Position numbers and translations under genes: made by a program. Shown piece after piece: positions 1-38,444 of a stretch of 38,444 bases of DNA (position 1 is the first letter of the stretch; every line of letters starts with the position of its first letter). Under the pieces are notes generated by a model. It made no database searches. It had not been told where the DNA came from and saw nothing but the letters and a program-made list of their open reading frames with translations. This DNA comes from an uncultured cyanobacterium (lineage in GTDB: Bacteria; Cyanobacteriota; Cyanobacteriia; Cyanobacteriales; Microcystaceae), in NCBI GenBank assembly GCA_903887375.1, contig CAISPN010000098.1:1-38444 (forward strand), in the 5' to 3' direction.

Positions 1-244
1 GCGTAAATGTTGTATAGGCTAGTCCAGTTGAAGGATTGATTGTATTTTGGGCTAGAGTACTTGCAATTCCTACTACTCCGAGCTCAACTACAGTTCCGGG
101 AGTTTGAGTAGTTGAATAATTTGGTACAGTATAGCCGTAGACGGGAGTACCATCGGCTAGATATTTGACAACACGAATAATGGGAACAATAACTTGGTTG
201 TAGATGAAATTCAAATCAAGAAGACTGACGTCAAAAGTTTTCAT
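1..244 (-). CDS. N-terminal part of an unrecognised protein, running off the window
   Basis: An open frame begins at an ATG (complement of 242-244) and continues without a stop to base 1, giving at least 81 residues and an incomplete C-terminus. The protein starts MKTFDVSLLDLNFIYNQ and continues with a hydrophobic stretch (VPIIRVVKYL) and then a Gly/Thr/Pro-rich segment (DGTPVYGYTVPN). There is no clear signal peptide and no good ribosome-binding site. I do not recognise the family; the start faintly resembles N-termini of large secreted cyanobacterial proteins such as haem-peroxidase-like proteins, but this is a guess. The long open frame against AT-rich surroundings and the balanced amino-acid composition support coding. 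Confidence 0.55.
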   Translation of the reverse strand, partial: MKTFDVSLLDLNFIYNQVIVPIIRVVKYLADGTPVYGYTVPNYSTTQTPGTVVELGVVGIASTLAQNTINPSTGLAYTTFT

Positions 245-925
245 GTCTGTTTAGTTAGTTTCTGGAGGATTAATTTTTTGGAGATATTCTCAGACAATTA
301 ATAATTGCAATTGATCTATCTTTGCATTACAAATATAAATTAGGTATTTGTTGAAAAGATCAGAAAACTAAATTTAATTTAGACATAATTATAGTTTAAA
401 TATCCAAGAATTAATCATTTACAACCTCAGTAAATATCTAATATTTAATCGTATTTGAATTTAAGATCACTTAAAAAAAACTTCTGGTCTTAAATAAACC
501 AAAAGTGTCTCAATCCCTCATCAATTGGGAAAATTTCTGATGGCATTTCCTTAACCTAGAAGGAATAACAGGCTCAAGTATCAGGGGAAAATATTGCGAA
601 ATTTATCCAACAAATCCATTTTTTTTGATGAGTTAGAATTGCCTTTCTTCTCAAATATAGTCTAAAATATTGAAAAGACTATTCCTTGATGGATTATTGC
701 TAACATAAAAAAATTGAAGTGAATTTGTCCAAAAACCCAAGATTGAAAAATCTTTGATAACTTTTAGAGTCCAACAATAAGTACGTACACTATCAAGACA
801 ACAAGATAGCCAGACTGCATACAGCAAAATTTGGGATAGAGCAATAATAGCGCTATCACCAAAATTCACAGGTCAAAAAACTTAAGTACTGTGGCTAATT
901 CTTAGTCTGATATGAGATTGATAAT
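245..925. other. AT-rich region without a recognisable gene
   Basis: About 680 bases separate the partial gene at the left edge from the RRM protein. The only supported element is a minus-strand terminator at 473-505. A 72-residue minus-strand open frame (651-869) has no recognisable domain and a Cys/Trp/Phe-rich composition unlike neighbouring proteins. I see no tRNA, repeat array or transposase. A small RNA ending at the terminator is possible but not shown. Confidence 0.5.
473..505 (-). terminator. Intrinsic terminator, minus strand
   Basis: Read on the minus strand, CTTTTGG (505-499) pairs with CCAGAAG (487-481) around an 11-base loop, giving a 7-bp stem with one U-G pair, followed directly by eight U residues (480-473). 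The opposite direction has no U run, so it is a minus-strand terminator. The nearest upstream minus-strand gene ends 420 bases away at 926, so it closes either a very long 3' UTR of that gene or a separate non-coding transcript. Confidence 0.55.
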
Positions 926-1225
926 TTAATTGTCGGCTTTTTTTTCTCTACGCTCAATACCACGAACATTGGGGCGTCTATCATCTCTTGGGCTGGCTTT
1001 GCTGACTTTGAGCGTTCTGCCAACCCAGTCAGCACCATCTAATTCTTCAATAGCCTTATTCTCTTCCTCATCAGAAGACATCTCTACAAAGGCAAACCCT
1101 CTAACTTTCCCTGTTTCCCGGTCGATAGGAAGTCTAACGCTTTTAACCGTGCCATATTCTTTGAAGACGTCTTTAAGATCGTCTTGAGAAACCTCATAGG
1201 GTAAATTTCCGACAAATACTGACAT
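926..1225 (-). CDS. Single-RRM RNA-binding protein (cyanobacterial Rbp family)
   Basis: This 99-residue protein is one RNA recognition motif with a short charged tail. RNP2 is seen at residues 3-10 (VFVGNLPY) and RNP1 at 42-49 (RGFAFVEM), each with the aromatic residues that stack on RNA bases. The tail (RDDRRPNVRGIERREKKADN) is arginine-rich and lacks the glycine-rich region of the RbpA subgroup, so it is the short type without a Gly tail. Family members bind single-stranded RNA and are often induced by cold; some guide mRNAs to thylakoids. It is transcribed divergently from the response regulator at 1459. No ribosome-binding site is obvious at the ATG. Function is inferred from the family; the fold is near certain. 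Confidence 0.93.
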   Translation of the reverse strand: MSVFVGNLPYEVSQDDLKDVFKEYGTVKSVRLPIDRETGKVRGFAFVEMSSDEEENKAIEELDGADWVGRTLKVSKASPRDDRRPNVRGIERREKKADN

Positions 1226-1380
1226 CGCTTGGGAATCTCCACCAATATCACTTGAACTAGCATTCTAGTCTTACACAATTTAATATAGCATAGTAAAAAA
1301 TGTGTGACAAGATAACAAGATAGATTCTAGGGTTTACATGATTTTAAAATATATAGCAATCTGGCAAGGATAACTTTCAT

Positions 1381-1422
1381 GTAACTAAAATTACAAAATC
1401 TTATCAGATAGTTTGTTAGCCT
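1381..1422 (+). promoter_or_regulatory. NtcA-activated class II promoter of the response regulator
   Basis: GTA-ACTAAAAT-TAC at 1381-1394 is a perfect GTA-N8-TAC NtcA site. Exactly 22 bases later is TAGCCT (1417-1422), matching the TAN3T -10 box of NtcA-dependent promoters. Site, spacing and -10 box reproduce the classical NtcA class II layout, predicting a start near 1429, 30 bases before the GTG. A GAGGA ribosome-binding site follows at 1441-1445. Confidence 0.75.
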
Positions 1423-1458
1423 AGCCTGTATATAAATCTCGAGGAATAATTCTGTTAA

Positions 1459-2187
1459 GTGAGTTCTACCTACGTTGCTATTGTTGAAAGCAATCCTCAT
1501 TTACGGTCACTATTGGGTTGGCACATACGCGAACGCGGTTATTTTGTGCAGTTATTTGGCAAATTTCAACATGCTAAAGAGTCTTTTGAACGCCAGCTTC
1601 CAACTTTGGTTATCCTCAATTCAGATTTACCCGATGGAGATGGACTAGAGCTTTCCCAATGGCTCTCGGAAAAACATCATCCTGTAATTTTGATTCTCTC
1701 TGCCCGGAATACCGAAAAAGATATTGTCAGAGGTCTCAAGATGGGAGCTGATGATTATCTAACTAAACCTTTTGGGATGCAAGAGTTGCTAGCTAGAGTA
1801 GAATCACTTTTGCGCAGAAAAGCAATGATGATGGTTCCACTTTCTTTAGAATATGGCGATCTCAAAATTGATCTAGTGCAAAGACGTGTGCTTTATCAAG
1901 GCAATAATGTAGATTTAACTCCTCAAGAATTCAGCCTCATCTATGTTTTAACCCAAGCTGGTGGTTTACCTTTGAGCAGAGGTGAACTACTTAGCAGGGC
2001 CTGGCCTGAATCTATAGACAACCCTCGCACTGTTGATACTCACGTTCTAAGTTTACGCAAAAAAATTGAACCAGATCCCAGACAACCAAATCTAATTCAA
2101 ACTGTTCGCAATATAGGTTATAAGTTTAATCTAGAATTCCTTATGGATATCTCCAAAAGACAACATGATCTTTTGAAATCCAGTTAA
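1459..2187 (+). CDS. Atypical OmpR/PhoB-family response regulator lacking the phospho-acceptor Asp
   Basis: A 242-residue transcription factor with an N-terminal receiver domain (about 1-118) and a C-terminal winged helix (about 128-225, with VDTHVLSLRKKI as recognition-helix region). The start is GTG at 1459 with GAGGA at 1441-1445. In the receiver, Ser81 and Lys103 (LTKPF) are kept, but the usual acidic pair is Glu10-Ser11 and the phosphorylated Asp is Asn54 (LVILNSDLP). The protein is therefore unlikely to be switched by Asp phosphorylation. Known cyanobacterial regulators of this type include NblR, which acts without phosphorylation, and NrrA, which is NtcA-controlled; I cannot decide between these or a paralogue. 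An NtcA class II promoter precedes it, indicating induction by nitrogen limitation. Its 3' end overlaps the convergent ABC gene by 4 bases. Confidence 0.93.
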   Translation: MSSTYVAIVESNPHLRSLLGWHIRERGYFVQLFGKFQHAKESFERQLPTLVILNSDLPDGDGLELSQWLSEKHHPVILILSARNTEKDIVRGLKMGADDYLTKPFGMQELLARVESLLRRKAMMMVPLSLEYGDLKIDLVQRRVLYQGNNVDLTPQEFSLIYVLTQAGGLPLSRGELLSRAWPESIDNPRTVDTHVLSLRKKIEPDPRQPNLIQTVRNIGYKFNLEFLMDISKRQHDLLKSS

Positions 2188-2906
2188 AACTCGCTAAGAA
2201 GTTTTTGAATATTTTCTAAATTGAATTGATAAGAAGACCAGTTGGTAGCTTCAGTAATTATCTCATCTGACAACTTGCCATCTTCTAGAGAAAAAATACG
2301 CTGGGCAAATTGTTTGAGTATCTCAATTTGATGGTTAACCATAATAATAGTTGTTTGATGATTTTGATTAACTTCCAGGAGCAATTCAATCACCTTGTTG
2401 GCCATTGCTGAATCTAAAGCAGAGACTGGCTCATCTAATAGCAAAACTTTGGGCTGCATCACTAATGCCCTTACTAGAGATACTATCTGTCTTTGCCCTA
2501 GGCTCAGTTCCCATTCGCCTTTTTGTAAAAATTCTTCTAGCAAAGGAAATTTAGCAAGCCAATAGTCTAAGCGCTCTTGAACCGTTGAATCTGCTAAATT
2601 TTGTAGTTTTAAAGGATAGGAAATAGCCTCATCTGCTCTCATACCCAAAAGGGAAACGGACTGGGGAACTAGAACCAAGCTCGTTCTTACTGACTTGATA
2701 GGCAATTTCCTCAATGATTGCCCATAATAGAGAATTTGTCCATGAGTTGGTTCAATCAAGCGATTAAATAGTTTTAAAAAGGTGGTCTTGCCTGCCGATG
2801 GAGGACCAATTAGGCCAATCAATTGAGCTTGTTCAATTTGCAAATTAATATCATTGAGGATACAAACAGATCCTTTGTAAAAATCAACCTTATCTAACTG
2901 CAACAT
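2184..2906 (-). CDS. ABC transporter ATP-binding protein without an adjacent permease
   Basis: A 240-residue ATPase subunit with Walker A at 34-42 (GPPSAGKTT), Q-loop at 82 (VPQS), signature LSLGQ at 134-138 (a Leu variant of LSGGQ), Walker B at 154-159 (VLLLDE) and the switch His192 (MVNHQ). All catalytic residues are present. The overall pattern is closest to stand-alone ATPases such as FetA/YbbL, whose permease is usually adjacent; here none is. Instead the gene lies two bases downstream of a polysaccharide flippase with which it is surely co-transcribed. Substrate is unknown; a role in metal or lipid-linked export is possible. The stop codon overlaps the stop of the convergent response regulator in the sequence TTAA. 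Confidence 0.9.
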   Translation of the reverse strand: MLQLDKVDFYKGSVCILNDINLQIEQAQLIGLIGPPSAGKTTFLKLFNRLIEPTHGQILYYGQSLRKLPIKSVRTSLVLVPQSVSLLGMRADEAISYPLKLQNLADSTVQERLDYWLAKFPLLEEFLQKGEWELSLGQRQIVSLVRALVMQPKVLLLDEPVSALDSAMANKVIELLLEVNQNHQTTIIMVNHQIEILKQFAQRIFSLEDGKLSDEIITEATNWSSYQFNLENIQKLLSEF

Positions 2907-2908
2907 AA

Positions 2909-4192
2909 TTAAACGGCATTTTCAGAAGACTCTTGTATTGCCTTTTCCTGCAATCCTCTATAACTCATGAAGGAATTGAGAATAAAAGACTGCACCAGGG
3001 GGCACATACTAAATAGAATCACACCATGCAAGGTAGATAAATTTAAAAACATAATTCCCAATACCTGCACTATCAAAGTGCCTGGAATCTGGAACATCAC
3101 CCCATCTAGCCATGCCTTACTAGAGTTTAAAGACCACATCACCGAAGCAATAAAATTGAGTCCCGCGCTCAAAATAACCAAAACCAGTTCTGATTCTAAA
3201 TGTTTATATTTTCCACCTAGAATCCATAATATTTGGTGGGGAAATAATATAGAAAGAACTATTAAAAATACAGAAAACAGACCAGAGGCTAGGAGAATCA
3301 GAAAGTAACGCTTTAATAGTATTCGATGAGATTGACAACGGGCAAAACTAGGCAATATGATATTGCCTAGTACTGAGCTGATAATGGTAAAAACTAAGGT
3401 TAATCTTCCCAATGCGCCAATTTCAGCAATATTTTGCACATTACCAAATAAACTAAGCAAAAGTAAGGTGATCTGACCTTGGAAGCAGTAAAAAACAGTA
3501 TTAGGAGCTGTTCTTTTAATGATTTTTAGAATTTCTTGTCTATCTTCTGGATTTTGACTAGCTGTCGTATCAATTTTTTTGGGTGCAAAATTTCCCAAGC
3601 CAAAACGATAGACTGCAAAGGCCGCGGCAGTTGTTGCTGTAGCTACTGCCGCATTGAGCGTAGTTAAATAAGCTATCCCCAATAAAAAGAATTTAACTAG
3701 GTTTGATAGAAGATCTAAATTTTGGATTACCCTAATCTGGGAGTGCAATCTTGGCACTGTCATCAATACGCCGCTAGTAAGTTGGAAGTTTGCCCCAACC
3801 AAGACAATCAAAGTGATGATTATGGTATAGCTCCAGGGAGCCCCATTACGAGCTAACATCCAGATCAATACAGGTGATACTACAGCTATAGAAACTATTG
3901 CCAGAAAGTACCGCATCCTCATCGCAGTATTGATTAACTGCCCAAAACGGAAGCGATCTTGCCATACTTTTCCACCTATAGAAGTCATCCCAAAGGAGAT
4001 GCCAGAATCAGACATCAAGCTGATGGTAGAGAGCATGCCTATGGCTATAGTATAGTACGCATATTCTTTTTGGCTCAAGGCTCTTACTAACCAAATTCCA
4101 ATTAGGACGTTTAGGCCTTGGACTATAATTTCGATAGATAAGAACTTGCTAAGAACCTTAGCCCAGTGGGAGTATTTTGTAGGTAGTGACAT
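2909..4192 (-). CDS. Polysaccharide flippase-like membrane protein (Wzx/MOP superfamily)
   Basis: A 427-residue polytopic membrane protein with about 12 hydrophobic segments. The N-terminus (SIEIIVQGLNVLIGIWLVRALSQ followed by EYAYY) has the pattern of polysaccharide-biosynthesis flippases, in which the first helix pair is followed by the LSxxEYGxY-type motif. Such proteins move lipid-linked oligosaccharides from the cytoplasmic to the periplasmic side of the inner membrane for surface polysaccharide assembly. The C-terminal third is rich in Leu/Ile and ends with a short charged tail. It shares an operon with the ABC ATPase two bases downstream. Other polysaccharide genes (Wza-like, Wzy-like, GT4) occur elsewhere in the window rather than here. 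Exact substrate unknown. Confidence 0.85.
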   Translation of the reverse strand: MSLPTKYSHWAKVLSKFLSIEIIVQGLNVLIGIWLVRALSQKEYAYYTIAIGMLSTISLMSDSGISFGMTSIGGKVWQDRFRFGQLINTAMRMRYFLAIVSIAVVSPVLIWMLARNGAPWSYTIIITLIVLVGANFQLTSGVLMTVPRLHSQIRVIQNLDLLSNLVKFFLLGIAYLTTLNAAVATATTAAAFAVYRFGLGNFAPKKIDTTASQNPEDRQEILKIIKRTAPNTVFYCFQGQITLLLLSLFGNVQNIAEIGALGRLTLVFTIISSVLGNIILPSFARCQSHRILLKRYFLILLASGLFSVFLIVLSILFPHQILWILGGKYKHLESELVLVILSAGLNFIASVMWSLNSSKAWLDGVMFQIPGTLIVQVLGIMFLNLSTLHGVILFSMCPLVQSFILNSFMSYRGLQEKAIQESSENAV

Positions 4193-4286
4193 TTAATATA
4201 TTCTTTAAGCCTAGTTAGTAGCCTACTGGCATTAAATATAAAATCACCTTATCACAATTAACTAAACAATATGAGCACAAATTAGG

Positions 4287-4736
4287 CTAAAAAATAAGTT
4301 GCATTGGTAGCATGGACATCTTGAAAAATCCATGTTTTTGGTAGAATTTCTGAGCCTGCAGATTTTCAATATCGCTCAAAAGAGTTAGCCTTTTGTAACC
4401 TTTGTCTTGAGCATATTGCAGAACATGTTGCAGCAGTATAGAACCAAAGCCCATGCTACGACAGTCAGGATGAATTATTACATCTTCTAAAAGGGCGACA
4501 TATCCTCCCAAGGCAGTACTAATGCTGTATAGCAAGCTTGCCATCCCTATAATTGCATTGTTACTGTGTAGGACAAAAATCTGTCCTGATTTTGGATTAC
4601 TAATGATAGATTCTAAACCTTGGGCTTGCAGTTGGGCGTCGGGCTGAAATTCGCTCTCTTGAGTAAATAGATGTTCTAACAAAAGACAAAGAGCAGGAAT
4701 ATCTGCATATGTTGCCTGAGAGATATATTGCTGCAT
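4287..4736 (-). CDS. GNAT-family N-acetyltransferase
   Basis: A 149-residue single-domain acetyltransferase. The acetyl-CoA pyrophosphate loop is at 93-98 (RSMGFG, the R-x-x-G-x-G/A motif), preceded by the beta-4 strand (LLEDVIIHPDC) and followed by helix alpha-3 (ILLQHVLQYAQDKG). The C-terminal motif B contains ENLQAQKFYQKHGF, typical of the family. GNAT enzymes transfer an acetyl group from acetyl-CoA to an amine; the acceptor cannot be predicted. The gene lies between the flippase and tRNA-Leu on the same strand, 94 bases upstream of the flippase, and may have its own transcript. Confidence 0.92.
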   Translation of the reverse strand: MQQYISQATYADIPALCLLLEHLFTQESEFQPDAQLQAQGLESIISNPKSGQIFVLHSNNAIIGMASLLYSISTALGGYVALLEDVIIHPDCRSMGFGSILLQHVLQYAQDKGYKRLTLLSDIENLQAQKFYQKHGFFKMSMLPMQLIF

Positions 4737-4746
4737 GCTCTTAATA

Positions 4747-4829
4747 TGGGGAAAGAGGGACTTGAACCCTCACGACCTTGCAGTCAACAGATTTTAAGTC
4801 TGTCGCGTCTACCATTCCGCCATTCCCCC
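4747..4829 (-). tRNA. trnL-UAA: tRNA-Leu(UAA), without intron
   Basis: The complement folds as an 83-base class II tRNA. The acceptor stem pairs GGGGGAA with TTTCCCC (one G-U pair), the anticodon arm is ACAGA-CTTAAAA-TCTGT with anticodon TAA, the T arm is GAGGG-TTCAAGT-CCCTC, and a long variable arm typical of leucine tRNA is present. The discriminator base is A; CCA is not encoded. Many cyanobacteria carry a group I intron after the first anticodon base of this gene; here the anticodon loop is uninterrupted. Confidence 0.97.
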
Positions 4830-4850
4830 CAATTTGTTTAGGATTTAACT

Positions 4851-4856
4851 ATTATA
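4851..4856 (-). promoter_or_regulatory. -10 box of the tRNA-Leu gene
   Basis: On the minus strand TATAAT lies 22 bases before the tRNA 5' end. The -35 region (about 4874-4879, TTTTCA) is weak. The box sits in the short divergent space shared with the NAD(P)HX repair gene. Confidence 0.5.
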
Positions 4857-4872
4857 CTTGCAGATTGTTTCT

Positions 4873-6393
4873 ATGAAAAGAGAACTTAAAAATATTGTAG
4901 TGACCAGCGAAGTTATCAATAGAATTGAAAACGAACTATTTAGAGCTGGAATGCCCGTAGCAGCGCTGATGGAAAAGGCCGCTACAGCCGTGGCAAGCCG
5001 GATCAAACAACTCTATCCTAATCCCCAAAAAATATCCACTCTAGTAGGCCCTGGGCATAATGGAGGTGATGGCTTGGTTATTGCCAGAGAACTTCACCTA
5101 GCAGGCTACCAAGTATCAATCTATCTGTTTAATGAAACCGCCTCCAAAGACCTAACCAAACAACATCTAAAATATACCCAATATCTCAAGATCCCCTTAA
5201 ATCAATCAATAGAGCAGATTCTAGAAACAGATTTGATTATTGATGGTCTCTTTGGCTATGGACTCACTCGGCAAATCAGCGGCGAACTTTTCGAGCTAAT
5301 CAATCAGGTGAACTCTTCAAATATACCCATTGTCAGTATAGATATTCCCTCAGGTATCAATTCAGATACTGGAGAAACTATGGGCATTGCTATCAAAGCT
5401 AAACGAACCTTTTGTTTGGGCTTATGGAAAATTGGTCATTTTCAAGATCAAGCTTTGAGCAATCTAGGGGAAATAGAGCTAATTGATATTGGTATTCCAG
5501 AAGTTGCCCTAAACAATGAACAACACAACAAACTTATCTTTACAGATTCACTAGCCCGGCAATATCTGCCACTGCCTCGCAATCTGCTAGCTCATAAATA
5601 TCAACAGGGTCATTTACTTTTGATATGTGGTTCGAGCCGCTACGGAGGAAGCGCCATTTTAAGCGCACTAGGAGCTAGGGCTAGTGGAGTGGGAATGCTC
5701 TCTATCGCTGTTCCAGCTTCACTCAAATCCCTTCTAATTAGCCAACTGCCAGAAGCTTTGGTAATAGGTTGCCAAGAAACAAGCACTGGGGCAATTGCTG
5801 AGATTGAAAAGCTCGATCTGAGCCAATATGATGCAATTGTCTGTGGACCTGGACTGACGCTGGATGCGCATCAGTTAATTCCTAAAATATTAGAAGCAGA
5901 ATCGCCAGTAATTTTAGATGCCGATGGACTAAATGCGGTAGCTTTGCTTAATCTGGTTCCCTCTTTGATCTATCGCAACTGCCCAACTGTTTTGACCCCT
6001 CATTTGGGTGAATTCAAAAGACTCTTTAGCCAAATTGACAATCCCCAAAAAGATAGATTTAGTTCAGCTTTAAAAGCAGCTCAACTTTCGGGTTCAGTGG
6101 TTCTCTTTAAAGGAGCTAGAACTGTCATTGCTGATCCTCAAGGGAAGCTCTATTGCCTGGACAAAAGTACTCCAGCTCTAGCTAGAGGAGGGAGTGGCGA
6201 CATTTTAGCTGGCTTGACAGGAGGATTGGTAGCCCAATGTGCCAATAGAGATTTAGGAGCAATTGTCGCTACTGCCGCTTGGTGGCATGCGCAAGGAGCC
6301 CTACTAGCCCAGCAAGAAAGAACACAATTAGGGGTAGATCCAGTAACTCTCTCTAGTTTCTTGACAAAAGTACTATCACTTCTCAAGATATAA
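4873..6393 (+). CDS. nnr: Bifunctional NAD(P)HX epimerase / ADP-dependent NAD(P)HX dehydratase
   Basis: The enzyme repairs hydrated NADH and NADPH: the N-terminal YjeF_N domain (about 1-215) epimerises R- and S-NAD(P)HX and the C-terminal ribokinase-like domain (about 225-506) dehydrates S-NAD(P)HX using ADP. The epimerase nucleotide loop is GPGHNGGDG at 59-67, and the dehydratase carries LTPHLGEF and the GGSGD motif at 439-443. The open frame extends upstream to a TTG at 4858, but ATG 4873 is preferred because MKRELKNIVVTSEV begins close to the conserved helix. At 506 residues it matches fused NnrE-NnrD. It is followed by dapB after 27 bases and is probably co-transcribed with it. Confidence 0.95.
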   Translation: MKRELKNIVVTSEVINRIENELFRAGMPVAALMEKAATAVASRIKQLYPNPQKISTLVGPGHNGGDGLVIARELHLAGYQVSIYLFNETASKDLTKQHLKYTQYLKIPLNQSIEQILETDLIIDGLFGYGLTRQISGELFELINQVNSSNIPIVSIDIPSGINSDTGETMGIAIKAKRTFCLGLWKIGHFQDQALSNLGEIELIDIGIPEVALNNEQHNKLIFTDSLARQYLPLPRNLLAHKYQQGHLLLICGSSRYGGSAILSALGARASGVGMLSIAVPASLKSLLISQLPEALVIGCQETSTGAIAEIEKLDLSQYDAIVCGPGLTLDAHQLIPKILEAESPVILDADGLNAVALLNLVPSLIYRNCPTVLTPHLGEFKRLFSQIDNPQKDRFSSALKAAQLSGSVVLFKGARTVIADPQGKLYCLDKSTPALARGGSGDILAGLTGGLVAQCANRDLGAIVATAAWWHAQGALLAQQERTQLGVDPVTLSSFLTKVLSLLKI

Positions 6394-6420
6394 TCAGCAA
6401 AAATAATAGTTAAAGCAGTT

Positions 6421-7248
6421 ATGGAAAATCAGGCAAAAATCCCAGTCGTAGTCAATGGTGCTACCGGAAAAATGGGCAGAGAAGTTGTCAAGGCAGTAGC
6501 AACTTCTAGCGATATGACCCTGGTAGCAGCAGTAGATCATAACTCGGACTACCTCGGAGCGGATATTGGCGAAATAGTAGGTTGTGGAACTCTCGAGGTA
6601 CCAGTTCTCCAGGATCTTCAAAGTGTTTTGGTCATGGCAACTCAAGAGAAAATCCAAGGAGTGATGGTGGATTTTACTCATCCAGATAGCGTCTATGAAA
6701 ATGTGCGCAGTGCTATTGCCTATGGTGTGCGCCCCGTAGTCGGTACTACAGGATTGAGCCCCGAGCAGATTGAAGAGCTAAGTAAGTTTGCCGATAAAGC
6801 CAGCACTGGATGCTTGATTATCCCCAACTTTTCCATAGGGATGGTTCTCCTACAACAAGCGGCGATCTCTGCTTCTCGCTACTTTGATCATGTAGAGATT
6901 ATTGAATTGCACCATAACCAAAAGGCTGATGCCCCTAGTGGCACAGCTATTAAGACTGCCGAGATGCTAGCTGAACTAGGCAAGCAATTTAATCCACAAC
7001 AGGTCAAAGAAACTGAAACTACTGCCGGGGCTAGGGGCGCTCTGATGGAGGAAAATATCCGCATTCATAGTGTGAGATTGCCTGGCTTGATTGCCCATCA
7101 GGAGGTAATTTTTGGAGCAACTGGTCAGATTTATACCCTGCGTCATGATACCAGTGATCGCTCTTGTTATATGCCAGGAGTTTTACTCTGTATACGCAAG
7201 GTAACTGAACTAAAAAACCTAGTCTATGGTTTAGAAAAAATACTGTAA
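6421..7248 (+). CDS. dapB: 4-hydroxy-tetrahydrodipicolinate reductase
   Basis: Catalyses the NAD(P)H-dependent reduction step of the diaminopimelate/lysine pathway in the cytoplasm. The 275-residue protein has the nucleotide-binding loop GATGKMG at 13-19, and the catalytic segment [15 protein letters not shown] with His164 (acid/base) and Lys168 in the expected positions. The conserved PNFSIG segment (135-140) is also present. Length is normal. It starts at ATG 6421, 27 bases after the NAD(P)HX repair gene, and its last 25 bases overlap the end of the convergent pentapeptide-repeat gene. Confidence 0.97.
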
Positions 7249-7823
7249 TCCAGCAAAGCGCCATCTAGATTAGCTTCTTGCAAATTGGCTCCTCGTAAAT
7301 CAGACCAGCGCAAATCAGCCCCCCTTAGATCTGCCCCAAAGAGATTGGCTCTAACTAAATGGGCTTTATTGAGGTGGCAATTGATAGCCTTAACCCCAGT
7401 TAAATTTGCTTTATAAAGATAAGCTCCGATTAGCTCACTTTCATAGAGATTGGCACCTTGGAGATTCCCTTGGGCTAGATTGGCTCCTACTAAATTAGCT
7501 TCACTTAAGTTACAGCGCTGCAAAAGAGCTGAACTGAGGTCGGCTTGTTTGAGAAGGCTATTTCTCAAATTGGCGGCGATCAAATTAGCATAGGCCAGGT
7601 TAGCATAGCGCAGATCACATTCACGTAGATCTGCAGCAATCAGATTAGTACCTTCAAAGTTGGCTTGAAATAGGTTCGCCTGTGCCAGAAAAATTGCTGG
7701 CAGCTCTAAGGAGCTTAAATCTGTCTCTTTAAGTTCTATTACTATATCGGGATATTGCTCTCTCCAGCTATTCCAATGCTTTACTCCCTGTTTAATTTTT
7801 CTTAGTTGCTCTAAATCAGCCAT
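7224..7823 (-). CDS. Pentapeptide-repeat protein
   Basis: A 199-residue protein with an N-terminal helical segment (about 1-30, [20 protein letters not shown]) followed by about 30 tandem A(D/N)LxX pentapeptides from residue 45 to the end (for example [15 protein letters not shown]). Such repeats form a four-sided right-handed beta-helix. The WNxWR cap is common in cyanobacterial members, which are abundant but mostly of unknown function. No signal peptide is visible, so it is likely cytoplasmic. It lies 14 bases downstream of the dppC-like permease and is probably in its operon. The stop codon lies inside dapB. Confidence 0.92.
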
Positions 7824-7837
7824 AGTAATTTCTTTAT

Positions 7838-8704
7838 CTAATCTCTACTAGGTGTATTTATCCATTCACTTAAACTTTCTCCCAATAGAGACAATCCCGT
7901 CACCAAAAGAGTCAAAGCCAGTCCAGGAAAAAAAGTAGTCCACCATATTCCTACGGAAAGATCAGGCAGGGCTTCTTTGAGATCGTGTCCCCATTCTGGT
8001 ATCTCTTCAGGTAACCCTAAACCCAAAAAACCCAAACCACCTAAAACCAAAACAGCATCAGCCGCGTTGAGGGTAAAAAGAACTGGAATGCTTTGAATGA
8101 CATTAAAAAAAAGATAGCGAGTGAGAATATGCCAAGGACTTGCACCTATTGCTCTAGCGGCCTCGATAAATATCTCCGTTTTTAAACTAACTGTCTGATT
8201 GCGCACTACACGAAAATATTGGGGAATATAGGCAATGCTCACAGCAATAGCCACATTGAGAATTCCCCTTCCTAAAATAAAAACCAAAGTCACTGAGAGT
8301 AATAGTCCTGGTAAGGTATAGAGTGTATCCATCACAAAGAGGAAAAATCGATCAGCTTTTCCTCCAAGATAGCCACTAAGAAGACCTAAAGGAACTCCAA
8401 TTAATATAGAAAAGCCAGTTGCTCCTAATACTACCTGCAGAGCAGCCGAAGTGCCAAATAGAGTACGAGAAAAGACATCATAGCCTCTGATATTGGTGCC
8501 AAACCAATGCTTAAAACTAGGTGGAGCAGAGACTTGATTACTTAGCAAATCAGTTGGATCGAGCAAAATACCCCAACTTTGCAGTAAAGGAGCAAGCAAA
8601 ACTACTAAAACAAAGAACAAAGTTAAACAGATACCTATTGTAAATAGAATCGCTGAATGATCTCCTAACTTTGTCCTAATTTTTAAGAGTTTTGCAAAGT
8701 ACAT
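7838..8704 (-). CDS. dppC: Peptide/nickel-type ABC transporter permease (DppC/OppC)
   Basis: A 288-residue inner-membrane permease with one N-terminal helix (about 18-41), a periplasmic segment containing FGTNIRGYDVFSR (68-80, the conserved GTDxxGRDVxSR motif) and five further helices. The EAA loop that contacts the ATPase is at about 183-205 (EAARAIGASPWHILTRYLFF). Its likely partners, a DppB-like permease and an OppA/DppA-like binding protein, lie 12 kb away in another operon, and no ATPases of this type are in the window. The gene is divergent from amt1, and two NtcA sites lie in the shared spacer. Codons 68-78 are duplicated as an inverted repeat between the two amt genes (10458-10508). 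Confidence 0.93.
   Translation of the reverse strand: MYFAKLLKIRTKLGDHSAILFTIGICLTLFFVLVVLLAPLLQSWGILLDPTDLLSNQVSAPPSFKHWFGTNIRGYDVFSRTLFGTSAALQVVLGATGFSILIGVPLGLLSGYLGGKADRFFLFVMDTLYTLPGLLLSVTLVFILGRGILNVAIAVSIAYIPQYFRVVRNQTVSLKTEIFIEAARAIGASPWHILTRYLFFNVIQSIPVLFTLNAADAVLVLGGLGFLGLGLPEEIPEWGHDLKEALPDLSVGIWWTTFFPGLALTLLVTGLSLLGESLSEWINTPSRD
8471..8503. repeat. dppC segment duplicated in the amt1-amt2 spacer
   Basis: Bases 8475-8495 are identical (21 of 21) to 10462-10482; extending to 8471-8495 gives 24 of 25. Bases 8479-8503 match the complement of 10484-10508 at 23 of 25. This part of dppC encodes the conserved FGTNIRGYDVF motif, so it is the parent copy and the spacer copies are derived. 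Confidence 0.85.
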
Positions 8705-8728
8705 TAAAAACCAAAAGTATCAATTTTT

Positions 8729-8742
8729 GTATATTATCATAC
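8729..8742. promoter_or_regulatory. NtcA site 1 in the dppC-amt1 divergent spacer
   Basis: GTA-TATTATCA-TAC is a perfect GTA-N8-TAC palindrome, 25 bases upstream of the dppC ATG and 232 bases upstream of the amt1 ATG. It overlaps -10-like sequences of the dppC direction (TATGAT/GATAAT on the minus strand), so bound NtcA might block dppC or act upstream on amt1. Confidence 0.55.
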
Positions 8743-8765
8743 TGAGTTACTGACTTAAGCACAAT

Positions 8766-8791
8766 GTATTTTCAAATACAGAAAATATAAT
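8766..8791 (+). promoter_or_regulatory. NtcA site 2 and -10 box upstream of amt1
   Basis: GTA-TTTTCAAA-TAC at 8766-8779, embedded in the longer palindrome TGTATTTTCAAATACA, is a second perfect NtcA site. A consensus TATAAT follows at 8786-8791, only 6 bases away, whereas class II activation needs about 22. A weaker TAAAAT at 8808-8813 lies 28 bases away. Which -10 is used is not settled. Confidence 0.6.
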
Positions 8792-8817
8792 CAGAAGATC
8801 AGAAATTTAAAATATGG

Positions 8818-8878
8818 TTTCTTCTGAGTGACGTTTGAGGTGGTAAGGATCGCAAGCTACATTTTTACTAAGAAGAAA
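8818..8878 (+). promoter_or_regulatory. Structured leader hairpin upstream of amt1
   Basis: TTTCTTCTGAGT (8818-8829) pairs with ACTAAGAAGAAA (8867-8878), 11 of 12 positions with one internal G-A mismatch, enclosing a 37-base apical part that can form a smaller GTGG/CTAC helix. If transcription starts near TATAAT 8786-8791 this lies in the 5' UTR. It does not match the conserved core of the glutamine (glnA) riboswitch. Confidence 0.35.
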
Positions 8879-8973
8879 AGCCTTAATAACACATAAGTTC
8901 CACTTTTTTGTTTATTTTAACAAGATATAGATGTTGGTGCTTATTTATTGAAAAAGGAGAATTAATTTTTTCT

Positions 8974-10401
8974 ATGCTTAAAAAGAGCTTGATTATTGCA
9001 GTACTGGCTATCTGTCTGGTTTTGGGTCTAGAAATGCATGATGCCTTAGCTGAAACTTTGACTAAAGCTCCTCCTAAGCCAGATGGAGGAGATACTGCTT
9101 GGATGCTGGTTTCTGCAGCCTTGGTTCTATTAATGACTCCTGGATTGGCTTTCTTTTATGGTGGTTTTGTTCGCTCTCGCAACATCTTAAACACCTTGAT
9201 GATGAGTTTCATCTTGATGGCCATTGTTGGAGTGACTTGGATTCTCTGGGGTTATAGTTTAGCCTTTGCTGAGGGCAACCCTTTTATAGGTGGACTACAT
9301 TGGTTGGGTCTCAATGGGGTCAACGCCAGAGATGTAGTTGGCTACTTGGCTAAGATGGCCTATGAGACAGATCCCAAGACCCCTGTATTGGACTCTTATG
9401 CTGCGACAATTCCCCATCAGACATTCATGATGTACCAAGGGATGTTTGCTATTATCACACCAGCTCTAATCTCTGGAGCAATAGTTGAGAGAATTAGTTT
9501 TCGAGTCTATGTCGCCTTTGTGCTGATTTGGTCAACCTTTATTTATTCTCCTTTAGCTCATATGGTTTGGGGTAAAGGCGGTTTTCTTGGGCTTTATGGT
9601 GGCTTGGGCGCGTTGGATTTTGCCGGCGGAACAGTTGTACACATCAGCTCTGGTGTTTCAGCTTTAGTTGCGGCCATACTTCTCAAACCACGCCGAGCCC
9701 ATCCCCATAATCTCTCTTCTCCCCATAATGTTCCCTTTATTTTGTTAGGAGCAGGATTGCTCTGGTTCGGTTGGTTTGGTTTTAACGGTGGAAGCGCTCT
9801 GGCGGTTCAAGATTCTTCAGGGATGTCAGTAGCCACTGTAGCGTTTGTAGCTACTAACACAGCAGCGGCGGCGGCTGCCGTAGTTTGGTTAATCTTAGAA
9901 TGGGCACTGAGAGGCCATCCCACAGCGGTTGGTATGGCTACAGGCGCTGTAGCTGGTTTGGTGGGAATTACTCCTGCAGCAGGCTTTGTAGATCCTATCG
10001 GTTCAATTTTAATTGGGGCAATCACTGCAACAGTTTGCTTTTTTGCTGTGAGCTTCAAAAGTAAATTGGGAATCGATGATGCTCTAGATACCTTCCCAGT
10101 GCATGGAGTTGGAGGAACAGTCGGAGCCATTTTAACTGGAATATTTGCAACCAAGGCAGTCAATGGTGCTGGGGCTGATGGTCTCTTACATGGTAATCCT
10201 GGACAGGTTTGGATCCAGATTGAAGCGGTAATCATTGCCTATCTTGTTGCCGGTATAGGCACCTTTGTGATTCTCAAAATTCTACAGGCTATCTTTGGTA
10301 CATTAAGAGTCAAGCCAGAAGAAGAATTTGAAGGTGTTGATATTTATGAACACGGTGAAGAAGGCTATGGTGATGAATTTGCCGGAGGCAAGACCATTTA
10401 A
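8974..10401 (+). CDS. amt1: Ammonium transporter, first tandem copy
   Basis: An 11-helix Amt/MEP/Rh-family ammonium channel of 475 residues preceded by a signal peptide (about 1-26, ending HDALA) as in bacterial Amt proteins. Functional residues are visible: FMMYQGMFA (151-159), the substrate-site Asp215 in DFAGGTVVH, and the twin pore histidines His223 and His377. The acidic C-terminal tail (EEEFEGVDIYEHGEEGYG) is where PII/GlnK-controlled gating takes place in relatives. The open frame extends to a TTG at 8908, but ATG 8974 is preferred because it matches the second copy and has AGGAGA at 8955-8960. Two NtcA sites lie upstream. The adjacent amt2 is a close paralogue. Confidence 0.96.
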   Translation: MLKKSLIIAVLAICLVLGLEMHDALAETLTKAPPKPDGGDTAWMLVSAALVLLMTPGLAFFYGGFVRSRNILNTLMMSFILMAIVGVTWILWGYSLAFAEGNPFIGGLHWLGLNGVNARDVVGYLAKMAYETDPKTPVLDSYAATIPHQTFMMYQGMFAIITPALISGAIVERISFRVYVAFVLIWSTFIYSPLAHMVWGKGGFLGLYGGLGALDFAGGTVVHISSGVSALVAAILLKPRRAHPHNLSSPHNVPFILLGAGLLWFGWFGFNGGSALAVQDSSGMSVATVAFVATNTAAAAAAVVWLILEWALRGHPTAVGMATGAVAGLVGITPAAGFVDPIGSILIGAITATVCFFAVSFKSKLGIDDALDTFPVHGVGGTVGAILTGIFATKAVNGAGADGLLHGNPGQVWIQIEAVIIAYLVAGIGTFVILKILQAIFGTLRVKPEEEFEGVDIYEHGEEGYGDEFAGGKTI

Positions 10402-10412
10402 TCTTTATTCAC

Positions 10413-10437
10413 GCTACCCACTTTTTTTCTAGGTAGC
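10413..10437 (+). other. Stem-loop 3' of amt1
   Basis: GCTACC (10413-10418) and GGTAGC (10432-10437) form a perfect 6-bp stem 11 bases after the amt1 stop. The T7 run is in the loop, not after the stem, so it is not a standard terminator; it may stabilise the 3' end. Confidence 0.35.
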
Positions 10438-10457
10438 TAACCACAAAGAACCCAATA

Positions 10458-10508
10458 AAAAACATCATAGCCTCTGATATTGTTTTGGCATCAATATTAG
10501 AGGCTATG
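10458..10508. repeat. 17-bp hairpin made of two opposed copies of a dppC segment
   Basis: Bases 10466-10482 pair with 10492-10508 (16 Watson-Crick pairs and one G-U) around a 9-base loop. The left arm with flank (10458-10482) matches dppC 8471-8495 at 24 of 25 bases and the right arm (10484-10508) matches the complement of dppC 8479-8503 at 23 of 25. A plus-strand RNA would present a left arm antisense to dppC mRNA. On the minus strand the stem is followed by ATG and six U, resembling a terminator. It lies between amt1 and the NtcA site of amt2. Confidence 0.8.
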
Positions 10509-10517
10509 TAGCTTAAT

Positions 10518-10542
10518 GTATTTTTAATTACAGAATTATTAT
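10518..10542 (+). promoter_or_regulatory. NtcA site and -10 box upstream of amt2
   Basis: GTA-TTTTTAAT-TAC at 10518-10531 is a perfect NtcA site. TATTAT (10537-10542) fits a -10 box only 5 bases later, the same unusually close spacing as at amt1 (6 bases). It suggests that amt2 has its own nitrogen-controlled promoter. Confidence 0.55.
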
Positions 10543-10561
10543 ACAAAAGGGGAGATAGTGA

Positions 10562-10594
10562 ATGGTTATTCAAATTTCAATATACCATGCTTAA
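10562..10594 (+). CDS. Possible 10-codon leader ORF overlapping the start of amt2
   Basis: ATG at 10562 opens a ten-residue frame (MVIQISIYHA) ending at TAA 10592-10594, in a different frame from amt2 and overlapping its ATG (10587). The only good ribosome-binding sequence here, AGGGGAGA (about 10548-10555), is spaced correctly for this ATG and 31 bases from that of amt2. It could couple translation of amt2 to a leader. No in-frame start for amt2 lies nearer. Unproven. Confidence 0.3.
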   Translation: MVIQISIYHA

Positions 10595-12014
10595 AAAGAT
10601 TTTTGTTATTCTGTTGCTGGCTACCTCTCTGGTCTTGGGTCTAGAAATCCAGGATGCCCTAGCTCAAACTGTAGCAGCATCTCCCCCTAAGCCAGATGGT
10701 GGAGATACTGCTTGGATGCTTGTCTCAACAGCTCTAGTTATGCTGATGACTCCAGGTCTGGCTTTCTTTTATGGTGGCTTTGTTCGCTCTCGCAACATCT
10801 TAAACACATTGATGATGAGCTTTATTGTGATGGCGATTGTCGGAGTGACTTGGATTCTTTGGGGTTACAGTTTGGCCTTTGCTGAAGGCAACCCATTTAT
10901 AGGTGGATCACAATGGCTAGGACTCAATGGTGTCAACGCCAGAGATGTAGTTGGTTACTTGGCTAAGATGGCATATGAAACAGATCCCAATATTCCTATA
11001 GTAAAATCTTACGCTCCGACAATTCCTCATCAGATCTTCATGATGTATCAAGGAATGTTTGCTATTATCACACCAGCTCTAATCTCTGGAGCAATAGTTG
11101 AGAGAATTAGTTTTCGAGTCTATGTTGCTTTTGTGCTGATTTGGTCAACCTTTATTTATTCTCCTTTAGCTCATATGGTTTGGGGTAAAGGTGGTTTTCT
11201 TGGAATGTATGGAGGATTAGGCGCTCTAGATTTTGCTGGTGGCACTGTTGTACATATCAGCTCTGGGGTTTCAGCGCTAGTTGCAGCCATACTTCTCAAA
11301 CCAAGGCTAGCTCATCCTAACAACATCCCTGCTCCCCATAATGTTCCTTTTATCTTGCTAGGAGCAGGATTACTCTGGTTTGGTTGGTTTGGTTTCAATG
11401 GTGGAAGCGCCCTAGCAGTTCAGGATTCTTCGGGCATGTCAGTAGCCACTGTAGCTGTTGTAGCTACTAACACCGCCGCTGCTGCTGGCGCACTAGTTTG
11501 GTTAATCTTAGAATGGGCATTGAGAGGCCATCCCACAGCTGTTGGTATGGCTACAGGCGCTGTAGCAGGTTTGGTGGGTATTACCCCTGCAGCTGGTTTT
11601 GTAGATCCTATTGGTTCAATTTTAATTGGGGCGATCACTTCAACGGCTTGCTTTTTTGCCGTGAGCTTCAAAAGTAAATCGAGAATTGATGATGCTCTAG
11701 ATAGCTATTCAGTCCATGGTGTTGGAGGAACAGTAGGAGCCATTTTAACCGGAGTATTTGCAACCAAAGCAGTCAATGGTGATGGTGCAAATGGTCTCTT
11801 ACATGGTAATCCTGGACAGCTTTGGATCCAGATTCAAGCGGTGATTGTTGCCTATCTGGTTGCCGGTATAGGTACTTTTGTGATTCTCAAAATCTTACAG
11901 GCTTTCTTTGGTACATTAAGAGTCAAGCCAGAAGAAGAATTTGAAGGTGTTGATATTTATGAACATGGTGAAGAAGGATATGGGGGAGAATTTTCTGGCA
12001 GCAAGAGGATGTAA
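10587..12014 (+). CDS. amt2: Ammonium transporter, second tandem copy
   Basis: A 475-residue paralogue of the preceding transporter, same length and nearly the same sequence; differences cluster in the signal peptide, the loops near 130-145 and 240-252, and the last residues. Asp215, His223 and His377 are conserved, so it should conduct ammonium across the inner membrane. The signal peptide ends near QDALA. Several stretches, such as 11055-11124, are base-for-base identical to amt1, pointing to recent duplication or gene conversion. The start ATG has no own ribosome-binding site; a leader ORF overlaps it. An NtcA site lies 56 bases upstream, and a hairpin derived from dppC just before that. 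A possible terminator follows at 12041. Confidence 0.96.
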   Translation: MLKKIFVILLLATSLVLGLEIQDALAQTVAASPPKPDGGDTAWMLVSTALVMLMTPGLAFFYGGFVRSRNILNTLMMSFIVMAIVGVTWILWGYSLAFAEGNPFIGGSQWLGLNGVNARDVVGYLAKMAYETDPNIPIVKSYAPTIPHQIFMMYQGMFAIITPALISGAIVERISFRVYVAFVLIWSTFIYSPLAHMVWGKGGFLGMYGGLGALDFAGGTVVHISSGVSALVAAILLKPRLAHPNNIPAPHNVPFILLGAGLLWFGWFGFNGGSALAVQDSSGMSVATVAVVATNTAAAAGALVWLILEWALRGHPTAVGMATGAVAGLVGITPAAGFVDPIGSILIGAITSTACFFAVSFKSKSRIDDALDSYSVHGVGGTVGAILTGVFATKAVNGDGANGLLHGNPGQLWIQIQAVIVAYLVAGIGTFVILKILQAFFGTLRVKPEEEFEGVDIYEHGEEGYGGEFSGSKRM

Positions 12015-12040
12015 TCTCTTTAGTGAATAATGTTAGATTA

Positions 12041-12071
12041 AAGGGTGGGTATTTGCTCACCCCTTATTATT
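12041..12071 (+). terminator. Probable terminator after amt2
   Basis: AAGGGTG (12041-12047) pairs with CACCCCTT (12058-12065) with one bulged C, followed by ATTATTT. The stem is GC-rich compared with its surroundings and sits between the amt2 stop and the ispH start. The T run is interrupted, so strength is uncertain. Confidence 0.45.
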
Positions 12072-12080
12072 TAAAAATTT

Positions 12081-13277
12081 ATGGATACAAAAGCATTTAA
12101 ACGCTCTCTGCATCAGTCCGAAAACTATCATCGTCGTGGCTTTGGCCACCAAAACGAGGTGATGGAGGTATTAAATTCAGAGTATCAAAGCTCCTTGATT
12201 AGCCAGATACGCAGCAATAACTATCAAATAGAGCGCGGAGAAGTGACTATCCGCCTAGCTGAGGCTTTTGGCTTCTGTTGGGGGGTAGAAAGAGCTGTAG
12301 CGATGGCTTATGAAACTCGTCGTCATTTTCCTAGCGAAAAAATCTGGATCACCAATGAAATCATTCACAATCCTTCAGTAAATGAACGTTTAAGAGATAT
12401 GAAGGTAAATTTTATTCCCTTCAATGGCGCTCAAAAAGACTTTTCAGTAGTTGGTGCTGGGGATGTGGTGATTTTGCCAGCTTTTGGTGCCAGTGTTCAA
12501 GAAATGCAACTTCTAGATAACAAGGGCTGCAAAATTGTCGATACTACTTGTCCTTGGGTTTCTAAGGTTTGGAATTCGGTAGAAAAGCACAAACGCAGCG
12601 ATTTTACCTCAATCATTCATGGCAAGTACAATCACGAAGAAACCGTCGCAACTAGTTCTTTTGCTGATAAATATCTGATTGTTCTTAACCTCAAAGAAGC
12701 TCAATATGTCTGTGACTATATTCTCAATGGAGGAAATCGGGATGAGTTTCTTGATAAATTCAAAAATGCCCATTCAGAAGGCTTTGATCCCGAGCTAGAT
12801 CTACAATATCTAGGAGTTGCCAACCAAACTACTATGCTCAAGAGTGAGACAGAACAAATTGGCAAGCTATTTGAAAAGACCTTAATGCAAAAATACGGTC
12901 CTAGTGAACTAGCTAAACACTTTATGAGTTTTAATACTATCTGTGATGCTACCCAAGAGCGGCAAGATGCGATGTTTGAGCTTGTCAAAGAAAAACTATC
13001 TCTGATGGTAGTCATTGGTGGCTTTAACTCATCGAATACCACTCATCTGCAGGAAATAGCTATAGACTACGGCATTCCTTCTTACCATATTGATAGTGAA
13101 AGCAGAATTGGACCAGGCAATCGCTTAGTTCATAAACCCTTGAGCAAAGATTTAGAAACGGTAGAAAATTGGCTTCCTTCGGGGCCTATAGTAGTAGGAA
13201 TTACCTCCGGAGCCTCTACGCCAGATAAAGTAGTAGAGAAAATCATTGAAGAGATTTTTACAATCAAAAATACCTAA
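12081..13277 (+). CDS. ispH: 4-hydroxy-3-methylbut-2-enyl diphosphate reductase
   Basis: The last enzyme of the MEP isoprenoid pathway; it reduces HMBPP to IPP and DMAPP using a [4Fe-4S] cluster. At 398 residues with an N-terminal extension of about 55 residues it is the plant/cyanobacterial form, longer than the 316-residue enterobacterial one. The three cluster cysteines are Cys66 (FGFCWGVE), Cys157 (DTTCPWV) and Cys288 (NTICDAT); the HEETVAT segment (185-191) holds the catalytic Glu. It starts at ATG 12081, just after the likely amt2 terminator, and its end overlaps the convergent HAD gene by 4 bases. No strong ribosome-binding site is seen. Confidence 0.97.
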
Positions 13278-13921
13278 CGCTTTAGCAGGAATGCCTTGAT
13301 TCCTACACCAGAGGCACCTTGATAGTCATCTTTCTGGCTATCTCCAATATGCCAAGCGTTTTGAGGCTGACAATTGTGTTTAGCCAAGGCTAATTTGAAA
13401 ATCTCTGGATTGGGCTTAGCTATACCAACTTGAGATGAAATAGTGAGACTTTGAAAATAATCTCTCAAACCTAGATCTTCTAATAGAGGTTCTAGGCGAC
13501 TATCAAAGTTAGAAATTACGCCTAATTGTATTTTCTGGAAATACCATTGCTCTAAAGCGATTGGCACATCAGGATACACAATCCAAGGCTCAACTGTGGC
13601 AAAATACTGATAAAGCTCAGCGAAAAAAATATCCCAATCGGAAAATTGCTCTATCTCTACTACAGTGGTAAAACAAGAGCTAACCAAGTTTTTCCACCAG
13701 GAAAATTCTAAATAATTAATCTCTTCAATTTGCGCATCAGCAAAAGCTAAAGGTCTTGATTTACCAAAATTTGAACGAAAGGCTTGATCTATCAAAATTG
13801 GATCTACAGTGACTCCATAGGCTTTAGCAAAAGAACTATAAATACTACCAACACTTTCTTTCAGGCCAATAATAGTTCCGACAGCATCAAGAAAAATCGT
13901 CTGCGGCCTTTCTCTGGTCAT
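13274..13921 (-). CDS. HAD-superfamily hydrolase (HAD-IA, HDHD3-like)
   Basis: A 215-residue HAD phosphatase-type protein. Motif I is FLDAVGTI with nucleophile Asp12; the usual second Asp is replaced by Val, as in many HDHD3-like cyanobacterial homologues. Motif II is ISNFD, the Lys of motif III is in [10 protein letters not shown] and motif IV is [13 protein letters not shown]. The frame can be opened from a TTG at 13951, but ATG 13921 is preferred: it places motif I at the usual distance and starts two bases after the ndbB-like stop codon. Substrate unknown; probably a small phosphorylated metabolite. It is the second gene of a transcript with the NAD(P)H-quinone reductase, and its end overlaps ispH. 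Confidence 0.9.
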
Positions 13922-13923
13922 TT

Positions 13924-15084
13924 TTATTGCAATATTGAACGAGTGAGCCAATGAAAGGCTACGGAGCTCTGGTGTTTTAAAGTAGGTAAACGGTAAAGAT
14001 ACACCAAACGCCTCATTAAATAAGCCAGAGGACCTTCTAAATTGATTCCCAGTCCACTGATTGTAGCCTCATCTTCTCCTAAACTGAGCATTTCACCTAA
14101 AGCCATATAGCGAAAAGGCAGCAATGGTTTGTTGTTGATAGTTGCCCAAAGGTTCCAACCGCAAAAATCAGCCTGTTGAATGGCTACTTGTGCCGTTTTA
14201 GGCAGAGATTCTGGAAATGAAACTATATCCCCAAGAGCGAAAATTGATTTATCCTGCTCAACTTGAAGAAACTCATTGACCTTGAGTAAGCCCCTCTCTG
14301 TTTTAGGTAAATCAAGAGGTCCTATCAACTCATTGATACCAGTTCCTACGGTCCATAAGACCAATTCCACAGGCAAAACATCAAGTTGACCGCGATTGAG
14401 CAAAGAAATTGTATTAGCACTGATCGATTCAACATTAGTGTTGGTATCTACATATATATTTCTTTTTGCTAATGCCTTGGTAGCTGTTTGCTGATTAAAT
14501 TCAGAAGATGAGCTAATAATACTATTGCCCATCTCGATGATACGAACCCTTGAACGCTCAGCCAAGCGATCAGCAACCTTACAAGCTAGCTCAACACCAC
14601 TGTAACCACCACCGACAACTGCTACTCTGATTTTATCGAGATTACTAGAGAGCAAATCTTTTAGTTTTTCTTGCAATCTTTGAGCATCAGTTAATGTACG
14701 AAAAGGCAGGGCATATTCTCTAACTCCCGCAACAGAACTAATAGGTGTCGTTCCACCTGTAGATAGAACAAGAAAATCATAATGGAGAGATTCGCCATTC
14801 AATAAATTAATTTGCTTGGTTGATAGGTCAAAACCTGCAACTTTAGCTTGAATGAATTGAACGGGGCTTTGAGATAATAACTCTGTAAAAGAAGGAGCTA
14901 TTTCCCAAGCTTCAAGTTCTCCAGTGACATATTCGTAGAGAAGCGGAGAAAAAAGAAAATGAGAATTTTCATCAATCAGGGTGATTTTGAGATTCGCCTG
15001 AGGTAATTGACTCAGGCGAAGAGCTGTATATAGTCCGCCAAAGCCCCCACCAACAATACAGATATGAGTTTGAGTTGTTTGCAT
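13924..15084 (-). CDS. ndbB: Type II NAD(P)H-quinone oxidoreductase, NdbB-like
   Basis: A 386-residue flavoprotein with two Rossmann motifs: the FAD site VGGGFGG (11-17) and the NAD(P)H site VVGGGYSG (156-163). The segment FSPLLYEYVTGELEAWEIAP (45-64) is characteristic of the NdbB/NDC1 group rather than NdbA or NdbC. In Synechocystis and in plants this group reduces demethylphylloquinone before the last methylation of vitamin K1 synthesis, and may feed electrons into the quinone pool at the membrane surface. The C-terminus (LTRSILQ) can sit on the membrane. Downstream is a HAD hydrolase; upstream 24 bases is the Wza-like gene on the same strand. Subgroup assignment is from memory of motifs. 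Confidence 0.85.
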   Translation of the reverse strand: MQTTQTHICIVGGGFGGLYTALRLSQLPQANLKITLIDENSHFLFSPLLYEYVTGELEAWEIAPSFTELLSQSPVQFIQAKVAGFDLSTKQINLLNGESLHYDFLVLSTGGTTPISSVAGVREYALPFRTLTDAQRLQEKLKDLLSSNLDKIRVAVVGGGYSGVELACKVADRLAERSRVRIIEMGNSIISSSSEFNQQTATKALAKRNIYVDTNTNVESISANTISLLNRGQLDVLPVELVLWTVGTGINELIGPLDLPKTERGLLKVNEFLQVEQDKSIFALGDIVSFPESLPKTAQVAIQQADFCGWNLWATINNKPLLPFRYMALGEMLSLGEDEATISGLGINLEGPLAYLMRRLVYLYRLPTLKHQSSVAFHWLTRSILQ

Positions 15085-15108
15085 TGAAAAACTATTTACT
15101 AGTAATGA

Positions 15109-16554
15109 TTAATGATTATAGTTAAAAACACCAAATGTATTAAACAAGTTTAGAACTGGATACAAAGGTGAAGTAATCAGAGAAAAAGTATCACTAAAGG
15201 CGGCTAAACCATTGCGGCTAATAATGATTACGTCATTGTTCAGCAATATGGGATTATGCTCATCATTAATACCTGAAGCTAAATCAACTGGGATGAGCCT
15301 TGTTGTAACCGTACCATTTGGGTTGAGACGAACCAGTTGTACTGAACCCTGGTCGGAGCGCATCTGGTTGAAGCCGCCTGCCATGAAAATTGCCTGGTTA
15401 AGTGATGTATTGGGAGGAATATCCATATTTCCGCCTGCGCCTTTGAGCTCACCTACCAAACTAATACGGATTTTGTCAGGAGCAAAATTCGCTGAAGCCA
15501 GAGTTTGCGCTTCTTTGGGGCTGATACTTTTAGATCTGGGAATAGAAATAGTATCACCATCTTGTAAAAGTATATCTTCATCCACGTTGCCAGATTGGAC
15601 TAAAGCCCAAAGGTCAACAGGTATGACTTGAACTTCACCAGTACGAGTTGTTCTTTGAACCTCTATATTGCGCACATCGGCCATAGGCTTAGTGCCACCT
15701 GCGTTGCGCAGAGCCATACTAATCCTAGGCGCTGTGGAGTTTGAAGAAATATTTCCCATAGAGCCAGTTGTGGTTCCCCCAGAATTACTAGTACCACCAA
15801 CAATATAAGTTCCAGGACGGGTAATCTCTCCAACTATGGCAACTGTAGCTCCTCGATTGGCTTGAATGCCGAAGTTAGCATTAGAGAGTTCTCTGACCTG
15901 TTTTTGTTCTATATTGCGTTTAGTTGGTATAAAAACTATATCTCCATCTCTCAAGGTGATATCTTGAGCTATATCTCCAGTTTCTAGAAGAGTTATTAGA
16001 CTGAGAGTATAAATCTGTTGTTTATTTTGAAATGACCTGATAACTTTTACAGTAGAGGCATCAGCAGCAGTCGTCAAACCACCTGATTGTTTAATAATAT
16101 CGGTTAGAACTGGGTATTTTCCATTAGTAGACCCAAGAGTATAGGTGCCGGGAGTATTTACTTCACCTGAGACACTAATAGACATAGGCCTAGGAGCAAC
16201 TACTATCACCGAAAGTATTGGCCTTTTGACAAAACGAGAATACTCCTTCTGAAGGAGAGCGGTCAACTGAGCAACGGTCATGCCGTAAACTTTAAAAGTG
16301 CCAACTAGAGGAAGAGCAATAGTGCCATCAATTAAAACAGCATATTCTCCTGAATAATCTTTGTTATCCAAAAAATCAACACGAAGGCGGTCACCGATGC
16401 CGAGAGTGTAAGGCGTTTCCTCATAGTCTGAGGTTGATTTTTCTACTACACTAGGGGCAATTCTGACAGAGCCGGCTAAAGCCTTTTCAGCAGTCAGCGG
16501 AATACTATAGAAAAGTAAGAGGGTGGCAACAGCAGATACAGGTCTATTAAACAT
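15109..16554 (-). CDS. Polysaccharide export outer-membrane protein (Wza-like, SLBB domains)
   Basis: A 481-residue protein with a Sec signal peptide (1-27, cleavage after ALA), an N-terminal Poly_export domain (about 45-125, YTLGIGDRLRVDFLD) and at least three SLBB beta-grasp repeats starting SVSGEVNTPGTY (131), AIVGEITRPGTY (about 240) and SLVGELKGAGG (about 365). It lacks a lipobox Cys, unlike E. coli Wza, as is usual in cyanobacteria. The role is to form a periplasmic/outer-membrane channel for exported polysaccharide. The partner Wzc-type kinase is not nearby. A Ser/Gly/Thr-rich insert is present around 255-270. It is divergent from the TIGR02450 gene. Confidence 0.92.
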   Translation of the reverse strand: MFNRPVSAVATLLLFYSIPLTAEKALAGSVRIAPSVVEKSTSDYEETPYTLGIGDRLRVDFLDNKDYSGEYAVLIDGTIALPLVGTFKVYGMTVAQLTALLQKEYSRFVKRPILSVIVVAPRPMSISVSGEVNTPGTYTLGSTNGKYPVLTDIIKQSGGLTTAADASTVKVIRSFQNKQQIYTLSLITLLETGDIAQDITLRDGDIVFIPTKRNIEQKQVRELSNANFGIQANRGATVAIVGEITRPGTYIVGGTSNSGGTTTGSMGNISSNSTAPRISMALRNAGGTKPMADVRNIEVQRTTRTGEVQVIPVDLWALVQSGNVDEDILLQDGDTISIPRSKSISPKEAQTLASANFAPDKIRISLVGELKGAGGNMDIPPNTSLNQAIFMAGGFNQMRSDQGSVQLVRLNPNGTVTTRLIPVDLASGINDEHNPILLNNDVIIISRNGLAAFSDTFSLITSPLYPVLNLFNTFGVFNYNH

Positions 16555-16631
16555 TGAGGCAGACTTTATTAACTCTGATGATCATGTCTTAGTATATCTT
16601 AATGGTATTGCGATCAGTTATTTAGAAGAAA

Positions 16632-16883
16632 ATGAACAAACGACAAAAATTCCCCTATTTACTGGGGTCCAAATGGACAGCAAAACAAAATACCTGGGGT
16701 TGGCGACATTTTCAAGTAATTAACCGCAGTAAACAAGGCCCTTGGGTATTCGCTGAAATGGTAGCTTCTTGTGATCCTAAGGTGCGCTTTTGGCTCAATG
16801 CCCAACAGCTTACAGAACAATCGGACTGGTTATCTGGCTGGCGAAGTTTAGAAGAAATTAGAGAAAAAGAACAAGATATCTAG
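16632..16883 (+). CDS. TIGR02450 family small tryptophan-rich protein
   Basis: An 83-residue protein with the family pattern GSKWTA (13-18), GWRHFQV (23-29), FAEMVASCDPKVRFWLNAQQL (40-60 region) and a Trp-rich end (DWLSGWRSL). It has six tryptophans and no signal peptide. The family is found in cyanobacteria, algae and some proteobacteria and has no assigned function. It starts at ATG 16632, 77 bases from the divergent Wza-like gene, and lies 43 bases before the SyCRP1 gene, so they may be co-transcribed. Confidence 0.9.
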   Translation: MNKRQKFPYLLGSKWTAKQNTWGWRHFQVINRSKQGPWVFAEMVASCDPKVRFWLNAQQLTEQSDWLSGWRSLEEIREKEQDI

Positions 16884-16926
16884 AATCAATCCAGCAAATG
16901 TTAGAATTGTTCTGCAAAGCCGAAAT

Positions 16927-17628
16927 ATGGACGAGATCCCTAGCATGATCCCTAAAGAACTAGATCAGCTAATTTCTATTGTCCCTTTCTTTCGAGATTT
17001 GCCACAAGATAGCTCTAAAAGAGCAACAGCAAATCTTGTAACTCGTCTCCATCCGGCTAATCGAGTGATTGTTTTGGAAAACGACTGGGGAGGGGCTGTC
17101 TACTTCATCATAGAAGGATGGCTCAAGATCCGTACCTACAATTCAGAAGGCAAAGAGATCACACTCAATGTCATCGGCAATGGTGAGGTTTTTGGTGAAA
17201 TGGCAGTACTAGATGAGGTTCCTCGTTCTACCGATGTGATTACTCTGACCCAGGCAAAAGTCTGTAGCATACCAGCTCAAGATTTTCTCCATCTTCTCAA
17301 TACAGAGCCTCAAGCTGGTATTAACCTGTCTCGTTTGATCACCAAAAGGTTAAGGCAGATTAACAGACGTCTCTGTGCTAGGGAATCAGATAGCCTTTCT
17401 CGGATAGTAGATACTTTACTATTTTTGGCAGAAGGTCAGGGAAAAAAACAGGACAATACTATTGTCATCCCTAACTTGCCTCACCGTGAACTCAGCAGCA
17501 TCAGTGGATTAGCTAGAGAGACAGTGACCCGCTCTTTGATTAAACTAGAAAAAAAGGGATTGATCAAACGAGAGTTGAAAAATTTAATAATTTTAGATTT
17601 CCATGGTTTAGAAAATCTAATAGGTTAA
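16927..17628 (+). CDS. sycrp1: cAMP receptor-type transcription regulator SyCRP1
   Basis: A 233-residue Crp/Fnr-family regulator very like Synechocystis SyCRP1, which binds cAMP and controls motility-related genes. The cyclic-nucleotide domain (about 17-130) keeps the phosphate-binding cassette: Gly90, Glu91, Arg100 and Ser101 (GEMAVLDEVPRSTDV), which contact cAMP. A C-helix follows and the helix-turn-helix is at about 187-215 (HRELSSISGLARETVTRSL). No Fe-S cysteines as in Fnr. The segment ENDWGGAVYFIIEGWLKIRT is a signature of this subgroup. It is followed at 24 and 12 base gaps by two small membrane-associated proteins, a likely operon. Confidence 0.93.
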   Translation: MDEIPSMIPKELDQLISIVPFFRDLPQDSSKRATANLVTRLHPANRVIVLENDWGGAVYFIIEGWLKIRTYNSEGKEITLNVIGNGEVFGEMAVLDEVPRSTDVITLTQAKVCSIPAQDFLHLLNTEPQAGINLSRLITKRLRQINRRLCARESDSLSRIVDTLLFLAEGQGKKQDNTIVIPNLPHRELSSISGLARETVTRSLIKLEKKGLIKRELKNLIILDFHGLENLIG

Positions 17629-17652
17629 ATAAATTGAACAAGGTTTAAAAAA

Positions 17653-17976
17653 ATGTCCAAACAAAATGGTGAGAGCTCATTTGTAATAGGCTTAATTGTA
17701 GGTGGAGTAGTTGGCACCGTAACTGGTATGGTCCTTGCCTCTCGCTCAAGCAGACAAACTCGTCAAATTCTGGACAAATCTGTTCAAGCGTTGCCAGAAT
17801 TAGCCGAAGATCTTTATAACAGTGTAGAATTGCAAGGTTCTCGTTTATCTAAATTGACTACCAAAAATTGGGATCGTTTCAAAGATGCCGTTACCGTGGG
17901 CATCCAAGCCAGTCGATCTGACTTGCCAGAGCCCGATGCACAAGATATGAAAGAACAACAAAAACATCAATCATAG
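17653..17976 (+). CDS. YtxH-like small membrane protein
   Basis: A 107-residue protein with one N-terminal transmembrane segment rich in Gly (about 11-30, GLIVGGVVGTVTGMVLA) followed by a basic stretch and an amphipathic region, the layout of YtxH-domain proteins. It is probably anchored in the inner or thylakoid membrane with the C-terminus in the cytoplasm. Function in cyanobacteria is unknown. The neighbouring gene encodes a DUF948-like protein; YtxH and DUF948 proteins are also paired in other bacteria, supporting a joint role. Confidence 0.85.
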   Translation: MSKQNGESSFVIGLIVGGVVGTVTGMVLASRSSRQTRQILDKSVQALPELAEDLYNSVELQGSRLSKLTTKNWDRFKDAVTVGIQASRSDLPEPDAQDMKEQQKHQS

Positions 17977-17988
17977 CTAAAAATTTCT

Positions 17989-18363
17989 GTGACAGAACCT
18001 CTATTTTGGCTCGGACTTTCTCTTTTGCTGGTAAGCGTAAGCTTAAGTGCGGCTTTGTTTATGTCGATTCCAGCTTTAACTGAATTAGCCAGAGCTGCTC
18101 GCAGCGCCGAAAAACTTTTTGATACCCTCAAAGAAGAACTGCCTTCTACTCTAGAGGCAATCCGCTTAGGAGGAAAAGAGATTACAGAGCTAACTGATGA
18201 GATAAATATAGGTGTAAAAAAAGCTACACAGGTCGTCAAGCAGATGGATGAAGGACTTGTTCACTTTAAAGAGCAAGGAAGCTCTCTAGCAAAGGGAACT
18301 GATCGTCTTTTTATAGGAATTAAGGCAGCCTGGCAAAGATGGAACTTAAATGACCCTAGTTAG
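17989..18363 (+). CDS. DUF948-like membrane protein
   Basis: A 124-residue protein starting at GTG 17989, 12 bases after the YtxH-like gene. It has one N-terminal membrane helix (about 4-26, PLFWLGLSLLLVSVSLSAAL) and a long amphipathic helical region (30-105) with heptad-like spacing, as in DUF948 proteins. Likely membrane-anchored with a cytoplasmic coiled coil. The last eight bases overlap the end of fabH on the other strand; both stop codons lie in CCTAGTTAG. Confidence 0.82.
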   Translation: MTEPLFWLGLSLLLVSVSLSAALFMSIPALTELARAARSAEKLFDTLKEELPSTLEAIRLGGKEITELTDEINIGVKKATQVVKQMDEGLVHFKEQGSSLAKGTDRLFIGIKAAWQRWNLNDPS

Positions 18364-19369
18364 AGCCACCCCAGCAAAAAATCGCTGCTCCCCAAGTTAG
18401 ACCAGCGCCGAAGCCAGAGATTGCTATGATATCACCTGGTTTAATTCGAGATTGCCTAATTGCCTCATCTAGAGCAAGTGGAATTGAAGCTGCTGAAGTA
18501 TTGCCATATTTAGAGATGTTGCTGATCACCTTCTGCTTGTCTAAACCTAAGCGGGTAGCTACAGAGTCAATAATGCGTTGGTTGGCTTGATGAAGAATCA
18601 ACCAGTCTATATCCTCTATGGTCAAATTAGATCTGTGCAGAGCTTTTTCAATCACCTCTGGTACCTTCTCTACGGCAAAACGATAGACTTCTTTGCCTTT
18701 CATATTGATGGTTTGATAGCTACCTGAACCAACACTGATATTTTCTAGTAAGTTATGGGTTGTCCCCATATAAGCAAGATTAAGAGAACTATTTTGAGTA
18801 CCATCACTACAGAGCTCAAAACCTAGAAAATTATCTTTTGTTTCGTGAGATTGACAGACAACTGCCCCTGCTCCATCAGCAAACAATACACAAGTGGTTC
18901 TATCTTCCCAATTTACCCAACGAGAAAGAACATCAGCGCCTATCACCAAGACATTGCGATATACTCCCTGACGGATAAACTGAGAAGCAGTCACCAAAGC
19001 AAAAACAAATCCTGAGCAGGCGGCGGTTAAATCAAAAGCAACAGCTCTTTTTGCCCCTATAATATTTTGCACTTGACAAGCGCTGCCAAAAAGATCATCA
19101 GGCGTAGATGTAGCCAAAATTATCAGATCAATATCCTCAGGAGTAAGATTTGCCATAGATATGGCATTTATTGCAGCTTTAGCTGCCAATTGAGCTAAAG
19201 ACTCTTGGGCTGAAGATACGTATCTTTCCTTCATCCCTGTGCGGGACTCAATCCATTCATCGGATGTATCAACAATGCTACTCAAATCTTGATTGCTCAG
19301 AACCTGATTAGGAACTGCCGAGCCACTACCGATTATTGTTAGTCCTTTCAAAGTTCTGCTCCCAGACAA
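18356..19369 (-). CDS. fabH: 3-oxoacyl-ACP synthase III
   Basis: Initiates type II fatty-acid synthesis by condensing acetyl-CoA with malonyl-ACP. The 337-residue thiolase-fold enzyme shows the complete Cys-His-Asn triad: Cys118 (TAACSGF), His260 (LHQANQR) and Asn290 (YGNTSAAS). The C-terminal SGFGAGLTWGAAI loop is typical. It lies 19 bases downstream of plsX on the same strand, the common plsX-fabH arrangement linking phospholipid and fatty-acid synthesis, although fabD/fabG/acpP do not follow. Its 3' end overlaps the convergent DUF948-like gene. Confidence 0.97.
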   Translation of the reverse strand: MSGSRTLKGLTIIGSGSAVPNQVLSNQDLSSIVDTSDEWIESRTGMKERYVSSAQESLAQLAAKAAINAISMANLTPEDIDLIILATSTPDDLFGSACQVQNIIGAKRAVAFDLTAACSGFVFALVTASQFIRQGVYRNVLVIGADVLSRWVNWEDRTTCVLFADGAGAVVCQSHETKDNFLGFELCSDGTQNSSLNLAYMGTTHNLLENISVGSGSYQTINMKGKEVYRFAVEKVPEVIEKALHRSNLTIEDIDWLILHQANQRIIDSVATRLGLDKQKVISNISKYGNTSAASIPLALDEAIRQSRIKPGDIIAISGFGAGLTWGAAIFCWGGSN

Positions 19370-19388
19370 AGTTGATTAGCTGATTTTT

Positions 19389-20441
19389 TTATTGCTGTTC
19401 AGAAGTCATCACTTTGTCTACTTGGTCGCTATTGGTGTAGTAGGAAGACTGAATACGCTCGGAAACACGTTTATCTACAGCTTCTTTGGCCAAGCGAACT
19501 GCATTGAAAATAGATGGGGCTTGAGAGCTGCCATGGCTGATGATACAAACCCCATCTACACCAAGAAGCAATGCTCCTCCATGCTCAGCGTGATCAATTC
19601 GCTGTCGGATACGCTTAAGATTTGGCTTGAGAAAAGATGAGCCTATCTTGCCATGCAATCCTTTTGGCAGCTCTTCACGAAAAATAGAAAGCAAAGCCTC
19701 GGCGATAGCTTCAGTAAATTTTAAAACAACATTACCAACAAAGCCATCACAGACAATCACATCAAATTTACCAGTTGGTACATCTCGCCCCTCAGCATTG
19801 CCAGCAAAATTTATCCTAGAGTTTGCTTCCAGTAAGGCATAGGTTTTTAAAGCTAGCTCGTTTCCCTTAGTTGGCTCTTCCCCAATATTAAGCAAACCAA
19901 TTTTAGGCTCTTCAATATCTAGAACATACTTGCTATAAATACTACCCATAATGGCAAACTGTTCTAAATATTTGGGCTTAGAATCTACATTAGCCCCTAC
20001 ATCTAACACTATCACTGATTTGTTAGCCATCATTGTTGGCAAAATTGCGCCGATTGCCGGACGATCTATCCCTTTGAGGCGACCAAGTTTGAGCAAGGCG
20101 GCAGCCATGGCAGCCCCTGAATGCCCAGCCGAGACGACGGCATCTGATTGGCCTTGTTTGACCAAATCCATACAGACATTTATAGAAGCCTTTGGTTTTC
20201 TTCGTAGAGAAGTCAACGGCTCCTCATCCATCTCTATCACGCCTTCAGAATTGACTATTTTAATTTTCTGTGAATGGCTATGGTGTTGTAGACAAGAGTC
20301 GATTTTCTCTTTATCTCCTACTAAAGTAACTTCCGCATCCAGTTCCTCGGCCGCTCTGATGGCTCCGGCCACAATTTCATCTGGAGCATGATCGCCGCCC
20401 ATAGCGTCTATTGCAATTCTTGCGCGAGTTTCGATTGCCAT
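19389..20441 (-). CDS. plsX: Phosphate acyltransferase PlsX
   Basis: Converts acyl-ACP to acyl-phosphate, the donor for glycerol-3-phosphate acylation in phospholipid synthesis; a peripheral membrane enzyme. The 350-residue protein contains the N-terminal signature AIDAMGGDHAPDEIV (10-24), LDVGANVDSKP and CDGFVGNVVLK in the expected order, and near the end HAEHGGALLLGVDGVCIISHG in the usual substrate-site region. Length is normal. It is the first gene of plsX-fabH; a 95-base spacer separates it from the cobH stop upstream, where no clear promoter can be singled out. Confidence 0.97.
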   Translation of the reverse strand: MAIETRARIAIDAMGGDHAPDEIVAGAIRAAEELDAEVTLVGDKEKIDSCLQHHSHSQKIKIVNSEGVIEMDEEPLTSLRRKPKASINVCMDLVKQGQSDAVVSAGHSGAAMAAALLKLGRLKGIDRPAIGAILPTMMANKSVIVLDVGANVDSKPKYLEQFAIMGSIYSKYVLDIEEPKIGLLNIGEEPTKGNELALKTYALLEANSRINFAGNAEGRDVPTGKFDVIVCDGFVGNVVLKFTEAIAEALLSIFREELPKGLHGKIGSSFLKPNLKRIRQRIDHAEHGGALLLGVDGVCIISHGSSQAPSIFNAVRLAKEAVDKRVSERIQSSYYTNSDQVDKVMTSEQQ

Positions 20442-20536
20442 TAATCAAATTTAATAGAAGCCTCACCAATCTTATCAAAAGCTGGGGGCCGTGACTTGTT
20501 TTTTTTAGATTCTACCAAAAAAGATCCGCAAAATTG

Positions 20537-21154
20537 TCAGTAATTTTTCCAAGCCATTAGCAATAGTGCATTTAATATGGCCGCTGCCACTGTAGAACCT
20601 CCCTTGCGCCCTCGTACAAGAATACTTGCTACAGCCAATTCACTCAAGTTTTTTTTTGATTCAACCACCGAGACAAAGCCCACAGGCGCGCCAATAACTA
20701 AACTAGGTTTAACCTTAGAAAGCTTTATATTGTGGCATAGGGCTAATAAGGCTGTTGGAGCATTGCCAATTAGATAGATTGCCTCAGGATACTCAAGAGA
20801 GCATATGTCCATGCCAATTTCAGAGCGAGTCTTTCCTTCGGTTGCTAATTGAGCACTATCAAGAGCGACGATGACCTGGTTATTAAAGGTTCTTTGAACC
20901 AGATTGATAATACCTTGTTTGACTAGGTTAACATCAGTCACAATAGGTATGCCCGATCGCAATGAAGCTATCCCTTTGTCAATAGAATCTTCACTAAATT
21001 GCAACAGATCGAGGTACTCAAAATCAGCTGTAGTGTGAATTACTCTTCGGGCAATCTGATATTGGCGAAGATCTAGTTTATGTTCTGGTACCTCTTGATC
21101 GATGATATTAAAGCTTTGAGTCACAATTGGATGGTCTAAATTCTCTTTAGTCAT
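20537..21154 (-). CDS. cobH: Precorrin-8X methylmutase
   Basis: Moves a methyl group from C-11 to C-12 of precorrin-8X, giving hydrogenobyrinate, a step in the corrin ring of vitamin B12. The 205-residue protein has the family pattern RRVIHTTADFEY with catalytic His40, followed by SGIPIVTDVNLVKQGI and the glycine-rich APVGFVSVVESK. It is the last gene of an operon whose other members are an esterase and ABC transporter parts; its ATG overlaps the oppB-like stop region by 8 bases. No other cob gene is adjacent; cobM is 15 kb away. Confidence 0.95.
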   Translation of the reverse strand: MTKENLDHPIVTQSFNIIDQEVPEHKLDLRQYQIARRVIHTTADFEYLDLLQFSEDSIDKGIASLRSGIPIVTDVNLVKQGIINLVQRTFNNQVIVALDSAQLATEGKTRSEIGMDICSLEYPEAIYLIGNAPTALLALCHNIKLSKVKPSLVIGAPVGFVSVVESKKNLSELAVASILVRGRKGGSTVAAAILNALLLMAWKNY

Positions 21155-22109
21155 AATTGATGCGTGGATCTAACAACCTGTAGAGTGAATCTGCCACCCA
21201 GCTAAAAAAAACAATTAAGATTGCATAGGTGAAGGTGATCCCCAAAATCACTGGAGTATCACCATGGTTGATAGATTCTATCAATAAAGCGCCAATACCC
21301 GGTATGCCAAAGATCTGCTCTGTCACTAGAGCGCCAGTAAAAACTGCAGGAATCTCCAATGCAATTAAAGTTAGTACTGGAATGAGGGCATTTTTGAGAA
21401 TATGATTCTTGATTGCCTGATTTGGGGATAGACCCTTAGCTAAAGCCGTGCGCAGATAATCTTGCGGCAGCTCTTCTAGAATAGCAGCTCTTAAATAGCG
21501 CAGTAGAGAGCTTGCTTGGTAAAGAGTCAAAACAGCAATAGGTAAAATAGACTGTCTGATCTGCTCTAATAAACTAGGTAGATCTTTGACTTCTAGGGTG
21601 CTGTTGTAAAGAGTGGGAAACCATTTAAGTCCAATACTAAAAATAAAAATCAGCAGAAGTCCAGTCAGGAAAGTCGGCAGAGATATCCCCAAAAAACAGA
21701 AAAAAGTAATTATATGATCCAGCCAAGATTGACGATGGATCGCGGAAAATATACCCAAAGGAAAAGCTATTGCTACAGAGAAAAGATAAGCAATACCTAC
21801 TGTAGCCAAAGTTGCCGGTAGTCTTTGAAAAATCAAATCTAAAACCGGTACTCTAGAGCTGAAGGAATAACCAAGATTTCCATGGATAAAAGCCCAAAGC
21901 CATTTAAAGTATCTAATAGGCAAAGGTTGATCTAATCCCAGGCTTTTTCTGATATTTTCCCTTACTTGGGCGGTGATGGCAGGATTGCCGGCAAAATCAC
22001 TCAAAGGATCCCCAGGAGCCAAAGCAACAACTATAAATAGCACTAAGCTAATCGCCAAGAGAGTAGATAATGTAACTAAAAAGCGCCTAAAGATAGAGAA
22101 ATATCCCAC
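21147..22109 (-). CDS. dppB: Peptide/nickel-type ABC transporter permease (DppB/OppB)
   Basis: A 320-residue six-helix permease with the N-terminal helix (about 8-28), the first periplasmic part (APGDPLSDFAGNPAIT) and the EAA loop (about 215-240, LRTALAKGLSPNQAIKNHIL). The C-terminal GIPGIGALLIESI is the standard DppB signature. It follows the substrate-binding protein after one base and so forms the dppAB part of a peptide or similar importer. The matching DppC is at 7838-8704, in another operon, and the ATPases are outside the window. Its end overlaps the cobH start. Confidence 0.94.
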   Translation of the reverse strand: MGYFSIFRRFLVTLSTLLAISLVLFIVVALAPGDPLSDFAGNPAITAQVRENIRKSLGLDQPLPIRYFKWLWAFIHGNLGYSFSSRVPVLDLIFQRLPATLATVGIAYLFSVAIAFPLGIFSAIHRQSWLDHIITFFCFLGISLPTFLTGLLLIFIFSIGLKWFPTLYNSTLEVKDLPSLLEQIRQSILPIAVLTLYQASSLLRYLRAAILEELPQDYLRTALAKGLSPNQAIKNHILKNALIPVLTLIALEIPAVFTGALVTEQIFGIPGIGALLIESINHGDTPVILGITFTYAILIVFFSWVADSLYRLLDPRINYD

Positions 22110-22110
22110 T

Positions 22111-23823
22111 TTATTTTTTGTTGAATTTCCAATTAGCTATTTTCCAAGTATCTCGCTCCCAGGGGCTAATTTCCACACCAGAGAGCCTTGGAGAAATTGC
22201 CACTACATCAGCTCTGCGAACTAAGGGAACTAAAATATTATTCTGGATCAGCATATCATTGAGGGCAATAAAGAGCTCTTTACGTTTTTCAATTTGTAAT
22301 TCTTGAGAAGCCTTTTGCCAAAGCTGATCATACTGATTATTACAATAGCGAGAATAATTTTCACCAGACCAATTATTAGCTTTTTGAGGAATATTGCCGC
22401 AGGTATAGGTTTTAAAATAAGCATTAGGCTGCGGACTACTATTACCCATAGTAAACATCTGCATATCGGCATAAAAATGCTCAACTGTATCTGAATTGCT
22501 AGGATCGCTGGAAAAAAAGACGCTAGCATCGATGCTTTTTAGCTCTACTCCTATGCCGATAGAGCCCAAATTGGCTTTAATAATTTCTTGGCTCTTCTGC
22601 CGAAGGGGATTAGCTGAGCTTTGGAAGATCATTTGCATTTTTTGCCCCTTACGCTCTCTGATTCCATAACCATTGCTATCGTGCCAGCCGGCTTGCTCTA
22701 GTAGTTGTTTGGCTTTTGTAGGATTGTACTCTAAGGGATTGTTCTTAGAAACAAATTCACCAGGAGCTACCAAAAAATTATTGGTAGCCTGGCCTGTGAT
22801 GCCATAGAGTTGTTTGGCAATGGTTTGACGATCTATTGCTAGGGCAATAGCTTTTCGCACTGTAGGATCGCTTAAAAATGGATGTTTAAATTTTAAGTTT
22901 GATTTTTCACCTTCATTTGTAGAATGATTAGGATCGCTTTGATTGAACAAAACTCTTTCAACTAGAGGTCCTGGAGTTACAAGAAGCTGTCCCTTGCCAG
23001 AATTGGTGATATCTTGCAAAAGGGAATTTTCTACCTGCAAGTTATAAGCAAAATCGGCCTCATGAGTTTGCATTACCGCCCTAGCAGCAGAAGCAGGGTC
23101 GCCTCCTCCTTTGAGCTCAATTCGACTAAAGGCTAATTTTTTGAAATCTCTATAGTAGGGATTGGCTTGGTAAATCACCAAATCGCCTGGCTTAAATTGT
23201 ACAACCCTATAGGGACCTGTACCAATTGGCATTATATTAGCAGGAGCCTGATGGGCCTTTTTTCCAACGTAGTTGGCATATATATGCTGGGGAAGAATCA
23301 TTCCCTCTGGCCCTACAAAAGAATTAGACCAAGCAGGATTAGGATTGGTAAATGTCACCTTCACCGTGTAATCATCTATTGCCTCTACTTTTTCAATTCC
23401 TTGGTAATAATTGAGCGAAGATGAGCCGCTTTGGGGATTTTTAATAAACTCATAGGTAAATAGAACATCTTTAGCGCTAAAGGGCTGCCCATCTGACCAC
23501 TTGATTCCCTTTTTCAATCGCCAAGTTACGCTTTTCCCATCAGCAGAAACAGTTCCCCTTTGCTTACTGGGAATTTCTGCTGCTAAAAAAGGAATCAAGA
23601 CACCTTTAGCATCGTAGCTAGCCAATGGCTCTAAGGTAATGCGGCTAGCTTCTGCATCTTTGTAGCCAGCAGAAAGATGAGGATTTAAAATTGTTGGTGC
23701 TTGCCAGTAGAGCATCTTGAGAACATTAGCCGAATTGCTCTGCTGAGTTGATCCACAAGAAGCAAAAAGAAAAATACTGCAACAAGCTAGAAGAAAAAGA
23801 AAGATATTTCTAATTTTGAACAT
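22111..23823 (-). CDS. dppA: ABC transporter substrate-binding lipoprotein (OppA/DppA family)
   Basis: A 570-residue SBP_bac_5-type binding protein with a lipoprotein signal peptide (LLACCSIFLFASCGS; lipidated Cys near residue 23), so it is tethered outside the inner membrane. Family segments are WRLKKGIKWSDGQPFSAKDV, KGIEKV-type strands, NPYY(R), VRKAIALAIDRQTIAK and AKQLLEQAGW. The frame opens at TTG 23829, but ATG 23823 is preferred as it begins directly at MFKIRN; this gives a 14-base overlap with the sugar-type permease upstream. With dppB one base away it forms the core importer unit. Substrate (oligopeptide, dipeptide, nickel or glutathione) cannot be told. Confidence 0.94.
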   Translation of the reverse strand: MFKIRNIFLFLLACCSIFLFASCGSTQQSNSANVLKMLYWQAPTILNPHLSAGYKDAEASRITLEPLASYDAKGVLIPFLAAEIPSKQRGTVSADGKSVTWRLKKGIKWSDGQPFSAKDVLFTYEFIKNPQSGSSSLNYYQGIEKVEAIDDYTVKVTFTNPNPAWSNSFVGPEGMILPQHIYANYVGKKAHQAPANIMPIGTGPYRVVQFKPGDLVIYQANPYYRDFKKLAFSRIELKGGGDPASAARAVMQTHEADFAYNLQVENSLLQDITNSGKGQLLVTPGPLVERVLFNQSDPNHSTNEGEKSNLKFKHPFLSDPTVRKAIALAIDRQTIAKQLYGITGQATNNFLVAPGEFVSKNNPLEYNPTKAKQLLEQAGWHDSNGYGIRERKGQKMQMIFQSSANPLRQKSQEIIKANLGSIGIGVELKSIDASVFFSSDPSNSDTVEHFYADMQMFTMGNSSPQPNAYFKTYTCGNIPQKANNWSGENYSRYCNNQYDQLWQKASQELQIEKRKELFIALNDMLIQNNILVPLVRRADVVAISPRLSGVEISPWERDTWKIANWKFNKK

Positions 23824-24667
23824 TAGCAAATTTGAGATTTAAAATTGATAGTACCAAGATAATCAGAAATAGAACCAATCCAATAGTACAAGCATAGTTA
23901 ACTTCTAGTTCTTTAAAGGCCTTTTCGTAAATGTAATATACTATAGTTTTTGAACTATTATAAGGGCCTCCTTGAGTTAGAATATAGACCTCTTCAAAAG
24001 TCTTAGTCGCCGCAATGGACGAAATAACAGCCACCAAAATTAGATATGGTCTCATCAGAGGTAAGGTAATATCCCAATGTTTAAGTAAACCATCAGAACC
24101 ATCTAAAGAAGCGGCTTCGTATAGCTCTGGAGATATAGATTGCAATCCGGCCAGATAAATGACCATATAGTAACCTAGCCCTTTCCAGATTGTTACTAAC
24201 ATCACACTCCAAATAGCCCAATTCGGACTAGTCAGCCAAGGGATTTTTGCTTGTAAGAGGTGATTGAAAATTCCATCTGAACTATAAATAGCCTTCCAAG
24301 CAATACCTACTACCACGATAGAGAGAATCACCGGGATGTAATAGGCTAATCTAAACCAGTTGATTCCTTTTAATTTCTGGTTAACCAAGATAGCCAAGCC
24401 AAGAGATAAAAAGACCAAAACAGGGACAGTTGCAGCCAAAACCAGAAGAGTATTACCTAGAGTCTTCCAAAAAATATGATCTGCCAACATTTTTTGAAAA
24501 TTAGCTAGCCCCACCCAATCTGGAGCCTTGGTCAAATTGTAATTATAGTGACTAAAGCTCAAAGAGAAAGATTGAAAGGCAGGCCAAAAAACCGTCAAAA
24601 TCAGCACTAACAAAGCTGGTGCTAAAAAAAGGTATGGCATAAGTAATCTAGGGAAAAACTTTTTCAT
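23810..24667 (-). CDS. Carbohydrate-type ABC transporter permease (MalF/UgpA-like), lone
   Basis: A 285-residue six-helix permease of the sugar (CUT1) class, with the motif MPYLFLAPALLVL at the start and the EAA loop ELYEAASLDGSDGLLKHWDITLPLM (about 187-211). ATG 24667 is the start, because its ATGA overlaps the stop of the esterase; an upstream in-frame start at 24757 would lie inside the esterase gene. No MalG-type partner, sugar-binding protein or ATPase is nearby; instead a peptide-class binding protein and permease follow. Either the partners are elsewhere or the operon has been rearranged. GgtC-type glucosylglycerol permeases are possible relatives. Confidence 0.92.
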   Translation of the reverse strand: MKKFFPRLLMPYLFLAPALLVLILTVFWPAFQSFSLSFSHYNYNLTKAPDWVGLANFQKMLADHIFWKTLGNTLLVLAATVPVLVFLSLGLAILVNQKLKGINWFRLAYYIPVILSIVVVGIAWKAIYSSDGIFNHLLQAKIPWLTSPNWAIWSVMLVTIWKGLGYYMVIYLAGLQSISPELYEAASLDGSDGLLKHWDITLPLMRPYLILVAVISSIAATKTFEEVYILTQGGPYNSSKTIVYYIYEKAFKELEVNYACTIGLVLFLIILVLSILNLKFANVQN

Positions 24668-25401
24668 AATTGCTCTGCTAAAAAGTTCTTGATATGCTGA
24701 AATACCTTCTCTTTTTCTACATCTAGGGTTATGTTGTGTCCAGATTTTTCCAACCAAATTAACTGCTTATGTGAACTTGCTAAATTCTCATAGAGAAAAA
24801 TCGCTTCATTTGGCTCAACTACCGTATCACAAGGAGATTGAATAATCAAGGTATGGGGTGTCACCTCAGCCAATCTGCCTCTAACTATGGAGATTAACTC
24901 TACAGCGCTACTGACAGCATCTAGGTTAAAAGTTGAATAGCCCAAAAATGGTAGATCATTTGATTTAACCCTAGGCACTTCCTTGAGGATATCTTTGAAC
25001 ATTGATAAGAGGAACTCAGGCTTAAAAGGAGAATACCAGGGCTTTTTGATAGCCAAAAAAGGACTCAACAAAACAAGACTATTAAAAGAATAATTGCAGG
25101 CTAGATAGAGCGCAAGTGGCGATCCAGTAGAAAAGCCAATGACACAAATCGAAGCATAATTACGGGCGAGAGCTTGATAGTTTTGTTCTATCGCTTCATA
25201 CCACTGCTCCCAATTAGAAGGCGGCATTTTAACCATATCTTCACCGTGGCCAGGATAGTTAATACCTTGTACTGTATATCCTGCTTGATAGAGGTACTCC
25301 CCCAAGGATCTCATTTCGTAGACACCACCGCCTAGTCCATGGAGCAAAAGACAGGCATGTTCGGTCTTATTAGACAAAAAGAAAGGTTCATTACTGAGCA
25401 T
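24664..25401 (-). CDS. Alpha/beta-hydrolase, carboxylesterase/lipase-like (Est30 type)
   Basis: A 245-residue serine hydrolase. The nucleophile elbow is GFSTG with Ser91, the acid is Asp192 (IQSPCDTVVEP) and the base His222 (EKSGHNITLD). The oxyanion segment LLLHGLGGG (18-26) precedes. This order and length match the Est30/monoacylglycerol lipase group, which cleaves short-chain esters. No signal peptide is seen, so it acts in the cytoplasm. It is the first gene of a five-gene minus-strand operon and its TGA overlaps the ATG of the permease (ATGA), a sign of translational coupling. It is divergent from valS with only 61 bases between. Confidence 0.92.
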   Translation of the reverse strand: MLSNEPFFLSNKTEHACLLLHGLGGGVYEMRSLGEYLYQAGYTVQGINYPGHGEDMVKMPPSNWEQWYEAIEQNYQALARNYASICVIGFSTGSPLALYLACNYSFNSLVLLSPFLAIKKPWYSPFKPEFLLSMFKDILKEVPRVKSNDLPFLGYSTFNLDAVSSAVELISIVRGRLAEVTPHTLIIQSPCDTVVEPNEAIFLYENLASSHKQLIWLEKSGHNITLDVEKEKVFQHIKNFLAEQL

Positions 25402-25438
25402 ACTATGGCAAAATTTACTAAGAGAGACTCCAGAATAC

Positions 25439-25458
25439 CAAGATTATTCAAGATTATT
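25439..25458. repeat. Tandem 10-bp repeat upstream of valS
   Basis: CAAGATTATT occurs twice head-to-tail just before the valS start, in the 61-base divergent spacer. It may overlap the valS -10 region; no ribosome-binding site is visible between it and the ATG. Confidence 0.5.
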
Positions 25459-25462
25459 TTAG

Positions 25463-28174
25463 ATGACTGAACTTGACCTACCTACACAATACGACCATAG
25501 TAGTACTGAAAAGAAATGGCAGCAACTCTGGCAGTCCAAGGAAATTTATAAAGCCAATGCCTCTTCAAACAAGGACAAAGTTTATTCTATCGTCATTCCT
25601 CCTCCCAATGTTACTGGCAGTCTCCATATGGGTCATGCCTTCAACACCGCTTTGATTGATACTCTAGTTAGATATCATCGTATGTGTGGTTACAATACCC
25701 TATGTTTACCAGGTACCGATCACGCCAGCATAGCAGTACAAACAATTATAGAAAAACAGTTAAAAGAGCAAGGCAAAACCCGCAAAGATCTCACTAGGGA
25801 AGACTTTTTAGAAAAAGCTTGGCAATGGAAAAGACAATCAGGTGATACCATTGTCGGACAGCTGCGCAGACTGGGTCTTTCAGCTGACTGGAGCAGAGAG
25901 CGATTCACTTTAGATGAGCAGCTTTGTTTAGCTGTCAGAGAGGCCTTTGTCAGACTCTATGAAGATGGACTGATCTACCGCGGCGAGTATCTGGTCAATT
26001 GGTGTCCAGCATCCCAATCAGCAGTCTCCGATCTAGAAGTAGAAATGCAGGAAGTCCAGGGAAATTTGTGGTACTTGAAATATCCCCTGAGCGATGGCAG
26101 TGGCTCTATAGAAGTAGCAACCACCAGACCAGAAACCATGTTAGGTGATACAGGTATAGCAGTCAACCCTGAAGATCCTCGCTATCGTCATTTGATAGGA
26201 AAAAGCGTCACTTTACCTATTTTAAATAGAGAAATTCCCATCTTTGGAGATGATTTAGTAGATCCTGATTTTGGAACAGGCTGCGTTAAGGTCACACCTG
26301 CTCATGATCCTAATGATTTTCTAATGGGTCAAAGGCATCAGCTTGCCTCAATCAATATTCTCAACAAAGATGGCACACTCAATGAAAATGCCGGACCTTT
26401 TGCCGGGGATGATCGCTTTGTAGCCAGAAAAAAATTAGTGACCAAACTCGAGCAAGAAGGAGTACTATCTAAAATCGAAGAATATGTCCATTCTGTACCC
26501 TATAGCGATAGAGGCAAAGTACCAATTGAACCACTTATTTCCACACAGTGGTTTGTCAAGATAGAAGAATTAGCCCAAAGTACATTGAAATACTTGGATC
26601 AAGATAACCTCCCTACATTTGTCCCCGAGCGCTGGAGCAAAGTTTATAGAGACTGGCTAGTTAAATTAAACAATTGGTGTATCTCCCGACAACTTTGGTG
26701 GGGACATCAAATACCTGCTTGGTACGTAGTTAGCAAAACTTCTGGGGAAATTACTGCCGAGACCCCTTTTGTTGTAGCTAGATCCCAGAGTGAAGCAGAG
26801 ATAATCGCAAAAGAAAAATATGGATCTGATATAGTTCTAGAGCAAGATCCTGATGTTTTGGATACTTGGTTTTCCTCAGGATTATGGCCTTTTTCTACCC
26901 TGGGCTGGCCTGAAAACACTGAAGATATGAAGGTCTATTTCCCCACCTCAACTCTAGTTACAGGCTTTGATATTATCTTTTTCTGGGTAGCTAGGATGAC
27001 CTTAATGTCAACATACTTAACTAAACAAATCCCCTTTCAAGATGTCTATATCCATGGTTTAGTCAGAGATGAAAAGGGCAAAAAAATGTCCAAATCTGCC
27101 AACAATGGCATAGATCCCTTACTTTTGATTGAAAAATATGGTGTAGATGCCCTTAGGTATACCCTGATTCGGGAAGTAGCAGGAGCCGGTCAAGATATCG
27201 CTCTTCAATATAACCGCAAAACCAATGAATCCGAATCGGTTCAAGCATCGCGTAATTTTGCCAACAAACTCTGGAATGCATCTCGTTTTGTGATGATGAA
27301 CCTATCTGGCCAAACTCCCAACAATCTTGATTTTTCCTCAGCTACTTTAGAATTATCAGACAAATGGATTCTCTCTCGTTTTAACCAGACTGTCTCTCAA
27401 ACCAGAAACTTGATTGAAAACTATGGACTAGGTGAAGCGGCCAAGGGTCTTTATGAATTTATCTGGCATGATTTTTGTGACTGGTATATTGAGCTGACGA
27501 AATCGCGCCTTTTTCAAAACGACGATCCAGTTGCCAAGGCAGTTCTTGGATATGTTTTAGATGGAATTCTCAGACTTTTGCATCCATTTATGCCCCATAT
27601 CACAGAGGAGATTTGGTCTAGCCTGAATCAATCAAATCAACAATTTCTCTCTCTAGAAGCTTATCCTGAGACAAATAGTGAATATCTCAATCCTCCTTTA
27701 GAGGAATCTTTCAATTTTCTCATTGGCGTTATACGCACTATACGCAACTTGAGGGCAGAGGCCGCAATCAAACCAGCAATTAAAGTTAATATAATTCTAC
27801 ATAGTGAAAGTTTAACTGAAAAATCCATACTCTTAGAGGGCAAGAAATACATTCAAGATCTAGCTAAAGTAGAACAGATAAGTTTGGTTGATATCCTAGA
27901 AGAGCAATATAATCAGTCACTGGCATCTCTATATGACACCACTCAAATAGTACTTCCACTCAAAGGTGTAATTGATATATCCCCTTTACTAGCCAAACTA
28001 GTCAAAAGTATTGCTAAAGTAGAAAAAGACATCACTAATCTCAATGCTCGTCTCAATAAACCAGGTTTTCTAGAACAGGCTCCCGGAGAATTAATCCAAG
28101 CAAGTCGAGCTTCTTTAGCCGAAGCAGAAAAACAATTATTGATCCTTCAGCAACAGTACGACAGATTAAATTAG
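25463..28174 (+). CDS. valS: Valyl-tRNA synthetase
   Basis: A 903-residue class Ia synthetase that charges tRNA-Val. The HIGH motif is HMGH at 55-58 and the KMSKS loop at 541-545; the editing (CP1) domain lies between about 190 and 340 with [15 protein letters not shown]. The anticodon-binding domain is around 630-780, and a C-terminal coiled coil (about 835-903, rich in Lys/Glu/Leu heptads) is the usual ValRS tRNA-binding arm. Length and domain order are normal. It stands alone, divergent from the esterase operon and followed by an 84-base gap. Confidence 0.98.
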
Positions 28175-28258
28175 ATGTTTTTATCTCTAAAAAGTCTAGA
28201 ATGAGAAGGGCTCGAAAACAAGCTTGAAAAGTACAGAGTTTGAGGTTTGATTTAGTTA

Positions 28259-29623
28259 ATGGTTACAAAAACAAGCGGGATCATCTCGGCTACACCCACT
28301 TTTTGGGAGAGAATTAACTGGACTTGGGCTCATTCTCTGTTGATAGTCACCTACATTACACAAATCTTGCTTATTATTCCAGGTTTTACTGGGTTTCGTC
28401 CTGTTTTAAGAACCATAGGCTTTGCCTTTGCGCTGTTTCTGCTCTATAAATTCAGAAACGGTAGAGAGAGATACGTAGGTTATGATGCTGCCAGATTCAT
28501 CTTGGGGATTTTGATAGCACAGATATGTCTTCACCCTTATAACAATAGTGTTGCTTCATCGATAGCTCAAGTAGCTTTCTATATAGCCGTTTTGAGTCCA
28601 GTTTTTTGGGTACCACAGTTAAACCTTAGAGAAGCAGGCTTTGAAAGTCTCATGTTTGTTATATGGGGTTTCCAAAGTCTCAGCTCGATCTTTGGGGTAC
28701 TGCAAGTAGTTTATCCTGGAAGATTCCAGCCTGCTATATCTGAAGTAATCACCAATTCTAAATTCTCTGTGGATGCTGTAAGTCTCACACTGGCTAATGG
28801 AATCAGAATACCCAGGCCTTCAGGGCTTTCGGATGCACCAGGGGCAGCAGGAGCAGCAGGATATTATGCCTTTTTGATAGGAATTATCATTTTTCTTAGG
28901 TATAAAAATTTACCAGTTAGAATATTGGGCTTACTCTCTAGCGCAATAGGTTTATTTTGTATTTACTTGAGCGAGATTCGCTCTTTGCTGGTTTTGGCTG
29001 TAGTCTCGGTTATTTTTTTAGGATTGGTTTTTTTAAGAACAGGTCAGATTGCCCGTGTGATTTTAGTTTGGGCAGGTTCGGCAGGCTTGTTTTTTGGCGC
29101 TTTTAGCTGGGCAGTGTTTTTTGGAGGAAACAGTACAATAACTCGAGTATTTTCTTTATTTGCTGGCTCAGCTACCGAAGTTTATCAAAAGCATAGGGGG
29201 TATTTTCTTGCGCAGACCATTAATGATTTACTACCACAATATCCCTTAGGAGCAGGATTAGGAAGATGGGGAATGATGAACTATTTTTTTGGAGATTTTA
29301 CTAATCCTGACTCACAACCATTATGGGTAGAGATTCAGTGGACAGGATGGTTATTTGATGGAGGTATACCATTAATACTAGCTTACAGCTATGCTATTTT
29401 AGTAGCTGCTTTTGCCGCTTTAAAAATGGCGAATAATCGCAAATTGGGAGACTTTACTCTATGGGGCGCGTTACTTTTTGCCTATAGTATTAGCTTGATT
29501 GTTAATACTTTTAGCTATCCAGTTTTCCAAAGTCAATCTGGATTAGAGTTTTGGTTATTTAATGCAGCTCTTTTATCTGCTTTCAAAGATGAACAAGTTT
29601 CTTTACCTGCCACCCAAAGATGA
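28259..29623 (+). CDS. O-antigen ligase/polymerase-like membrane protein
   Basis: A 454-residue membrane protein with about ten hydrophobic helices and one large loop (about 285-345) containing a basic patch and aromatic residues (KHRGYFLAQTINDLLPQYPLGAGLGRWG). This design, with RxxL-type loops, matches the Wzy/WaaL group that joins sugar repeat units in the periplasm. It ends four bases into the following GT4 glycosyltransferase (ATGA), so the two act together in surface polysaccharide assembly. Which polymer is made is unknown. It is the first gene of a nine-gene plus-strand run. Confidence 0.82.
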   Translation: MVTKTSGIISATPTFWERINWTWAHSLLIVTYITQILLIIPGFTGFRPVLRTIGFAFALFLLYKFRNGRERYVGYDAARFILGILIAQICLHPYNNSVASSIAQVAFYIAVLSPVFWVPQLNLREAGFESLMFVIWGFQSLSSIFGVLQVVYPGRFQPAISEVITNSKFSVDAVSLTLANGIRIPRPSGLSDAPGAAGAAGYYAFLIGIIIFLRYKNLPVRILGLLSSAIGLFCIYLSEIRSLLVLAVVSVIFLGLVFLRTGQIARVILVWAGSAGLFFGAFSWAVFFGGNSTITRVFSLFAGSATEVYQKHRGYFLAQTINDLLPQYPLGAGLGRWGMMNYFFGDFTNPDSQPLWVEIQWTGWLFDGGIPLILAYSYAILVAAFAALKMANNRKLGDFTLWGALLFAYSISLIVNTFSYPVFQSQSGLEFWLFNAALLSAFKDEQVSLPATQR

Positions 29624-30756
29624 AATCTTACCTGTTAGTATCTGGAGATTTTGTTAAAACTGGTGGAATGGATAGGGCTAATTTTGCCTTAGCTGATTAT
29701 CTAGCTAGAATAGGCAGACAAGTCAATTTATTCGGACATAGAGCGGCGCCAGAATTGTTATCCTATGAGAACTTGCAATTCCATCAAGTTCCCAAAATTG
29801 CCAATTCCTATTTTCTAAGCGCACCTTGGTTCAACTGGAGTGGTGTTCAGCTTGCACGAAAATTATCAGATACTGGTTGTAACGTTTTAGTCAATGGTGG
29901 CAACTGCCAGTGGGGAGATATCAATTGGGTGCATTATGTTCACGCCAGTTATAAACCTGATAGCAAAACAGGTCTACTTTACAAGATTAAAAATAATATC
30001 TCCGCGCAAATGTCTCTTGAAAAAGAACTAAAGGCATTAAAAGCGGCCAGACTTATAATTGCCAATTCAGAGCTAACCAAGCGAGATTTAATTGAAAAAT
30101 TGCAGATCCCTGCTGAAAAAATCGTCAGAATCTATTATGGGATTGATCCAGAGAGTTTTTATCCAGTCAAAGAGCAACAAAAAAGAGAGATAAGAGCTCA
30201 ATTGGGTTGGCCTGAAGATAAAAATATCTTCATTTTTATTGGCGCTTTGGGTGATCGTCGTAAAGGATTTGATACATTATTTGCAGCTTGGCAAAAGTTA
30301 AACCAAACAAAAGATTGGAAAAATCATTGCCAGCTGATGGTTATTGGAACAGGAGCTGAACTAGTTGAATGGCAAACTAGAACCAAAGATGCCAACATAA
30401 ATAATATTGAGTTTTTGGGGCGTCGCACAGATGTTCCGGTTTTATTGAGAGCAGGAGACGCTTTAGTTGCGCCTTCACGCTATGAAGCCTATGGATTAGG
30501 GGTAAGAGAGGCTTTATGTACGGGGCTACCAGCTATAGTCAGTGCCAATGCTGGAGTAGCAGAGCATTATGACTACCAATTACAAGATCTCTTGCTACTT
30601 GATCCTAACAATGCAGATGAATTATATATTCGTTTGCTCAATTGGCAAAAAAACAAGTCACGATATAGCGAACTAATATCCCATCTCTGTGATCAGTTGC
30701 GCTCCCACAGTTGGGATAATATGGCCAGAGATATCATAGATAAGATTGAAGCTTAA
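29620..30756 (+). CDS. GT4-family glycosyltransferase
   Basis: A 378-residue retaining glycosyltransferase with GT-B fold. The sugar-nucleotide-binding C-terminal half shows GDRRKGFD (211-218, basic residues for the phosphate), GRRTDVP (268-274) and the EX7E motif, Glu289 and Glu297 (SRYEAYGLGVREALC). The N-terminal acceptor domain begins SGDFVKTGGMDRA with the glycine-rich loop. It adds a sugar from a nucleotide donor onto a lipid-linked or free glycan in the cytoplasm. The ATG overlaps the stop of the Wzy-like gene; pncB starts 14 bases later. Confidence 0.93.
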   Translation: MKSYLLVSGDFVKTGGMDRANFALADYLARIGRQVNLFGHRAAPELLSYENLQFHQVPKIANSYFLSAPWFNWSGVQLARKLSDTGCNVLVNGGNCQWGDINWVHYVHASYKPDSKTGLLYKIKNNISAQMSLEKELKALKAARLIIANSELTKRDLIEKLQIPAEKIVRIYYGIDPESFYPVKEQQKREIRAQLGWPEDKNIFIFIGALGDRRKGFDTLFAAWQKLNQTKDWKNHCQLMVIGTGAELVEWQTRTKDANINNIEFLGRRTDVPVLLRAGDALVAPSRYEAYGLGVREALCTGLPAIVSANAGVAEHYDYQLQDLLLLDPNNADELYIRLLNWQKNKSRYSELISHLCDQLRSHSWDNMARDIIDKIEA

Positions 30757-30770
30757 CAACCCCAGCAAAT

Positions 30771-32114
30771 ATGTCGATAACAGATAAGAATCTTTATTTC
30801 GAGATTCAAGACTGTAGCCTACTGACAGATTTATACCAACTCACCATGAGCGCCTGTTATGTAGGGCAAGCAATTGCTCACAATAGAGCAAGCTTTGAAC
30901 TTTTTTGTAGAAAACTACCAAAAGACTTTGGCTATCTCATCGCTATGGGACTAGAGCAGGTTTTGAGTTATCTACAACAGTTGAAATTTAGCCCCGAGCA
31001 AATTCAAGCGCTGCAAGATACAGGTTTGTTTAAAGCTGCTCCTGATGAGTTTTGGAATTTACTAGAAAAAGCAAAATTTGAAGGAGATGTTTGGGCAGTA
31101 GTTGAAGGAACAGCAATTGGTGCCTATGAGCCCATTTTGAGAATTGAAGGACCCCTGTGGCAAGCTCAGATAGTTGAGAGCTATGTGCTCAACACAATCA
31201 ACTATCAGACAATGATCGCTACCAAGGCTGCACGTCTGAGGGATACAGCTGGAGATGAGGCAATTCTGCTGGAATTTGGAACAAGAAGAGCCTTTAGTCC
31301 TCAAGGGGCTCTCTGGGCTGCGCGCGCTGCTATTGCTGGCGGGATGAATACAACTTCCAATGTTCTAGCAGCTTTAAAATTGGGAATCCTGCCTCAAGGA
31401 ACAATGGCCCATTCTTTGATCATGGCTTTTGAAGCTTTAGGGAAAAAAGAGCAAGAGGTTTTCGCCGCTTTTAATAGTTATTTTCCAGAAAGTGTAATGT
31501 TGATTGACACGATAGATGTATTAGCAGCAGCGCGCCAAATAGCCCAATCCCAACTCAAAATCTCTGGAGTTAGAATCGATTCTGGAGATCTGGTTCAACT
31601 TTCCCGGCAAGTTAGAGAAATTCTACCCGAAGTTAAGATTATTGTTAGCGGAGATCTTGATGAATGGGAAATTGCCAAACTCAAAAGTAATAATTGTCCA
31701 ATTGATGGTTATGGAATCGGAACCAAACTAGTAAGCCCACAGCAGCAGATCGTCAATGGAGTTTATAAATTAGTTGAAATAGAAGGAATTCCCACAGCTA
31801 AACACTCAGAAAATAAAATGAATTATCCAGGCAGAAAACAGATTTTTCGTTCAGCCAAAGGAGATCGTTTAGCGCTATTTGACGAACGAGCTCTACCAGG
31901 TGAATATCCTCTATTAGAATTAGTGATGAAAAATGGCGAACGCTTATCTAGGGAAAATTCACTAGAGCAGATCAAAGATAAAACGGCGCAATCAGTAAAA
32001 CAATTGAGCCTAGAAACGCGCAGAATCAGCCAACCGATTCCCATATCTCTAGAAATTAGCGTGGCGCTGGAAAAACTTAAAAATCAGGTTTTAAATGAAA
32101 AATGCTCAATATAG
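30771..32114 (+). CDS. pncB: Nicotinate phosphoribosyltransferase
   Basis: Converts nicotinate and PRPP to nicotinate mononucleotide, the entry step of Preiss-Handler NAD salvage. The 447-residue protein begins with the typical LTDLYQLTMSACY (18-30) and contains LEFGTRRAFSPQGA (168-180) and the phosphorylatable His214 (GTMAHSLIMAF), GVRIDSGDL and a glycine-rich GYGIGTKL. It overlaps nadD by 13 bases and heads the NAD block. The N-terminal 17 residues before the conserved part are compatible with ATG 30771. Confidence 0.96.
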   Translation: MSITDKNLYFEIQDCSLLTDLYQLTMSACYVGQAIAHNRASFELFCRKLPKDFGYLIAMGLEQVLSYLQQLKFSPEQIQALQDTGLFKAAPDEFWNLLEKAKFEGDVWAVVEGTAIGAYEPILRIEGPLWQAQIVESYVLNTINYQTMIATKAARLRDTAGDEAILLEFGTRRAFSPQGALWAARAAIAGGMNTTSNVLAALKLGILPQGTMAHSLIMAFEALGKKEQEVFAAFNSYFPESVMLIDTIDVLAAARQIAQSQLKISGVRIDSGDLVQLSRQVREILPEVKIIVSGDLDEWEIAKLKSNNCPIDGYGIGTKLVSPQQQIVNGVYKLVEIEGIPTAKHSENKMNYPGRKQIFRSAKGDRLALFDERALPGEYPLLELVMKNGERLSRENSLEQIKDKTAQSVKQLSLETRRISQPIPISLEISVALEKLKNQVLNEKCSI

Positions 32115-32674
32115 CTCTTTTTGGCACCAGCGCCGATCCACCAACTGCAGGACATCTTGCTATTTTGATATGGCTATCTTCTCATTACAATCTAGTAGCT
32201 GTCTGGGCATCTGATAATCCTTTTAAAGAAAAGCAAACTCCCCTAGAGCATAGAATGTCGATGCTCAATTTACTTATCCAAGAGACAAACCAACCCAATA
32301 TTGAACTGCGCGAAGATCTTAGCAATCGCCACACTCTAGTAAGCATAAAAAAAGCTCAAGAAGTCTGGGGAAAAGAGCAAAATTATTATTTAGTGATTGG
32401 TTCAGATCTACTCAAACAATTACCCTGTTGGTATCGCATTGAGGAAATTTTCAAATTGGCAAATATCTTGGTTATACCAAGGCCTAACTATCCCATTGAT
32501 TTTCAGGAAATAGATACTATTGAAAGTAAAGGAGCAAGTTGCCAAATTGCCGATTTAAAAGGGTTGCCAGTTTCTTCAACTGACTATCGCCAATGGCAAG
32601 ATGTAGAAGTGCTCACTCAATCTGTCAAAGATTATATTCAGAAAAAACATCTCTATGAAAAAAGACCTGAGTGA
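32102..32674 (+). CDS. nadD: Nicotinate-nucleotide adenylyltransferase
   Basis: Adenylates nicotinate mononucleotide with ATP to give deamido-NAD. The 190-residue Rossmann-type enzyme has the nucleotidyltransferase loop FGTSADPPTAGH (7-18; the (H/T)xGH motif with Thr15 and His18) and SSTDYR (156-161) for ATP phosphates. Its start is inside pncB and its last 20 bases overlap the start of the NrtR gene, so translation of the three is coupled. Length is near the family norm. Confidence 0.94.
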   Translation: MLNIALFGTSADPPTAGHLAILIWLSSHYNLVAVWASDNPFKEKQTPLEHRMSMLNLLIQETNQPNIELREDLSNRHTLVSIKKAQEVWGKEQNYYLVIGSDLLKQLPCWYRIEEIFKLANILVIPRPNYPIDFQEIDTIESKGASCQIADLKGLPVSSTDYRQWQDVEVLTQSVKDYIQKKHLYEKRPE

Positions 32675-33332
32675 TTTGAGGCTGGGGGTAGACAATGTAA
32701 TTTTCTCAGTCGATGCTCAATTTAATAGACTATTTGTTTTATTAGTTAAAAGAGAACAAAATCCCTACAAAGGCTACTGGGGTCTACCAGGAACGATAGT
32801 AAGAAAAGGCGAATCACTAGAAGATGCTGCCTACCGCATCCTCTCAGAAAAAATTCAAGTAAATAACCTCTATCTAGAACAGCTTTATACTTTTGGCAAT
32901 CAAGAGCAAGATTCTCAAGTTATGTATCTTTCGGTTAGCCATTTTGCCCTCTTGCGCTACGAGGAGGCAAAGTTATTAGAGCAAGATGCCGCATGGTATA
33001 GTTTAAAAGAGTTACCAGAACTCTCTTTTAACCATCGTGAGATTCTTGATTATGGTTATAAACGACTACGCAATAAACTAGAGTATAGCCCCATTGCTTT
33101 TGAGGTACTACCTGAACTATTTACTTTAAATGAGCTATATCAGCTATATTGTACTATATTGGGAGAGAATTTTTCAGATTATTCTAACTTTCGCTCCCGA
33201 TTGTTAAAGTTTGGCTTTCTTCGTGATAGCAAAACCAAAGTATATAGAGGAATTGGCAGGCCTGCGACACTATATCGCTTTGATCCTGATGCTTTTGCAC
33301 CTTTGAGGGACTACCCCTTGCTCTTTATCTGA
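32655..33332 (+). CDS. nrtR: NrtR-type NAD-pathway regulator (Nudix domain plus winged helix)
   Basis: A 225-residue fusion of an N-terminal Nudix fold (about 1-145) and a C-terminal winged helix (about 150-225, with NFRSRLLKFGFL and GRPATLYRFD). NrtR proteins repress NAD genes and sense ADP-ribose. The Nudix box here is degenerate: in GTIVRKGESLEDAAYRILSE the RE is RI and the EE is SE, and the later Gly is Gln, so hydrolysis is unlikely and ligand sensing likely. Synechocystis has its homologue next to nadE, as here. No operator could be recognised. It overlaps nadD by 20 bases. Confidence 0.9.
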   Translation: MKKDLSDLRLGVDNVIFSVDAQFNRLFVLLVKREQNPYKGYWGLPGTIVRKGESLEDAAYRILSEKIQVNNLYLEQLYTFGNQEQDSQVMYLSVSHFALLRYEEAKLLEQDAAWYSLKELPELSFNHREILDYGYKRLRNKLEYSPIAFEVLPELFTLNELYQLYCTILGENFSDYSNFRSRLLKFGFLRDSKTKVYRGIGRPATLYRFDPDAFAPLRDYPLLFI

Positions 33333-33340
33333 AAATCCCT

Positions 33341-34999
33341 ATGAAAATTGCCCTTGCTCAACTTAATCCCATCATCGGTAATCTGGATTTTAATAGCCAG
33401 CAAATTCTAGAATATGCCCACAAAGCCCAAAAAGAGGAAGCCAGATTGCTCTTGACTCCTGAGCTGTCTCTTTGTGGTTATCCCCCTAGAGATCTGCTGC
33501 TCAATCACGATTTTATTGCCGCTGCGAACAAGAGCCTTGAGCAACTATCCCGGCAAATACCAAAAGATCTTGCTCTTTTAGTTGGGCTACCTACTATAAA
33601 TATCAATGCCGATATTGCTGGAGAAAAACCACTTTATAATTCAGTTGCTTACTTAGAAGCAGGACAAATTAAACAATATTTCCACAAAAGACTTTTACCT
33701 AACTATGATGTCTTTGATGAACATCGTTATTTTGCCCCTGGCGTAAATAGCAATGTTCTTTTGCTCGATGGATATAAAATTGGGGTAACAATCTGCGAAG
33801 ATCTCTGGAATGATGAGTGCTTCTGGAGCAAAAAGAGCTATCAAGTTAACCCACTCCATGAGCTCTCTCAAGAAAATGTAGACCTCATTATTAATCTTTC
33901 AGCTTCACCCTATTGCCTCAACAAACACCAACTTAGAAAGCAAATGCTGCAATCTGGAGCGAAAAAATATCATTTGCCCATCATTTATACCAACCAAGTT
34001 GGCGGCAATGATGAGCTGATATTTGATGGATCTAGCATGGCTTTTAACCAAGAGGGAAAATGCCTGCTACAAGCTAAAAGTTTTCAGAAAGATTTTAAAA
34101 TTATTGATTTTTCTTGTGAGCTAGAGCAAGGTGAGCTAGAAAATTTAGCGCAATCAGAAGAAGAAGAAATCTGGTCAGCTCTAGTTCTAGGAGTTAGAGA
34201 CTATGCCCAAAAAAGCGGCTTTAGTAAAGTCATCTTGGGTCTTAGTGGTGGAATTGACTCTTCTTTAGTAGCTGCTATAGCCAAAGAAGCACTAGGTTCA
34301 TCCAATGTTCTAGCGCTACTGATGCCCTCTCCTTATAGTTCAGAGCATTCAATCACCGATGCCCAGCAGTTAGTCAAAAATTTGGGTATCTCATCCCACA
34401 TTATTGAAATAGAAAGCCTGATGCATCAATATGATTTGGCATTATTACCTATACTTAAAGATCCAGAATTTGGCATAGCTCAAGAAAATATTCAATCGCG
34501 CATCCGAGGTAATCTCTTGATGGCACTAGCTAATAAATTTGGTTATTTGCTCTTATCTACTGGCAACAAATCCGAAATGGCGGTAGGCTACTGCACCCTC
34601 TACGGGGATATGAATGGGGGATTGGCAGCTATTGCAGATTTACCCAAGACTAAGGTTTACAAACTCTGCAACTGGTTAAACCGTCAAAAAGAAATCATCC
34701 CTCACAATATATTAGTTAAACCACCTAGCGCTGAATTAAAACCAGGGCAATTAGATCAAGACTCCCTACCTGCTTATGAGATACTAGATGAGATTCTCTT
34801 ACGTATGCTCGAAAAGCGCCAAAGCAAAGAGGAAATTATTGCCGCTGGCTATGATATTCAAACTGTATCTAAAGTGATGAATCTGGTCTTTAAATCTGAA
34901 TTTAAAAGAAAACAAGCCCCCCCATGTTTAAAGATTAGTGAGCGGGCTTTTGGCAGTGGCTGGCGCATGCCTATTGCCAGTAGTTGGTTTGAATATTAA
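33341..34999 (+). CDS. nadE: Glutamine-dependent NAD+ synthetase
   Basis: The last step of NAD synthesis: amidates deamido-NAD using glutamine and ATP. The 552-residue protein fuses an N-terminal nitrilase-type glutaminase (catalytic Glu41, Lys116 and Cys152 in [19 protein letters not shown] and TICEDLW) to a C-terminal synthetase domain with the PP-loop SGGIDS (302-307). Ammonia is channelled between them. Length is as expected for bacterial two-domain NadE. It starts 8 bases after nrtR and is followed by lgt after 11 bases. Confidence 0.97.
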
Positions 35000-35010
35000 T
35001 TAGATATTTT

Positions 35011-35844
35011 ATGATGTTATTTGCTTTTCAATTTCAATCACCAGGAGCTGAGTTACTGCACTTAGGGCCTTTAACTATTCGCTGGTATGGTTTTTTGATT
35101 GCCATGGCGGTTCTTTTGGGTGTGAATTTGTCGCAATATCTTGCCAAAGCCCGCAATGTCAATCCAGAACTAATTGGAGATCTGGGGATTTGGCTGGTAA
35201 TAGCGGCAATCCCCTGTGCTAGATTGTATTATGTATTGTTTCAATGGCAAGACTATAGCCAACATCCACAAGATATTATCGCTATTTGGAAAGGTGGAAT
35301 TGCCATCCATGGGGCAATCTTAGGTGGTACTATAGCTACAATTTTTTTTGCCAGGTGGCATAAAATTTCGGTTTGGCAATTAAGCGATCTTGTAGTTCCA
35401 TCTCTAGCACTAGGCCAAGCTATAGGACGTTGGGGCAATTTTTTCAATTCTGAGGCCTTTGGCTCTCCTACAAATTTACCGTGGAAACTCTTTATTGCTC
35501 CTGAAAATCGACCAGCTGGCTATTTACAATATGCATATTTTCACCCGACTTTTTTGTATGAATCGCTTTGGAATTTAATGGTCTTTGCTATATTGCTATA
35601 TTTGTTGTTCTGGGGTCTCAAACATGGTAGTACCCTCAAAGTTGGTACCATCTCTTTAGTCTATTTGGTAGCCTATAGCCTTGGGCGAGTCTGGATTGAA
35701 GGATTACGTACAGATAGCTTGATGTTGGGTCCATTGAGAATTGCCCAAATTGTCAGTTTGATTCTTTTATCACTGGGGGTCTTTGGATTACTTCAACTGT
35801 ATTTCTTTAAACGTCGTTTACCGGATATTGCCCATAGTGAATAA
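35011..35844 (+). CDS. lgt: Prolipoprotein diacylglyceryl transferase
   Basis: Transfers a diacylglyceryl group from phosphatidylglycerol to the lipobox Cys of prolipoproteins in the inner membrane. The 277-residue, seven-helix protein keeps the key residues Tyr26 (RWYGF), His100 (AIHGAILGG) and Arg140 in the Lgt signature [13 protein letters not shown] (139-151), and ends with a conserved [12 protein letters not shown]. Start ATG 35011 is followed by a second ATG; either is possible. The stop overlaps the cobM start by 8 bases. Confidence 0.97.
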
Positions 35845-36607
35845 AACAATTTTAAAACCTGCTGTCTATATCATTGGGGCAGGCCCTGGTGATCCTGAAC
35901 TGTTAACAGTCAAAGCGGCCAGAATTCTCTCGCAAGCTGATGCAATTTTCTATGCTGATTCACTTGTTCCCAAGCAAATTTTACAAGATTGTATCGGTGA
36001 GCTGATTGCCACTGGGAATAAAACCCTAGAGGAAATTATTCCGATAATGGCCGAAAAGGTTAGAAATGGGCTTTCAGTAGTACGCCTTCATTCAGGCGAT
36101 CTGACTCTCTATAGCGCCATCTACGAGCAAATGCGAGCTCTCACTACTCTAGAGATTCCCTTTGAATTGATCCCAGGTATTTCAGCCTATCAAGCAGCTG
36201 CGGCCAAAATAGGAGTAGAATTGACAGTACCGGAACTGGTTCAGACAATAATTCTCACCAGGGTCACTGGAGCGGCCTCAACGGTTCCCCCGCAAGAAGA
36301 TCTAGCTAGCTTGGCAGCGCACCAGGCCAGTCTCTGTCTTTATTTGGCAGCGCGCCATATCGAAAAAGCCCAAAACGAACTACTCAAACATTATCAACCC
36401 GATACAGCAGTGGCAATCTGCTTTAGGGTAGGCTGGCCTGATGAAAGGTTTTGGTTAGTACCTCTTGAGCAGATGAGCAAGGTTAGCCAAGAAAATAAAT
36501 TGATTCGCACAACTCTATACATCATAAGCCCGGCTTTAAATGCCTCTCTATCTAAGCGCTCACGCCTCTATGATCCTGAGTTTAACCACCTTTTTAGACC
36601 AGCATAA
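35837..36607 (+). CDS. cobM: Precorrin-4 C11-methyltransferase
   Basis: Methylates C-11 of precorrin-4 with SAM in corrin-ring synthesis. The 256-residue protein starts at GTG 35837; the frame extends further upstream inside lgt, but the tetrapyrrole-methylase core begins right after this GTG. Motifs are [17 protein letters not shown] (11-27), YADSLVP (39-45), [11 protein letters not shown] and [10 protein letters not shown], in the order of CobM/CbiF. The last 30 residues are the usual charged tail. It overlaps lgt by 8 bases and is followed after 5 bases by the channel-like gene. Confidence 0.95.
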
Positions 36608-36612
36608 AAGTA

Positions 36613-37659
36613 GTGAGTATGCCCGAAAGCCAGATGATCAGCATTGGCACTTATCTAGCTAGTCCCATTGTCATCCAAAAAGCAAATGAACTATCTGGCT
36701 TTAGTATTGAGCTTTGGCGTGAAATAGCGAGCAAACTAGCTCTTGAGTATCATTTCAAACAATATAGTAACCTAGATCAACTATTGCAAGCTACAGCCAA
36801 AGATCAAGTAGATTTGGCAATTGGCGCTATTGCTATCACCTCGGCGCAGGCAAAGATTTTGAACTTTTCCTATCCTATCTACAATAGCGGTTTAGGGATT
36901 ATGGTTCCTTCATTCTCAGGCGATATGGACCAAACGCCTCTATCTTATTTACACAATTTGTTGACAATTGTTGTTCCAAAACTATTGGGTTTTACTTTGA
37001 TTTTTTTAGCAGTTGGTGTGATTTTCTCGCTGATTATCGCCCATCTAGTCTGGTTATTTGAGCATAACCGTCAAGATGATCAAGATCTGCTGATTCCTAA
37101 AGAATATTTTCCAGGAATTTTTGAGGCTTTCTGGTGGTCTTTAACTACCTTGTTTGGCCAGCAGATGGACTATCCCAAAAATGCTCTATCACGCCTTGTA
37201 TCTTTTGTTTGGGTTTTTATTGCCACTGTTATGTTAATTTACCTGAGCTCTAGCTTGACTAGTGAGATGACCCTCCAGCATATAAGGGGTAATATCAGGG
37301 GGCTCAGTGATCTTCAAGGAAGAACTATTGCCACTACTAAAAATACAGTACCAACTAATTTGCTTGAACAATACAATATCAAAGCCATAGAATTAAATTC
37401 ACAAGAACAAGTTTATGACAATCTCCTCTCTGGTAAAGTAGATGCCATAATGCTTGATTCTTTGGTTTTGATGAATTATGCAATACATCAGGGTTTGGGC
37501 AAAGTTACTCTAGTAGGCGAACCAATTAATCCCAAGGGTTATGGTATTGCTTACTCTGCCAAATCCAATCTAAAAAAATCGATAGATCTTGCAATACTAG
37601 AGTTACAAGAAGATGGTACCTATCAAAAGCTCTATGATCTTTATTTTAAAAAGAGCTAG
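36613..37659 (+). CDS. GluR0-like ligand-gated ion channel homologue with atypical filter
   Basis: A 348-residue protein made of a split solute-binding domain (S1 about 9-100, S2 about 225-348) interrupted by a channel module: M1 about 118-149, a pore loop about 172-186 and M3 about 194-216, the layout of prokaryotic ionotropic glutamate receptors. The S2 acid Asp282 (VDAIMLDSLV) is kept. Three oddities: the GluR0 K+ filter TVGYGD is replaced by TTLFGQQMD; the S1 Arg that binds the ligand carboxylate is Gln79 (ITSAQAK); and there is no signal peptide. Start GTG 36613 (or ATG 36619) follows an in-frame stop at 36595. Last gene of the NAD/lgt/cobM run. Confidence 0.88.
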   Translation: MSMPESQMISIGTYLASPIVIQKANELSGFSIELWREIASKLALEYHFKQYSNLDQLLQATAKDQVDLAIGAIAITSAQAKILNFSYPIYNSGLGIMVPSFSGDMDQTPLSYLHNLLTIVVPKLLGFTLIFLAVGVIFSLIIAHLVWLFEHNRQDDQDLLIPKEYFPGIFEAFWWSLTTLFGQQMDYPKNALSRLVSFVWVFIATVMLIYLSSSLTSEMTLQHIRGNIRGLSDLQGRTIATTKNTVPTNLLEQYNIKAIELNSQEQVYDNLLSGKVDAIMLDSLVLMNYAIHQGLGKVTLVGEPINPKGYGIAYSAKSNLKKSIDLAILELQEDGTYQKLYDLYFKKS

Positions 37660-37666
37660 TTTTAAA

Positions 37667-38383
37667 TTATGATGCTTTTTTTGCTTGAAGATAGCGACGC
37701 GATACCTCGTCCCAATTGACTACATTCCACCACTGTTTTAGATATTCAGCCCGTAAATTGCGGTACTTTAAGTAATAGGCATGCTCCCAAACATCATTGC
37801 CCATAATAGGATAGAACCCGCTGAGCAAGGGACTATCTTGATTGGCTGTGGTCATGATATCTAGATTTGCTGATTTATCTAGTACTAACCAAACCCAGCC
37901 ACTACCAAAAACCTTAAGACCAGCTTGAGTAAATGCATTTTTGAATTCATCAAAGCTACCAAATTTAGCCTCAATAGCTCTAGCTAATTGCCCAGAAGGC
38001 TCTCTTTTTCCTGTAGGTGACATTATCTGCCAAAACATAGTGTGGTTAAGATCTCCGCCACCGTTATTTCTTACAGTGGTGCGAATATCAGCAGGAAGCT
38101 TGTCTAGATTTAAGATCAACTGCTCTATGCTTTGATCATGCAAGTTTGGATATTTCTTGAGCGCTGAATTTAGATTATTGACATAGGCTTGGTGGTGTTT
38201 GTCATGGTGAAACTGCATGGTTTCACGGTCTATATAAGGCTCTAGCGCGTCATAGGCATAGGGCAGTGGAGGAAGACTATAAGGGCCAGTCGGAGTTTGA
38301 GCATATGCAAACTTAGGAAAGCTTCCTATTGCTGGAGTTGCCAAAATTAGCATTTGAACGAATTGACGACGATTGAAAGTCAT
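37667..38383 (-). CDS. sodA: Manganese superoxide dismutase with Tat signal peptide
   Basis: Dismutates superoxide; a 238-residue Fe/Mn-family enzyme. Metal ligands are His59 (FHHDKHH), His114 (LNHTMFW), Asp197 and His201 (DVWEHAYY). Gly110 and Gln182 (TANQDSPL) at the second-shell positions match the Mn type. The N-terminus [11 protein letters not shown] then a hydrophobic stretch ending AYA (to residue 28) is a twin-arginine signal, so it is exported folded to the periplasm or thylakoid lumen. Its stop lies 7 bases from the end of the channel gene on the other strand. The last 61 bases of the window contain its promoter region; no clear motif is seen. Confidence 0.96.
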
Positions 38384-38444
38384 AGTTTTACCGGCTAATT
38401 CTGAAAGTTATCAAATATTTTGTAATTTTCCCACGCTGAAGCTA

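Follow-up and report, generated by a model that had tools for sequence, protein, structure and literature searches.

A hairpin between tandem ammonium transporter genes of an uncultured cyanobacterium, probably a template-switch scar copied from the adjacent permease gene

Introduction

Between amt1 and amt2, two tandem ammonium transporter genes of an uncultured cyanobacterium, lies a short hairpin whose two arms both match a segment of a nearby protein-coding gene, which raises the question of how the hairpin arose and whether it serves the genes around it. The preliminary description of this locus had regarded it as an inverted duplication of a segment of dppC, and had suggested that RNA reading past amt1 may regulate dppC mRNA by pairing with it. 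One-step hairpin birth by template switching has been presented as a recent answer to the old question of long perfect hairpins (PMC8794818), and the present hairpin, for which source, fold-back point and product are all readable, would offer a clean bacterial case. The hairpin was analyzed here in the window (the whole 38,444-nucleotide stretch examined), in the genome to which it belongs and in comparison with two congeners (G001 and G002). We infer that it was made by replication template switching, and it is probably a scar left during or after the amt tandem duplication. Such scars could help to date and dissect gene duplications in bacteria.

The Locus and Its Hairpin

The locus is arranged in the order dapB, a pentapeptide-repeat gene, a permease gene on the minus strand, amt1, amt2, and ispH. 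The permease contains the Pfam domain BPD_transp_1, and its best NCBIfam scores (182 of 300 bits for Opp2C and 128 of 483 for DppC) all stay below the respective cut-offs; thus, it can be assigned to the DppC/OppC/NikC type, but the gene name dppC itself is not established. The best named relatives of the amt genes, among the matches listed, were those of Trichormus, Anabaena, and Nostoc. The two transporters had also been described as flanked by NtcA sites. Boxes of the form GTAN8TAC are indeed present upstream of both genes (8766-8779 and 10518-10531), but this pattern occurs 14 times in the window (4.1 expected, and none of 100 shuffles reached 14), so NtcA binding at the two boxes is only suggested by the sequence. 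The pattern is self-complementary and over-represented in the window, and several of the 14 occurrences are located inside ORFs.

Repeat searches and reading of the sequence recovered all described parts of the 17-bp hairpin in the amt1-amt2 spacer, including arms that match the permease gene (Table 1). A direct repeat of 42 nt (8454-8495 versus 10441-10482, 81% identical) contains a highly similar core with 21 consecutive identical bases, and both a direct and an inverted copy of the permease segment were found, the latter (30 nt, 27 identical) being longer than the 25 nt originally reported for the right arm. The inverted copy begins at permease position 8508, continues across the 9-nt hairpin loop and ends at 8479, and its junction with the direct copy coincides with an inverted repeat of 5 nt in the permease gene. 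The only non-Watson-Crick pair of the stem is a G-U pair in plus-strand RNA. Starting from the amt1 stop codon, the spacer consists of 56 nt without recognisable homology, the direct copy, the inverted copy, 6 nt, and the amt2 promoter region. Since the segment in the permease gene codes for the motif FGTNIRGYDVF, which is also kept in congener G002, the permease gene is the source, as had been proposed. The source, the orientation of the two copies and their junction at microhomology can thus be regarded as established by sequence comparison.

Table 1. Positions of the hairpin, its source and the surrounding features in the window.
Feature	Position	Strand	Remarks
Source segment in the permease gene (7838-8704, minus strand), coding for FGTNIRGYDVF	8471..8508	-	Holds the inverted repeat ATTGG 8492-8496 / CCAAT 8504-8508
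NtcA-like box GTAN8TAC upstream of amt1	8766..8779	+	Pattern only
amt1, ammonium transporter, first tandem copy	8974..10401	+	
Direct copy of 8471-8495	10458..10482	+	24/25 identical; its final 17 nt form the left hairpin arm
43-nt hairpin	10466..10508	+	Loop 10483-10491 between arms 10466-10482 and 10492-10508; agrees with the fold-back prediction at 40/43 positions
Inverted copy of 8479-8508	10479..10508	-	27/30 identical; gives the loop and the right arm
amt2 promoter region homologous to amt1 upstream region 8763-8797	10515..10549	+	Contains NtcA-like box 10518-10531; separated from the hairpin by 6 nt; 1/1000 shuffles as high
amt2, ammonium transporter, second tandem copy	10587..12014	+	
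Terminator-like hairpin after amt2	12043..12062	+	Similar GGGTGGG...CTCACCC hairpin after the amt of congener G001

Chance origin was ruled out by shuffle comparison: the longest exact match between the spacer and the window outside 10301-12100 is 21 nt, and in all 2000 mononucleotide shuffles it was at most 18 nt, in agreement with the earlier view that the match is far beyond chance. A sequencing or amplification chimera was also rejected, because several bases distinguish the copy from its source, so that the two have diverged since. 

Duplication History

In congener G002, dapB, the pentapeptide gene, the permease gene and a single amt gene occur in the same relative order, and no hairpin is present in the 79-bp gap between permease and amt; hence, both the hairpin and the amt duplication are lacking. 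In congener G001, for which the first 5 kb of the contig were considered, the nearest amt has another amt-type gene as its neighbour, and no permease gene is found there. A search with the hairpin region gave no match above background in either congener. The dS value between amt1 and amt2 is 0.49, and those to the amt of G002 are 1.15 and 1.11, which indicates that, of the three genomes compared, this lineage alone underwent the tandem duplication.

The insertion is specific to this lineage as well, judging from the bases that the copies carry and from the absence of the fold-back repeat in G002. Eight source positions differ between the permease genes of this genome and G002, giving 13 scores across the two copies, of which 11 carry the base of this genome, one that of G002 and one neither (5/6 in the left and 6/7 in the right copy follow this genome). 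The permease gene of G002 has GTTGG/CAAGT in place of ATTGG/CCAAT.

The hairpin is thus located between the paralogs of a tandem duplication, and its two flanks behave differently: homology between the amt2 and amt1 promoters reaches within 6 nt on the right, and no homology was found on the left. Neither the 3' flank of amt2 nor the permease gene could be aligned with the 56 nt that precede the copy; against the amt1 upstream region, the best match of this part was a C/T-rich run of 10 nt, and 29 of 1000 shuffles gave one as good.

Origin by Template Switching

In the proposed mechanism, the strand being copied in the amt1-amt2 junction would have taken permease-gene DNA as template, and permease positions 8471 to about 8496 would have been copied rightward. 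A switch to the opposite strand at the ATTGG/CCAAT inverted repeat would then have led to copying from 8508 back to 8479, after which copying would have resumed in the amt promoter. Such a direct-then-inverted product is automatically a hairpin, predicted to have an 18-bp stem and a 7-nt loop, which would since have taken three substitutions.

The fold-back model predicts a product of 43 nt, and the observed sequence agrees at 40 of these positions (50 of 56 with the left flank included); one of the three changes produces the G-U pair and the other two open the innermost pair. When 43-nt products were compared with the edges fixed at 8479, seven switch points were tied as best (left copy ending at 8491-8497), which together cover the ATTGG/CCAAT repeat and one base beyond. 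The loop is part of the inverted copy, and a fold-back from the left arm alone would not yield it. A direct copy, a fold-back at a 5-nt repeat, an inverted copy and a return are what template switching driven by microhomology gives.

Neutral drift since the amt duplication would predict about 77% identity to the model product (based on amt fourfold identity of 0.68 and overall identity of 0.869, with one neutral and one coding branch), and an agreement of 40/43 or better has P 0.005, although this test is small and dependent on assumptions (P 0.0003 at an identity of 0.70 and 0.1 at 0.85). The hairpin therefore looks somewhat better conserved than expected had it been as old as the duplication, which favours a younger event or constraint. 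The feature is present in one genome only, and its origin may have been one complex event that made the duplication, a later hit on the junction, or a fold-back of a permease remnant left by a plain duplication.

The last option corresponds to a two-step history, in which a plain tandem duplication that started within the permease gene would have placed a 5' fragment of it between the two copies, and later deletions together with a separate local fold-back would have given the hairpin. The direct copy has the orientation expected from a tandem duplication, weaker similarity may extend to the left as far as 8454 (the 42-nt repeat mentioned above), and a second junction in the same genome (see below) fits a duplication trimmed on both sides. 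However, this history requires more events, permease DNA is absent from the remainder of the spacer, and the arms should be as diverged as neutral DNA of the same age, against which the drift test speaks; it is therefore considered rather unlikely in comparison with template switching.

Coding Scraps at Other Duplication Junctions

Scraps of neighbouring genes were also found, on sequence evidence, at another duplication junction of this genome (locus L154, contig C119), so that two of its duplications have such material at the junction. A minus-strand gene (16485-17117) is divergent to tandem paralogs at 17390-19057 and from 19180 onward. In the spacer after paralog 1, 80 nt (19058-19137) match positions 5096-5175 of locus L211 with 87.5% identity, and this stretch belongs to a separate ORF (L211 4906-5415, contig C119) downstream of paralog 2 and not to paralog 2 itself; about 220 nt between the end of paralog 2 and the matched stretch are missing after paralog 1. 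Directly adjacent follows a segment identical at 28/28 positions to 16825-16852 of the divergent gene, to the right of which the DNA matches the upstream region of paralog 1 (17374-17410, 84%), with about 520 nt missing. Homology of both flanks thus reaches the junction scraps, which are direct only and show no fold-back. Apart from the missing fold-back, the layout is that of the amt junction. The L154 junction is most simply read as a plain duplication that deletions trimmed afterwards, which speaks in favour of a two-step history for the direct copy at amt too. The paralogs themselves (17390-19057 and 19180-20000), which are membrane proteins, share about 92% DNA identity in the first 160 codons and 62-71% in the following 110, as if the front had been homogenised by gene conversion or the rest had diversified.

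A survey of spacers for short matches (at least 36 bits, word size 11, low-complexity matches dropped) was carried out in three samples. In this genome (41 sources, 798 kb, 329 spacers), five rows were obtained, comprising three short coding copies and a longer spacer repeat pair (L180). In genome G013 (20 stretches, 400 kb, 219 spacers), 11 rows were mostly longer or spacer-to-spacer repeats, and 47 nt of a spacer in one locus (L206) matched an ORF-internal stretch at 91%, so that scraps of this kind are not entirely absent from G013. A set of 80 mixed bacterial loci (770 kb, 394 spacers) gave nine rows, two of them short (34 nt in L132 and 21 nt in L124). Even with the copies of G013 counted as 0, the difference between this genome and G013 (3/329 versus 0/219) is not significant (P 0.22), so this genome is not claimed to be special in the frequency of scraps. 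The filter missed the inverted arm of the hairpin, whose longest exact run is 10 nt, and shorter words reveal it.

In the sample of this genome, coding scraps occurred in two of seven spacers between tandem paralogs (spacers of 40 nt or more; paralogs defined by at least 35% identity over at least 40% of the shorter protein) and in one of 322 others (P 0.001), or in one of six when the window was left out (P 0.04); these P values were obtained post hoc, with two slightly different ORF thresholds (70 and 80 aa). Apart from this, a segment of a substrate-binding-protein-like gene in locus L167 (contig C55) has a 24/24 direct copy (632-655 / 2090-2113) in a spacer 1.4 kb away, which no paralogs adjoin.

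Comparison with Known Mutational Systems

Template-switch hairpins have been described by Monttinen and Loytynoja (2022, PMC8794818), in which a single switch to the complementary strand gives a reverse-complement copy and hence a near-perfect stem in one event, and later substitutions decay the stem. The present hairpin is alike in that its arms are reverse-complement copies of one source; the events inferred there are local ones in microRNA and rRNA genes, whereas the present copy derives from a protein gene at a distance of 2 kb, in the setting of a bacterial gene duplication. At DNA breaks in yeast, very short inverted duplications, most of them 5-34 bp, are reported to arise by foldback at microhomology (PMC11724301). 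Templated insertions of that system similarly contain two pieces of one locus in opposite orientation, but the break was made there, and here only the product is seen, in a bacterium.

The Salmonella tandem inversion duplication differs from the present case, where no long inverted amt copy exists and just 43 nt of a neighbouring gene are involved. According to a model associated with Kugelberg in 2010, that duplication reportedly involves snap-back at short inverted repeats, and its junctions are trimmed later. Among the listed titles and beginnings of abstracts of the open-access literature, no report was found of fold-back scars at tandem-duplication junctions in bacteria.

Possible Roles of the Hairpin

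If the hairpin has any function, a local one at the 3' end of amt1 mRNA appears more plausible than control of the permease. In such a case, the duplication junction would have deprived amt1 of its terminator, and the stem-loop that arose there would end or protect amt1 mRNA and shield the amt2 promoter. Several observations are in line with this: plus-strand RNA of 10440-10530 has a strong predicted fold (-26.5 kcal/mol, z -5.3, and 0 of 200 shuffles as good), the terminator-like hairpin seen after amt2 and after the amt of G001 has no counterpart after amt1, the hairpin is placed directly before the amt2 promoter, and its conservation exceeds the neutral-drift prediction. However, by eye the amt of G002 is not followed by such a terminator hairpin either, and in the plus strand no U-tract directly follows the stem, the first five-T run beginning 12 nt further on (10521). 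The terminator scan covered loops of at most 8 nt, so the hairpin with its 9-nt loop was unlisted. In Synechococcus elongatus, most transcript ends are reported not to be canonical terminators, and the noncanonical ends are described as broadly devoid of strong structure (PMC13289151), which counts against this role and also makes the absent U-tract weak evidence either way. On the minus strand, a T6 run is located 3 nt after the stem, and no leftward gene that would need a terminator there was seen at the spacer. On balance, such a local role is unlikely.

A stronger form of the idea, that a functional RNA element was born in a single mutational step and then kept as the new 3' end of amt1 or as an insulator of the NtcA-type amt2 promoter, is distinctly unlikely. 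If true, the terminator would have been left behind amt2, and the better-than-neutral conservation would be a trace of selection on the hairpin.

Plant microRNA genes such as miR163 are described as arising by inverted duplication of their targets, and their hairpin arms, like those seen here, copy a gene with which they could pair (PMC5388894). An antisense regulator of this kind would consist of amt1 read-through RNA that pairs with permease mRNA and lowers its level under nitrogen limitation. Of the 25 bases of the left copy, 24 are complementary to permease mRNA, and the predicted duplexes are strong when self-folding is ignored (-34.8 kcal/mol for the isolated arm and -46.6 kcal/mol for hairpin and mRNA). 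Both partners are folded, however, and the advantage is cancelled because pairing must be paid for by unfolding: opening costs 17.4 kcal/mol for the left arm and 11.4 kcal/mol for the target, leaving a net value of -6.0 kcal/mol for the arm. The duplex prediction called for by the preliminary description gave a cofold gain of -8.4 kcal/mol for spacer and permease mRNA, which equals the background of 194 unrelated window segments (median -7.8, up to -21.7 kcal/mol), and the gain fell to -4.5 kcal/mol with the amt1 tail added and to 0.0 for the hairpin alone. In addition, the loop, which is the part free to start pairing, is in sense orientation to permease mRNA, the matched sequence lies some 200 nt into the coding region, and the hairpin is absent in both congeners compared. 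Unlike in plant genes of the miR163 type, pairing is therefore not favoured here, and the machinery by which plants dice inverted duplications is not known from bacteria. Control of the permease by antisense pairing is thus very improbable, and scars of this type caution against interpreting a spacer match to a neighbouring gene as a sign of antisense regulation.

Small palindromes often turn out to be repeats, but a mobile or dispersed element is vanishingly unlikely here, as both arms and the loop come from the adjacent gene, no Rfam family was found for the hairpin at the gathering threshold, and no further copy exists in the genome. In the 2.93-Mb draft (124 contigs), only the permease gene matched the hairpin region above background (E 2.1e-5, the next match having 0.26), and the 17-mer of the hairpin occurs, at up to one mismatch, in three places only, namely the permease gene and the two arms, so the earlier reading of the hairpin as something other than a dispersed repeat stands. 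A known RNA family was ruled out by the same Rfam scan, in which only a tRNA reaches the threshold. Among 18 hairpins in the first 438 kb (10 of them intergenic), the spacer hairpin is the only one with an arm matching elsewhere in the sample at E <0.001. An inverted repeat of 30 nt, imperfect (80%) and interrupted by a gap of 40 nt, was also observed near the 5' end of the permease gene (window positions 8596-8695).
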